Of a DNA stretch of 64,000 nt, positions 1-64,000 are shown piece after piece. Position 1 is the stretch's first letter, and each line of letters begins with the position of its first letter. The notes under the pieces were generated by a model. The model worked only from the letters and a program-made list of their open reading frames with translations, did no database searches and was not told the origin of the DNA. A program made the translations under genes and the position numbers. The DNA comes from Cryomorphaceae bacterium (GTDB lineage Bacteria; Bacteroidota; Bacteroidia; Flavobacteriales; Schleiferiaceae), in assembly GCA_017858515.1 (NCBI GenBank), contig JAFMBM010000010.1, positions 1 to 64,000 of the forward strand, written 5' to 3'.

Positions 1-299
1 CAAAAAGAAAAAGTGATAGTGGCCGCAGATTTTATCGAATTTGGAAATAATGGAGAGTGAAATGGGTAGAGGGCTTGGTTTTGTTGGGGAAGCAAAAAAA
101 GGAGTCGGATTTGAGCGAAAAACAGAAATTTAACACAGGCTTTAGTAGGGAAATCATTATATTGGTCGGGTTCAAGAAAAAGAACCGCTTCGTAGTCGCC
201 ACTGTGACTGACTAAGCGCAAGCTTGTAAGGGAGTTTGGAAAAGAAGAGAAATCAAGCAAGGAAACTAGGCCAAAACCAAAGCATTCGCCTTCAAACAA

Positions 300-1302
300 A
301 TCGTCCACTACGGCAGCTTCCAAACGAGCTATACTTTTAATGCCAAGGAGTTTGATGTTGAACCGAAATGCCCCAAGCGTTGAGCTCGCGAACTCAAATA
401 GAAAACAATTACAGTCGTTCGCAAACTGGTTTAGGGTATTACGGAGCTCGGTATTACAATCCCACTTTTAGTGTTTGGTTGGGGGTGGATGCGATGGCAA
501 GTAATGGCCATAATTTACCGTTAACACCGTATCACTTTTCCGCCAACAACCCAGTAAATATTATAGATCCTGATAGTAATGATTGGTATAAGGCGAAAGA
601 TGGAAGTTTGTTGTGGTCTAAGGGTAAACAGGACAATATTTCCTTAGCCTCAGAAGTTGACAAGCAAGACAATGTTTTAGTACAAAAATTTATGAATGGT
701 ACGGTGCCGATGGTATGGACTTAGGGAATGATGGGGCAGATGTTATTGCGATTAGGGGAAACGGAGATAATGCTTGGCAAAGAGACGCTGTAAACACGCA
801 AAATGCTAATCCAGGTAGTGTAATTGCTCTTTCTGCATACTCGGATGATGTTGGTATGTCCAGCATGATTCCAGGGTTGGAGAATGTTACCTCATCGTTT
901 GGCAAGGTGAATTCAATTACTATGCGAGACCACTCCACGGCAAATTATTATGGAGGGGTTGCAGGTGTATTTACAAACAACCTTCTTTTAACTTTTAACA
1001 ACAAAGTCTCTGGTGGTTCCATAAAAATGGATGCTTGTGCTGGAGTTTCCTTTTTTGGGTGCTATAACGCAAATGACGCGCGAAGTTTTACTTTGTCTAC
1101 GGGTATTACATCTTATGGCAGTACAGCCAAAGTAGGCATGGAAAGTTTTAGGAACGGAACTTATAATTCTGGGGTACATAGTCAAACTACTTTAGGAAGT
1201 TTTATGAAATATTCGCGGTACTCAAACTATGTGAACACTTCAGGCTATTCAATTTCTTCTCAGAATATAGGAAGGGTAATAGGTGGCATCAATTATAAAT
1301 AG
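300..1302 (+). pseudogene. RHS-repeat core remnant plus C-terminal tip (candidate polymorphic toxin), broken by a ~66-bp insertion and a frameshift
   Basis: SFQTSYTFNAKEFD (about 315-356) is separated from TGLGYYGARYYNPTFSVWLGVD by ~66 bp containing an in-frame stop. ORF 368..724 and ORF 715..1302 are in different frames. Reading the downstream frame upstream of 715 gives ..FYEWYGADGMDLGNDGADV.., implying an indel near the A-run at ~683-688. Confidence 0.75.
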
Positions 1303-1304
1303 TA

Positions 1305-1952
1305 ATGGCAATGCAGTTTAAATTATATCTAAGCTACTCTTTTATTCTATCATTTTTATTCGGATGTAGCCAGAATTATTACGATGAAGCAAATTTAACT
1401 TTAGGACAAGAAAGTGTCACTCAGTCCACGACAGATCCTTTTGTTATCAAAAAAGAAACTGAAAAGCTGGCAGAGAGTTACAGTTCAAGAAAAGAGAAGG
1501 TATTAGGGTATGATAAAATTTGGCTGAAAGAATTGGAAGATTTTGTTGTTAGATGCGAAATGAATGATACAGTTTTTCAATATTTAGACAAAAAATATTT
1601 GCCTTTGATTATCCGTATGCCAAATATTGATGTAGAATAAGCTCAAAGAATAGTGACTTTGGTGTTGGTTAAAAACCACTTGTATCATATTGATAAAGAG
1701 GGAAAATCAGAGAATTATGGCTATTATCATTCTCAACAAAGTTCATCTCGTAATATTATGTTAAGCTATTTTACTAGGATGACAGGAATGATTTCATATA
1801 GCGACTTAAGTTGTTTCTACTATGACTGGATAATGAGCGAGCCTTCCTTAAGTTCAGATAAATTATTTATTGAAGGAATTAGTCAATATAAGAATGTCAC
1901 TAAGAATAGTAATAATTGTGCGGACAACATAAATCTCTATTTGTATAAGTGA
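1305..1952 (+). pseudogene. Small lipoprotein (candidate immunity protein), interrupted by an in-frame TAA at 1638-1640
   Basis: ORFs 1305..1640 and 1653..1952 share one frame; signal peptide with lipobox-like ILSFLFGC; starts 3 bp after the RHS tip stop. Confidence 0.6.
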
Positions 1953-2059
1953 AATTTGAAGTGCTACCCCTCTGCGCTGGCGCTAGTGTCTTTGCTCGTG
2001 TAAATACTGCAAAGCGGCCCAGCCATTAATAGGTTTTTTTTATAAAGCATAGGCCTGTT

Positions 2060-2180
2060 TGTCCTTAAAGTACAATAGGTAAGTCCCGCGAACTTGATAA
2101 CGGTGATTTCCTCATCATCGGGCAGTTCCTATACTTACTTGAACTGCTTGGGCTGCTAGGCATTTTTATGGATGGAACTT
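2060..2180 (-). pseudogene. Decayed remnant related to the ORF at 7405..7641
   Basis: The minus strand encodes ..ELPDDEEITVIKF.. with stops, resembling QLPAEERNTVIKV in ORF 7405..7641. Confidence 0.45.
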
Positions 2181-3141
2181 GCCATTTCCATTTACTGAAG
2201 ATGCCGAAAGAGATCAAAGAAAGCTCTGGCACCCAGAACAAAGACTCACAAGCGTTCAGAATAGCAGAGGAATACATCATTATCTTTACGATAGCAAGGG
2301 CGAGCGAATCATGAAAGGCAGTGTATTGAGCAATCAAGTTGCGGTAAACGGAGTAAGCGGCAATTACACCAATGGAGCGGTAGAATTTGACGGATATCTG
2401 CTCTATGTGAATCCGTATTTCGTGGCGCGTCATTTTAAAGATTGGGTAGAAGGCAGCAAGCACTATTATATGGGTGCGCAGCGCATCGCCAGCGAGACCA
2501 TGGGCTATGTAAATGAACAGGGTATTACGGAGCTTCCACACCAACCCGAACCCATGAAAGCCAGCAGCAGCACCGCCCCCTATCCCGTAAGCGGAGTGTT
2601 GGGAGCAAGCTCTGCCTGGCAGAGTTTAGAATACCTCTTGCAAGAATTAGGAGCGAATCTGGGCGCAAACTTTTGGTCGGATGTAACGGATACTGTACCC
2701 GCCTACAAGCAGTTCTTTGATTTCACCACCTATTTGGAGCAAACCGAAGAAGTGTGCACAGAGCAAGGACATCTAGGTGAAATTCTACAGATACCCGATT
2801 GCCTCTGTGCCAGCAGTCCGTATTATGCCATGGAGATTCATGAAATCGATTGCAAAGAATTCCGACAGATCTATTGGTACCATCCCGATTATTTGGGTCA
2901 CAACGAATACATCACCAACAAATCCGGCCGCCCCTACCAGTACTTCCACCACAGTGCCTTCGGCGAAGTACTCGTACAACGTGACGCCAACTACGGCAGC
3001 TTCCAAACGAGCTATACTTTTAATGCCAAGGAGTTTGATGGAGAGACAGGTTTTGGGTATTATGGAGCGCGGTATTACCATCCCACTTTTAGTGTTTGGT
3101 TGGGGGTGGATGAAGGTCTGAACTGTGATGCGTATGATTAA
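2179..3141 (+). CDS. RHS repeat-associated core protein fragment, truncated just after WLGVD
   Basis: RLTSVQNSRGIHHYLYDSKGERIMK, YWYHPDYLGHNEYIT, FGEVLVQRDANYGSFQTSYTFNAKEFDGETGFGYYGARYYHPTFSVWLGVD; short non-core tail EGLNCDAYD. Confidence 0.8.
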   Translation: MPFPFTEDAERDQRKLWHPEQRLTSVQNSRGIHHYLYDSKGERIMKGSVLSNQVAVNGVSGNYTNGAVEFDGYLLYVNPYFVARHFKDWVEGSKHYYMGAQRIASETMGYVNEQGITELPHQPEPMKASSSTAPYPVSGVLGASSAWQSLEYLLQELGANLGANFWSDVTDTVPAYKQFFDFTTYLEQTEEVCTEQGHLGEILQIPDCLCASSPYYAMEIHEIDCKEFRQIYWYHPDYLGHNEYITNKSGRPYQYFHHSAFGEVLVQRDANYGSFQTSYTFNAKEFDGETGFGYYGARYYHPTFSVWLGVDEGLNCDAYD

Positions 3142-3151
3142 ATGATAGGCT

Positions 3152-3454
3152 ATGATTAAGAAGGGGTATAAATTTTCAGAGTTAACATTAAAAATAATAG
3201 GGTGCGCTATGACGGTGCATTCAGCTTTAGGCAATGGTTTCCAAGAAGTCATTTATCAGCGCGCATTGGAAATAGAAATGAAAGACCGAAACCTAGGTTT
3301 TAGTCGGGAGTATGAAATGACCCATCCTAAAAAAAGGGGCTACTTTTATTCATGTAATTTATGTTCGCAAAACCAAATTACACAAAAGCGGGATGACCTT
3401 TATGGAAATCCCGCTTTTAAAGTTTTATCGGACAGTAGTAACTTTAAATATTAA
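3152..3454 (+). pseudogene. GxxExxY-family protein, N-terminal fragment (copy 1)
   Basis: FSELTLKIIGCAMTVHSALGNGFQEVIYQRALEIEM; similarity ends near EYEM and the ORF then runs through a terminator-like hairpin. Confidence 0.6.
3384..3418 (+). terminator. Rho-independent terminator-like hairpin (copy 1)
   Basis: AAAAGCGGGAT / ATCCCGCTTTT, 11-bp perfect stem with 13-nt loop. Confidence 0.6.
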
Positions 3455-3554
3455 AATAAAAATAGTAATGCTGAATTTTGGAAAGTCTTTTTTAGAATAA
3501 TTTGTTGTGCGTCAGCTTAAAAAACCGACACCAATCAAAATCACGGAAGACAAT

Positions 3555-3572
3555 GTTTCTAAATTTAGAAAC
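3555..3572. promoter_or_regulatory. 18-bp perfect palindrome, candidate HigA operator (copy 1)
   Basis: GTTTCTAAATTTAGAAAC, 38 bp upstream of the higB-like ATG; a TATCTTTG (TAnnTTTG-type) element follows at 3579..3586. Confidence 0.65.
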
Positions 3573-3610
3573 CTTCATTATCTTTGTGACGTTAAACAAG
3601 ACAACTTTGA

Positions 3611-3952
3611 ATGAGATATTTTGAGACGAGATTTTTAGAAGAAGCAGACCAGTTCATTTCAGGACTTGACCGAAAGACCGTCAAAAAAATCTTTTACAAT
3701 ATTGACCTAGCTGAACAAACTAATGACCCAAAAATTTTTAAGAAACTACAAAATGACATTTGGGAGTTTCGAACAAAATACTCAGGACTTCAAATTAGAC
3801 TACTTGCATTTTGGGACAAGACCGATAACAAAGAAACTTTGGTTCTTGCGACACACGGTTTTATAAAGAAAGTTGACAAAGTTCCGGCTAAGGAAATTGA
3901 CCGTGCATTAAGGCTAAGAGACAACTATTTCAACAACAAACTAAAAAAGTAA
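3611..3952 (+). CDS. higB: RelE/HigB-type (phage Gp49-like) toxin of a type II TA system (copy 1)
   Basis: LEEADQFISGLDRKTVKKIFYNIDLAE...LQNDIWEFRTKYSGLQIRLLAFWDK...THGFIKK; toxin-first order with an XRE partner. Confidence 0.85.
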   Translation: MRYFETRFLEEADQFISGLDRKTVKKIFYNIDLAEQTNDPKIFKKLQNDIWEFRTKYSGLQIRLLAFWDKTDNKETLVLATHGFIKKVDKVPAKEIDRALRLRDNYFNNKLKK

Positions 3953-3956
3953 TCTA

Positions 3957-4283
3957 ATGGCAACTAAAGAATTAAAGACTTACTCGCTTGCCGAAATGAA
4001 AGACAAGTATATCGGTAAAGTCGGGACACAAGAGCGTGACGAATACGAATATGAACTTAGTATGGACGTTTTAGGAAAGATGATTAAAACTGCTCGACAA
4101 GAAAGAAACTTGACACAAGAAGAACTCGGACGACTTGTTGGAGTTCAGAAAGCTCAAATCTCTAAACTTGAAAGTAGTGCCAACAGTGCTACCATTGACA
4201 CTATATTAAAAGTGTTCAAGGCATTAAAAGCAGAAATCAATTTTAACGTAAAACTTGAAGACAATTTTGTTAAACTCGCTTGA
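3957..4283 (+). CDS. higA: XRE-family HTH antitoxin (copy 1)
   Basis: LGKMIKTARQERNLTQEELGRLVGVQKAQISKLESSANSATIDTILKVFKALKAEI; 4 bp after the toxin gene. Confidence 0.85.
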   Translation: MATKELKTYSLAEMKDKYIGKVGTQERDEYEYELSMDVLGKMIKTARQERNLTQEELGRLVGVQKAQISKLESSANSATIDTILKVFKALKAEINFNVKLEDNFVKLA

Positions 4284-4432
4284 CAGAAAAGAAAGCCGAA
4301 CGCACAACAACACCTACCCAAAAGTGACGATTCAGTAGTCAAATCAAGCTTTGTGCTTCTATCAAAATTTGTGATTAGTTGACAGTGAAGTGCTTCGAAA
4401 CCGCCACCTTCGGGTAGCTGCAAAACGTTACC

Positions 4433-4735
4433 ATGAGGAATCTTCTTAGAGAGCTAAGCTTCCAAGATTTAGTTTTAAAACATTACAAGGTATATCCCGA
4501 TTATAACCCAAACAAATCCGGCCGCCCCTACCAGTACTTCCACCACAGTGCCTTCGGCGAAGTACTCGTACAACGTGACGCCAACTACGGCAGCTTCCAA
4601 ACGAGCTATACTTTTAATGCCAAGGAGTTTGATGGAGAGACAGGTTTTGGGTATTATGGAGCGCGGTATTACCATCCCACTTTTAGTGTTTGGTTGGGGG
4701 TGGATGAAGGTCTGAACTGTGATGCGTATGATTAA
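4433..4735 (+). CDS. RHS core fragment (duplicate 3' end, fused to a short new N-terminus)
   Basis: MRNLLRELSFQDLVLKHYKVYPDYNPN followed by NKSGRPYQYF...WLGVDEGLNCDAYD identical to the end of ORF 2179..3141. Confidence 0.7.
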   Translation: MRNLLRELSFQDLVLKHYKVYPDYNPNKSGRPYQYFHHSAFGEVLVQRDANYGSFQTSYTFNAKEFDGETGFGYYGARYYHPTFSVWLGVDEGLNCDAYD

Positions 4736-4745
4736 ATGATAGGCT

Positions 4746-5048
4746 ATGATTAAGAAGGGGTATAAATTTTCAGAGTTAACATTAAAAATAATAGGGTGCG
4801 CTATGACGGTGCATTCAGCTTTAGGCAATGGTTTCCAAGAAGTCATTTATCAGCGCGCATTGGAAATAGAAATGAAAGACCGAAACCTAGGTTTTAGTCG
4901 GGAGTATGAAATGACCCATCCTAAAAAAAGGGGCTACTTTTATTCATGTAATTTATGTTCGCAAAACCAAATTACACAAAAGCGGGATGACCTTTATGGA
5001 AATCCCGCTTTTAAAGTTTTATCGGACAGTAGTAACTTTAAATATTAA
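4746..5048 (+). pseudogene. GxxExxY-family N-terminal fragment (copy 2)
   Basis: Protein identical to 3152..3454. Confidence 0.6.
4978..5012 (+). terminator. Terminator-like hairpin (copy 2)
   Basis: Same sequence as 3384..3418. Confidence 0.6.
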
Positions 5049-5148
5049 AATAAAAATAGTAATGCTGAATTTTGGAAAGTCTTTTTTAGAATAATTTGTT
5101 GTGCGTCAGCTTAAAAAACCGACACCAATCAAAATCACGGAAGACAAT

Positions 5149-5166
5149 GTTTCTAAATTTAGAAAC
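5149..5166. promoter_or_regulatory. 18-bp perfect palindrome, candidate HigA operator (copy 2)
   Basis: GTTTCTAAATTTAGAAAC. Confidence 0.65.
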
Positions 5167-5204
5167 CTTCATTATCTTTGTGACGTTAAACAAGACAACT
5201 TTGA

Positions 5205-5546
5205 ATGAGATATTTTGAGACGAGATTTTTAGAAGAAGCAGACCAGTTCATTTCAGGACTTGACCGAAAGACCGTCAAAAAAATCTTTTACAATATTGAC
5301 CTAGCTGAACAAACTAATGACCCAAAAATTTTTAAGAAACTACAAAATGACATTTGGGAGTTTCGAACAAAATACTCAGGACTTCAAATTAGACTACTTG
5401 CATTTTGGGACAAGACCGATAACAAAGAAACTTTGGTTCTTGCGACACACGGTTTTATAAAGAAAGTTGACAAAGTTCCGGCTAAGGAAATTGACCGTGC
5501 ATTAAGGCTAAGAGACAACTATTTCAACAACAAACTAAAAAAGTAA
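5205..5546 (+). CDS. higB: RelE/HigB-type toxin (copy 2)
   Basis: Protein identical to 3611..3952. Confidence 0.85.
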   Translation: MRYFETRFLEEADQFISGLDRKTVKKIFYNIDLAEQTNDPKIFKKLQNDIWEFRTKYSGLQIRLLAFWDKTDNKETLVLATHGFIKKVDKVPAKEIDRALRLRDNYFNNKLKK

Positions 5547-5550
5547 TCTA

Positions 5551-5877
5551 ATGGCAACTAAAGAATTAAAGACTTACTCGCTTGCCGAAATGAAAGACAA
5601 GTATATCGGTAAAGTCGGGACACAAGAGCGTGACGAATACGAATATGAACTTAGTATGGACGTTTTAGGAAAGATGATTAAAACTGCTCGACAAGAAAGA
5701 AACTTGACACAAGAAGAACTCGGACGACTTGTTGGAGTTCAGAAAGCTCAAATCTCTAAACTTGAAAGTAGTGCCAACAGTGCTACCATTGACACTATAT
5801 TAAAAGTGTTCAAGGCATTAAAAGCAGAAATCAATTTTAACGTAAAACTTGAAGACAATTTTGTTAAACTCGCTTGA
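5551..5877 (+). CDS. higA: XRE-family HTH antitoxin (copy 2)
   Basis: Protein identical to 3957..4283. Confidence 0.85.
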   Translation: MATKELKTYSLAEMKDKYIGKVGTQERDEYEYELSMDVLGKMIKTARQERNLTQEELGRLVGVQKAQISKLESSANSATIDTILKVFKALKAEINFNVKLEDNFVKLA

Positions 5878-6026
5878 CAGAAAAGAAAGCCGAACGCACA
5901 ACAACACCTACCCAAAAGTGACGATTCAGTAGTCAAATCAAGCTTTGTGCTTCTATCAAAATTTGTGATTAGTTGACAGTGAAGTGCTTCGAAACCGCCA
6001 CCTTCGGGTAGCTGCAAAACGTTACC

Positions 6027-6971
6027 ATGAGGAATCTTCTTAGAGAGCTAAGCTTCCAAGATTTAGTTTTAAAACATTACAAGGTATATCCCGATTATAA
6101 CCCAAACAAATTCTGCCGCCCTTACCAGTACTTTCATTACAGCGCATTCGGCGAAGTGCTTGTACAACGCGATGCTAATTACGGCAGTTTCCAGACAAGC
6201 TATACGTTTAATGCCAAGGAGTTTGACCAAGAGACTGGGCTTGGCTATTACGGAGCGCGGTATTACAATCCCACTTTCAGTGTTTGGTTGGGGGTGGATC
6301 CGTTGGCGCATAGGTATCGGAGTATGTCACCTTATGTATACACTGGGAATAACCCGATTATGTTGGTGGATCCGGATGGGATGTGGGTTAAAGGAGGCGA
6401 TAATTGGTTCGGCCGTTTTTTTCAAAAAGTAGGTAACGTTTTTACTGGAAACGGCTGGAATACAAATAAAGAATTAGAGGAGGCTGAATGGGTAAGAAAA
6501 TATGAAGCAGAGGGGAATACTATATTGGATGAGATAGTCATTAATATTGCAAAAAAAGAAAATAAACAACCCTATAGCAAGGAAGGCTATGGTGATAGTA
6601 ATGAACAGCATATTAAGTGGCCAGATGCTGAAAACAAAGGGGACCCCATAGAGCGCTTCCCTATGGGCGGTCTGGGTAAAGCTGTTGGTAGCTGGGGCCA
6701 AAAATTGTCCAAAGGCTTGGGGATTTTGAGGAAGTGGATTTCTTGGGGAGCAAAGGAGTCTCCGCCTAAATCTGATGATATCGTAGTTGCTGATATGGCT
6801 CCTGTACCTAAAGGTCCGAGTAAAGTGATTTTTGAAGTGTATTATCCAAAATTAACAGGTGATAAAAAGGACTGGGTATTTGAACATGACTACCAGGATT
6901 CTGCAAGGTGGCATGATTTTCTAAAAAGTGACACAATATTTAGAAAGATTAAAAATGTTGAGGTTAAGTAG
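6027..6971 (+). CDS. RHS core plus intact C-terminal tip (candidate polymorphic toxin)
   Basis: ETGLGYYGARYYNPTFSVWLGVDPLAHRYRSMSPYVYTGNNPIMLVDPDG core end, then ~190 aa of unrecognised C-terminus. Confidence 0.8.
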   Translation: MRNLLRELSFQDLVLKHYKVYPDYNPNKFCRPYQYFHYSAFGEVLVQRDANYGSFQTSYTFNAKEFDQETGLGYYGARYYNPTFSVWLGVDPLAHRYRSMSPYVYTGNNPIMLVDPDGMWVKGGDNWFGRFFQKVGNVFTGNGWNTNKELEEAEWVRKYEAEGNTILDEIVINIAKKENKQPYSKEGYGDSNEQHIKWPDAENKGDPIERFPMGGLGKAVGSWGQKLSKGLGILRKWISWGAKESPPKSDDIVVADMAPVPKGPSKVIFEVYYPKLTGDKKDWVFEHDYQDSARWHDFLKSDTIFRKIKNVEVK

Positions 6972-7383
6972 TTTATTATTACTATTGATTGCTAGTTGCA
7001 ATAGTGAACCAAAAAGAAATTCAGATAAATCTTTATCTGAGAATATGGGATTTAAAGAGGTGGTTGTTAATCCAAAAGCAACTAACCGTTTGATATTCAA
7101 TGTTGATAGAATCAAACCTTTTAATTATTGTCAAATATCAACAAACAGCGGGTTATATATTCTTGATCACAATAAATCTGATAGCTTATTGGTAATCAGT
7201 GATTCATTGGTTACTCAAATGGATTCTGTAAGTAGTTTTTTTGGGCCATTTGTTAGTGGATATAGGTTTAATATGATACTGGGAGATAAGTTAAACAGTG
7301 ATCCTTCAGATATTAGTATGTCTGGTCATATTGCATATAAAATCATTATAAGAGGTAGTTTTGGTCATATTCACTCGCAGTAA
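6955..7383 (+). CDS. Small lipoprotein, candidate immunity protein for the RHS tip
   Basis: MLRLSSLLLLLIASCNSEP signal peptide and lipobox; ATG at 6955 overlaps the RHS stop by 17 bp. Confidence 0.6.
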   Translation: MLRLSSLLLLLIASCNSEPKRNSDKSLSENMGFKEVVVNPKATNRLIFNVDRIKPFNYCQISTNSGLYILDHNKSDSLLVISDSLVTQMDSVSSFFGPFVSGYRFNMILGDKLNSDPSDISMSGHIAYKIIIRGSFGHIHSQ

Positions 7384-7404
7384 AAAAGTAGCAAGCTTTA
7401 ATCG

Positions 7405-7641
7405 CTACCAGAGTCCCTGCCACTGAGCCCATTTTTTTATACTGTATAGGCGCGCCTTTATCTTGCAATCCCTGTGCAGTACAGAAACCACCTTGATCAC
7501 GGTATTCCTTTCTTCGGCCGGTAGTTGGTCTACTTCCTTATACTGAAGGATGACTTCGGCAAGGAAGAGAGCCAAGAAGGGTTGAGAAAACCATCTGCTG
7601 GGATAATCAAAACCCTGCAAAAAACGTAATTGCGTACGCAT
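7405..7641 (-). CDS. Hypothetical protein
   Basis: 78-aa ORF; a decayed relative lies at ~2060-2180. Confidence 0.4.
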   Translation of the reverse strand: MRTQLRFLQGFDYPSRWFSQPFLALFLAEVILQYKEVDQLPAEERNTVIKVVSVLHRDCKIKARLYSIKKWAQWQGLW

Positions 7642-7660
7642 TGTGTAATTTTACTACATT

Positions 7661-7912
7661 ATGAAAGTGATCAATTATACAGAGTTAAGGCTCAACCTGA
7701 GAAAATGGCTTGACCTTGTCGCAGACGATTTTGAGGAACTTATTATCAAACGCAAGAACAACAAAGACCTTGTTTTAATCTCCATGGATGAGTATCGCTC
7801 CTTGAAAGAGACTCAATATCTGATGTCAGGTAAGAACCGTGAACACTTACTGCTATCAATGGAAGAAGCCAAACAAGGCAAGACCAAAGACGAGGGCCTG
7901 ATTGAAGAATGA
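7661..7912 (+). CDS. yefM: YefM/Phd-family antitoxin
   Basis: INYTELRLNLRKWLDLVADDFEELIIKRKNNKDLVLISMDEYRSLKET; ATGA overlap with the next gene. Confidence 0.88.
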   Translation: MKVINYTELRLNLRKWLDLVADDFEELIIKRKNNKDLVLISMDEYRSLKETQYLMSGKNREHLLLSMEEAKQGKTKDEGLIEE

Positions 7913-8169
7913 GGATTACTTGGACAGCTTCTAGCTGGGAAGATTATCTATATTGGCAAAAGACAGACAGGAAGAAGGTCAAGCGAATCAAAGAGCTGAT
8001 AAAAAGCTGCCAATGCACTCCTATTGAAGGCATAGGCAACCCAGAGCCGTTAAGGCATGAACTCCAGGGGTTTTGGTCAAGGCGGATAGACACCGAACAC
8101 CGTTTGGTGTACAGCTATGAGAATGACGAGCTATTGATTATCTCATGCCGCTACCATTATGGGTATTAG
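7909..8169 (+). CDS. yoeB: YoeB/Txe-family mRNA endoribonuclease toxin
   Basis: WEDYLYWQKTDRKKVKRIKELIKSC..GIGNPEPLRHELQGFWSRRIDTEHRLVYSYENDELLIISCRYHY. Confidence 0.93.
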   Translation: MRITWTASSWEDYLYWQKTDRKKVKRIKELIKSCQCTPIEGIGNPEPLRHELQGFWSRRIDTEHRLVYSYENDELLIISCRYHYGY

Positions 8170-8214
8170 GGAAAGTAAAATTGGCGACGGATTGGACAGG
8201 CCAGGTGCATCAGT

Positions 8215-8290
8215 GCTTCCAACAACAGCGCCTTCGGCGAAGTGCTCGTAAAACGCGCGCCAACTACGGCAGCTTCCAGACGAGCTAGGT
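8215..8290 (+). pseudogene. Short decayed RHS core remnant
   Basis: gcgccttcggcgaagtgctcgtaaaacgcgcgccaactacggcagcttccagacgagct matches the SAFGEVLVQRDANYGSFQTS coding segment but is shifted and truncated. Confidence 0.7.
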
Positions 8291-8494
8291 TTTAGAAGAT
8301 TTTGAAATCTGAAACCAACCGAGGGGAGTGAAGGAACAGCAAAGGTTAGCCTAGATACAATAAAAACGAACAATGAAAAGTTTATTCTAATAGTAAAATA
8401 AGACACCTTAGTTAGTGTAGGCTCTATGGCACTTTACTCATTAAATCAGATCGACTCGTACTCAGAGGCTGCTAGACTTTCTGCTTTTCTAAAC

Positions 8495-9001
8495 TTAAAC
8501 AGTCCCTTCTGCGGCTCCTTCTGAAGCTTCTGCTTCATTGCCTTCTTCCTCTTCATCCTCCACGAAATCAGAAAGGTCAATCTCAATGTCCGGTTGAAGT
8601 TCTTTTTTCTTGGCGCGTATGGCATCTTCTATAATATCCATTCCCGAAAGAAGATCCTCCATACTGGTTTTACCCATAGGACACTCAATAATGCCAGAGC
8701 CCAAAGAGCTGATTTCAATGCTTCTTTTGCGTGTTACATAGGAAGAGAAGAATAGGATTAAGCCTAGAAATACCACTCCATAAACGAGGAAAGGAGGCAT
8801 AGAAAGGGTTAGCAATACCAGTCCGACTAAAGTAACCGCAAAGCCCGCATAAAAGAACGCACTATTGTCTTTCTGCGTTACAGAAATACATGAAACGTTT
8901 TCAATTAATATACTGGCTGATTCCTTTTTGCTGATGAAACGAATCTTATCTGCATTCACATTCAGCGTTCCTTCTGCATTAGACCATAAAACATCTTCCA
9001 T
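8495..9001 (-). CDS. Hypothetical membrane protein with acidic C-terminus
   Basis: Two adjacent hydrophobic helices; DLSDFVEDEEEEGNEAEASEG tail. Confidence 0.6.
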   Translation of the reverse strand: MEDVLWSNAEGTLNVNADKIRFISKKESASILIENVSCISVTQKDNSAFFYAGFAVTLVGLVLLTLSMPPFLVYGVVFLGLILFFSSYVTRKRSIEISSLGSGIIECPMGKTSMEDLLSGMDIIEDAIRAKKKELQPDIEIDLSDFVEDEEEEGNEAEASEGAAEGTV

Positions 9002-9099
9002 AACCGGTGGCGTATTAAATTCTCAATTCGAGGGTTAAATATACAATTCCGTTTTCCATAACCGCCATAAGAATATGCGACTTATTAACGAGTAAGTGA

Positions 9100-9813
9100 C
9101 TATTTAACAGACAATAAAAAGTCTTTGCACAGCGCACTATACTCATCTGAAAAAGAACCATTGGAGCTGAGAATGCTACATTGATCTTCACTTTTAGTCT
9201 CCTCCTTTCCATATTCCAACAGTAGCAGAGATGGATTTGAATGGGGTCTATGCGATACAGCCAGCTTCCGATTTAGTTGGAAGGATGAAAACACAGGCAA
9301 GGCATTTTTCTGAGCCTTTAAATGTTTGTTCGAAAGTACAAGCGCTATTTTTCCATCCTCTTGATTTACCAATTCCTCCATCTTTTCAAACCATTTGATT
9401 TGATCTTCAGAAGAAATGTGTTTGGCCGATACTTTTTGTGGATTGGAAGAGGGAAGGGCAGAGGCAAAGTAGGGCGGATTGCTCACCACCAAATCATAGG
9501 GTTCTGTATTTTTCCAATGGAGTACATCGGCATAAATGCATTGAATGCGATCTGCAAAAGGAGAACGAGCGATATTGGCGTGGCATTCTTGAACGGCAGC
9601 TTCATTGCGCTCTAGGAGATGTACTTGGGCCTTAGGGAAGCGCTGAGCTAAAAGGAAACCAATGACTCCCGTACCTGAGCCAAGGTCTAGAATGCGTTTA
9701 ATATTGGGATCAGACCCTGCCCACGAACCCAATAAGACGGCATCGGTGCCAATCTTATATCCTTCGCCATGCAAAAGATCAAATTGCTTAAATCGAAAAA
9801 GCTCTGAAGGCAT
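9100..9813 (-). CDS. trmN6: tRNA1(Val) (adenine(37)-N6)-methyltransferase-like
   Basis: FKQFDLLHGEGYKIGTDAVLLGSWA, LDLGSGTGVIGFLLAQRFP, DLVVSNPPYF (NPPY motif). Confidence 0.88.
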   Translation of the reverse strand: MPSELFRFKQFDLLHGEGYKIGTDAVLLGSWAGSDPNIKRILDLGSGTGVIGFLLAQRFPKAQVHLLERNEAAVQECHANIARSPFADRIQCIYADVLHWKNTEPYDLVVSNPPYFASALPSSNPQKVSAKHISSEDQIKWFEKMEELVNQEDGKIALVLSNKHLKAQKNALPVFSSFQLNRKLAVSHRPHSNPSLLLLEYGKEETKSEDQCSILSSNGSFSDEYSALCKDFLLSVK

Positions 9814-10331
9814 TAGTCGAAGACCTCCAACAAACCTTCTGGCAGATTGAAATGAAGGGATTGGCTCTCGCGGTCTACCTTAATTAAGAAGGCATCTACC
9901 ATAGGAATATACAGTAGTTTTCCTTCCTTTTCTATTTCATATAATGGCTGCGGATCTCTATCTAAAACATTCTTAATCAGTCCTATTTCACCCGAATTCT
10001 GATCTATTGCTTTAAACCCGATGATCTCATGGTAATAAAAGGAGTTTCCTTCTAATTTGGGCAATAAACTAAGGGGTAAGAAGAGGGAAGTACCTATCCA
10101 TTTACGCGCTGCTTCCTCTGTGTCTACCTCTTCCAACTTCACCTTAAAAGAACCTCTATGGGTAAGCTCTAAGGACTCCGTAAATAAGGGTACATAGCTG
10201 CCATTCTCTTCGGTAAAGAGCACCGTTTGGTCTGAGAAATTCTCAGGATGATCGGCATCGGTCATGAGAATCAAATGCCCTTTTAGACCTACTGTCTTGC
10301 TGAAATAGCCTAATTCGAAATAGTCTGACAT
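9813..10331 (-). CDS. rimM: Ribosome maturation factor RimM
   Basis: FELGYFSKTVGLKGHLIL..., FYYHEIIGFKAIDQNSGEIG, LLYIPMVDAFLIKVDRES. Confidence 0.92.
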   Translation of the reverse strand: MSDYFELGYFSKTVGLKGHLILMTDADHPENFSDQTVLFTEENGSYVPLFTESLELTHRGSFKVKLEEVDTEEAARKWIGTSLFLPLSLLPKLEGNSFYYHEIIGFKAIDQNSGEIGLIKNVLDRDPQPLYEIEKEGKLLYIPMVDAFLIKVDRESQSLHFNLPEGLLEVFD

Positions 10332-10337
10332 GGATTT

Positions 10338-11975
10338 CTAGGATTGAATGATACCCGGATTATAGGCCGGAATATCGTATTGATTGTTCGCCATTTCAAT
10401 TCCCATGCTGATCCATTTTCTAGTCTCTAAGGGATCGATGATGGCATCCACCCAAAGACGAGAAGCCGCATAATAGGGAGATGTTTGCTCTGTATAGCGC
10501 TTGGTAATGCGGTCGAGCAGTTCTTTTTCTGCTTCAGGGGTAATAATTTCACCTTTCGCCTTGAGGCTAGCTTGTTCAATTTGCAAAAGAACTTTGGCCG
10601 CTTGAGCCCCACCCATAACTGCTAGTTGAGCCGTTGGCCAGGCTACAATAAGTCTAGGATCGTAGGCCTTTCCACACATGGCATAATTGCCTGCGCCATA
10701 AGAGTTACCCATAATTACCGTAAACTTAGGCACCACCGAATTGCTCATGGCATTTACCATTTTAGCGCCATCCTTAATAATTCCTCCTTGTTCAGATCTA
10801 CTTCCTACCATAAATCCGCTAACATCTTGTAAAAAGACCAATGGAATGCGTTTCTGATTGCAATTGGCAATAAATCGGGCGGCTTTATCGGCAGAATCAG
10901 AATAAATAACTCCACCAAATTGCATTTCGCCTTTCTTATTTTTAATCACCTCTCTATTGTTGGCCACAATTCCAACAGCCCATCCATCTATACGCGCATA
11001 ACCGCAGAGAATGGTTTTTCCATAGCCCTCTTTGTATTGATCGAATTCGCTATGGTCTACCAAGCGTTCGATAATGTCTAAGGTTCTAAATGGTTTAGAT
11101 CGATCCTCTGGCATAATGCCATAAATCTCTTTTTCATCTTTTTCAGGCATCGCACTTTCGGCTCTGTCGAAGCCCGCTTTAGGGAAAGCACCAATTTTAT
11201 CTACAATGCGCTGAATTTTTTCCAGTGCATCTTGGTCGTTGGCCGCCTTATAATCTGTTACACCTGAAATCTCGCAATGTGTTGTTGCTCCTCCAAGGGT
11301 TTCATTGTCTATATCTTCTCCAATAGCGGCCTTCACCAAATAGGAGCCGGCTAAGAAGATGCTTCCTGTTTTATCTACAATCATGGCCTCATCGCTCATA
11401 ATAGGCAAATAGGCTCCTCCAGCTACACAACTTCCCATAATGGCAGAAATCTGCGTAATGCCTTTGCTTGAAAGGATGGCGTTGTTTCTGAAAATCCGAC
11501 CAAAGTTCTCTTTGTCTGGGAAGATTTCGTCTTGCATGGGTAAGTATACCCCAGCAGAATCGACCAAGTAGAGGATAGGCACTCTATTTTCTAGAGCAAT
11601 CTCTTGAGCTCTAAGATTCTTTTTTCCGGTAATCGGAAACCAAGCGCCGGCCTTTACTGTGGCGTCGTTGGCAACTACAATAACCATTTTAGATTGCACA
11701 TAACCCAAGACTACAATTACGCCACCCGCAGGACAACCGCCGTGCTCTGCATACATGCCTTCGCCAGCAAAAGCGCCTATTTCAATCTGAGGGCGATCCT
11801 TATCCAATAGGAAAGCTACTCTTTCACGAGCCGTCAGCTTTCCTTGAGCGTGTTGTTTTTCAATGCGTTTTTTGCCTCCACCCAGAGATATGGTCTGAAG
11901 ACGGCTTCGCATTTCAGCCATTAAAAGCTTGATCTGATCTTCGTTGCGGTTGAATTCTAAGTCTTGCTTGGTCAT
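10338..11975 (-). CDS. Acyl-CoA carboxylase, carboxyltransferase (beta) subunit
   Basis: QHAQGKLTARERVAFLLD, GGCPAGGVIVVLG, FLQDVSGFMVGSRSEQGGIIKDGAKMV, GNSYGAGNYAMCGKAYDPRL. Confidence 0.92.
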   Translation of the reverse strand: MTKQDLEFNRNEDQIKLLMAEMRSRLQTISLGGGKKRIEKQHAQGKLTARERVAFLLDKDRPQIEIGAFAGEGMYAEHGGCPAGGVIVVLGYVQSKMVIVVANDATVKAGAWFPITGKKNLRAQEIALENRVPILYLVDSAGVYLPMQDEIFPDKENFGRIFRNNAILSSKGITQISAIMGSCVAGGAYLPIMSDEAMIVDKTGSIFLAGSYLVKAAIGEDIDNETLGGATTHCEISGVTDYKAANDQDALEKIQRIVDKIGAFPKAGFDRAESAMPEKDEKEIYGIMPEDRSKPFRTLDIIERLVDHSEFDQYKEGYGKTILCGYARIDGWAVGIVANNREVIKNKKGEMQFGGVIYSDSADKAARFIANCNQKRIPLVFLQDVSGFMVGSRSEQGGIIKDGAKMVNAMSNSVVPKFTVIMGNSYGAGNYAMCGKAYDPRLIVAWPTAQLAVMGGAQAAKVLLQIEQASLKAKGEIITPEAEKELLDRITKRYTEQTSPYYAASRLWVDAIIDPLETRKWISMGIEMANNQYDIPAYNPGIIQS

Positions 11976-11977
11976 AA

Positions 11978-13048
11978 TTATTTACAGGGGGATAAGGTCC
12001 ACGTATCTGAAACTTTCCAAATAGATGAACCATTGATGTCGCTAATTAACAAAGTAAATACAGATAATTCCATTGAGCGCGCCGCCCAAAGAATATCTAC
12101 AATCTCGTCGCCATTGATATCTCCTACCCAAATGGCTTTTGGAAGACCACAGCTTCCAGCTAAGTTTAATAAGGGCGCAATATTCTGAGTTCTGTTTTCA
12201 CCTTTGATTATCGACTTTCCGAGCAATTGATACCCATCAATCTCGGGGCAATCTCCCAAGGAAATTACATTTCCAAGCGCACTTAGCTCTACACTTTCTG
12301 TTGATGCATTCACTGCAAATCGTTCTTTTTGACCTGGGAAAAGGGAAATCGGATTGTCGGGCCCACGTAGAGAGGCTCTTTTTATTTTGTCGATATCGAG
12401 ACTATTCTCTGAGCCCAATAAGAAGACAGATTTATTTGAATTGGTTGTTCGTATGTCGAATTCCAAAGATTCACTTAATTTTTGCTCGCTCAGAATCACC
12501 TGAATTTTAACCTTTTCAATAGCCATATCTGCTTGGTCTTGCTCACTCATATAGAAGGCATACCAGTTTATTCCGGGATTGATAGTATTGGCATCTCCAC
12601 AATAGTTGTATGCCTCAGTGAGTATTTTAAATTGAGTAGGATAGTGAATTAGGCGAATGGGTTCTTCTATTGGCTTGGATACGGCAAGCGAGTCTACTGA
12701 TATAGGAGTAGGGGGAGGGCTTATTGCAACTGGCTCAGTAGCCTTTGTTTTCATATAGCCATCGAACATAAATCCTTCAAATTCTTTGTAGACAACGAAA
12801 GTCCATTGACCCATTTGGTCATCCACCTTAAGCTCTCCATATTTTTCCTTGCAAGCCATCACCAAGCTATCGAAAGGAACCGTTGTGACTACTTTGCCCG
12901 ATATTTTGGGTGCGCTGCGCATACGGAGTCCGGAGGGAGCCGTGATTTGCTTTAATTCAGAAGTCTCACAAGGGGTTTGAGCCCAAGAGATCGAAGGGGA
13001 GAGGACAAGAAAAGGGAGCAGTAGAGGGAGGAGATGTTTCCAATTCAT
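11978..13048 (-). CDS. Secreted SH3-like domain protein
   Basis: Signal peptide; ITAPSGLRMRSAPKISGKVVTTVPFDSLV resembles bacterial SH3. Confidence 0.6.
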   Translation of the reverse strand: MNWKHLLPLLLPFLVLSPSISWAQTPCETSELKQITAPSGLRMRSAPKISGKVVTTVPFDSLVMACKEKYGELKVDDQMGQWTFVVYKEFEGFMFDGYMKTKATEPVAISPPPTPISVDSLAVSKPIEEPIRLIHYPTQFKILTEAYNYCGDANTINPGINWYAFYMSEQDQADMAIEKVKIQVILSEQKLSESLEFDIRTTNSNKSVFLLGSENSLDIDKIKRASLRGPDNPISLFPGQKERFAVNASTESVELSALGNVISLGDCPEIDGYQLLGKSIIKGENRTQNIAPLLNLAGSCGLPKAIWVGDINGDEIVDILWAARSMELSVFTLLISDINGSSIWKVSDTWTLSPCK

Positions 13049-13097
13049 AGAAGAGGGGGAGCGAAAGATTAATCTACTTAACTAAAGTGCGAAAATA

Positions 13098-13126
13098 AGA
13101 AAGCCACGCTTGCGGCGTGGCTTTCT
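13098..13126 (-). terminator. Terminator of the infC-rpmI-rplT operon
   Basis: AGAAAGCCACGC / GCGTGGCTTTCT, 12-bp stem, 5-nt loop; T-rich tail on the minus strand. Confidence 0.8.
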
Positions 13127-13151
13127 CTTGTCCAAAACGTCTTGTTTATAC

Positions 13152-13496
13152 TTATTTTATCTTATCAACTACGCTTTTGAACGCATCGGGATGGTTCATA
13201 GCGAGATCAGCTAATACTTTGCGATTGAGTTCAATTCCTCCTTTTTTAATGTTACCCATAAAAACGGAGTAAGACATTCCGTGCTCACGTGCACCGGCGT
13301 TGATACGCTGAATCCACAGAGCTCTGAAAGATCTCTTTTTGTTCTTTCTATCGCGATAGGCATAAGTTAAACCTTTTTCTATCGAGTTTTTTGCAACGGA
13401 CCAAACGTTCTTACGACGTCCAAAGGATCCCTTGGCTAGTTTCATAAACTTCTTGCGACGGGCGCGAGAAGCTACTGCATTTACACTTCTTGGCAT
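13152..13496 (-). CDS. rplT: 50S ribosomal protein L20
   Basis: [32 protein letters not shown]. Confidence 0.98.
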
Positions 13497-13585
13497 TTCT
13501 TTTCTTTTTTTTGAGCGAGGCGCTGCAATTAAGCAAACTTGTAAGGCACTCGATCAGGGTTATACATTTAGAACCAATAATAGAA

Positions 13586-13780
13586 TCAGAGTACTAACTG
13601 ATCCTTCACGCTCTTCACATCGGATTTATCTACCAATGTTGAGTGTGTCAAATTGCGCTTGCGCTTGGTCGATTTCTTCGTCAGAATGTGACTCTTGAAA
13701 GCGTGTTTGCGCTTGATTTTACCAGTACCGGTAAGCTTGAAACGCTTCTTGGCACTGGATTTAGTTTTCATTTTAGGCAT
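13586..13780 (-). CDS. rpmI: 50S ribosomal protein L35
   Basis: [33 protein letters not shown]. Confidence 0.98.
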
Positions 13781-13812
13781 TGCTATAATTATATCGACGT
13801 TTGGACTGATAT

Positions 13813-14352
13813 TTATTTTTTCTTCTTAATGGCTTTTGGAGCAAGCATCATGATCATACGCTTGCCTTCTAGCTTTGGAAGGCTTTCTACTTTACCTACA
13901 TCTTCTACATCCTGTGCTAATTGGAGTAAAAGAATCTCACCCTTATCTTTAAAAACGATGGAACGTCCGCGGAAGAAAACGAAAGCTTTGATCTTAAATC
14001 CTTCTTCAAGGAACTTCAGAGCATGCTTCTTTTTAAAGTCGTAGTCGTGCTCATCTGTGTTTGGTCCGAAGCGAATTTCCTTCACCACAACCTTCACCGC
14101 TTTGGCCGCTAATTCTTTTTGTTTCTTCTTTTGATCGTAAAGAAACTTTCTATAATCAATGATTTTCGCCACCGGTGGGTCTGCACTTGGCGAGATTTCA
14201 ACTAAATCAAGCTCCAAGTCTTCAGCCATTTTCAGAGCTTCAACCGTAGTGTAAATTCCTACCTGTTCAATATTGTCTCCTACAAGACGAACCTTCGGGA
14301 CACGAATGTTTCTGTTAATGCGGTGTTTGTCTTCCTCTTTTATCTGAGGCAA
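13813..14352 (-). CDS. infC: Translation initiation factor IF-3 (TTG start)
   Basis: [21 protein letters not shown]...[30 protein letters not shown]; the initiating codon is TTG. Confidence 0.97.
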
Positions 14353-14391
14353 CCGTCCTTGGTAATTTTTCTTCAGAGTTTTGTTAGTTCG

Positions 14392-16326
14392 TTAATTATC
14401 AATTAGCTCAGCACTTACAGCTTCGTTTACAAGTTGAATGAATTGATCTATTGGCATGCTTCCTAGATCTTCACCACCATGCTTGCGAACCGAAACTGTT
14501 TGGGTTTCTTCTTCTTTTTCCCCCACGATTAGCATGTAGGGAATCTTCTGCATCTCAGCGTCACGTATCTTCCTTCCCGTTTTCTCATTCCTCTCGTCAA
14601 GGAGGGCGCGAATATCGTAATTATCAAGCAACTTTAAAAGTTCCTTTGAATAGTCGAGATACTTTTCTGAAATCGGAAGAATTATTATCTGTTCTGGAGT
14701 GAGCCAAAGAGGAAAATTACCGGCACAGTGCTCTAACAAAACGGCTACAAAACGCTCCATAGAACCAAAAGGTGCGCGGTGAATCATCACCGGCCTATGC
14801 ATTTCGTTGTCGGCTCCTTTGTATTCCAATTCAAATCGCTCCGGCAAATTATAATCCACCTGAATAGTACCCAATTGCCAGCTTCTTCCCAGTGCATCGC
14901 GCACCATGAAGTCAAGTTTGGGTCCGTAGAAGGCAGCTTCTCCGTATTCCACTACATAGGGCATTCCTTTTTCCTTAACGGCTTCTAAAATAGAAGACTC
15001 CGCTTTTTCCCAGTTTTCCAATCCACCAATATACTTCTCGGGTTTTTCTGGATCGCGCAGACTCACCTGAGCGGTAAACTCTTTAAAGTCTAAGGTTTTA
15101 AAGATGTAAAGAACCAAGTCTATCACCTTATTAAACTCTTCTCGAACCTGGTCTGCTGTGCAGAATATATGCGCATCGTCCTGAGTAAAGCCACGAACGC
15201 GAGTCAATCCATGCAATTCGCCACTTTGCTCATAGCGATAAACCGTTCCAAACTCTGCATAGCGAATGGGTAAATCTTTGTATGAATGCGGACGACTCTT
15301 GTAGATTTCGCAATGGTGAGGGCAATTCATTGGCTTGAGTAAGTATTCCTCACCCGCCTCAGGTGTCGTAATGGGTTGGAAGGAATCTGCCCCATATTTG
15401 GCATAGTGCCCAGAAGTAACATACAATTCTTTGCTTCCAATATGAGGAGTCATAACAGGAACATAGCCCGCCTTTTTCTGCGCTTTCTTGAGGAATTGCT
15501 CAAGGCGATCTCTCAATGCCGCGCCCTTTGGTAACCAAAGTGGTAAGCCCTGTCCGACCTTCTGACTGAAAGTAAAGAGGTCTAGTTCTTTCCCTAATTT
15601 TCTATGATCGCGCTTTTTAGCTTCCTCAAGTAAGTGTAGATAATCGTCTAGTAAAGATTTTTTTGGGAAGGAAATGCCATAAACCCTAGTGAGTTGTTTG
15701 TTCTTCTCATCTCCACGCCAGTAAGCTCCTGCCACGTTCATTACTTTAACCGCCTTAATGAACTCTGTGTTAGGAAGGTGTCCTCCTCTACACAAATCGG
15801 TAAAGTCGCTGTGATCGCAAAAAGTGATCGTTCCGTCTTCGAGGTTTTCGATAAGCTCGGTTTTGTACTGATTGCCTTTATAGTACTGCAAAGCATCCTG
15901 CTTAGAAACGGCTCTGAGCTTAAATTCAGCCTTCTGACGAGCCATCTCCATCATCTTGGTTTCGATTTCTGCAAAATCTTTTTCTTGCAAAGAGACATCT
16001 CCAAAATCTACATCATAATAAAAGCCATTTTCAATAGCCGGTCCGATGGTTAGCTGGGCAGATGGATAAATCTTTTGAATGGCTTGTGCCAAAACGTGGG
16101 CAGAAGAATGCCAAAAGGCTTTTTTTCCTTCCGGCTGATCCCAAGTGTAAAGTACCAAAGCACCATCTCCAGGAAGTGGATCTTTAATTTCAACCGTTTG
16201 CCCATTGAATTGAGCCGACAAAACATTGCGAGCAAGACCCGAGCTAATGCCCATGGCCACGTCGAATGCCGAGCTGCCGTTTTCATATTCACGCACCGAT
16301 CCGTCGGGCAAGGTTATGGCGATCAT
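14392..16326 (-). CDS. thrS: Threonyl-tRNA synthetase
   Basis: TGS domain start, [69 protein letters not shown]. Confidence 0.98.
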
Positions 16327-16440
16327 AAATGTTGATTTTAACAGGCCGCAAATATAAAGTTACCGAATGGGATAGAAGGATGTAAAACTCAATTTCACGA
16401 CATAGGTAGACTCAATGTTCTTAGGTTGTTAATTTGCTGC

Positions 16441-16863
16441 ATGGAAAAAGCAGAAATATTGGCGCGCCTAAACAACTGGGGAAGGGAAACGCTCATGAAT
16501 ACTTTAGACATAAAATACACCGATATGGGCGAAGATTGGTTGGAAGCCACCATGCCCGTTACGTCTAAGGTGCATCAGCCACTGGGATTGCTTCATGGCG
16601 GCGCTTCTGCTGCACTGGCAGAGAGTGTGGCTAGTGCTGGTTCCGCTTTGCATATCAACAGAGAGAAACAAGCTGCGCTGGGCATTGAAATCCAAGCAAC
16701 TCATTTGAAGGGAATAACCGAAGGTATTGTTACGGCTCGGGCCAGTCTCCTACATAAAGGAAGGTCTCTGCATGTTTGGGAAATTGATATTCGCAACGAA
16801 AAAGGCGATCGTATTTCGCATTGTAAGCTCACCACTATGATTGTCCCTAAACGCCGCGACTAA
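16441..16863 (+). CDS. Hotdog-fold thioesterase (PaaI-like; possibly DHNA-CoA thioesterase)
   Basis: HQPLGLLHGGASAALAESVASAGSAL..; located at the head of the men cluster. Confidence 0.8.
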   Translation: MEKAEILARLNNWGRETLMNTLDIKYTDMGEDWLEATMPVTSKVHQPLGLLHGGASAALAESVASAGSALHINREKQAALGIEIQATHLKGITEGIVTARASLLHKGRSLHVWEIDIRNEKGDRISHCKLTTMIVPKRRD

Positions 16864-17919
16864 TTGCAGCTTCTCCATCGAAATATTGGATTAGACCTCA
16901 TTCGCAGTACCGCTATTTTATTGGTTGTATTGACTCATAGTCAGCGCATTTTGCGAATGGCTTTTCCTGGATTGAGGTTTCATTTTCCCATCGATGGGGT
17001 TACCCTCTTTTTTGTTTTGAGCGGATTTTTAATCGGAAGGATTGTATTTAAAACCCTTCCACATGGAGATTGGAAAGAGATCAGCACTTTTTACAAAAGA
17101 AGATGGTGGAGAACCCTTCCTAATTATTATCTCTTTCTTGCACTTCAAATTATTGCCTACTTTTTAATGGGCGTTCGAGAGCAGATTGATTGGCGAAATT
17201 TGGCTTTTCTTCAGAACTTATTCGAACCCAATGGCAGCTTTTTCAAAGAATCATGGAGCCTAGCGGTTGAAGAGTGGTTTTATTTGCTTTTTCCTTTTAT
17301 TTGGTGGGTTTGGGTGCGCTACCTACCAAAAGGGCAAAGACCTTCTTTCTTGGCCTACAGCCTTTTATTTCTAGTGATTGCCTGGATTTATAAATACTAC
17401 TTCTTCTCAAGAAGCTTTGTTGAAGACGCCGAAGTGTTTTCTCGAATTCCCGTTGTCTTTCGAATTTCTTCCATTCTTTGGGGTGTGGTTCTTGGTGCCA
17501 TTCACTTGCTTTGGCCAGAGTACTTCAAAAAACCATGGATTTGGCTTGGCTTGCTTTTAGCTAGTTGGATGGCTTGGAAGTATTCAGGAGATTTTATTCA
17601 TCCCTATTGGAGAGCGGTTTGGGTTTTCGATTTTAAAAGTCTATTGTCTTTTGCCCTTATTGCTCTTTTATTTCAATTGAAATCTTTAAACAAGCAGCTC
17701 TCTGTTTGGGTTACTAAGCTAAGTCTGTATTCGTATTCCATGTACCTAATCAATTTGCCCTTTCTCGCTATTCTTAGATGGGCTTTGTTGAAAGTAGAAG
17801 CGCAAAGTCCATTGCTCATTCTTTCTGTTTTGGTCTTGGGTTGGATAGGCATTTTTAAGCTTTCTGAATTGAATTATACAAAGTTTGAAAAGCGATTAAC
17901 TCAGTTAAGAGATCGATAG
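16864..17919 (+). CDS. Acyltransferase 3 family membrane protein (TTG start)
   Basis: NIGLDLIRSTAILLVVLTHS, FPIDGVTLFFVLSGFLIGRI, SWSLAVEEWFYLLFP. Confidence 0.9.
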   Translation: MQLLHRNIGLDLIRSTAILLVVLTHSQRILRMAFPGLRFHFPIDGVTLFFVLSGFLIGRIVFKTLPHGDWKEISTFYKRRWWRTLPNYYLFLALQIIAYFLMGVREQIDWRNLAFLQNLFEPNGSFFKESWSLAVEEWFYLLFPFIWWVWVRYLPKGQRPSFLAYSLLFLVIAWIYKYYFFSRSFVEDAEVFSRIPVVFRISSILWGVVLGAIHLLWPEYFKKPWIWLGLLLASWMAWKYSGDFIHPYWRAVWVFDFKSLLSFALIALLFQLKSLNKQLSVWVTKLSLYSYSMYLINLPFLAILRWALLKVEAQSPLLILSVLVLGWIGIFKLSELNYTKFEKRLTQLRDR

Positions 17920-17923
17920 GGAG

Positions 17924-18940
17924 ATGGAGGATTGGAGAGAGTGTATTGAGCGTTTAGAGCAAGAAAAACAAGCTTTTGTAGTTTTTGCCGAGGCCAGATC
18001 GGAGACGGTTCAAGTGCTTTCGAATCTTCGTGAGGTAAGGGAGGAAGAATCCCACTTCACTTATGCTCCATTTCATCCAAGTCAAAAAACCTATTTCTTC
18101 TCGGGAGAATCTTTTTCCTTCCCTCTAAAAAGACAATCGAATATTTCTTTTTCGCTACCCGTTCATTTTGAGGAGATTGACCCTCTTTACAGAAAAGCAT
18201 TCGATTTGGCTTTGACTGAGTTGAATTCTGGAGAGCTTCAAAAGCTGGTGCTTACAAGAAAACACAGCGAAAGAGCCTCCAGTAAATCCCTTTTGCCGGT
18301 GGCTCTAGATCTATTGCAATTCTATCCAAATCATACTGTTCACTGGCTTGTTCATCCTGAAATCGGAGAGTGGATGGGTGCCAGTCCTGAATTGTTATTA
18401 GAACAATTTCCCGATTATAAAATAAGAACTATGGCCTTGGCTGGAACGCTTCCAACCAAAGGGAAATGGACAGAAAAAGAGAGGGAAGAGCAACAAATGG
18501 TAACCAATTACATTCGAAAGGTTTGGGAAGAAGGCGTCGTGGAAGGTATCCAACTATCTGAGGCATATGATTTAGCGTCAGGACCTATCAAGCATTTAAA
18601 AACGGATATCATAGGCGAGTATAGAGGCTCTTTGAATGCGCTTTTACAGAAAATGCATCCCACTCCTGCTGTGGCAGGTCTTCCTTTAAAATCGGCATTA
18701 AAAGCCATTGAAAAAATAGAGTGGAACGAACGCGAATATTATTCGGGCTATTTTGGTTGGAAAAAGGATGGTCATTCTAGATATTATGTCAATCTTCGCT
18801 GCCTAAAGCGGCGGGACTCACAGGTTCATTTCTACATAGGAGGCGGACTAACATCGAAGTCGGATTTGGCTAGAGAATGGCAAGAAACAGAAGAAAAGCG
18901 AGCTACTTTGTATCACTTTTGGAGAAGGCATGAGGATTAG
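17924..18940 (+). CDS. menF: Isochorismate synthase
   Basis: LQKLVLTRKH, GASPELLLEQFP, MALAGTLP, HPTPAVAGLPLKSA, EREYYSGYFGW. Confidence 0.9.
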   Translation: MEDWRECIERLEQEKQAFVVFAEARSETVQVLSNLREVREEESHFTYAPFHPSQKTYFFSGESFSFPLKRQSNISFSLPVHFEEIDPLYRKAFDLALTELNSGELQKLVLTRKHSERASSKSLLPVALDLLQFYPNHTVHWLVHPEIGEWMGASPELLLEQFPDYKIRTMALAGTLPTKGKWTEKEREEQQMVTNYIRKVWEEGVVEGIQLSEAYDLASGPIKHLKTDIIGEYRGSLNALLQKMHPTPAVAGLPLKSALKAIEKIEWNEREYYSGYFGWKKDGHSRYYVNLRCLKRRDSQVHFYIGGGLTSKSDLAREWQETEEKRATLYHFWRRHED

Positions 18941-20633
18941 CACAGACAAGAGGGGAGTAGATATGGCTTTGCAGATTCTGTACAAGGCCGGAGTTCGTCA
19001 TTTCGTTTTCTCCCCCGGATCGAGAAATGCGCCTTTGGTGTTGGCAGCTCATTCCTTCCCCGACCTTCAAATACGGGTAGTTGTAGATGAACGAAGTGCG
19101 GGTTTTATTGCCTTAGGAATAGCCATTCAGCAGAAGCAAGCCGTAGGACTCATTTGTACATCCGGCAGTGCTGTGGTAAATTATTATCCAGCTTTGGTAG
19201 AAGCATTTTATCAAAGAATTCCGCTCATTGTGTTAAGTGCAGACAGACCCAACGAGAGAATTGACCAGCAAGAAGGACAAAGCATCCGCCAGAAAGGAGT
19301 ATTTGCCAATCATATTCGAGCTTCCGTTGAAATTCCAAACGCATTTGAGACAAAGAGCACCGAAAGAGCCATTTTTAGGCAGCTGACGGAATCCCTTCAA
19401 ACTCAAAGTCTTTGTAAAGGCCCCATTCACTGGAATTTTTCACTGTCGGAGCCATTGTATCAGACGATAGAAAGTGTTGAAATAGATGCAGTCGTAGAGA
19501 ATTACAGTTATAGCCAGACTTCATTATCCGAAAGCCAATGGCAATCGCTTTCTGAAGAATGGAAGACATCGTCTAAGGTGATTATTTTGGTAGGTCAAAT
19601 GGCAGAAGGAAAAGAGCAAATGGAGCTTTCCAAAGCCTTAGATGAATTTTTAAAGCAGCATCCCAAGGCGGTCTTACTATACGAAAGCCTTTCTAATTTA
19701 AAGGTGGCGGAAGGAATAGGTGCCATCGATCAATGGGTGGAGACACTGAATGAGACCGACAAAAAAGAAATGCTGCCAGAGCTCGTCATCACATTGGGAG
19801 GCGAAACAGTAAGTAGGAAGGTAAAAGCATGGATGAAAACGCATTCACAACTAAAACATTGGCATATTGATGCAAATCTTCCGCATCCTGATATCTTCGA
19901 GTCACTCACCGCATCGATTGTTTTAGATCCTTTGGAGTTTTTTCGTTCCGCATTACAAGCACTTCCAAGTACGCCCTCAACCTATTCAGTCCAACTAAGA
20001 AAGCATTCTGCAATTAGAGCGAAATGGAGTCTGGATTTTGCAGAATCCGTTGAGTTTTCCGATTTTAAGGCAATAGGAAAACTGATGCAGTCTTTGCCAA
20101 AGGGATGTCATCTCTTTAATGGAAACAGCAGTCCGGTTCGATACATTCAATTGTTTCCTCAAAGAACAGATTTGGTTCATTTAGGAAACAGAGGAGTGAG
20201 TGGCATAGATGGATTGAGTTCTACGGCCGTTGGTTATGCTTTGCAGACCAATGAATTAGTAGTGCTTCTAACAGGCGACCTAGCCTTTTTTTACGATATC
20301 AACGCCTTTTGGCAAAACACACTTCCATCCAACCTAAAAATTTGTGTGATTAACAACGGAGGCGGTGGAATTTTCAGAATCATACAAGGACCCTCTTCTA
20401 CAGAATATCTAGAGCCCCACTTTGAAGCGAAGAGCAAAAGAAAGGCGAAGCCCGTAGCCGAGATGTTTTCGATGGACTATTTTAGTGCGGTAGATGAAGA
20501 GAATTTGCGGGATTCTGTGGAAAGATGGCTTTCATCGAACAAGACTGCACTATTAGAGGTTTTTACGCCTGCAGAGGTGAACGACAAAGTACTGAACAAC
20601 TATTTTAACTATCTAAAAGATAAGCATGCGTAA
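18930..20633 (+). CDS. menD: SEPHCHC synthase
   Basis: [65 protein letters not shown]. Confidence 0.96.
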
Positions 20634-21441
20634 ATGGGAAACCATAGAATCTTTTGAAGACATTCGATTCGAATTTTACAATGGCATAGCCAAGATTACC
20701 ATCAATAGACCGCACGTCTACAATGCCTTCCGTCCGGAAACCAATATTGAAATGATTCGAGCAATGGATATTGCTCGTGAAAGACAAGATGTAAACGTGG
20801 TGGTGCTTACGGGCGAAGGAGATAAGGCTTTTTGCTCGGGTGGAGATCAAAATGTAAAAGGAGTGGGAGGTTATGTTGGAACCGATGGAGTGCCACGACT
20901 GAATGTGCTGGATTTACACAAGAAAATTCGCTCCCTTCCCAAACCCGTTATTGCAGCCGTAAATGGCTATGCGATTGGAGGAGGCCATGTTTTGCATGTG
21001 GTTTGCGATCTAACTATAGCCAGTGAAAATGCCATTTTTGGACAAACCGGTCCGAAAGTCGGCAGTTTTGATGCCGGCTTTGGCTCTTCTTATTTAGCCA
21101 GTCATGTAGGTCAAAAAAAGGCCCGAGAGATTTGGTTTTTGTGTAGACAATACAATGCTCAAGAAGCCCTAGACATGGGATTGGTAAATAAAGTAGTTCC
21201 ACTAGCTCAGCTCGAAGATGAAGTAGTTGACTGGTGCGAAACCATTATGTTGCGCAGTCCTTTGGCGATCCGTATGATCAAACGTGGCTTAAATGCGGAG
21301 TTGGATGGACAGTCGGGTATTATGGAATTGGCTGGAGACGCTACGCTTTTATACTACTTAACCGAAGAAGCTCAAGAAGGTAAGAATGCCTTTTTAGAGA
21401 AGCGCAAACCCGATTTTGCTAAGTTCCCGAAATTTCCATGA
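20626..21441 (+). CDS. menB: 1,4-dihydroxy-2-naphthoyl-CoA synthase
   Basis: [78 protein letters not shown]. Confidence 0.97.
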
Positions 21442-22343
21442 GTTCTATAAAACCTTGGTTGGCAGCGGCGAGGTTGCGAACTTTACCACTGGCATTTTCT
21501 TGTATTATTCTCGGGAATTTTTTAGCGGCAAACGAAGGCTCTTTTGATGGGAGTATTCTAATTCTTAGTCTATTAACAACCTTGTTGTTTCAAGTATTAA
21601 GCAATTATGCAAATGATTATGGCGATGGAGTAAAAGGAACCGACGATCATCGAAAAGGAGAAAAGCGCATGGTTTCAGCTGGAATTATCAGTCGTAAATC
21701 CATGAAAAGAGCGGTGTATCTTTTAGTGGTCCTTTCCTTTATCTCAGCCAGTCTGTTGAGTTATATAGCGCTGATAGACAGCGGTTTGACTCTTGTTCTG
21801 CTCTTCATAGCTTTGGGTTGCTTAGCCATCTTAGCGGCCCTTTTTTATACCATTGGAGACACTGCCTACGGCTATTCAGGTTGGGGCGACTTTTTCGTTC
21901 TGCTCTTTTTTGGCTGGGTTGGCGTAATGGGAAGCTATTACATCCAAACTGCTCAGCTTTCACTCGATATGCTCATGCCTTCGTCGGCAGTGGGTCTATT
22001 GGCAGTGGGCGTTCTGAATCTCAATAATATGCGTGATATTCAATCCGATAAAGTTGCTGGTAAATTTAGCATCCCTGTTCGCATTGGTTTGCCTTGGGCT
22101 AAGGCATATCATGTCGCTTTAGTGGTCATTGCATTTGACCTCGCCTTTTTTTATGCCCAAATGAAAGGAGGCGATGTGTGGCGCAATCTATTTCTTCTAA
22201 CAGCCCCACTTTTACTTTGGAATCTATCCTCTGTTTTTAAGGCTTGGAAGTCGGAAGACTTTGAACCCTTACTTAAGAGACTTGCTATTACTACTTTGTT
22301 ATTCAGTATTTTACTCGGACTTGGAATTTATTTGTCAAATTGA
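21438..22343 (+). CDS. menA: 1,4-dihydroxy-2-naphthoate polyprenyltransferase
   Basis: [61 protein letters not shown]. Confidence 0.95.
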
Positions 22344-23356
22344 AGGCACTCTGGAAAAAACACATACTTCACTTCAAGCGATCGGCCGGAACTTCTAGAG
22401 GAAGTTTGATGGAGAAGCCCAGTTATCTTCTCTATTTGCAGAAGGAAGGACGCTTGGGTTTAGGTGAATGCAGTTTGCTGCCTGGTTTGAGCATTGACGA
22501 TAAACCGGATTATGAGGCCCAACTAGATCGCTTTTGTAGGCTTTGGGAGAGCGGTTGCTCTGCCGAAGAATTAAGATTGAATTTTCAAAAAGAATGGCCC
22601 AGCCTGTGGCTTGGTGTGGAAATGGCTTTCCTTGAGCTAGAGAATAAAGAAGCTGGAATTTACTTTCCTTCTTTGTTCGCCTCCGGTCGTAGTGGTTTAT
22701 TAACCAATGGTTTGGTTTGGATGGGCCCCGACGATTACCAATGGGAACAGTGCCAAAAACTGCTTGAGAATAACTTTAGATGTATCAAGTTTAAAATTGG
22801 ATTAGATTATTTTGAGAAAAGCGAAAAACTTCTTCAGAATCTTCGCGATTTAAGTCCAGATATAACCATTCGTGTAGATGCCAATGGCGCCTTTGATTTC
22901 GAACTAGCCAAAAAGGTTTTAAAGAGTTTAAAGTCTTTAAACGTGCACAGCATAGAACAGCCCTTGTCTGTTGGGAGTTGGAAGGAAACCAATGATTTAG
23001 TAAGTGAAGACCTGATTCCTATTGCCTTAGATGAAGACCTTATTTTTTGTGAACAGGGAAGAGAGGCAGAATTATTGGCTACAACCGAAGCTCAGTTTAT
23101 AATCTTAAAACCTTCTTTATTAGGTGGATTTGAAAGATCAGATGAGTGGATTGATCTTGCGAAGGAGAATAAAATGGGTTTTTGGGTAACTTCTGCATTA
23201 GAAGGAAATATTGGATTGCAAGCAATTGCCCAATATGCTGCTGTGAAGGAAATCCGAATTCCACAAGGACTAGGAACAGGAAGTTTGTTTTTGAACAACT
23301 TTCCATCGGATCTGGAAATGCAGGGCGAATTTCTTTGGAAGAGAATAAGAGAATAA
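22340..23356 (+). CDS. menC: o-succinylbenzoate synthase, enolase superfamily (TTG start)
   Basis: IKFKIGLD, DITIRVDANGAFD, SIEQPL, PIALDEDL, FIILKPSLLGG. Confidence 0.9.
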   Translation: MKALWKKHILHFKRSAGTSRGSLMEKPSYLLYLQKEGRLGLGECSLLPGLSIDDKPDYEAQLDRFCRLWESGCSAEELRLNFQKEWPSLWLGVEMAFLELENKEAGIYFPSLFASGRSGLLTNGLVWMGPDDYQWEQCQKLLENNFRCIKFKIGLDYFEKSEKLLQNLRDLSPDITIRVDANGAFDFELAKKVLKSLKSLNVHSIEQPLSVGSWKETNDLVSEDLIPIALDEDLIFCEQGREAELLATTEAQFIILKPSLLGGFERSDEWIDLAKENKMGFWVTSALEGNIGLQAIAQYAAVKEIRIPQGLGTGSLFLNNFPSDLEMQGEFLWKRIRE

Positions 23357-23358
23357 AA

Positions 23359-23384
23359 AAACCGCCAGTGGTAGTTGGCGGTTT
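23359..23384 (+). terminator. Hairpin between menC and menE (possible attenuator/terminator)
   Basis: AAACCGCCA / TGGCGGTTT, 9-bp stem, 8-nt loop; lacks a long downstream U-tract on +. Confidence 0.4.
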
Positions 23385-23421
23385 AGCAAGAAAATAAGAA
23401 AGAATGTTTTATTAAATTATA

Positions 23422-24507
23422 ATGAATACGCCTATTATGGATTTAAGGTTGGGTTATTCAAAAGAATTTAACTTGAGTGTTCTTGAAAGAAGCTTTGTAC
23501 TTCCAAAAGATTTAAATGCATTAAGTGCCTTTTTGGAAGGAAAGGAGGAGGGCTATAGTCTTTTAAATTTCTTAAATCAGTGGTACGATCCCACAGAATA
23601 CATATATCAATTTACTTCAGGATCGACTGCCAAGCCGAAGAAAATTGCCCTGGAAAAGCGCAAAATGATTCTATCGGCTCAACGCACTCTAGACTATTTT
23701 AAGATTCAACCAAATTCACGCTTTTTACTTTGCCTACACTTCGATTATATCGCTGCCAAGATGCAGCTTATAAGGGCTTTAGTGTCGGGAGGAGAGGCAG
23801 TAGTTGTTTTTCCAAGGGCTAATCCAATGGATTTTATCTCTGGGTTAATTGATTTTGCTGCCATGGTTCCTTTACAGTTGGAATCATCTAAAAAAGAGAT
23901 GCATAGGCTTAAAACTGTTCTTTTAGGTGGAGTAGGTATAAAGACAGACTTACGGCTTCCTTATGGCTGCCTTACTGAAATTTATGAGGGTTTTGGAATG
24001 ACGGAATCCTATACCCATATTGCTATCCGTTCTCTTTACCCAATAACAGAATCTGTATTTAAAGCAATGCCTAAGGTATTTATAGATGCAGATGAAAACC
24101 AGGCACTGATTGTAAAAGATGCCTATCTAGATTTAACACTTCAAACACGAGACAAAATTCTACTCCATTCCGAAAGTCAGTTTGAATATGTAGGGAGACT
24201 GGATTGGGTAATCAATTCAGGAGGAGTAAAGATTCAATCGGAAGAGGTGGAAGCCATCCTTCAAAAGCACATTAACAAGCATTTATTTGTGGCGGGTAAA
24301 CCCGATGCAGTGCTGGGAGAAAAATTAGTGTTGATTATTGAATCATCCGAGAAGTCCGCAGATTCTTTTGAATCCATGCTTAAGAAGATAGACGAATTCA
24401 AACCCTATCACCGTCCAAAAGAAATATATGTTCTCCCTGAATTTGTCCGTTCCAATAGCCAAAAGCTTCTTAGAGCCGAAACACTCAGGCTTATCGATGG
24501 ATTTTAA
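23422..24507 (+). CDS. menE: o-succinylbenzoate-CoA ligase, AMP-binding
   Basis: YQFTSGSTAKPKKIALEK, YEGFGMTESYTHIA, YVGRLDWVINSGGVKIQSEEVEAIL. Confidence 0.9.
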   Translation: MNTPIMDLRLGYSKEFNLSVLERSFVLPKDLNALSAFLEGKEEGYSLLNFLNQWYDPTEYIYQFTSGSTAKPKKIALEKRKMILSAQRTLDYFKIQPNSRFLLCLHFDYIAAKMQLIRALVSGGEAVVVFPRANPMDFISGLIDFAAMVPLQLESSKKEMHRLKTVLLGGVGIKTDLRLPYGCLTEIYEGFGMTESYTHIAIRSLYPITESVFKAMPKVFIDADENQALIVKDAYLDLTLQTRDKILLHSESQFEYVGRLDWVINSGGVKIQSEEVEAILQKHINKHLFVAGKPDAVLGEKLVLIIESSEKSADSFESMLKKIDEFKPYHRPKEIYVLPEFVRSNSQKLLRAETLRLIDGF

Positions 24508-24733
24508 TCTTTCTGCCTACTCATCCATTCCATAAACCAAAAGCTTGTAAGAAGAGAATGTTGAGGCGATAGGGAGGCTATACAGAAATTCAAATAGAGC
24601 TAGTTGCATTGTCTTCAAGTATGAATCAAAACACCAACTTCGGAGAGAATTTATTAGATGTTTTATTTGGAAGTGATATTTAATACTTATTCATTCCTTT
24701 TCTCTGATTACCTTCGGTTTATAAAATCAGATT

Positions 24734-24943
24734 ATGAAAAAGAATATGAGTGTTATGGATCGTTGGTTTCGTGTGGCCATCGCACTAATTGTTTCAATAT
24801 TGTTCATCACAGGTACCGTTACGGGTACATTGGGAATAGTGCTCCTTGTGATTGGAGGAATACTCTTGGCAACCACTATCATCAACTTTTGTCCCCTCTA
24901 TGCCATTTTCGGAATCAGTACTTGTCCGATAGAAAAAAAATAG
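24734..24943 (+). CDS. DUF2892-like small membrane protein
   Basis: MSVMDRWFRVAIALIVSILFITGTVTGTLGIVLLVIGGILLATTIINFCPLYAIFGISTC. Confidence 0.8.
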   Translation: MKKNMSVMDRWFRVAIALIVSILFITGTVTGTLGIVLLVIGGILLATTIINFCPLYAIFGISTCPIEKK

Positions 24944-24944
24944 G

Positions 24945-26285
24945 TTAGACTAAAACATCTACTTCCAATCCATTCATAATTCCTTTTGGATCTATGCTTT
25001 GGAAAGAAATATTTCTTGTCTCATTGATCAATTCTGTTTGAAAAGGCAATCGAACACGAACATAATTCTCTGAATAACCTTCGATAAACCCGTCGTGGTT
25101 TTCATGTTCGAAGAGAACAGAATGCTCTGATTTTAACTGGGAAGTATAGAAAGCTTGTCTTTTTTTTGTCGATAAAATTCGAAGCATTTTATTCCGTCTT
25201 TTTCTTTCGGGAATGGGAATGATGTGTTCTAGTTCTATGGCTTCTGTATTGGGTCTTTCAGAATAGGTAAACACATGCAGATAGCTAATATCTAGTTCGT
25301 TAATGAAGTTATAGGTGTCTAGAAAGTGTGCTTCTGTTTCACTGGGGAAGCCAACAATTACGTCAACACCAATACCGGCATTGGGCATAACTGATTTAAT
25401 GCGAGCCACTTTTTCTTGATATAACTCCCTTTGATAGCGGCGCTTCATTAAACCTAGAATCTCATTATTGCCTGATTGAAGGGGAATGTGAAAATGAGGG
25501 ACAAAACGTTGGCTATTGGCAACAAAGTCGATGATCTCGTCTTTTAACAAATTTGGTTCAATGGATGAAATGCGAATTCTTTCGATTCCATCCACCTTAT
25601 CTAAGGCTTGAATTAAATCTAAAAAAGTGTGATCGTGTTTTTTATTTCCAAACTCACCTTTTCCGTAATCGCCTGTATTTACACCTGTTAGTACAATTTC
25701 TTTAATTCCTTTTTCGGCAATTGCTTTGGCTTTTGAAACCACATTTTCCAAAGAGTCGCTTCGAGAAATCCCCCTAGCCTGAGGAATAGTACAATAGGTA
25801 CATTTATAATCACATCCATCCTGAACCTTTAGAAAAGCCCGGGTTCGATCTCCAATAGAGTAGGAGCCAATAAACTGATTTACATCTTCAATTTCACAAG
25901 AATGAATCTCTCCGTTTTCTTTTTTAGATAAATCGCTTAAATAGGCGGTAATATTGAATTTTTCGGAGGCCCCTAGAACTAAATCTACCCCATTCATTTG
26001 GGCAATTTCCTCAGGTTTCAATTGCGCGTAACAGCCTGTTACAACAATAAAAGTATCCGGATTGGCATTTAGCGCACGCTTGATAATCAGCTTGGTCTCC
26101 TTATCCGCCGCTTGGGTAACAGAACAGGTATTGATTACACATACATCAGAGGCGGTTCCAAATTCAACCTTTTGAAAACCTTCGCCTTGCATTCCTCTCG
26201 AAATGGTAGAAGTTTCGGCAAAGTTGAGTTTGCAACCTAAAGTATGATAAGAAACGGTAAGTCCTTCAAAATCGCGTTGTAGCAT
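24945..26285 (-). CDS. mtaB: tRNA t6A37 methylthiotransferase MtaB
   Basis: SYHTLGCKLNFAETS, VINTCSVTQAAD, FLKVQDGCDYKCTYCTIPQARG; start chosen at MLQRDFEG. Confidence 0.92.
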   Translation of the reverse strand: MLQRDFEGLTVSYHTLGCKLNFAETSTISRGMQGEGFQKVEFGTASDVCVINTCSVTQAADKETKLIIKRALNANPDTFIVVTGCYAQLKPEEIAQMNGVDLVLGASEKFNITAYLSDLSKKENGEIHSCEIEDVNQFIGSYSIGDRTRAFLKVQDGCDYKCTYCTIPQARGISRSDSLENVVSKAKAIAEKGIKEIVLTGVNTGDYGKGEFGNKKHDHTFLDLIQALDKVDGIERIRISSIEPNLLKDEIIDFVANSQRFVPHFHIPLQSGNNEILGLMKRRYQRELYQEKVARIKSVMPNAGIGVDVIVGFPSETEAHFLDTYNFINELDISYLHVFTYSERPNTEAIELEHIIPIPERKRRNKMLRILSTKKRQAFYTSQLKSEHSVLFEHENHDGFIEGYSENYVRVRLPFQTELINETRNISFQSIDPKGIMNGLEVDVLV

Positions 26286-26336
26286 GCTGCAAAAATAGGA
26301 AGCAAATGAGTTGGAAATCTGCACACTTCCAAGTAC

Positions 26337-26600
26337 TCAATTACTGGTTGTCTTTTGTTTTTTTTGTTTTTGAGGCACTGGGTCGTGGCCGTGACTCCCC
26401 CAAGGATGACATCTTCCAATGCGTTTTAAGCCCAACCAAGTTCCCTTGAAAGGACCCCATATTTTCAGGGCTTCTAGCATATATTGAGAGCAGGTAGGAT
26501 TGTATCTACAAGCACCTGGAAGCAATGGACTGATAACCAATTGGTAGATCCAAACTAGTAATCGGACAGGAAAACTGGCAATTTGGTTGAATTTAGACAC
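26337..26600 (-). CDS. yidD: Membrane protein insertion efficiency factor YidD
   Basis: [55 protein letters not shown]. Confidence 0.96.
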
Positions 26601-28081
26601 TATTGTATAAACCAGCTGGTTGCGTCGGGTCCATCCTTTAATTGAATGCCTTCTTGGGCAAGATGGTCGCGTATTTGATCGCTCAATGCCCAGTTTTTTT
26701 CAATTCTTGCACCTCTTCTCAACTCGATTATCAGTTGCATAGCAGAATCGAGTTTATCTGTAGAAGCAGACTTAGCTGGAGATTTTAATGCTAAAACGAA
26801 GAAAACCATATCCTTCATAAAAGAAGAAAGTTGAACTAAATCCTCTTTCGAAATCGCAAGTTTTCCTTCTGAAATAGAGTTGATCCAACGCACTGCTTCA
26901 AATAACTCAGCGATTAAAATGGGCGTGTTGAAATCATCATCCATAGCGGATAAGGATCTGGACATCCATCCTTCTACATCCAACTCAGATATCGAAGAAG
27001 AAGAATGCAATGAATCTAGCTTCTCCATGGCGTCCATGAGACGTGCAAAACCTTTTTCTGAGGCCAGTAGGGCTTCGTTGCTAAAATCTAAGACGGAACG
27101 ATAATGCGCTTGCATCATGAAGAAACGAACCACCGAAGGATCAAATCCTTTCACCAACAAATCATTCTCACCTGTAAACAACTCTTGTGGCAAAACCGTG
27201 TTGCCTGTGGATTTACTCATGCGCTTTCCATTTAAGGTAAGCATATTAGAGTGCAACCAATATTTAACAGGAGGATGGTTTGTATGAGCCTGACATTGAG
27301 CAATCTCACATTCGTGATGGGGGAATTTCAAATCCATACCTCCACCGTGAATGTCGAATTGCTCTCCTAAATACTTGGAGCTCATTACAGAGCATTCCAG
27401 ATGCCAACCGGGAAAGCCAATACTCCAAGGCGAAGGCCAGCGCATGATGTGAGAAGGAGAGGCCTTTTTCCAAAGAGCAAAATCCAAAGGACTTTGCTTT
27501 TCAGACTGTCCATCGAGTTCTCTAGTATTGTGGAAAAGCTCATCGGTATTCCTTCCACTTAAAACCCCGTAGTTACCGCCTTGACTTTGGTACTTTGGCA
27601 CATCGAAATAAACAGAGCCATTGGCTTCGTAGGCGAGACCCTTAGAAATGATGTCTTTTATCATTTCAATTTGCTCAATAATATGTCCTGTAGCCGTTGG
27701 TTCAATGGAAGGAGGGAGGGCGTTAAATTCTCCCATGATTTTTCTAAATCCAACCGTGTACTTCTGCACAATTTCCATGGGTTCTAGCTGTTCTAGTCTT
27801 GCCTTTTGAGCAATTTTATCTTCTCCTTCATCCGCATCATTTTCCAAATGGCCCGCATCGGTAATATTGCGAACATAGCGAACCTTGTACCCCAAATACA
27901 TGAGGTAACGATACATCATATCGAAGCTGATGAAGGTTCTGCAGTTGCCTAAGTGCACATCGCTGTAAACGGTAGGACCGCAAACATACATGCCAACATA
28001 CTCTTGATTTAGAGGCTGAAAGCTTTCTTTCTTTCCACTCAGACTATTGTGAACCTTAAGTTCGTGCTTCTTGATATTCAT
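26600..28081 (-). CDS. cysS: Cysteinyl-tRNA synthetase
   Basis: [49 protein letters not shown]-like RMSKSTGN. Confidence 0.98.
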
Positions 28082-28764
28082 TATACTCCAAAATCCGTTT
28101 CCAATCTTAAATGATCTAAGAATTCACGCTTGGTAGAATCCTCATTGAATTTTCCACCGTATTCTACGGTAACTGTGCTCGATTCAATATCGCGTATCCC
28201 CCTTGAATTTACACACAGGTGTTTGGCATCGATTAAGCATGCAACATCCTCTGTTCCCAAGGCCTCTTGCATAGCTTTTACAATTTGCCGAGTTAAACGT
28301 TCTTGAACTTGAGGGCGTTTAGCATAATAGTCTACAATGCGATTCATTTTACTGAGTCCAATTACCTTACCATCACTTATATAGGCCACATGTGCTCGGC
28401 CCACTATGGGTAAAAAATGGTGTTCGCAAGTAGAGTACACTACTATGTTCTTTTCTACCAACATCTCTCCATACTTATAGGAGTTATTGAAGGTAGACAT
28501 CTTAGGTTTTCTGTCTGGATGGAGGCCTGAAAAGATTTCATCTACCATCATTTCAGACACTCTTTCAGGTGTTCCCATAAGGCTGTCATCCGATAAATCG
28601 AGCCCAAGAGTTTCCATTATAGCGGCAAAATGACCTTTTATAATCCTCTTTTTTTCTTCGTCGCTCAGAACAAAAGCATCTGGGCGAAGCGGAGTTACAA
28701 CAGAGGAGGAGAAGTGATCGTGGCTGTCGGAATCGACATTGTTTTTTTGATTTTCCATAGTCAT
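28081..28764 (-). CDS. folE: GTP cyclohydrolase I
   Basis: [62 protein letters not shown]. Confidence 0.97.
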
Positions 28765-28824
28765 CTAGCGCCGGACATAGTCCGAATAAGCGCGCAAAGA
28801 TACAACCGAGAAATAGCTACAATG

Positions 28825-29694
28825 TTATTGTCCGAAGGCTAAAAAAACAAGAAGAAGTACAGATAAAACAGCGCAAAGAATTCCCAATTTCCCGTTTCTG
28901 TGCAAGCGCTCTTTGAAAATAATACTTCCTAACAAAGTAGAGACTAAAACAATTCCAATATTGTTAATGGGAAAAACAAAAGAACTGTCTAATCCAGGTG
29001 TAGCCAATGATTTAATTAGAAATACCAAGGAACCCAAATTGGGTATTCCCAAAGCAAGACCTGCCAAAACGCCTTTTCTAAATTCTTTAGAGGGAAGGGC
29101 GGGTTTTCTAAAATAGCCTATCCAACCCAAAAGAGCACTTATGGCGAATACAGTAGAAATAAAAGTTAATTCACCCGAATCACTTACCATAAAATGACGG
29201 CTGTACTTTACAACTGAGGTGCAAAGTCCTGTTCCAATGAAAATGAGCAGGGTGAGGGGCAATAAATTTTGAACGGGCTTAGAGCTGGCAGGAGCTTTCT
29301 TCCAAACCATTAAGGCAATAGACGATAGGCCAACAATTACAGCCAAAACCTGGAGAAAAGAAAGGCTTTCATGATACAAAATGGGCGCTAAGCCGATGGG
29401 AATAACCATAGACATTTGAGAACCCATCGTACTCAATGCCAGACCTCCTTCTTGTGTAAGAATGGCCATTTTATAAAAGAGATAAATGAACGCAGTGCCA
29501 AGAAAAAGCGCAGACCACCACCAATTGGGAAAATGGGTAGGAAGGCCTTCTGGAGCAAGAATAAAACCTACTATAGAAGCCAAGCTGTAGTTCACAGAAA
29601 TAGCTAATTGATTGTTGACTTTCAGACGGCTGAAATAGCCGAATGAAACAAAAATTCCAACCGAACTAAGGATACTTAGTAATAACCAAATCAT
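28825..29694 (-). CDS. EamA-family (DMT superfamily) transporter
   Basis: ~10 hydrophobic segments with a DMT-like internal duplication. Confidence 0.75.
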   Translation of the reverse strand: MIWLLLSILSSVGIFVSFGYFSRLKVNNQLAISVNYSLASIVGFILAPEGLPTHFPNWWWSALFLGTAFIYLFYKMAILTQEGGLALSTMGSQMSMVIPIGLAPILYHESLSFLQVLAVIVGLSSIALMVWKKAPASSKPVQNLLPLTLLIFIGTGLCTSVVKYSRHFMVSDSGELTFISTVFAISALLGWIGYFRKPALPSKEFRKGVLAGLALGIPNLGSLVFLIKSLATPGLDSSFVFPINNIGIVLVSTLLGSIIFKERLHRNGKLGILCAVLSVLLLVFLAFGQ

Positions 29695-30725
29695 TTGCTG
29701 TTGAAATAATAGTTAAGAGTGTCATTCCCAATAAGCTCTTTAAAGGCAGGTGTTAAAGCTAATTTGGGTGCAGCTAATCCTTCTTTAAGTTCATGAGAAG
29801 ATGTAAAAACTCGGGCTTCGTTATATAGATTCATTTCAAGCAATCGATTGATTGTGTTTGCTCCTCCCTCTACCAGTATACTGAGCCATTGATTTTCTCT
29901 AGCCATATCTAGAATACAATCCCAGACATGAGGTTTTGTGCAGTGAATTTCTTCGAAAGGGGAGTGGGAGGGCTTTGGCATGAAGCTGAAGCGGACCGTT
30001 CGAATGGATGAATCGGTTAGTGGACCTTCGGTAATTCTTTGAGACGGATCGATTAACAATCGAATGGGAGATTTTCCTTCCCACAATCGTGTGGTTAAAG
30101 ATGGTAAGTCGGTATGTGCCGTTTGAGCTCCTACTAGAATAGCATCTACTTCACTTCGCCACTTATGACTGAGAATATGCGAAAGAGTACCACTAATGGC
30201 TACAGAATTTCTTTCTTGGTTTAGACGAAGGATATCTATAAATCCATCTAAAGATTGGGCCCATTTGAGGATGATGTAGGGCTTCTTATGCCTATGGAAA
30301 TGAAAGAAAAATCGATTGAGTTCTTCTCCAACCTCCGACAGGACAGAAGTACGAACTTCGATATTGTTTTTCCTCAACCATTCAATTCCATTTCCACTCA
30401 CCTTTGGATTGGGGTCTTCATTGGCAACTACCACCCTGGGAATTTGCATTTGAACGATAAGATCAGCACAGGGAGAGGTTCTGCCATAGTGAGAGCAGGG
30501 TTCTAAACTGACGTATAGGGTAGACTGCTTTAAGAGCGATTTATCTTCAACACTTTGAATAGCATTTACTTCAGCATGAGGCATTCCAGCTTTTTGATGC
30601 CATCCTTCACCAATAATTTTATTCTCATAAACAATAACGCACCCAACCATTGGATTCGGTGAGCAAGTAGATCTGCCAAGTGCAGCAAGCTCGAAAGCCC
30701 TTTTCATCCAAATCTCATCCAGCAT
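29691..30725 (-). CDS. ribD: Bifunctional pyrimidine deaminase/reductase RibD
   Basis: CSPNPMVGCVIV, GMPHAEVNAI, LYVSLEPCSHYGRTSPCADLI. Confidence 0.96.
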   Translation of the reverse strand: MLDEIWMKRAFELAALGRSTCSPNPMVGCVIVYENKIIGEGWHQKAGMPHAEVNAIQSVEDKSLLKQSTLYVSLEPCSHYGRTSPCADLIVQMQIPRVVVANEDPNPKVSGNGIEWLRKNNIEVRTSVLSEVGEELNRFFFHFHRHKKPYIILKWAQSLDGFIDILRLNQERNSVAISGTLSHILSHKWRSEVDAILVGAQTAHTDLPSLTTRLWEGKSPIRLLIDPSQRITEGPLTDSSIRTVRFSFMPKPSHSPFEEIHCTKPHVWDCILDMARENQWLSILVEGGANTINRLLEMNLYNEARVFTSSHELKEGLAAPKLALTPAFKELIGNDTLNYYFNSK

Positions 30726-30736
30726 AAGCCTTCCCC

Positions 30737-31426
30737 CTAAAGTTTCAATTTATTTCTATGCCTTTCAGCAGAGGTTTTTATATCTGCAGGTCGAATGATC
30801 GTTTTTTCATAGCCCGACTCCGCTAATTCAATCATTGAGTCACCAACATCGCTAGTGCTTACGATGCTTTTAGGAAAAACAGCGTAGATGAATCGAAAGA
30901 GCCAGCCCAAATAAGTGTAGAAAAACTGATATAACGGAGTTTTAGAACGAATTCCTTTCAAGGGTAAAATCATGCCCGGTCTAAAAGCAAATGCAGAACG
31001 AAAACCTGCGTTTAAAACTCGGTTCTCGGCTTTCCCTTTTACTCTTGCCCACATAAGTCTTCCTTTTTCTGAACTATCGGTTCCTTCGCCCGAAACATAA
31101 ATCATGCATGCTTGTGGGCTACTCTTAACAAGAGTCTCAATAAGTTGATTTAGAAAGGTATAAGTGAGCTTATAGTATTCTTCCTCCTGAAGTCCTGCTG
31201 CGCTAACTCCCATGCAATAAAAACAGCCATCGAAACCTGAAAGTTGATGCGAAATTGCATTGAAGTTATTGAAGTCGGAATGAATTAACTCTACCAACTT
31301 TGGGTGTCGAATTCCGCATTTAGAGCGCCCTAGGCTTACCACTTCCTTTACCTTTTCATCTTCTAAGCATTGAAGTAGAGCCGCTTTTCCAACCATTCCG
31401 GAGGCACCGGTTATTAGAATTCTCAT
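30737..31426 (-). CDS. NAD(P)-binding SDR-like/atypical epimerase
   Basis: MRILITGASGMVGKAALLQCL; CMIYVSGEGTDSSEKGRLMWARVKGKAE. Confidence 0.8.
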   Translation of the reverse strand: MRILITGASGMVGKAALLQCLEDEKVKEVVSLGRSKCGIRHPKLVELIHSDFNNFNAISHQLSGFDGCFYCMGVSAAGLQEEEYYKLTYTFLNQLIETLVKSSPQACMIYVSGEGTDSSEKGRLMWARVKGKAENRVLNAGFRSAFAFRPGMILPLKGIRSKTPLYQFFYTYLGWLFRFIYAVFPKSIVSTSDVGDSMIELAESGYEKTIIRPADIKTSAERHRNKLKL

Positions 31427-32778
31427 TTTCTTCGAATGGGAGTATGAATATCCAACCTAGATCTTTCTTCGAGTTGAGTGATTCGTACCTTTTTGGTTTT
31501 CAGTTTGCTGTTATTCAATTTCTGGCTTAGAGCGAATGCTTTTCGTCTGGGTACAGTAACATATGCAACATCTTGTTTTAACTCGATAAGCCCTATATCG
31601 TCCGAGTCTAATTCCCCTTGTTTAATGAATAATCCAGCGATATCTCCTTTAGAAATTTTGTCTTTTCTTCCGCCAGTGATCAATAGGGTAGACCATTCCG
31701 TTTGCTTTGGAGGAGCAGCAGGCTGAAGTTCAATGAATTCTGGAAAGCCAACATATTCGGGAAGGGCTTTTGCTTTATTTTTAAGTATAAAAGCCGTTCC
31801 ATCTTGGTGCATACGGGCTGTACGACCATTTCTGTGAACAAATTCCTCTGGTTTTAAAGGAAGTTGGAAATGGACAATAAATTGCATTTCAGGCACATCA
31901 ATTCCTCTCGATGCCAAGTCGGTTGCGAGTAGTAGTCGATGTGTTCCATTTCGAAATTGGAGAAGAGCTGTTTCTCTGTCAGACTGTTCCATACCTCCAA
32001 AGAAACAGGCATGTTGCATTTTTTTTGCATGCAGGAAAGCACTCAAGTCTATGAGAGTATCTTTTAAATTGCAGAATACAATGCCGTTATCTGAGCCGCG
32101 GTTACAAAGCAATTGATAGAGTATTTCCATCTTATTGTCCAAAGCGCTTTCTATCACTTTTACAGTCAATTGACTTTTCTGTTCTTTTTTAAAACGAACC
32201 GAATCGAGAGACTGCAGTTTCAGAAATTTTGGATATTCTTTTGCTTCAGTGGCCGAGGTTAAAACTTTCTTTTCCAGTTGATCAAGGGCAAGAACAATTT
32301 CGGCCATCTCTTTTTCAAACCCAACCTCAAGCGATTTGTCGTATTCGTCGAGAACAAGCGTTTTTATATGGGCTGTTGAAATCTGTTCTCTGCGCAAGTG
32401 ATCGGCAACTCTACCTGGAGTGCCAATTAATACAGAGGGTGGATGTTTTAGATCTGACTTGTCTTTCGACATCGCCCTTCCGCCATAAACCGCATTTATT
32501 TTAAGTCCAGTACCCATCTGTTTGAAAACTTGCTCAATTTGAAGAGCAAGTTCGCGAGAAGGGACAAGAATGAGGGCTTGGGTCTGCTCTAGTTTGGTGT
32601 CAATAAGTTGAATTAAGGGCAGCAGAAATGCCAAGGTTTTACCCGAACCTGTGGGTGAAATAAGAATGGTTTCTGGCTTTTCTAAAATGGTCTCTACCGC
32701 CTCTAACTGCATCGAATTCAACGACTCGATGCCTAATTTAGAGAGGTATAGTTTAAACTGAGAGTTTACTTCGCTCAT
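31423..32778 (-). CDS. DEAD-box RNA helicase with DbpA-type C-terminal domain
   Basis: SPTGSGKTLAFLLP, VLDEYDKSL (DEYD in place of DEAD), SATEAKE, HRNGRTARM, DbpA-like C-terminal domain. Confidence 0.9.
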   Translation of the reverse strand: MSEVNSQFKLYLSKLGIESLNSMQLEAVETILEKPETILISPTGSGKTLAFLLPLIQLIDTKLEQTQALILVPSRELALQIEQVFKQMGTGLKINAVYGGRAMSKDKSDLKHPPSVLIGTPGRVADHLRREQISTAHIKTLVLDEYDKSLEVGFEKEMAEIVLALDQLEKKVLTSATEAKEYPKFLKLQSLDSVRFKKEQKSQLTVKVIESALDNKMEILYQLLCNRGSDNGIVFCNLKDTLIDLSAFLHAKKMQHACFFGGMEQSDRETALLQFRNGTHRLLLATDLASRGIDVPEMQFIVHFQLPLKPEEFVHRNGRTARMHQDGTAFILKNKAKALPEYVGFPEFIELQPAAPPKQTEWSTLLITGGRKDKISKGDIAGLFIKQGELDSDDIGLIELKQDVAYVTVPRRKAFALSQKLNNSKLKTKKVRITQLEERSRLDIHTPIRRK

Positions 32779-32844
32779 GCTGCGAAGTTATCCCTTTTCC
32801 TTCTTCCAAAACGCCCTTTAGAATTCGGTATTTGTGCTAATAAA

Positions 32845-34122
32845 TTAATCGAGAATAGCAGGCAGGAGCATGCTTCTTACTTCTCCAAATCCAATTCTAA
32901 CTCCATTTTTAACGGAATGCGCTTTCATAATAACAGTATCTCCATCAAGCAAGAAGGTTCTATTGCTTCCATCTGATAAGTGGATGGGCTTTGTGCCTTT
33001 CCAAGCGAGCTCCAACATAGAACCGAAGCTATTTTCTGATGGACCAGAAATAGTTCCACTTGCCATAAGATCGCCGCTATTTATGTTACATCCGTTCACG
33101 GTATGGTGGGCGAGCTGTTGAGCCATGCTCCAGTACAAATACTTGGTATTGCTGGTGCTTATCAGGCTGGGCTCACCGCCTTCTGGTTGGATGTAAACCT
33201 CAAGAGTAATATCGAAATTATGCTCTCCCTCGTGCTTTAAATACTCTTGTATCTCCAATTCTTTTTCCGGACCTGCTACCCTAAAAGGTTCTAAGGCATC
33301 CAGAGTTACAATCCAAGGCGAAAGACTTGATGCGAAATTTTTACCTAGAAAGGGTCCAAGTGGTACATATTCCCACTTTTGAATATCTCGAGCAGACCAA
33401 TCGTTAAATACCACCATTCCGAAAATATACTCCTCGGCTTCATCCACCTGAATTCTATGACCCAAAGGCTTTCCATCTGAAGTGATAAAGGCCATTTCCA
33501 ATTCAAAATCCATTTGCTTACTTGGCCCAAATTCAGGTCGGTCGGCACCATTGGGAAGAATTTGTCCCTTCGGACGATGTATATCAACCCCACTGACCAA
33601 TATGGAAGAAGAGCGACCATGATATCCTACAGGAATATGCAGCCAATTCGGCATTAGAGCGTTGTCGGCACCTCTAAACATAATACCCACATTGGTCGCA
33701 TGCTCTTTGCTCGAATAAAAGTCTGTATAGTCTTGAATAAAGACAGGCATGAGCATTTGAACTTCCTCAATAGGATATAGAATGCTTCTTGAATGAGCTG
33801 AATTTGATTTTAGCTCTTGATTTTCATAGTCGAAAATCCAAGCCAAACGATCTCGAACGGCTCCCCATTTGGCAGGTCCGAGGCTGATAAAATCATTTAA
33901 AGTGTCTTGCAGGAAAATATCGGAAGGAATCTCAATTCCATGAAAATATCCGAGTTGTTGCAGAGCGCTTAAATCGATGGCCGTATTGCCAATTCGAGTT
34001 CCTATGGTAATAACATCATCGTTTGGAATAAATACTCCAAAAGGTAAGTTCTGAATTGGAAAATCGCTATCGGGAGAAACCGATATCCAAGACTTGCGTT
34101 GGGGGTTATTGGCGAAGCGCAT
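32845..34122 (-). CDS. fahA: Fumarylacetoacetase
   Basis: LPFGVFIPNDDV, DYTDFYSSKEHATNVGIMFRG, FNDWSARDIQKWEYVPLGPFLGKNFASSLSPWIV; start chosen at MRFANNP. Confidence 0.95.
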   Translation of the reverse strand: MRFANNPQRKSWISVSPDSDFPIQNLPFGVFIPNDDVITIGTRIGNTAIDLSALQQLGYFHGIEIPSDIFLQDTLNDFISLGPAKWGAVRDRLAWIFDYENQELKSNSAHSRSILYPIEEVQMLMPVFIQDYTDFYSSKEHATNVGIMFRGADNALMPNWLHIPVGYHGRSSSILVSGVDIHRPKGQILPNGADRPEFGPSKQMDFELEMAFITSDGKPLGHRIQVDEAEEYIFGMVVFNDWSARDIQKWEYVPLGPFLGKNFASSLSPWIVTLDALEPFRVAGPEKELEIQEYLKHEGEHNFDITLEVYIQPEGGEPSLISTSNTKYLYWSMAQQLAHHTVNGCNINSGDLMASGTISGPSENSFGSMLELAWKGTKPIHLSDGSNRTFLLDGDTVIMKAHSVKNGVRIGFGEVRSMLLPAILD

Positions 34123-34172
34123 GAAAGCTTTATTTTGGCCAAATATATAAAAGCACCAAAGCTTAAGACCCA

Positions 34173-35447
34173 ATGGAAAGAGATCTTCAAATTTTTGAAT
34201 TGATAGAAGCAGAACGCCATCGTCAGACAGATGGACTGGAACTCATTGCTTCTGAAAACTATACGAGTCCACAAGTGATGGAAGCCATGGGCTCCATACT
34301 CACAAATAAATATGCCGAAGGCTTTCCTGGAAGGCGTTATTATGGGGGTTGCGAAGTGGTAGATGAAGTAGAAAATGTAGCTATTGATAGAGCAAAAGCA
34401 CTTTTTGGAGCAGAGTATGCCAATGTTCAGCCTCATTCGGGTTCACAAGCCAATGCCGCCGTTTTCTTAGCTTGCTTGCAAGCAGGGGATAAAATTATGG
34501 GATTTGACTTGTCTCATGGAGGGCATTTAACCCATGGTTCACCTGTTAACTTCTCTGGAAAACTATATAAAACCAGTTTTTATGGAGTTGAGCAAGAGAC
34601 TGGATTGCTTGATTACGACAAAATTGCCCAAAGGGCTGCAGAAGAAATGCCCAAATTGATTATTTGTGGTGCAAGTGCATATTCTAGAGATATAGATTTC
34701 GCGCGCTTTAGAGAGATCGCAGATAGCGTAGGGGCTCTCTTGCTTGGCGACATTTCTCACCCAGCTGGATTAATTGCGAAGGGATTGCTCAATGACCCTA
34801 TACCTCACTGTCATATTGTAACGAGTACCACGCATAAAACACTGAGAGGACCCAGAGGTGGAATTATCCTTATTGGTAAGGATTTTGACAATCCATTCGG
34901 TTTAAAGAATCCAAAAGGAAGCCTTCGCAAAATGTCTAGTCTTATAGATAGCGCAGTATTTCCTGGTACCCAAGGAGGCCCATTAGAGCATGTTATTGCT
35001 GCGAAAGCAGTTGCTTTTGGAGAAGCGTTAACGGATGACTTCTTAAAATATATCCTTCAAGTTCAGTCGAATGCGAAGGCAATGGCCAACGCTTTTGTAG
35101 AATTGGGATATGACTTAATCTCTGGTGGAACAGACAATCATCTAATGCTTATTGACCTTAGAAACAAAGGAATTACTGGAAAATTAGCTGAAGCGGCATT
35201 GGGTAAGGCGGATATAACTATCAATAAGAATATGGTTCCTTTTGATACTGAATCTCCCTTTGTAACTTCTGGTATGCGTGTAGGTACTGCAGCTATTACC
35301 ACCCGAGGATTGAAAGAGGACGATATGAAAACCGTTGTTCATTTAATTGACGAGGCGCTGAGAAAACACGACGATGAAGAGGCTTTAGAAGGAATTGCAG
35401 AACGCGTAAATGAAATGATGAGCCATCGTCCTTTGTTTGCTTGGTAG
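34173..35447 (+). CDS. glyA: Serine hydroxymethyltransferase
   Basis: [60 protein letters not shown]. Confidence 0.98.
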
Positions 35448-37156
35448 ATTCTAAATCATTGATATATAAAGACGTATATTTTATTTCATCCTCTTGGCGG
35501 CCTTATGTAATAAGGTCGTTGAGAGGATTTTTGCTTGTATCTGGTCTTGCCTTTCTATTTTGTACTCTATCGTGTAATCAAGGGAAAGAGTTGCAAACAA
35601 AACAAATATTCAGGTATAATGAAGCTTCAGGGATATCTACACTAGACCCTGCCTATGCTAGAGTTCAAGGAGATATTTGGGCGGTAAAACAGCTGTATAC
35701 CACCCTTATTGAGTTGGATTCTGAATTATTGCCTCGAGCTTTACTCGCAAAAAGTTGGGAAATAGATTCAACCGGAACACTTTATAGTTTTCATTTAAGG
35801 TCGGATGTTTCTTTTACAAAATCCATTTGCTTTAATTCTATAGATTCTACTCGGACTGTTGTTGCTCAAGATGTGGTCTACAGCCTGGAACGACTTAGAA
35901 ATAAGGAGCTTGCTACTCCAGGATCTTGGGTTCTCAATAATGTGAATGAAATTTGGGCTAGTTCAGATTCTCTTGTTCATATTTCTTTAAAGGAGGTCTT
36001 TCCGCCTTTTCTTTCCATGTTAAGCATGGCCTATTGCAGTATTATCCCTCAAGAAGCCGTTGAGTTTTATAAAAATGACTTTAGTGTAAATCCCATAGGT
36101 TCAGGACCTTTTTATCTCAAGAAGTGGCTTTGGAATGAAAAATTGGTGATGAGAAGAAATCCTAATTATTTTGAAAGGGATGAGAAAGGAATTCAACTTC
36201 CTTATATTGAGGCAATTGCTATTCAATTTTTACCAGATAGACAATCTGCTTTTCTCGAACTACTAAAAGGTGAAATAGATTTCCTTTCGGGTTTGGATGT
36301 TTCGTATATCGATGAGCTTTTAGATCAGAATGGAGAGCTAAACCCTAAATATGAAAATCGGTTTATTCTTTCATCGGGTGCCTATTTGAATACAGAATAT
36401 TTGGGTTTTTCATTGGATTCTGTGGCTTACGAAGGCAATCATCCTCTCTTAGATCCTCGAATTAGAAAGGCCATTAATTTTGGATTTGACAGGAAGGAAA
36501 TGCTAAAATATCTGCGTAAGAATGTGGGCATTGCGGCTACAGCAGGTCTTATTCCGCCTTCTTTAAAAGGAAGTCTAGAACCCACGGAAGGGTATCATTT
36601 TGATCCCCTAAAAACACAGGAGCTATTAGTAGAAGCAGGCTTTCCAAAAGGAGAGGGGCTTCCTGTTTTTCAATTGCATACCTCTGCAAACTACCTTGAT
36701 TTATGTGAATACATTCAATCGTCTTTAGCCAAGCAGGGGATTAAAGTACAAGTAGATTTGATGCCCGCAGCTAGCCTTCGTGAGGGTATGGCCAATTCAA
36801 AACTCGAGTTTTTTCGTGCTTCTTGGATAGCCGATTATCCAGATGCTCAAAACTATCTTTCTTTACTTTATTCAAAGAATCACTCACCGAATGGGCCAAA
36901 TTATACGCATTATTATAGTCCGGCCTTTGATATTTTATATGAAAGGGCCAACCGCATCACTGATCAGGATGAACGATTTAAACTTTATAAGAAAATGGAT
37001 AGCATGGTTTTAGACGGAGCCCCCATGGTTTTACTCTATTATGATAAAGTAATGCGGTTCTATGATAAGAAATGGAAAGGCTTAGAACCTGATGCTCTAA
37101 ATACACTTGATCTCAAACGTGTTTACTCTAAAGAAAACTTCACTACAACACCGTAG
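35441..37156 (+). CDS. Peptide/nickel-type ABC transporter substrate-binding lipoprotein
   Basis: Lipobox [40 protein letters not shown]_bac_5-like. Confidence 0.9.
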
Positions 37157-38211
37157 TGGTCACTCAAGGCTTTCTTAATTATTCTATGATCTAACACGCG
37201 TAATTCTTTGCTAAGGAAGACATGGTCTATTCTCAATGGAAAAAAGAAGCGCTGATACGTTTTGCCAAAACCTCTTCCACCTTCTACAAATGAATCTGTA
37301 AATCGCTTTTCCATCTGAGAGTATGTCCAGCTCGAAGGTGTATCATTAAAATCGCCACACAAAATAATAGGGTAGGGACTTGCATCGACAAAATTCAATA
37401 CCGCCTTCATCTGGTGGCCTCTCTTTTCAAAAGCACCTTCTATCATTCCACCTATCTTCTTAAATTCAGCTTTCCTCTCTTGCCATTTATTTATTTCTCC
37501 AGCTTCGCCAACCAATTGAAGATCTTGTTCTTCTAAATTCAAGCTGGCCAAATGTAAATTGATAATTCGAACAGTATCCTTTCCGATAAGCAAATCAGCA
37601 TATTGGAAGAATGTATTCGTTCCCAGATCCATTCCACTGGGATAATTTATCTGCCCTGAATGAATTACTTCATAATTGCTGTAAAGTACAAGTCCGTACT
37701 TTTTTTCGTAATCAGCCATATTCTTCACTTCATATTTGAAGTTGAAGACTGGTGTTTGCTGATAACTATAGAACTCCTGAATACAAAGAATTTGTGGCTG
37801 AACAGCCTTTACAATGGAGTCGATTCTCTCCGGAACGCCTTGTTTATCAAGCCATCTATATCGATTAAACATGCGCACATTATAGGTCATTATTTCAATA
37901 GACGAATTAAGATTCAGTGCTTTACTTTCTTTATTGAGTTTATAAAGGGCCGAAACATCCTTCCAACTTAACAAAAGGGCTATAAGTGAAAAAAGAAATT
38001 GGGGACGCACTTTTATCATCCAAAAGAGCATAAAGAGGAGGTTAATAACTAACAGAACGGGAAAACCCAATCCGACTAAACCAGCATATTGCATTTTCGA
38101 TGGGTCGAAATAGGACGATAGAGAAGATAGCCAAAGACTTATTGCTACCAATAAGTTTAGGATTCCGAGAAATGCTCTGAAAAAAGATCGCCTCTTATGT
38201 TCTTGCGTCAT
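37123..38211 (-). CDS. Endonuclease/exonuclease/phosphatase family protein
   Basis: [55 protein letters not shown]. Confidence 0.92.
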   Translation of the reverse strand: MTQEHKRRSFFRAFLGILNLLVAISLWLSSLSSYFDPSKMQYAGLVGLGFPVLLVINLLFMLFWMIKVRPQFLFSLIALLLSWKDVSALYKLNKESKALNLNSSIEIMTYNVRMFNRYRWLDKQGVPERIDSIVKAVQPQILCIQEFYSYQQTPVFNFKYEVKNMADYEKKYGLVLYSNYEVIHSGQINYPSGMDLGTNTFFQYADLLIGKDTVRIINLHLASLNLEEQDLQLVGEAGEINKWQERKAEFKKIGGMIEGAFEKRGHQMKAVLNFVDASPYPIILCGDFNDTPSSWTYSQMEKRFTDSFVEGGRGFGKTYQRFFFPLRIDHVFLSKELRVLDHRIIKKALSDHYGVVVKFSLE

Positions 38212-39080
38212 TTACTCATCTTAAATAAGAAATCTTTCTCTTCTTTCGACAAACTTTCATATCCACCTTTGGATATTTTATCGAGAATTACATCTAATTT
38301 CTGCTGATTACTAATTGAGCTAGACGTTGCAGAGTTTTCTTTTCGAGAATAGCTCACTTTCAATTTAGACTTCTTTCGTTTGCTAAAAAAAGATTCCACA
38401 GTATCTTCAAAAAATGCGTTGATATTGATTCCTTTTTCTTTCCATTGACGCGCCATTATATAACCGTAAAGTGCACCTCCAATATGTGCCAAATGCCCTC
38501 CAGCATTGGATTCTGGTAAATAAACAAGGTCTAACAAAAGAAGTATGGCAGCCAGTTGCCAAAACTTTATTTCCAGAACAAAAAATAATTTTATTGGGAA
38601 GGAAGGAGTAAAGGTGGCTGCTGCGATTAAAATGGCCATAACACCAGCAGAAGCACCTCGATTGTTTGAAATAAGCACTGTTTCACTAAAAAACGGGAAG
38701 AGATTATAACTAAGTACGTAGAGCAATCCTCCAGCAATTCCGCCCAAAATAAAAGTGGAAATCAGGCGCTTACCTCCAACATATTCTTGAAATAATCTAC
38801 CCGCAAAATAAAGGTATAAAAGATTGAAGAGAATGTGGAAAAAGTCCTGATGCACAAACATATAGGTAACCATTGTCCACGGCTTCCAAATCCATTTACT
38901 CAAATCAGATGGCAAAACAAGATAGGAGATCACCCAATTACTCAATGGGATTTGAAGTAAGGTTGAAAATATATTCAACACCACGATGACTACGTAAACA
39001 GCCAGTAGAACACCAATTAATCTCGAAAGAGCATCTCCTTCTTGATAGAGTCGTTTGATTTCTTCTTTTAATCCAGCCAT
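38208..39080 (-). CDS. Rhomboid-family intramembrane serine protease
   Basis: YMFVHQDFFHILFNLLYLYFAGRLF, RGASAGVMAIL, GGHLAHIGGALYG. Confidence 0.92.
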   Translation of the reverse strand: MAGLKEEIKRLYQEGDALSRLIGVLLAVYVVIVVLNIFSTLLQIPLSNWVISYLVLPSDLSKWIWKPWTMVTYMFVHQDFFHILFNLLYLYFAGRLFQEYVGGKRLISTFILGGIAGGLLYVLSYNLFPFFSETVLISNNRGASAGVMAILIAAATFTPSFPIKLFFVLEIKFWQLAAILLLLDLVYLPESNAGGHLAHIGGALYGYIMARQWKEKGININAFFEDTVESFFSKRKKSKLKVSYSRKENSATSSSISNQQKLDVILDKISKGGYESLSKEEKDFLFKMSK

Positions 39081-39081
39081 C

Positions 39082-39819
39082 CTAAATCTGTCGGTTTCTT
39101 CTCCAATGTTGAATCAAGAAAAATCCAAAAAGCATTCCTCCTAAATGGGCAAAGTGAGCTATGTTACTTCCCTGATTTGAGAACCCATTATACAATTCAA
39201 ATATACCGTAAACGGCTACGAAATACTTAGCCTTAATGGGAAATAAGAGGTAAATATAAATGTACTGATTTGGGAACATCATACCGAAAGCTAATAGCAC
39301 ACCGAAGACAGCACCCGAAGCACCAACCGTAGGCATATTCAGTAAATGATTGAGAGCAGCTTGATTGGAATTTATATAGTTTCTACCTGAATTTAAGTAC
39401 TCCGTACCATAAGTCGTTACATCCAAAATTTCTTTAGTAGACATTTGATTAACGAGTGAAAAGTATTCCCAATAAAGCACACCGAGATGCAATAGAGCTG
39501 CACCCAATCCGGTAACCAAATAATAGATTAAAAAGCGTTTTGCTCCCCAGACATTCTCCAGCGCCATGCCGAACATCCACAAAGCGAACATATTGGAAAA
39601 AATGTGCATCAAACTCCCATGCATGAACATGTGAGTAATAATTTGATATGGCTCAAAAAGAGGAGAGGCTGGAAGAAAAAGCCCTAAATACTCTGCGAGA
39701 TCAATCCCAAAAGTACTATTGAAAACCAAGGTTGCTACGAAGAACAACCCATTGATAATCATTAGGTTTTTAATTACTTCGGGCAATAAATTAAAGCTGC
39801 GGGGTTGCAATAACATCAA
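39082..39819 (-). CDS. Rhomboid-family intramembrane serine protease
   Basis: HMFMHGSLMHIFSNMFALWMFG, VGASGAVFGVL, FAHLGGMLFGF. Confidence 0.94.
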   Translation of the reverse strand: MMLLQPRSFNLLPEVIKNLMIINGLFFVATLVFNSTFGIDLAEYLGLFLPASPLFEPYQIITHMFMHGSLMHIFSNMFALWMFGMALENVWGAKRFLIYYLVTGLGAALLHLGVLYWEYFSLVNQMSTKEILDVTTYGTEYLNSGRNYINSNQAALNHLLNMPTVGASGAVFGVLLAFGMMFPNQYIYIYLLFPIKAKYFVAVYGIFELYNGFSNQGSNIAHFAHLGGMLFGFFLIQHWRRNRQI

Positions 39820-41591
39820 AAAAGTATTTTCTCTATTTCGTTCTTATTTACTTCAGACCAGATCCGTTCTCCATCGACTGTGTATTCTGGCCAATCTAGT
39901 CTTTCCAATCCTTTCACTAATGCCTTTCTTTCTTCTAGACTCCAAGTAGAATTTAAGCCCTTTGTTTCCGTTTTTGCAATGGAATAAGCCATTCTTTCTA
40001 ATCGGTCATCAGAGGAAATCAGCGCTGAATTACTTTCTAGCTCTAAAAAACCATCTATACTTTCTGCGGCCAATGCCTCTGGAATACCCAAAGGAAGACC
40101 AATAATACTAAGAGTATTATTCGATTCTATTTCAATATCGTAGCCAAACTTCCGGATCTCTGGCAAGATTACGTCAAACAAGGCCATTTGCGAAGAATCA
40201 AGCTGAATAGTCTGAGGGAAAAGCAACTGTTGACTAATGGCTGTTCCTCTTTGAATGGTTTTAAGCAGTTTAGTATAGGAAAGGCAAAACTGAGCTCTTT
40301 GTTTATGAATAAGGCGTAAAACATCCACTTTAAGAATACCAATATACATGAGAGACCAATCGATATTCTCAGTGTTCAATTCTACCTCACCACTTTGAAA
40401 CAACTCTTCTTTTCGGAATACATCCTTTTCAAGCTCCATTTTTCTAAACCCAGTGTTGGAAGGAGGAGAGGAGTGATGAATATCAAAAGGATTATAATTC
40501 TGATCTACCTTTATTCTGGGTTGAATAGGTATTTTATTTGCGTTCTCGGGAACGAAAAAACTCGGTTCACGATCAAAGTCGAGGGTTGGTGTTATATTGT
40601 ATTGTCCTAAGGCGTGTTTTATTGAAACGCGCAAAATGGTGTGAATGGTTTTCTCATCATCAAATTTTATTTCCGTTTTGGTTGGATGGATGTTGATGTC
40701 GATATGTTTGGGGTCGATCTTTAAATTGAGGAAGTAGGATGGAAATTTACCCTCAGGCAATAAATTACTGAATGCCTGATTTACAGCATGATTTAAAAAG
40801 AAGCTTTTAATAAAACGTCCATTGACAAAGAAGAACTGTTCCCCTCTAACTTTTCGTGCAAAATCGGGTTTACAAACAAATCCGTCAATCTCAAGTATAT
40901 CAGTCTTTTCTTCTACGGGGACTAATCTTTCGTCATACGAATGCCCAAAAATGGATGTAATTCGCCTTCGAAAAACCGAAGTATTTAGAGAATAGATAAG
41001 TCCTCCATTGTGTTCTAACTTCATTGATACCGAAGGATGCGCCAATGCTACACGCTGGAACTCATCTGAAATATGCCGAAATTCAATAGCTTCTGATTTT
41101 AGGAAGTTTCGTCGAGCTGGAATATTGTAGAACAAATTTCTCACCGAGATGCTGCTTCCACCATTGGTCTGGCACATTTGCATTTTCTCTCGTTTTCCTC
41201 CTGCAATTTCAATACTCCAACCCACTTCTTCGCCTTGCTTTTTGGTGTCTGCCCGAACAGTGGAAACAGCTGCAATAGAAGCCAAAGCTTCGCCTCTAAA
41301 TCCCATGCTTACAATGTGGAAAAGATCTTCAGCTTTTTTGATTTTTGAAGTAGCATGCCTTTCAAAAGCGAGTTGAAGATCTCTGCCTGACATTCCTGCT
41401 CCATTGTCTATTACTTGAATGAGAGTTTTACCTGCGTCTTGGACTATTAATTCAATTTCTGTTGCTCCAGCATCTACTGCATTTTCCAGCAATTCTTTTA
41501 CAACCGAAGCTGGACGTTGAACCACTTCACCTGCTGCAATCTGATTTGCAACATTCTCAGAAAGGAGCTCGATAATTCCTTTGTCTTCCAT
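39816..41591 (-). CDS. mutL: DNA mismatch repair protein MutL
   Basis: IAAGEVVQRPASVVKELLENAVDAGATEIEL, DNGAGM, ATSKI, GFRGEALASI. Confidence 0.98.
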   Translation of the reverse strand: MEDKGIIELLSENVANQIAAGEVVQRPASVVKELLENAVDAGATEIELIVQDAGKTLIQVIDNGAGMSGRDLQLAFERHATSKIKKAEDLFHIVSMGFRGEALASIAAVSTVRADTKKQGEEVGWSIEIAGGKREKMQMCQTNGGSSISVRNLFYNIPARRNFLKSEAIEFRHISDEFQRVALAHPSVSMKLEHNGGLIYSLNTSVFRRRITSIFGHSYDERLVPVEEKTDILEIDGFVCKPDFARKVRGEQFFFVNGRFIKSFFLNHAVNQAFSNLLPEGKFPSYFLNLKIDPKHIDINIHPTKTEIKFDDEKTIHTILRVSIKHALGQYNITPTLDFDREPSFFVPENANKIPIQPRIKVDQNYNPFDIHHSSPPSNTGFRKMELEKDVFRKEELFQSGEVELNTENIDWSLMYIGILKVDVLRLIHKQRAQFCLSYTKLLKTIQRGTAISQQLLFPQTIQLDSSQMALFDVILPEIRKFGYDIEIESNNTLSIIGLPLGIPEALAAESIDGFLELESNSALISSDDRLERMAYSIAKTETKGLNSTWSLEERKALVKGLERLDWPEYTVDGERIWSEVNKNEIEKILF

Positions 41592-41597
41592 AGCTTT

Positions 41598-41873
41598 CTA
41601 TGCGAAGAGCAACCACCAAGCCACGCTCACCAGAACTGCCAATATGGCGGCTAAACGGTACATACTCGAACCTTGAAGTCTCCCTCTTTTCCCTGATGTC
41701 CATTTGGATTTGAGGTCTATGCTTCTTAATGAATTCTGAGCCTTTGAACGGTCTCCTAATTGTTCAGCCATTTTTTTATGACGCTCTTTGTCTTCGTCGT
41801 AATACCTCGGCTTAAAATCAAATGAACGCGGTCTTCGTGCTTTGAAAAAAGAAGGCAATCTCGGTGGTTCCAT
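41598..41873 (-). CDS. Small membrane protein next to mutL
   Basis: FDFKPRYYDEDKERH motif and one C-terminal TM helix. Confidence 0.65.
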   Translation of the reverse strand: MEPPRLPSFFKARRPRSFDFKPRYYDEDKERHKKMAEQLGDRSKAQNSLRSIDLKSKWTSGKRGRLQGSSMYRLAAILAVLVSVAWWLLFA

Positions 41874-41918
41874 TTCACAAAAATAGATTGCATATTAGAG
41901 AATCAAATAGAACGAGTT

Positions 41919-43037
41919 ATGCATTGCTTCAATTTTTCCCTTCCAACTGCCGAAACCCCAATTCCAAGATTCGATTTTTCACCCAGCACAGTGGTTCTAT
42001 TCTCTACTTTATCGAGTGATTTGGTTCTACCCTTTATTCGTGAATTAAAGTCGCATTTTAAGGAGGCCCGTTTTATCGGATGCAGCACGGCTGGGGATAT
42101 TTCTGATGGAATGGTGAAGGACGATGTAGTCTCAGTACTTTGTTTGAAGCCCAAAAAGGGAAGAATAGAAATCTTTAACGATAGCATTTCAAGCGAAACT
42201 TCCTATGAATCGGGATTAAAAATGGGAAAAAGAGTGCGCAAGCAAGGTCTTGTGCATCTTTTTGTGCTGAGTGAAGGTTTAGATGTAAATGGTTCTGAGC
42301 TTGCTAAGGGCTTGAGAGAGGGTCTTCCCCCTGATGTTTCTGTTACTGGTGGATTGGCTGGAGATGAAAGCCGATTTCTTTCTACCTGGGTTTTAAATGA
42401 AGAAGCCACCCCAAAAAGCAATCAGCTTTCTGTTATGGCATTTTATGGCGATTGGGAGATTGGTTTTGGGTCTATGGGTGGATGGGATAGCTTTGGGGTT
42501 GAACGTTTAGTAACAAAATCGAAGAACAATGTTTTGTATGAAATCGATAACAAACCGGCTTTAGACCTATACAAAAGCTACTTAGGAGAAAGGCAAGCTG
42601 AGCTTCCTGCCTCAGGACTGCTATTTCCGCTAAGCATGCGCATTAGCGGTTATCAAGCGCCTGTTGTGCGTACCATATTGTCTGTTGATGAAGAAGAGAA
42701 GAGCTTAATTTTCGCTGGGGATATCCCAGAGAATTCATATGTTAAATTGATGAAAGCCAATGTCGATAGGCTTGTAAACGGAGCTGAAAGCGCTGCAAAT
42801 GTGGCCATTGAGTCAATCGCAAAAAGCCCAGATTTAAGTATTCTCATTAGTTGTGTTGGAAGGCGTTTGGTTTTAAAGCAACTGATAGAAGAAGAAATAG
42901 AAACAGTCAATTTGGCACTGTCGTCTAAAACTTCGGTCGGATTCTATTCTTACGGTGAATTAGCTCCTTTCTCCAAAGGAGAGCGTTGTGAGTTGCATAA
43001 TCAAACCGTGACTATCACCACTTTTAGCGAGAAATAA
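41919..43037 (+). CDS. FIST signal-transduction domain protein
   Basis: VLFSTLSSDLVLPFIRELKSHFKEARFIGCSTAGDIS; SISCVGRRLVL-like ISCVGRRLVL C-terminal motif. Confidence 0.85.
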   Translation: MHCFNFSLPTAETPIPRFDFSPSTVVLFSTLSSDLVLPFIRELKSHFKEARFIGCSTAGDISDGMVKDDVVSVLCLKPKKGRIEIFNDSISSETSYESGLKMGKRVRKQGLVHLFVLSEGLDVNGSELAKGLREGLPPDVSVTGGLAGDESRFLSTWVLNEEATPKSNQLSVMAFYGDWEIGFGSMGGWDSFGVERLVTKSKNNVLYEIDNKPALDLYKSYLGERQAELPASGLLFPLSMRISGYQAPVVRTILSVDEEEKSLIFAGDIPENSYVKLMKANVDRLVNGAESAANVAIESIAKSPDLSILISCVGRRLVLKQLIEEEIETVNLALSSKTSVGFYSYGELAPFSKGERCELHNQTVTITTFSEK

Positions 43038-43516
43038 TGGAAAAACAATTCCACCGATTGCTGAAAAGACAGCTGAAAAAACATTTCGGCGACCTTTCAA
43101 CTATTCCTGCAGGAATGGATGATTTTCTATCGTCCGTAAGCTTGGCATACTCTGAATTCGACTTAGATTTAAAACATTCTGAGGGAATTTTAGAGATCAG
43201 CATGCGAGAGCTTTTTATTGCCAATCAAGAATTGAGAAGTAGAGCTGAAGAAAGTGAAAACGAAGCAGAATCACTCCGAAATGAAATCGGGAATATAGTT
43301 GACAACATAAACGAGGTTGTTTTTAAAACCGATTTACTTGGAAACTGGGTCTACTTAAACTCTGCTTGGAAAAAATTGACAGGACTTAATGTAGAACAGT
43401 CTTTAGGGACCTTCTCCTTAAATCTTTTAAATAGCAATCACGCAAACGAAATAAATAGCGATTTCACCGCCCTTCTCAAATCGCCGAATTCAGAGTACAA
43501 TAAAATTGTAAAGTAA
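43037..43516 (+). CDS. N-terminal part of a PAS sensor histidine kinase (frameshifted from the next ORF)
   Basis: NIVDNINEVVFKTDLLGNWVYLNSAWKKLTG (PAS); stops at 43514-43516. Confidence 0.75.
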   Translation: MEKQFHRLLKRQLKKHFGDLSTIPAGMDDFLSSVSLAYSEFDLDLKHSEGILEISMRELFIANQELRSRAEESENEAESLRNEIGNIVDNINEVVFKTDLLGNWVYLNSAWKKLTGLNVEQSLGTFSLNLLNSNHANEINSDFTALLKSPNSEYNKIVK

Positions 43517-43523
43517 AGACTCA

Positions 43524-45482
43524 TTGAATGAGGAAAAGTGGCTGAGCATCAAGGCGAAAGCAGATAAAAGATCCGATGGATGGGTACTTGGTTTAATTGG
43601 TACCATTACCGATATCACAGAGAAGTATAAAGCCGAACAAAAGGTAAAATGGTTGGCCACAGTAGTGGAAAAAACGAAGAATACCGTAATTATTTCAGAT
43701 TCTCAACAGAGGATTACCTGGGTAAATAGAGCCTTTGAAGAATTAACGGGCTATACTTCCGAAGAGGTCATAGGTAAAAATCCTGGCCACTTCTTGCAGG
43801 GAGATCAAACGGATAAAGCAACGATTAGAGATATCCATGAAAAAATTGTTTCAAAACAAAACTATAGAGGAACCATCTTGAACTTTGCGAAAAATGGCAA
43901 TCCCTACTGGGTTCAAATGGCTATTGACCCGCTTTTTGACTCCAAGGATGGGCTCGAAGGATACATAGCGATTGAATCAGACGTTACTGAAGAGATTAAG
44001 GCGAAAAATGAACTCATTCGCTCTGAAGCCCTGTTAAAGGCAGTTTTGAATAGTATTACCGATTATATCTGGGCCATCGACGAAAATTACAAGGTAACTT
44101 TTGCAAATAATGCAACGAAAAGGGAATTAAAGGAGATCTACGGTGTGGATATAGAGGTAGGGAAGGATATGCGAAATCTTTATGGAAGCAAGGATCAAGA
44201 CATTTGGGAAGAATTTCTAAAATCCTCCCTCACAAACGATTTTAAGCGGGATCGTATCGTGCGTGTTATGGGAGATCGAAAACGGGTTTTCGATGTGTAC
44301 TTCCACCCAGTATTTGAACTGAACACCAAAACAGGCGTAGTACTTTACATAAGGGATATTACGGATGAGATTAAGGCACAACTCAACCTAGAGGAAAAAA
44401 CAGATCAATTGCAAAAAGCTCAAATTCTCGCTGATTTAGGTTCTTGGGTTTTTGATGGAAAAAGCGTGGTCTCATGTTCTGAAAAAATGATGGAATGGCT
44501 AGATCTGCCCTCAGAGCAGATAAGTTATACTGAATTTACCAATGCGATAGATCCGGATTCAAATACCGGTATATTGGATTTCCTACTCAATGAAGGTCTT
44601 GAGGAATTTACTATTGAACATGAATTTGAAGCAAAAGCAGGGTCTTCACGAATTCTAAGAACAATGGCTAGACGCTCTCAATCTCAAACGAGCAATCGAT
44701 TCGTGGTACGAGGGGTTTCACTAGATATCACCCAACAAGAGAAGGTGAGAAGCCAGTTGAAAGAGCATGCTTCAGAACTACAGTCTACCAATGCAGAGCT
44801 GAATCAGTTTGCATACGCAGTGAGCCACGATTTAAAGTCGCCAGTTAGAGCTGTGTACAATTTAGCACAATTCATTCTACAGGATTTATCCAAAGGAGAA
44901 GAACATATTAAGCCTAAAGTAGAAATGCTAATTCAACGAGCTCAGTTTATGGAGCAACTCATTGATGGTATCTTGAATTACTCGCGAGCGGGAAGAAAAA
45001 AATATTCGATTTCCTCTATAAACACTAGACAGTTAATAAGACAATTGCTCGAGAGTATAGATCTTGAAAAGGAAACCGCAGTTTCGATACGAGAAAAGTG
45101 GCCAATAATGGAAGGAGAAGAAATACCCTTTATTCAAGTGTTTTCCAATCTATTGAGTAATGCAGTGAAGTACGGGAAGGCGAAAGAAAGAGGCATAGTT
45201 GTGCATTCGTTGGAAGATAGAATGCCAGAATTTGCTCATTTCAACATTCAAGACTTTGGAGATGGAATTGAAAAACAATACCAAGAGAAGATATTTGATA
45301 TTTTTCAAACCTTAGATGAATCAAGTAATGGGAAAGGAACGGGTATTGGCTTGGCTTTAGTAAAGAAAATTATAGCAGACAAGGGCGGAGAAATTTGGGT
45401 AGAATCCGATATAAACACAGGATCTAATTTCCATTTTACTTGGCCCATTATTAATAAACGAGTTGATTATGAGAATCAATAA
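43524..45482 (+). CDS. PAS-domain sensor histidine kinase, remainder
   Basis: Several PAS/PAC segments; FAYAVSHDLKSPVRAVYN (H box), VFSNLLSNAVKYG (N box), KGTGIGLALVKKI (G box). Confidence 0.92.
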   Translation: MNEEKWLSIKAKADKRSDGWVLGLIGTITDITEKYKAEQKVKWLATVVEKTKNTVIISDSQQRITWVNRAFEELTGYTSEEVIGKNPGHFLQGDQTDKATIRDIHEKIVSKQNYRGTILNFAKNGNPYWVQMAIDPLFDSKDGLEGYIAIESDVTEEIKAKNELIRSEALLKAVLNSITDYIWAIDENYKVTFANNATKRELKEIYGVDIEVGKDMRNLYGSKDQDIWEEFLKSSLTNDFKRDRIVRVMGDRKRVFDVYFHPVFELNTKTGVVLYIRDITDEIKAQLNLEEKTDQLQKAQILADLGSWVFDGKSVVSCSEKMMEWLDLPSEQISYTEFTNAIDPDSNTGILDFLLNEGLEEFTIEHEFEAKAGSSRILRTMARRSQSQTSNRFVVRGVSLDITQQEKVRSQLKEHASELQSTNAELNQFAYAVSHDLKSPVRAVYNLAQFILQDLSKGEEHIKPKVEMLIQRAQFMEQLIDGILNYSRAGRKKYSISSINTRQLIRQLLESIDLEKETAVSIREKWPIMEGEEIPFIQVFSNLLSNAVKYGKAKERGIVVHSLEDRMPEFAHFNIQDFGDGIEKQYQEKIFDIFQTLDESSNGKGTGIGLALVKKIIADKGGEIWVESDINTGSNFHFTWPIINKRVDYENQ

Positions 45483-45897
45483 GGTTCTTCCTTCCATCGT
45501 TCTAATTGACGATGATGAAGTGGATATAATGAATTTCGAGCGAACTATGCGTCACCTAGCCGTTGTAAATAAGTTTCATATTTTCAGAAATGGGGAGGAA
45601 GCTAGAAGAGCTATTTTAGGTGATGGCGGAAGTATTAAGAAGCCTTTTGCCTTAATAGTTGATTTGAACATGCCTAAAATGGGTGGGCACGAGCTCATTG
45701 AAGCTTTAAGTACCCAAAAAGAATTAATTGGGATTCCTGTTTTTGTTTTTACTACTTCAGATGCCGATAAAGACCGCCAAGAGGCTTGGGAATTGAAGGT
45801 GAATGGATACTTCCTTAAGGAACTGTCTCAAAATGCCTATATGCAAACTTTAAAGGTTATTGTTGATTTTATTAACTCAAGCGAAATTCCGCAATAG
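45463..45897 (+). CDS. Response regulator receiver domain
   Basis: PSIVLIDDDEVDIMNFERTMR, LIVDLNMPKMGG, VFTTSDADKDRQEAW. Confidence 0.93.
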   Translation: MIMRINKVLPSIVLIDDDEVDIMNFERTMRHLAVVNKFHIFRNGEEARRAILGDGGSIKKPFALIVDLNMPKMGGHELIEALSTQKELIGIPVFVFTTSDADKDRQEAWELKVNGYFLKELSQNAYMQTLKVIVDFINSSEIPQ

Positions 45898-48798
45898 ATG
45901 ATTAAAAATCAAGTTTATATAGTACTTCTATTTATTTTTATTTCGTTCAATTCTTTCGCTCAGCCTTGGAAATCTGATGTTAAGGCGAAGGCTTGGTCGG
46001 ATAGCATTATTAACAATCTCAGCCTAGAAGAAAAGATCGGGCAATTATTTATGGTGGCGGCTTACTCAAATAAGACCGATAGTCATAAACAGCAGATCGA
46101 AAAGTATATCGAAGAATATCATATTGGCGGTCTGCTTTTTTTGCAAGGAGGGCCTATGAGACAAGCAAGACTTACGAATCATTATCAGAGTAAGTCGAAA
46201 TTACCCCTATTGATTTCGATTGATGCCGAGTGGGGATTAGACATGCGACTAGACAGTTGTTTTAGATATCCTTGGGCCATGACATTAGGAGCAGTTCAAA
46301 ATCTTAAATTATTAGAGAAGACAGGTGAGGAATTAGGAGAGCAATGCAGTCGATTGGGGGTTCACTGGAATTTCGCTCCGGTTCTTGATCTAAACACCAA
46401 TTCTGCCAACCCAATCATAAATGCTAGAAGTTTTGGGGAAGAAGTAAATAGAGCGCTGCCTTCTGCAATGGCCTTAGCCTTAGGCATACAGTCTAAAAGG
46501 GTCATCCCTTGCGGAAAACACTTTCCTGGTCATGGCGATACAGATAAAGACTCGCATAAAACCCTGCCCTATATAGGCAAGAGTTTGTCTCAACTTGAAC
46601 GAACTGAATTAGATCCTTTTAGAAGGGCCATACAAATGGATATTGCTTCAATAATGGTGGCTCATTTAAATGTTCCATCCTTAACGGGTTCTAGTGTTCC
46701 TACGTCTTTGAGTTCAGAAGTAGTTACCGATTTACTTCGAAAAGAGATGAACTTTAATGGTTTAATTGTCTCAGATGGATTGAATATGGCTGGGGCTAAT
46801 GTGGGCTCTGCTGGGGATATTGAACTGCAGGCTTTTTTAGCCGGAAATGATGTGCTTCTTTTCCCACCCAATGTTGAAGCGGGTTTTGATAAAATATTGG
46901 CGCATTTAAAAGAGAATCCCAATGTTGAGGAGCAATTAAATCAATCTGTACAGAGAATTCTTCTTGCAAAGTACTGGGTTGGTTTGAATAAATACGAACC
47001 CGTTAATTTAAAGAACTTATACGAAGATTTGAATAAATCGAGCAATGAGGTTACTCTAAATAACTTGGCACAAAGTGCTGTGACTCTACTTATTAATAAA
47101 GAAAACACCCTTCCATTCAGCACAGAAATCAAATCAACCGCCTGTGTGATATTGGGTGTTGATCCAGGAACCACTTTTGCCAATCATCTTAAAAAGTATA
47201 CAGAATTAGATGTTTTCATTTTAAAGGATGAAAACGAAAGTGACTTACTTTATAATTTATCGAGTTATGATCGAATAATAGTAGGATGGTATACTTCGGG
47301 TGTAAATCCTTGGAAACCTTATAAACCTGAAGATTCTGAACGCCAGTTTCTAGATCGATTAAGTTTGCAGTCATCTTTTGTACTTAGCTTATTTGGAAAC
47401 CCCTACGTTATCAAGAGTTTTCCAGAAGTACTCAAAAGCAAAGCCCTGATTGAAGCATACCAAAATAGTCCAGCTTTTGAACGGAAAGCTGCGGAACTGA
47501 TTTTTGGCGTTTTCGGAGCGGAGGGAAGGCTTCCTGTTCGAGCGAGCTCACAATTCCCTGCTGGCGCTGGAATTAAAACAGAAGGGACAGACATCTTGGG
47601 CTTTTGCACTCCAGAAGAAGTGGGTATGAATTCAGCTTCATTGAATACCATCGATAAATTAGTAGAGGAGGCCATTCTAGATGGAACGATGCCTGGAGCC
47701 CAAGTGCTCATAGCAAGGAGAGGAAAGGTGATTTTTCAAAAGAACTATGGTTATCATACATATGATAAAACATTTAAGGTATCGGATTATGACTTATACG
47801 ATATCGCTTCAATTACAAAAGTGGCGGCATCTACTTTGGCAATAATGTCGTTATACGATAAAGATGATTTAGACCTAGACAAGACTCTAGGTTATTATAT
47901 CCCATCTGCGAAACAAAGCAACAAAGCCGATATAATTATAAGAGAAATGCTCGCACATCAAGCCCAACTTCAGGCTTGGATTCCTTTCTATATGCGGACT
48001 CTAAATAAAGATGGGGTGCCTAAACCAAAATTGTACTCTAAAAATCTAGATGCCGTTTTCAGCGCGCAAGTTGCCGAGAATTTATATATTCGAAAAGACT
48101 ACTCAGACACCATTTTAAAACTCATTATCCGTTCTGAGCTCCTAAAGAAAAAGGAGTACAAATACAGCGATTTAGGTTATTATCTCATGCAAAACATTAT
48201 TGAGAGACAAACAAAAATGACTCTAGATCAATATGTTAGCAGTCAGTTTTATCAGCCAATGGGATTGAGTAGATTAACGTATAATCCATTATTAACTTTT
48301 ACAAAAAAGGAAATTATTCCAACTGAAAACGACACCTATTTTCGAAAGCAATTGGTACACGGCTTTGTGCACGATCAGGGAGCTGCCATGTTGGGAGGGG
48401 TAGGAGGTCACGCAGGAATCTTTGCAAATTCATTGGACTTAGCCAAGTTGATGCAAATGTTTCTAAATGGAGGTACCTACGGTGGAGTTCGTTATTTAAG
48501 TACTACTACCCTAGGAGAGTTTACTAAATGTCAATTCTGTGAAGAAGATAATAGAAGAGGAGTTGGATTTGATAAGCCTCAGCTAAGCGGAGAAGGTCCG
48601 GCATGCACCTGCGTGAGTATGCTGAGCTACGGTCATACTGGCTTTACCGGTACAATGGTCTGGGTAGATCCTCAATCAGAATTAATCTATATTTTCTTAT
48701 CGAATAGGGTAAACCCCGACGCACAAAATACAAGGCTTATTCGTTCTAGTTTACGAACCAATATCCAGGAAATCATTTATAATTCTATAGAAGAATGA
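45898..48798 (+). CDS. GH3 beta-N-acetylhexosaminidase fused to a beta-lactamase-like serine hydrolase
   Basis: KIGQLFMVAAYS, CGKHFPGHGDTDKDSHKTLP (GH3/NagZ motif); YDIASITKVAAS (SxxK), YSDLGYYLM. Confidence 0.94.
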   Translation: MIKNQVYIVLLFIFISFNSFAQPWKSDVKAKAWSDSIINNLSLEEKIGQLFMVAAYSNKTDSHKQQIEKYIEEYHIGGLLFLQGGPMRQARLTNHYQSKSKLPLLISIDAEWGLDMRLDSCFRYPWAMTLGAVQNLKLLEKTGEELGEQCSRLGVHWNFAPVLDLNTNSANPIINARSFGEEVNRALPSAMALALGIQSKRVIPCGKHFPGHGDTDKDSHKTLPYIGKSLSQLERTELDPFRRAIQMDIASIMVAHLNVPSLTGSSVPTSLSSEVVTDLLRKEMNFNGLIVSDGLNMAGANVGSAGDIELQAFLAGNDVLLFPPNVEAGFDKILAHLKENPNVEEQLNQSVQRILLAKYWVGLNKYEPVNLKNLYEDLNKSSNEVTLNNLAQSAVTLLINKENTLPFSTEIKSTACVILGVDPGTTFANHLKKYTELDVFILKDENESDLLYNLSSYDRIIVGWYTSGVNPWKPYKPEDSERQFLDRLSLQSSFVLSLFGNPYVIKSFPEVLKSKALIEAYQNSPAFERKAAELIFGVFGAEGRLPVRASSQFPAGAGIKTEGTDILGFCTPEEVGMNSASLNTIDKLVEEAILDGTMPGAQVLIARRGKVIFQKNYGYHTYDKTFKVSDYDLYDIASITKVAASTLAIMSLYDKDDLDLDKTLGYYIPSAKQSNKADIIIREMLAHQAQLQAWIPFYMRTLNKDGVPKPKLYSKNLDAVFSAQVAENLYIRKDYSDTILKLIIRSELLKKKEYKYSDLGYYLMQNIIERQTKMTLDQYVSSQFYQPMGLSRLTYNPLLTFTKKEIIPTENDTYFRKQLVHGFVHDQGAAMLGGVGGHAGIFANSLDLAKLMQMFLNGGTYGGVRYLSTTTLGEFTKCQFCEEDNRRGVGFDKPQLSGEGPACTCVSMLSYGHTGFTGTMVWVDPQSELIYIFLSNRVNPDAQNTRLIRSSLRTNIQEIIYNSIEE

Positions 48799-49484
48799 AA
48801 CATACCGTAATCCTCGCAACTCTTATTTCCTTATTCTCTGCATTCTCAGCTAATGGGCAGTCTGCTGGAGATAAAAAGCCAACAGATGAACAAGGGAGGC
48901 CACATGGTATTTGGCTAATTTTTTATGAAGAAGGCTCTCCTAAATCAGTCATTGAGTATAAAAATGGTTGGAGAAATGGAAATCAGTTGGAATGGAATAA
49001 CCAGGGGAGATTGATTTCGCGAAATCAATTTAAAAATGACACTTTAAACGATGTGCAATATGTGTACGATGGAAATGGAAAGCTGCAGTCGAAGAGGAGT
49101 TATAATATGGGAGTATTACATGGGGAGCTTCAAATTTTCGACCGAAATGGAAAGCTGCAGGAAATGGGCAGGTATGTAAATGGTGAGAAAGACGGAGAGT
49201 ATATTTGGTTTTTTGCAAATAGTAAAAAAGCTACTCAGTATCAATATGATATGGGTAAGATAAACGGAAATGTGATTTATTACTATGAATCAGGAGAGAT
49301 GAAATCATCAACCTCCTACATAAATAATGAAAAACAAGGGGTTTATTCTGAATACGATGAAGAAGGAAAGAAAACAGTGGAGGGGTCTTTTGTAAAGAAC
49401 GAAAAAGACGGAAAATGGCTTTATTTCAATAAGGAAGGCGAAGTAGTGAAAAAAGAAAAGTATAAAATGGGCGAATTGAAATGA
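48795..49484 (+). CDS. MORN-variant repeat (YwqK-like) secreted protein
   Basis: Repeated DEQGRPHGIWLIFYEEG / NGKLQEMGRYVNGEKDGEYIWF units. Confidence 0.88.
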   Translation: MKHTVILATLISLFSAFSANGQSAGDKKPTDEQGRPHGIWLIFYEEGSPKSVIEYKNGWRNGNQLEWNNQGRLISRNQFKNDTLNDVQYVYDGNGKLQSKRSYNMGVLHGELQIFDRNGKLQEMGRYVNGEKDGEYIWFFANSKKATQYQYDMGKINGNVIYYYESGEMKSSTSYINNEKQGVYSEYDEEGKKTVEGSFVKNEKDGKWLYFNKEGEVVKKEKYKMGELK

Positions 49485-50626
49485 TAGACTCTAAAATGAC
49501 AATAGGTATTGTTTGCTATCCCACTTATGGTGGGAGTGGAGTTGTGGCTACTGAACTCGGAAAGTTTTTGGCGAAATTGGGTCATAAGGTTCATTTCATA
49601 ACTTACAATCAGCCTGTTAGGCTAGACATCTTAGAGGAGAATATTTACTATCATGAGGTAAATGTAGAGGACTATCCTCTTTTTCAGTACCAGCCCTATG
49701 AGTTGGCTCTATCAAGCAAAATGGTGGATACGGTTCTGAACGAGGGTATTGAAATTTTGCATGTTCACTATGCCATTCCTCATGCGTACGCAGCGTATAT
49801 GGCTCGAGAGATATTAAAAGAAAAAGGGATTTACATTCCCTTTATCACCACCTTGCACGGCACAGACATCACTTTGGTAGGAAAGAATCCGTCCTATAAA
49901 CCAGCGGTTACTTTTAGTATCAACCATTCTGACGCAGTAACCTCTGTATCCGATAGCCTAAAATATGAAACGATAAAGTTTTTTTCAGTTAGAAAGGATA
50001 TTGAGGTGATTCCAAACTTTATTGATTTAGAGCTTTACAAAGGAGAGAAGAATTGTTTGAAGGCCAACTTAGCCCCGTTAGGTCAGAAAATTATAACCCA
50101 TATTTCAAATTTCCGAAAGGTGAAGAGAATTGGAGATGTGGTTAGTATTTACAATATGATTCAAAAGGAGATGCCTTCAAGGTTAGTTCTATTGGGAGAG
50201 GGTCCTGAAAGGCAGAAAGCAGAGGAGCAAGCGAGAGATTTAGGAATATTAGATCAGCTCATTTTTTTAGGAAAAACAAATGAAATAGAGCGGGTGCTTT
50301 GTATGTCGGACGTATTTCTCCTGCCTTCTGAAAAGGAGAGTTTTGGTTTAGCAGCTTTAGAGGCAATGGCTGCCAAAGTTCCTGTCTTGTCTACCAATAC
50401 GGGAGGGCTACCTGAAGTTAATATCGATGGAGTAACAGGCTACACTGCTAATGTTGGCGACATCAATCGTCTAGCTGAAAAAGGTATAGACATGCTCAAG
50501 AACGCACAGCTGCATGAGCAGCTGAAACAATCTGCTTATGAACAAGCTCTGAAGTTTGATATCAAGAACATTGTTCCCTTGTATATCAACCTTTATAAGA
50601 GAGTATTAGCAGAAATACGAGTTTAA
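49481..50626 (+). CDS. bshA: N-acetyl-alpha-D-glucosaminyl L-malate synthase
   Basis: IGIVCYPTYGGSGVVATELGKFLAKLGHKVHFITY; TTLHGTDITLVGKNPSYKP; GT4 fold. Confidence 0.94.
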   Translation: MIDSKMTIGIVCYPTYGGSGVVATELGKFLAKLGHKVHFITYNQPVRLDILEENIYYHEVNVEDYPLFQYQPYELALSSKMVDTVLNEGIEILHVHYAIPHAYAAYMAREILKEKGIYIPFITTLHGTDITLVGKNPSYKPAVTFSINHSDAVTSVSDSLKYETIKFFSVRKDIEVIPNFIDLELYKGEKNCLKANLAPLGQKIITHISNFRKVKRIGDVVSIYNMIQKEMPSRLVLLGEGPERQKAEEQARDLGILDQLIFLGKTNEIERVLCMSDVFLLPSEKESFGLAALEAMAAKVPVLSTNTGGLPEVNIDGVTGYTANVGDINRLAEKGIDMLKNAQLHEQLKQSAYEQALKFDIKNIVPLYINLYKRVLAEIRV

Positions 50627-50973
50627 CCGCCCACTCTTTTTACGGTATGTCCTAATTCTTTTAAAAATTCAATGGCTTTGTTACGACAATCTCCCTGAAG
50701 AATAATTTCACCCTCTTTTACAGTTCCTCCTGTACCACAATGCGCTTTGAGTTCTTTACCCAAGGCTGCTAACTCAAACTGGTTTCCAATGAAGCCCTTA
50801 ATGATCACTGCAGTTTTACCTGCTCGGCCTTTTTTTTCTAAATGGGCTTCAAGTAGTTGTTTTTCTCCGCTGACATCGTCAAATTCATTTTCTGATTCAA
50901 AAGTGAAATCTCGATTAGTAGAAAAAACAAATCCTCCTTCACTCGTTTCCTTCCCTTTGAACATCTTTGCCAT
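50623..50973 (-). CDS. SUI1/YciH translation initiation factor-like
   Basis: RAGKTAVIIKGFIGN...LGKELKAHCGTGGTVKEGEIILQGD. Confidence 0.93.
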   Translation of the reverse strand: MAKMFKGKETSEGGFVFSTNRDFTFESENEFDDVSGEKQLLEAHLEKKGRAGKTAVIIKGFIGNQFELAALGKELKAHCGTGGTVKEGEIILQGDCRNKAIEFLKELGHTVKRVGG

Positions 50974-52415
50974 TAACTTAAAGTCAGCTTTTTACGTAAA
51001 TCATCAACATACAAACGGAAGCGCTTGTCTGTTTCAGTTAAATTATTAACGGTTCTAACGGCATGAAGAACCGTAGCGTGATCTTTATTTCCACATTGAG
51101 CGCCGATGGAAGCCAAAGAGCTCTTGGTGAGTTGCTTAGCGAAGTACATAGCCAGTTGCCTAGCTTGTACAATTTCTCGCTTGCGCGTTTTACTTTTAAG
51201 CATATCCACTTGCATATCGAAATAGTCGCAAACTACTTTCTGAATATAGTCGATGGATATCTCTCGAGTAGTGTTCTTGACAAACTTATTAATCATTTGT
51301 CGAGCCAAATCAAGAGTGATTTTTTTGCGGTTTAAGGAGGATTGAGCCAGCAAAGAAATAATAGCCCCTTCTATATCTCGAATATTGGTATTGATACTAT
51401 AGGCCAAATATTCAATTACTTCTTCGGGCATGTCTACCCCATCATTGTATAATTTCTTATGAATAATGGCAATCCTAGTTTCAAGATCAGGAAATTGCAG
51501 GTCGGCAGAAAGGCCCCATTTGAAGCGCGACAATAATCGCTGTTCAACACCCTGAAGATCTACAGGAGCTCTATCAGAGGTAAGCACAATTTGCTTCCCA
51601 TTTTGATGCAAGTGGTTAAATACTTCAAAGAATACATCTTGAGTTTTCTCTTTTCCTGCAAATGAATGAACGTCGTCAATAATAAGAACATCAATCATTT
51701 GATAAAAATGAACAAAGTCATTCTTGGTGTTATTTCGCACAGAATCAATAAACTGAGCCTGAAATTTATCAGCGGTTACATAGAGTACCGTTTTTTCTGG
51801 ATAGCGATCCTTTACTTCAATTCCAATGGCATGAGCCAAATGCGATTTTCCCAATCCTACGCCCCCATAAATGAGTAGGGGGTTAAAAGAAGTTCCACCT
51901 GGCTTACCGGCAACGGCAAATCCTGCTGAACGAGCTAAGCGGTTGCAATCTCCTTCCACATAATTATCGAAGCTGTAATTAGGATTTAGCTGAGATTCTA
52001 CATTCACCTTTCTAAGGCCTGGAATGATAAAAGGATTTCGAATTCCCGCTCCTCCAATTTCAACGGGTAGGTTCAATTTAGGGTTTTCAATCTTGCCGCG
52101 TTGGTTACTCGGTAGCTTAATGGTACTTGGTGTATTGTTTCCATAATTATTTTCCATTATGATACTGTACACCAACTTAGCCTGTGCTCCTAATTCACGT
52201 GTAATTGCAGACTTTAGCAGACGAATGTAATGTTCCTCCAACCATTCATAGAAAAACTTGCTTGGAACCTGTATGCTCAAAACATTGTCTTGAAGCTTTA
52301 ATGGTTGAATAGGCAGAAACCAAGTTTTATAACTCTGCTCATTAATATTGTCCTTTATATAGGACAAACATCCCTCCCAAACTGTTTTCGCAGTACGTTC
52401 TATAGATCCTTCCAA
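50973..52415 (-). CDS. dnaA: Chromosomal replication initiator DnaA (TTG start)
   Basis: NPLLIYGGVGLGKSHLAHAIG, VLIIDDVHSFAGKEKTQDVFFEVFNHL, CGNKDHATVLHAVRTV. Confidence 0.98.
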   Translation of the reverse strand: MEGSIERTAKTVWEGCLSYIKDNINEQSYKTWFLPIQPLKLQDNVLSIQVPSKFFYEWLEEHYIRLLKSAITRELGAQAKLVYSIIMENNYGNNTPSTIKLPSNQRGKIENPKLNLPVEIGGAGIRNPFIIPGLRKVNVESQLNPNYSFDNYVEGDCNRLARSAGFAVAGKPGGTSFNPLLIYGGVGLGKSHLAHAIGIEVKDRYPEKTVLYVTADKFQAQFIDSVRNNTKNDFVHFYQMIDVLIIDDVHSFAGKEKTQDVFFEVFNHLHQNGKQIVLTSDRAPVDLQGVEQRLLSRFKWGLSADLQFPDLETRIAIIHKKLYNDGVDMPEEVIEYLAYSINTNIRDIEGAIISLLAQSSLNRKKITLDLARQMINKFVKNTTREISIDYIQKVVCDYFDMQVDMLKSKTRKREIVQARQLAMYFAKQLTKSSLASIGAQCGNKDHATVLHAVRTVNNLTETDKRFRLYVDDLRKKLTLS

Positions 52416-52569
52416 TTTACTTTCACTTATTTTTTAAACAGAACGAATAGCTCCATTTACCAAGGAGCTACTCCAAATCCTCTTGCTTTGCAAAAATGTG
52501 CAATTAAAAGTTCAGAAAAAATTCAAATAGTAGTTGACTTTATCAATTTTTTTTAGCAATATTAAGCGG

Positions 52570-52621
52570 AACTTAACTATTCCTATAGTTGTGTTAAGTT
52601 AATGTAAATCACTGTAAATCA
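52570..52621. promoter_or_regulatory. dnaA upstream dyad and tandem 9-mers
   Basis: AACTTAAC (52570-52577)/GTTAAGTT (52593-52600) inverted repeat, then TGTAAATCA twice at 10-bp spacing (52603, 52613). Confidence 0.4.
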
Positions 52622-52629
52622 GCATAAAA

Positions 52630-53043
52630 TTGTATCAAAATTTTACAAAACTCAGAGTCCGTTATGCGGAAACAGATCAGATGGGAATCGCCTATTATGG
52701 TGCTTATAATCAATACTTTGAAGTGGGTAGAGTAGAGGCTTTAAGGAGCCTAAATATGAGTTATAGACAGATGGAAGAAGAGGGCATAATGTTACCTGTA
52801 CGTAAAGTTGAAATTGAATACTTAAAGGGTGCGAAATACGATGACTTACTGACAATCATCTCTAGAATAGAGGTTTTTCCTACGGTTAGAATTTCCTTCT
52901 CCCACGAAATTTATAATCCAGAGGGAGAGTTACTAACATTGGGAAAGGTAGATCTTGTATTTGTATCCAAAAAAAACAGGAGGCCTTGTAAACCTCCTGC
53001 TGAATTCATTGAAAAAATATCACCCTTTTTTAAAAGCGAATAA
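52630..53043 (+). CDS. Acyl-CoA thioesterase, YbgC/4HBT-like (TTG start)
   Basis: VRYAETDQMGIAYYGAYNQYFEVGRVEAL. Confidence 0.92.
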   Translation: MYQNFTKLRVRYAETDQMGIAYYGAYNQYFEVGRVEALRSLNMSYRQMEEEGIMLPVRKVEIEYLKGAKYDDLLTIISRIEVFPTVRISFSHEIYNPEGELLTLGKVDLVFVSKKNRRPCKPPAEFIEKISPFFKSE

Positions 53044-54829
53044 GGCGAATGGTTTCTGAAAGATTCGCATTTTGAATTTGAACTGTATACACTCCTTGGG
53101 TAAAGCCATATGAGTCCACCTCCATAGCTCCATTGAGCGATTGTCCTTCCGAGAGTACAGATCCGTTCATATCATAAAAAGTAGCCTTAAAGTCGCCCTT
53201 TGAGCTTTGGATGCGCAAAGCTTGAGTGCCATTGCTGAAACCATAGGAATTGAAGACTGAAATTCCAGACTCAGTCAAATTCTCATTTCCAATCCCAATA
53301 TTCGGAATGTTAAGGATGCCTCTACTGTTGAATCCATTATAGATGGCCATTGCATTTTGACCAAAATGTAGAAGTGTATCTGCTGCCATAATTTCAAGTG
53401 CCGCATCGCTAAAGCTCATATTGAATGCAGAGTGATAAAGCCCTTGAAGCACCACTTTATCACAAGCTGATCTCCCAATTTGCTGTTGAATTTCCATTAA
53501 TACACCAGACCACAGGTCGGTGTGCTCGTAAATATTAAAATTAAAAGAGACGCTCTGGTAATTTTTATTAGTAACAGCATCTCTTCCTGGCCAGAATGGA
53601 TTGTGACCATCCCAACTGAAAACATTGCCCCAATTGTGTGGATTTAAACTTTTGCTGTAAGAAACCGCCAAATAATCGCCCCATGCTTCATCTAAAGTCT
53701 GTCTTTCAACTCCACTATTTGAATTTGGAGATGCATCGTATGAAATGGCATGGCCATATTCGTGAACTATAACATCGGCATCTTCTCCATCGTCCACCCC
53801 TCCTTCACCGAAACTTAAACCGGCGAAAGGTGAGAAGCTAGACTGATCTGCACCATTCCAACCATGAGCATCTGCGCTAATAGGGCTGCTTACTAATTGA
53901 AATCCCAAACTCTGCATGTAGAATTGAAAAACAGTTAAATGATAAAACACATTAACATCTTCAAAACCACTTTGAGAACGGGTAAAATCGAAGCTTGGAG
54001 TAGATGAAGTTGGCACAGCCGTACTTGGTGATTCAAAATCCTCCATTATAATCCAAGGATTCTCGAGTCTAAAAGCACCCTGAGAGTAGGAGGCTTGCAC
54101 GGTTTTAGTCTGTCTTTGAGCGTTGATCGCCGATACATCACCATCATTCTGATCGCTAAAAACACCTCCGTAGTTTACTTGAGCTGTGGTTAGGGGATCT
54201 GGATTAAAAACTTTTACTGTAATATTCGTATCTGCTTGAAAAGTGTGATAATAGCTGTTTAAATCACGCCAATAGATGATTTCATTGGAAGACGGTTGCT
54301 CAATCACTTCTACGTGAATTGCAGATCCATTGGAATGGTATTCCTTTCGAACTGCCGCTAATAATCCATTTTCCATCGGAAACCAAACGTCTTCCTGAAT
54401 TGTCGGCAACATTGCATTAAGAAAATCCAAGTTTGTTGGCTGGAAGGTTTGAATGCTCGGCGATTCAGAATATTCTATAGGAAATCGATACCAGGAAATT
54501 AGCTGTCCCGATTTACTTAAATTCACTTTTAAATCGCCCCTATAAATTGACTTACCATCTAAAATTTGTTCAAAAAGAAAATGCTCTCCACCTGGACTTG
54601 ATTTATGGTATTGCAGCTCGAGAGTAAATTCACCATCTACATTTAAATAGTCTTCTAAGCTAGATTTTAAACTAGAAACATTTCCGTTATAATCTGGAAG
54701 AGTTGTTAGTCTATTTGTTTTGACTAAGTCAAGAGGATAGAAGCTGGACGATGAATTTCCATCTAACTTTTGTCCAAATAGGCTAAAAGCATTAGCGACG
54801 AGTAAGAGCGTGAAAAAGTTCGTTCTCAT
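53030..54829 (-). CDS. Secreted M36/thermolysin-like metallopeptidase with T9SS sorting domain
   Basis: VIVHEYGHAISYD (HExxH), LDEAWGDYLA; C-terminal KATFYDMNGSVLSEGQSLNGAMEVDSYGFTQGVYTVQIQN...ETIRLIRF. Confidence 0.88.
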   Translation of the reverse strand: MRTNFFTLLLVANAFSLFGQKLDGNSSSSFYPLDLVKTNRLTTLPDYNGNVSSLKSSLEDYLNVDGEFTLELQYHKSSPGGEHFLFEQILDGKSIYRGDLKVNLSKSGQLISWYRFPIEYSESPSIQTFQPTNLDFLNAMLPTIQEDVWFPMENGLLAAVRKEYHSNGSAIHVEVIEQPSSNEIIYWRDLNSYYHTFQADTNITVKVFNPDPLTTAQVNYGGVFSDQNDGDVSAINAQRQTKTVQASYSQGAFRLENPWIIMEDFESPSTAVPTSSTPSFDFTRSQSGFEDVNVFYHLTVFQFYMQSLGFQLVSSPISADAHGWNGADQSSFSPFAGLSFGEGGVDDGEDADVIVHEYGHAISYDASPNSNSGVERQTLDEAWGDYLAVSYSKSLNPHNWGNVFSWDGHNPFWPGRDAVTNKNYQSVSFNFNIYEHTDLWSGVLMEIQQQIGRSACDKVVLQGLYHSAFNMSFSDAALEIMAADTLLHFGQNAMAIYNGFNSRGILNIPNIGIGNENLTESGISVFNSYGFSNGTQALRIQSSKGDFKATFYDMNGSVLSEGQSLNGAMEVDSYGFTQGVYTVQIQNANLSETIRLIRF

Positions 54830-54840
54830 ATAATTGCGAA

Positions 54841-55449
54841 TTAATTGTAGAATTCAAAGATAACCTCGGGCAATGAGAGTAAAAACTCTTCCCAGTTGCG
54901 AATTTCGGATAATTCCACCCTTAATTTTATTAATACGTTGGTGGTCATTTGAATTTCGATCGGTTTGATTCCTGTCCGATTAAGAAAAGTTTGTATTTCC
55001 TGCATACGACTGTATGGAAATTGAAGTTCAAGCAGTGATGTGGGTATCACTTTTGTTCTAATTGCCTTTTCCAAAGCAAGGGAGGCTGCAGATTTATAAG
55101 CCGTAACCAAACCAGAACGACCCAATTTAGTTCCACCGAAATATCGAATGACTAAGACGAAAACGCCTTGTAATTCAAAAGATTGAATAGAATTCAAGAT
55201 GGGAGTTCCTGCCGTATGCATAGGTTCGCCATCGTCAGAGTAGCGAATTTCATTATTCGGAGGCGGAGATATAAACCCATAACAAAAATGACGAGCCTGA
55301 TGATACTCTTCTTTTGCTAGGTTTATCAAGTTCTTGGCCTCATCAAACGAATGAATAGGGTAGGCCTTTCCTATAAATTTACTGCCTCTATCTTTATAAA
55401 TAGCCTCGGAAAACGAGGCTATTGTTATGTATTCAAGAGTTTCCGTAAT
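54841..55449 (-). CDS. YigZ/IMPACT family protein; start extended upstream of the ORF track
   Basis: ARHFCYGF, RYSDDGEPMHTAGTPIL, VIRYFGGTKLGRSGLVTAY. The in-frame upstream translation TIASFSEAIYKDRGSKFIGKAYPIHSFDEAKN fits the family N-terminus; the only early candidate start is ATT at 55449-55447. Confidence 0.75.
   Translation of the reverse strand: MTETLEYITIASFSEAIYKDRGSKFIGKAYPIHSFDEAKNLINLAKEEYHQARHFCYGFISPPPNNEIRYSDDGEPMHTAGTPILNSIQSFELQGVFVLVIRYFGGTKLGRSGLVTAYKSAASLALEKAIRTKVIPTSLLELQFPYSRMQEIQTFLNRTGIKPIEIQMTTNVLIKLRVELSEIRNWEEFLLSLPEVIFEFYN
55399..55423 (-). terminator. 10-bp perfect hairpin after clpC, inside the proposed yigZ coding region
   Basis: AATAGCCTCG-GAAAA-CGAGGCTATT. 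Confidence 0.5.
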
Positions 55450-57995
55450 TACTCGTCGTTCTTAGCCTCCGCTGGGTCTTCCGCATGAATAACTTCGAGT
55501 ACAAGCGCATCCTTTGCTTCATTCACGTTAATCTCAATTGAATCTCCAGTTTCAATTTTAGAATGAATAATGTAGTCTGCAAGAGGATCTTCCACATATT
55601 TTTGAATGGCTCTAGCTAGAGGTCTTGCTCCAAATTTCTCGTCGTATCCTTTGTCTGCTAAAAATAGTTTTGCGTCTAGACCGATCGACAGATTATAGCC
55701 CAAAGTTTGGATTCGTTTAAGAAGCTTTTCCAGCTCAATATCAATGATTTGAATAATGTCATCTTTGCTTAAAGAATTGAACATGATCACATCGTCAATT
55801 CGATTCAAAAATTCAGGAGCAAAGGTCTTTTTAAGAGCATTTTCAATAACCCCCTTGGTGTGATCATCTACTTGTTCAACTCTTGCAGTAGTGCCAAAAC
55901 CCACCCCAGAACCAAAGTCTTTCAATTGTCTTGAACCAATATTAGAGGTCATTATGATTATGGTATTCTTGAAATCAATCTTCCGACCCAAAGAATCGGT
56001 CATCATACCATCATCCAAGGCTTGAAGCAAAATATTGAAAACATCCGGATGAGCCTTTTCTATTTCATCTAATAAAATTACAGAATAAGGTTTCCGCCTA
56101 ACCTTTTCAGTAAGTTGACCCCCTTCTTCGTATCCAACATAGCCAGGAGGCGCACCTACCAATCTTGAAATGGCGAACTTCTCCATATATTCACTCATAT
56201 CTATTCGAATGAGCGAATCATCTGAATCAAATAATAATCTAGATAACTCTTTGGCTAACTGAGTTTTACCAACCCCTGTTTGACCTAAAAATATAAAGCT
56301 GCCAATTGGTTTTCCTGGATCTTTCAAACCCGCTCGATTGCGTTGAATAGCTTTTACAATCTTGTCAACAGCTAAGGCTTGACCTATTATTTTTTGCTTA
56401 AGATCGTCAGACATTCTAGACAGCTTGCTACTTTCACCCTGAGCGATTCTACGTACAGGAATTCCAGTCATCATAGCAACTACATCTGCAACATGGTCTT
56501 CGTTAACAATTTCCTTGTTCTTCTTTACATCCGCCTCCCAATCAAGCTGAGCTTTTTCTAGTTCTGCCTCGATATTTTTCTCATCATCTCTAAGCTTTGC
56601 CGCCTCTTCATAACGTTGCTTTCTCACCACAAGAACTTTATCCTCCCTGATTTTTTCGAGTTTAGCTTCAAGTTCAATGATTTGTTGTGGTACTTTGATA
56701 GAAGTTATATGAACTCGAGAGCCTGCTTCATCTAAGGCATCAATTGCTTTATCTGGCAAATAACGATCTGTTATGTACCTATCGGTGAGTCTAACACAAG
56801 CTTCAATGGCATCATCAGTATAAAGTACGTTGTGATGGTCTTCGTATTTCTCCTTAATGTTATTGAGAATTTGAACCGTTTCATCAACAGTAGTAGGTTC
56901 TACCATTACCTTTTGAAAACGACGTTCAAGTGCACCATCTTTTTCGATGTATTGTCTGTATTCATCCAAAGTTGTTGCTCCGATGCATTGGATTTCACCC
57001 CTTGCTAGAGCAGGCTTAAACATATTGCTAGCATCTAAAGATCCTGTAGCTCCTCCTGCGCCAACAATCGTATGAAGTTCATCTATGAAAAGAATGATAT
57101 CATCATTCTTTTCCAGCTCATTCATTAAAGCTTTAATGCGCTCCTCAAATTGGCCACGATATTTCGTTCCCGCTACTAAGGAAGCAAGATCTAAAGTAAC
57201 CACTCGCTTGTCAAATAGAACCCTAGAGACTTTCCGTTTGATTATTCTCAACGCAAGACCTTCAGCAATGGCAGATTTACCTACACCAGGCTCACCAATC
57301 AATAAAGGATTGTTTTTCTTTCTACGGGATAAAATCTGAGACACCCTTTCAATCTCCTTTTCTCTTCCTACTACAGGATCTAATTTTCCTTCCTCAGCCA
57401 GACGGGTTAAATCTCTTCCGAAATTGTCTAACACAGGAGTTTTAGATTTCGATTCTCCTTTAGGTTTTGAACTGAAAGAAGAACTTTCCCTTTTCTCAAA
57501 GTCGTCATTTTCGTCATCAAAAGGAAGCTCGTTTCGAGTAATGTTAGGGATTTCATCGGTGTAGTTCGATTGATACTCTCTTTTAACTCGGTCGTAATCA
57601 ACCCCAGAATGCTTTAACAGCCTTGAAACTGGATCGTCTTCATTTCTTAATATACACAAGAGTAAATGTGCAGTTCGAATTGTAGCACTTTGAAAAATCT
57701 TCGCTTCGAGAAAGGTTGTCTTTAAAGCTTTTTCTGCCTGTTTAGTTAACGGAAGATTTTTTTTAGGCAGGCCAGAGGAGGTGTAGTTTGGAGCACTGAT
57801 ACCCTCCACCTTGCCTCGGAAGTTAGTAAGGTCTAGATTCAGATTCTCAAGTATTTTAACTGCGGACCCCTCTCCTTCGCGAATGAGTCCAAGCATAAGG
57901 TGTTCAGTTCCAATAACGTCATGACCTAATCTTAAGGCCTCTTCTTTACTGAAGCTGATAACATCTTTTACTCTTGGGGAAAAATTTTCATCCAT
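55449..57995 (-). CDS. clpC: ATP-dependent Clp protease ATP-binding subunit ClpC
   Basis: [64 protein letters not shown]; start chosen at MDENFSP. Confidence 0.96.
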
Positions 57996-58206
57996 AATTA
58001 TTCGGTAAATTATACCTTTTACCATAACGAAGTTAATGCCAAAAGGGTGTGTTCCAAATCTAGCCGACGCCTTGACAGCCTAATTTAATTATTCAATTGC
58101 TTTTCCACAGCACTTTGTGCAAAAACAACTCATATTGTGCCTTGGTTTGGTAGCTATTAGTGGGTAATCGAGTTATTTTTGCTGTTAGCCTGAATGAAAG
58201 GGCTCA

Positions 58207-60738
58207 TTGAATTCAAATTCTGACAATATGGCGGACAACGAAAGGATTATACCTATCAATATTGAAGAAGAGATGAAAACAGCCTACATCGACTATTCGA
58301 TGTCGGTGATTGTTTCACGTGCTCTTCCGGATGTGAGAGATGGGTTGAAGCCTGTACATCGCAGAGTGCTTTTTGGAATGCACGAACTCGGTGTGTTAAG
58401 CAACCGCGCTTACAAAAAATCGGCGAGAATAGTAGGGGAGGTTCTGGGTAAGTACCATCCTCATGGCGACAGCTCTGTGTATGATACCATGGTTCGTATG
58501 GCTCAAGATTGGTCTTTGAGATATCCATTGGTAGATGGTCAAGGAAACTTTGGTTCGGTAGATGGAGATAATCCAGCGGCTATGCGATATACCGAAGCAA
58601 GATTGCGCAAAGTGGCGGAAGAGTTGCTTTCAGATATCGAAAAGGATACTGTTGATCATCAATTGAACTTCGATGATTCTTTGAAGGAACCAACAGTTCT
58701 TCCAACTAGGATTCCAAACCTATTAGTAAATGGTTCTTCGGGTATTGCTGTTGGAATGGCTACTAATATGGCACCCCATAACCTAACAGAATGTATTAAC
58801 GGAATTATTAGCTTCATTGACAATAGAGATATTGAAATCTCTGAATTGATGGAGCATATAAAAGCACCTGATTTTCCAACAGGCGGAATCATATACGGCT
58901 ACGATGGTGTAAAAGAAGCATTTGAAATAGGTAGAGGGAGGATTGTAATGAGAGCCCGTACCTTATTCGAAGAGGTGAAAGGAAGGGAATGCATTGTAGT
59001 TACCGAAATTCCATATCAGGTCAATAAGGCCGATATGATTAAAAAAACAGCAGATCTTGTCAATGATAAGAAGATTGAAGGAATTGCTGATATTAAAGAT
59101 GAATCGGATAGAAAAGGAATGCGCATTGTTTATTACTTGAAGCGCGATGCCATACCGAACATTGTTTTAAATACTTTATTTAAGTATACGCAGCTTCAAA
59201 CTTCATTCAGCGTTAACAATATTGCTCTGGTAAAGGGGCGTCCCCAGATGCTGAATTTGAAGGATATGATTTATCACTTCGTTGAGCACCGTCATGACGT
59301 GGTGGTTCGCAGAACAAAGTATGAATTAGAGCAAGCTGAGAAAAGAGCACATATTTTAGAAGGACTTTTAATCGCATTAGATCATTTAGATCAAGTTATT
59401 GCTCTTATTAGAGGCTCACAAACCCCAGATATTGCTAGAGAGGGACTTATAAGTCAATTTGGTTTATCTGAGGTTCAAGCAAAAGCCATTTTAGATCTTA
59501 GACTTCAAAGATTAACCGGTCTCGAAAGAGATAAAATCAAAGAAGAATACGATGGTTTGATGAAATTAATCACTCATTTGAATGAAATTCTTGCGAATGA
59601 GGGTTTGAGATATCAAATCATCAAGGATGAATTGATAGAAATAAAAGAGAAATACGGAGACGAACGCAGAACAGATATCGAATACGCTGGGGGTGATGTG
59701 AGTATTGAGGATATGATTCCTGATGAACAAGTGATAATTACAATTTCTCATGCAGGATATATCAAGAGAACTCCGCTTATAGAATACCGTAGACAAAATA
59801 GAGGAGGAGTAGGGCATAGAGGCGCAACAACGAGGGACGAAGATTTCATAGAATATCTTTTCACTGCAAGCAATCACAATTATATGTTGCTCTTTACGGA
59901 ACTTGGTAAAGTCTTCTGGATTAAAGTCTATGAAATTCCAGAAGGAAGTAAGGCAAGCAAGGGTAGGGCTATCCAAAATTTAATTAATATTCCGCCTGAT
60001 GATAAAGTGAAGGCGTTCATTAATGTATTGAATTTAAAGGATGAAAAATACATCAATAGTCACTACATAACTCTTTGTACAAGAAAAGGTATCATTAAAA
60101 AAACCACTTTAGAAGCCTATAGTCGTCCAAGACAAAATGGTATTAATGCCATTACGGTTAGAGAAGGGGATAGCCTTTTGGAAGCAAGGCTTACTACAGG
60201 TTCTAGCGAAATCCTTATGGCGGCTTCAAGTGGAAAATGTATCCGATTCCCTGAACATAAGGTTCGACCAATGGGAAGAAATGCTTCGGGTGTTCGAGCC
60301 ATAAATCTTGAAAATGATAGCGAGGAAGTAATTGGCATGGTATGTGTTAATGAAGGAGAGGGTGAGATTCTTGTTGTTTCTGAAAATGGCTATGGAAAGC
60401 GTTCAGCCTTAGATGAATACCGTGTTACCAATAGAGGTGGAAAAGGTGTTAAAACCATGAACATCACAGAGAAAACGGGAGGATTAATAGCTTTGAAAAA
60501 CGTTACGGATGAAGATGATTTAATGATCATCAACAAATCAGGAGTTATGATTCGTATTTCTGTTGAGGAGATGAGGGTTATGGGAAGAAATACACAAGGT
60601 GTACGTCTTATCAATCTAAAAGCGAACGACTCAATTGCATCCATTACCAAAGTTCCAAGCGATGATCCACAAGATGATTTTAATGAGTTAGATGAAGGTG
60701 CTACAGATTCTTCGGAGTCTAGTTCGGAAAATGTTTAA
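58207..60738 (+). CDS. gyrA: DNA gyrase subunit A (start at 58207 or 58228)
   Basis: [75 protein letters not shown]. Confidence 0.98.
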
Positions 60739-60758
60739 TTTGTAAAAATGTTAGAAAA

Positions 60759-62114
60759 ATGAAACGTCTATTGTTAATTGCTACTGGGTTTATGTTTATG
60801 AGTGTTATGGCTCAGGAAGGACCCTCCATTTCTAGTGCTATTTTAGAAATAGATAGAAATAATGACTTGGCCGAAGGCAAGAAATATCTGGATGAAGCCA
60901 AGGAATTGATTGAGTCCAAAGGAGCAGGGAATATCAAAGAGAAGAACTTATCCAAGTTCTATTATTACGAGGGCTTGTTAAATATGAGAATTGCAGCCAC
61001 ACCGGATGAAAAGATAAGATCCCTTAATTCCAATGCCTTGGAAGATGCGGTTAAGTATTACAGTTCAAGTATTGAGTATGAAGCTCAAACAGGTAAGAAG
61101 CGATTCTCAGATAAGGCTCGCTTTGAATTAATGAATTGTACTGCTATGATGTTTCAACAAGCAATTGATAAGTCGGATTCAGGCGATAGAATGGGAGCAG
61201 CAGAAGATTTCGAGAAAATTTATCTTATTAAAAAGGAAACTTTGAAACTTCCAACTCATGATTCTACTGCCTTCTTTAATGCGGCTATTATGGCCGAGCA
61301 AGCAAGTAGAGATACAAATCTTTCGGCTGATAAGGCTAAAGCTGCCAGACAGAAAGCCATTTCTATCAATGAGCAATTACTAGTAATGGGTTATAAAGGC
61401 ATCGCTTTTTCAATTCAGGATGTGAAAACTGGAAACAGAGTTACTGCCAATTCTAGGGTAGAGGCTGAAGCCGCAGTTTCTACCGGTGATTACGCTGATA
61501 TTCAAGTTGCTGAACCTGTCACAAGTGATATTTATTTAGCTTTAATTCGATTGTATAAGGCTGATAATAATGAGGAGAAATACAAAGAAACTTTGGCTAA
61601 TGCTAGAAAAACGTTTCCGAATGACATTAATTTAATCAATATGGAACTTCAAGATTACTTGGATGCCAAGGATATTGAAGGCGCAATGAAAATTTTAGAT
61701 GTAGCCATTGAAAATGATCCAAAAAACAAACTGTATCATTATGTTAAGGGCGTAGTGAATTTTAATGATGTCAAGAACAATGAAGCGGCATTGGAATCAT
61801 ACGACAAGGCGTTAGAAATTGACCCAAAGTATTTTGACGCATTGTATATGAAAGGCTTGCTTTATATCGGTGAAGCAAACAAATTCACCGAAGAAATGAA
61901 CAAGCTGAATATCAATCAGACTAAAAAGTACGACGCCCTAAAGGCAGAACAAAAAAAGGTGTTTGCACAAGCTAAGCCCCTTTTTGAAGGAGCCTTAGAA
62001 GTTAACCCAGAGGATGCGGATACCTTAAGAGCATTAAAGGAAGTTTATTACCGTCTTGGTGAGTATGAAAAAAGTAAAGAAATGGGAGACCGTCTTGGCA
62101 CGATTCTACAGTAA
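60759..62114 (+). CDS. TPR-repeat secreted protein
   Basis: Signal peptide; KNNEAALESYDKALEIDPKYFDALYMKGLLYIGEA (TPR). Confidence 0.85.
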   Translation: MKRLLLIATGFMFMSVMAQEGPSISSAILEIDRNNDLAEGKKYLDEAKELIESKGAGNIKEKNLSKFYYYEGLLNMRIAATPDEKIRSLNSNALEDAVKYYSSSIEYEAQTGKKRFSDKARFELMNCTAMMFQQAIDKSDSGDRMGAAEDFEKIYLIKKETLKLPTHDSTAFFNAAIMAEQASRDTNLSADKAKAARQKAISINEQLLVMGYKGIAFSIQDVKTGNRVTANSRVEAEAAVSTGDYADIQVAEPVTSDIYLALIRLYKADNNEEKYKETLANARKTFPNDINLINMELQDYLDAKDIEGAMKILDVAIENDPKNKLYHYVKGVVNFNDVKNNEAALESYDKALEIDPKYFDALYMKGLLYIGEANKFTEEMNKLNINQTKKYDALKAEQKKVFAQAKPLFEGALEVNPEDADTLRALKEVYYRLGEYEKSKEMGDRLGTILQ

Positions 62115-62125
62115 CTAGTTTAAAT

Positions 62126-62150
62126 GGGGGAAGTAATTCCCCCCTTTATT
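62126..62150 (+). terminator. Terminator after the TPR gene
   Basis: GGGGGAA-GTAA-TTCCCCC followed by CCTTTATTT. Confidence 0.65.
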
Positions 62151-62237
62151 TCCCAAATTTAGTTAACATAATATAAATTATAGGATTAAATATCTGCGTG
62201 TTTTCAACCCATTTTATCGTTTATGAGAATCCTTTAA

Positions 62238-63104
62238 TTAACTCTTCAATTCAATTCCGCAGCGTGAACAAAAAATAGATTTCGAATCAAGAATTTCTGC
62301 ATCACACTCAATGCAACGCTTCGATACACTTCTGACTTTTCGATCTTCCTTAATCATTTCAGCGGTTACCAATCCTGTTGGCACAGCTATAATTGCATAG
62401 CCCACAAGCATAATTATACTGGCAAGCAACTGACCGGCCACTGTTTGAGGTGTAATATCACCAAACCCAACTGTTGTTAAGGTTACTATTGACCAATAAA
62501 TACTTGTTGGAATACTTGTAAAAAGACTTCCTTCTACATTCCCTTCAATCAGATACATCAAAGTGCCTAAAATCGTTACTAGGATAACAACACTGAAAAT
62601 AAATACAGAAATTTTGTAGCCACTTGCTCTTAATGCATTGGTAATAAATTTTGCCTCCCTCAAATAATGTCCCATCTTAAGGATTCTAAATATTCGAAGC
62701 ACCCTTAATAGTCGAATTACAAGTAAACTCTGAGATCCTGGAATAAATAAGCTCAAGTACGTTGGTAGAGTTGAAAACAAATCAATAAGACCATAAAAGC
62801 TGAATATATAGTTGGAAGATTTGTGTGTGACAATGATTCTAGCTATGTATTCACCAGTAAATAAGATAGTTACAAACCATTCTATGTATACGAATTGCGT
62901 GTGATATTTTAGCTCAATGCTTGGTACACTTGCCAGCATTACTACGGTTACGCTTAGTATGATGGCAATTACTAAAATTACATCAAACCATTTTCCTGCT
63001 GGAGTATCTGTGCCAAATACAATTATTCTAAGTCTCCTCCTCCACTTTATTGGATCTGGATTGTCTTCATCCTCTAACAGCTTATCTTCATTATTTCTTA
63101 GCAT
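62238..63104 (-). CDS. Voltage-gated K+-channel-like ion transporter with C-terminal zinc ribbon
   Basis: S4-like VIRLLRVLRIFRILKMGHYLREAK; filter TLTTVGFGDITP; CIECDAEILDSKSIFCSRCG. Confidence 0.92.
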   Translation of the reverse strand: MLRNNEDKLLEDEDNPDPIKWRRRLRIIVFGTDTPAGKWFDVILVIAIILSVTVVMLASVPSIELKYHTQFVYIEWFVTILFTGEYIARIIVTHKSSNYIFSFYGLIDLFSTLPTYLSLFIPGSQSLLVIRLLRVLRIFRILKMGHYLREAKFITNALRASGYKISVFIFSVVILVTILGTLMYLIEGNVEGSLFTSIPTSIYWSIVTLTTVGFGDITPQTVAGQLLASIIMLVGYAIIAVPTGLVTAEMIKEDRKVRSVSKRCIECDAEILDSKSIFCSRCGIELKS

Positions 63105-63148
63105 TAGATACTTTGTGTTATTGATACAAAATAGCGACTTTCACGGAG

Positions 63149-64000
63149 ATGAAAAATAGGGAAAGAATCGATTCATTTTTTTCATGGATCTTTCAGTTCG
63201 TCCAAAAGGAAAGAACGGCTGGTTTAGTGTTGCTTGTTTCTGCCGTATCGGCCATTTTTCTTGCAAACAGTCCATTGCGAGAGTACTATCATCGTTTCTG
63301 GGAAATTCCCTTGGGTTTTGAGTTTTCTGATTTTAGATTTAATAGACCCCTTCATTTTTGGGTGAATGAAGGTTTAATGACGCTTTTTTTCTTTTTTGTT
63401 GGACTAAAATTGAAGAGAGAGTTTAAAATTGGTGTTCTTTCCTCATTTCGCAGTGCTAGTTTACCCTTTAGCGCAGCCCTAGGCGGCATGTTTGTTCCTG
63501 CTTTGATTTTTCTTTTTATTAATCATTCTTTCCCTGATAATATTCACGGATGGGCTATTTCATCTGCAACGGATATTGCTTTTGCACTAGGCTTATCTTC
63601 TTTGTTGGGAAATGGAATTCCGAGTAGCTTTAAAATTCTACTAACGGCCATTGCCGTTGCGGATGATCTTGGAGCTGTGTTAATTATTGCTTTTTTCTAC
63701 ACCGATCATATTGTATTAGATGCATTGCTTTTTGCCCTGATCTTCTTCCTTATTCTTCTTGCTTCTAATTATATAGGTATTCGGAATATAGCCTATTATG
63801 GTATTCTGGGCATAGGTGGATTGTGGGTCTCAATGCTTGTTGCTGGAGTTCATACCACCATAGCAGGAGTACTGGTTGCTTTTTTAATTCCGGCCAGAGT
63901 TAAGGTAGATCGATCTCATTTCACAAAAGCAGGCATAGGATTTATTCGTCAGTTTCAAATGAGTTCTGAAGGAAAGGGTTCTTTTATTTCTAGGCAGCAA
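63149..64000 (+). CDS. nhaA: Na+/H+ antiporter NhaA, truncated by the window end
   Basis: ATG at 63149; AGLVLLVSAVSAIFLANSPLREYYHRFWEIPLGF...HFWVNEGLMTLFFFFVGLKLKREF; ATDIAFALGLSSLLG. No stop before the window end. Confidence 0.92.
   Translation, partial: MKNRERIDSFFSWIFQFVQKERTAGLVLLVSAVSAIFLANSPLREYYHRFWEIPLGFEFSDFRFNRPLHFWVNEGLMTLFFFFVGLKLKREFKIGVLSSFRSASLPFSAALGGMFVPALIFLFINHSFPDNIHGWAISSATDIAFALGLSSLLGNGIPSSFKILLTAIAVADDLGAVLIIAFFYTDHIVLDALLFALIFFLILLASNYIGIRNIAYYGILGIGGLWVSMLVAGVHTTIAGVLVAFLIPARVKVDRSHFTKAGIGFIRQFQMSSEGKGSFISRQQ

Follow-up and report, generated by a model that had tools for sequence, protein, structure and literature searches.

The locus raises the question of whether a short open reading frame (ORF) carrying the end of an RHS core, and the lipoprotein gene that overlaps it, encode a toxin and its immunity protein and, if so, which part of the tip would be toxic and where it would act. 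It lies near the start of a 64,000-nucleotide stretch of a Cryomorphaceae genome, which was analysed as a whole and is referred to here as the window. The original prediction was that of an intact RHS tip followed, with a 17-bp overlap, by a lipoprotein, the two forming a new toxin-immunity pair. The overlap is exactly as described (positions 6955-6971), and the match of the tip to the RHS core profile, the lipobox of its neighbor and the coding frames of both genes agree with that description. The features of the locus are listed in Table 1.

Table 1. Features of the orphan RHS tip, its neighboring lipoprotein gene and the adjoining duplication (window coordinates).
Feature	Position	Strand	Basis or remark
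Orphan RHS tip ORF	6027..6971	+	314 aa; stop codon 6969-6971
End of the RHS-associated core domain, with VDPDG (6366-6380)	6138..6383	+	TIGR03696
Putative pre-toxin linker, ~CT residues 1-97, common to same-genus tip G004:C5	6381..6671	+	sequence comparison
Candidate toxin region, ~100 aa, unique	6672..6968	+	boundary inferred from G004:C5 comparison
Amphipathic stretch around VGSWGQKLSKGLGILRKWIS	6684..6743	+	hydrophobic moment up to 0.58 per residue
Predicted strand-strand-helix tail KVIFEVYY...DWVFEHDY...ARWHDFLKSD	6822..6929	+	AF2, pLDDT only ~44
Lipoprotein, 142 aa, LIASC lipobox, candidate immunity protein	6955..7383	+	ATG 6955; no family match
Second copy of tandem duplication, period 1594 bp	4520..6094	+	100% identical to 2926-4500

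In a profile search, TIGR03696 matched residues 38-119 of the ORF with an E-value of 7.9e-20, a score above the curated cut-off (the E-value was 3.3e-20 in the whole-genome search). The match spans profile positions 1-76 and is complete to the last of them, with the variable C-terminus next; the DPxG end of an RHS core directly ahead of such a C-terminus is what identifies an RHS polymorphic toxin tip. The VDPDG motif occupies ORF residues 114-118 and leaves 196 residues to the C-terminal end. An ORF of 314 codons with a significant RHS profile match is not a product of chance. Additionally, the predicted frame is the best of six by in-frame codon statistics in the linker, the C-terminal part and the lipoprotein alike; in the first two of these the statistics are typical of the genome, and the C-terminus has the GC content of the window (40%). 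The description of the tip as intact holds for its open reading frame but not for the gene as a whole, because the ORF retains just the final part of the RHS core: the N-terminus lies only ~118 residues ahead of the C-terminus, there is no signal peptide, and the delivery or shell region of a full-length RHS effector is absent from the ORF. A full-length relative from the family (3,419 aa) combines a Sec-type N-terminus with SpvB and TcdB_mid domains and RHS repeats. The first ~22 codons of the tip come from the tandem duplication, and its own sequence begins only at ~6094.

Among 60 relatives, the 196-aa C-terminus has a sole match, the same-genus tip G004:C5, with 35% identity across CT residues 9-101 (E 1.9e-11); a blastp comparison of the two gave 37% over 87 aa (E 5e-17). 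A scan of the contig collection with the C-terminus found no relative, a scan with the linker alignment found the G004 contig only, and a search of the plasmid collection gave none. When 398 genomes of the order were searched for the last 67 residues, no homologue emerged apart from three weak matches (E 0.02-0.04). On these comparisons, the ~97 shared residues are best read as a linker ahead of the toxin, and the candidate toxin is confined to the ~100 unique residues. The two tips thus share a conserved part and diverge behind it. The original prediction had taken the whole ~190-aa C-terminus to be the toxin, an assignment that has to be given up for the first ~97 residues, shared with G004:C5 at 35-37% identity. 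A motif resembling a TonB box ([LIF][DNE][DE][IV]x[IVM]) is found at window positions 6525-6542 and also in tips L051, L081, L083, L012, L010 and L067; examples are LDEIVI, LDEVVV and LNEIIV. Of 57 tips, 7 carry it behind the core, against a mean of 0.75 and a maximum of 6 in 500 shuffling runs.

The expectation that the C-terminus belongs to no recognised toxin family was borne out by searches of Pfam, NCBIfam, PADLOC, PHROGs and PDB, none of which returned a match, and it contains neither an HExxH motif nor a cysteine. Together with the strongly amphipathic segment, these absences lean against a common enzyme. Single-sequence AF2 modelling of the tip reached a pLDDT of 33.9, with a weak hint of a strand-strand-helix arrangement at residues 266-301 (strands 266-272 and 281-288, helix 292-301, pLDDT only ~44) and a helix of very low confidence at 216-239 that overlies the amphipathic stretch. 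We tentatively consider that the tip may act non-enzymatically on membranes; this is somewhat likelier than an enzymatic action, which appears rather unlikely.

The neighboring gene starts at an ATG with an in-frame GTG upstream at 6928, and its GC content is 30%, compared with 40% for the window. The product has no match in Pfam, NCBIfam, PADLOC, PHROGs or PDB, and its single-sequence AF2 model has a pLDDT of 35.0. By inspection, the N-terminus MLRLSSLLLLLIASC followed by NSE provides a plausible signal peptidase II site. The residues from the cysteine onward, CNSEPK, contain neither of the known Bacteroidota surface-export motifs (C-X-K-[DE]2 or SDD-type), as defined for Bacteroidota lipoproteins (PMC5080379). 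A signal peptidase II lipobox without an export signal (LIASC followed by NSEPK, again by inspection) is the hallmark of a periplasm-facing lipoprotein. The missing motif therefore fits a periplasm-facing anchor and hence a toxin that would act in the envelope, which is the site that had been predicted from the lipidated partner.

Lipoproteins in this position are not peculiar to the window. Core matches (E up to 1e-4) were present in 36 of 88 family genomes, many of them as arrays of 260-370-aa tips. Among tips recognised in the family loci compared (including L051-L090), a lipobox protein directly follows at least 24 of 69 sampled tips and at most 12 of 105 control ORFs (medium criterion, Fisher p 4e-4), a comparison that is conservative in that at least 8 of the 12 lipobox-positive controls lie in RHS loci and resemble tips missed by the pattern; with the strict criterion the counts are 10 of 69 and 6 of 105 (p 0.06). 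This enrichment makes a lipidated partner behind an RHS tip ordinary in this bacterial family. An HExxH motif was present in 8 of 57 tip C-termini, four of which are followed by a lipobox protein. The predicted new toxin-immunity pair thus stands as a candidate pair with no library match, but its lipoprotein partner is of a usual kind. In a 2012 census of polymorphic toxins, Imm65 was the only immunity family made up of lipoproteins (PMC3482391), whereas lipid-anchored immunity is seemingly common behind the RHS tips of this family, which suggests that many RHS toxins of these bacteria may act in the envelope.

We compared the pair with other tips and lipoproteins of the genome and its relatives. 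Within the same genome, L012 (G000:C80) has the same layout (tip 1463-2191, lipoprotein 2178-2639), and at the end of G000:C46 another tip (L014) is followed by a lipoprotein at 2251-2637. Of the RHS tips at these two loci, two have overlapping lipoproteins and one has a secreted partner; their location is either the end of a contig or a contig of 4 kb. The G004:C5 gene runs out of frame past the shared linker, its short tail lies in another frame, and its lipoprotein starts at the end of the tail; the frameshifted gene was compared as two separate pieces. The shared linker, the divergence and the lipoprotein behind it have, as far as sequence can tell, the pattern of a polymorphic toxin. In L082 (G020:C82, 2740-3000), too, the short tail ahead of the lipoprotein is out of frame with the preceding tip sequence, as it is at 1456-1510 in L010 (G004:C5); a pseudogene, a sequencing error and frameshifting are indistinguishable as the cause in L082 and L010.

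The L012 tip and the G067 tip are homologous (38% over 55 aa), each with a lipoprotein behind it, and the lipoproteins of G067 and G004 are homologous to one another (blastp 8e-5). A profile search widened this lipoprotein family to two tandem copies in G020, a broken copy in G068 and one in G007, all of them behind RHS tips, as in G004 and G067, except the G007 copy. A GldM-like domain in the G067 and G004 lipoproteins was not confirmed, as neither Pfam (at E up to 5) nor PDB gave a GldM match. Shuffling tests linked the short tail of G067 to that of G020 (0 of 1000 shuffles) and the L012 tail to the G004 tail (3 of 1000), but the window tail showed no detectable kinship to any of these four (shuffle p 0.36-0.80). 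A strand-strand-helix profile of five tails that included it looked convincing on its training set but, for the window tail, failed in leave-one-out and shuffling controls, in which 558 of 1000 shuffles scored equally well. The window lipoprotein marginally resembles one of five tip-associated lipoproteins (0.013, uncorrected for multiple comparisons) and is not convincingly their kin by sequence. A common family that includes the window pair and the other pairs is possible on these data. We think it doubtful that the tips of these pairs form a new class in this bacterial family, very small (~50-100 aa) and non-enzymatic, in which an amphipathic segment is joined to a strand-strand-helix tail and fast-diverging periplasmic lipoproteins act as neutralisers, with the window pair as a highly diverged member beside those of G004, G067, G020 and L012.

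The first 8.3 kb of the window consist of RHS debris. Copies of the core tail lie at about 302-498, 2904-3119, 4498-4713, 6092-6307 and 8222-8313; the core at 2143-3141 ends early, and the last copy is a scrap. At 362-1952, an RHS tip (362-1302) and its lipoprotein (1305-1952) are each split across frames and form a broken pair. The 1594-bp unit contains an RHS core tail, a truncated PDDEXK_3 protein and a HigB/HigA-type pair, and its tandem duplication is either a recent event or an assembly artefact. Because the duplication is bounded by core repeats, it suggests that recombination through the core occurs at this locus too. Just downstream of the pair, at 7661-8169, is a YefM/YoeB-type toxin-antitoxin pair (Pfam E 7e-18 and 9e-38). 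The contig start falls inside RHS sequence, and on contigs C80, C48 and C46 RHS tips stand at the start, at the end or over the whole length. No full-length rhs gene is present in the assembled contigs of this draft genome; given the RHS matches at contig ends, the assembly was probably broken by RHS repeats, and such a gene may have gone unseen. Taken together, a short core remnant, a C-terminus and an adjoining immunity-like gene near other rhs sequence make up the layout of an orphan rhs-CT/immunity module.

We conclude that the locus is probably a stored orphan RHS-CT/immunity cassette whose envelope-acting toxin would become active once recombined into a full-length rhs gene. The end of the core would be kept as a recombination handle, followed by the linker of ~97 residues, the variable toxin region of ~100 residues and the cognate lipoprotein immunity gene. 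As it now stands, with neither signal peptide nor shell, the tip would be kept in reserve and not delivered. An exchange through the conserved core with a full-length rhs gene, which in relatives encodes a Sec-signal SpvB/TcdB-type shell protein of ~3,400 aa, would place it on a delivered protein. The candidate toxin would then most likely act in the periplasm or at a membrane of the target cell, and the periplasm-facing lipoprotein would block it. The core, linker homology, divergence, adjacency, lipobox and coding character are observed here; toxicity, neutralisation, the site and mode of action and activation by recombination are what we infer.

The surrounding debris also speaks for a decayed remnant, in which the RHS end has been truncated or is drifting and carries no active toxin, and whose lipoprotein is either an orphan immunity protein that only protects or a relict too. 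The split pair, the truncated core and the core scrap nearby, the frameshift in the G004 relative and an ORF start region that derives from the duplication rather than from a native rhs start all point that way, and because neighboring tips are frameshifted or truncated, the window tip may likewise be decaying. The frame, open over 319 codons, the genome-typical coding statistics of linker and C-terminal part and the preserved overlap with the lipoprotein gene speak against decay, which we regard as unlikely on balance.

A reading without any toxin, in which the strand-strand-helix tail serves to dock the RHS protein onto its partner lipoprotein for surface display, would account for the short tails just before the lipoprotein in several family tips (G067, G020, G004 and L012) and for the kinship among some of these tails and between the G004 and G067 lipoproteins. 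However, the strong divergence of tails and lipoproteins does not resemble that of a conserved anchor, no relationship of the window tail to the others was detected, and the window lipoprotein has no surface-export motif, so we consider docking very unlikely. It is even harder to see the tip as a cytoplasmic toxin with an unrelated lipoprotein beside it. Lipoprotein genes are frequent in Bacteroidota, so one could lie there by coincidence, but the 17-bp overlap, and the fact that lipoproteins directly follow RHS tips more often than they follow other ORFs, make this highly improbable.

The sequences of the pair are new, but arrangements of this type are familiar; a functional pair would add one further, small toxin-immunity type. 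Tox-JAB-1/Imm65 (PMC3482391) likewise combines a polymorphic toxin with a lipobox immunity protein, here a candidate; the window tip differs in having no JAB domain match and its lipoprotein in having no Pfam or NCBIfam match, these models being the only basis of the comparison. The same-genus tip G004:C5 (L010) has a linker 35-37% identical, a similar stretch after it (6 of 27 residues identical, ungapped) and a lipoprotein directly behind; it differs in its frameshift and in a tail and lipoprotein not detectably related to those of the window. From the orphan rhs-CT/rhsI modules of Enterobacteriaceae (PMC3967940, PMC3150448) the window pair is set apart by its phylum, its lipoprotein partner, a C-terminus unrelated to described toxins and a draft assembly with no full-length rhs, which may be hidden. 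In layout it resembles them: a displaced RHS core fragment is joined to a C-terminus and an immunity gene, the delivery region is missing and the core is retained as homology for recombination. Orphan rhs fragments as a rule have neither a start nor export signals of their own, and it is recombination with the main rhs gene, as in Salmonella, that activates them (PMC3967940).
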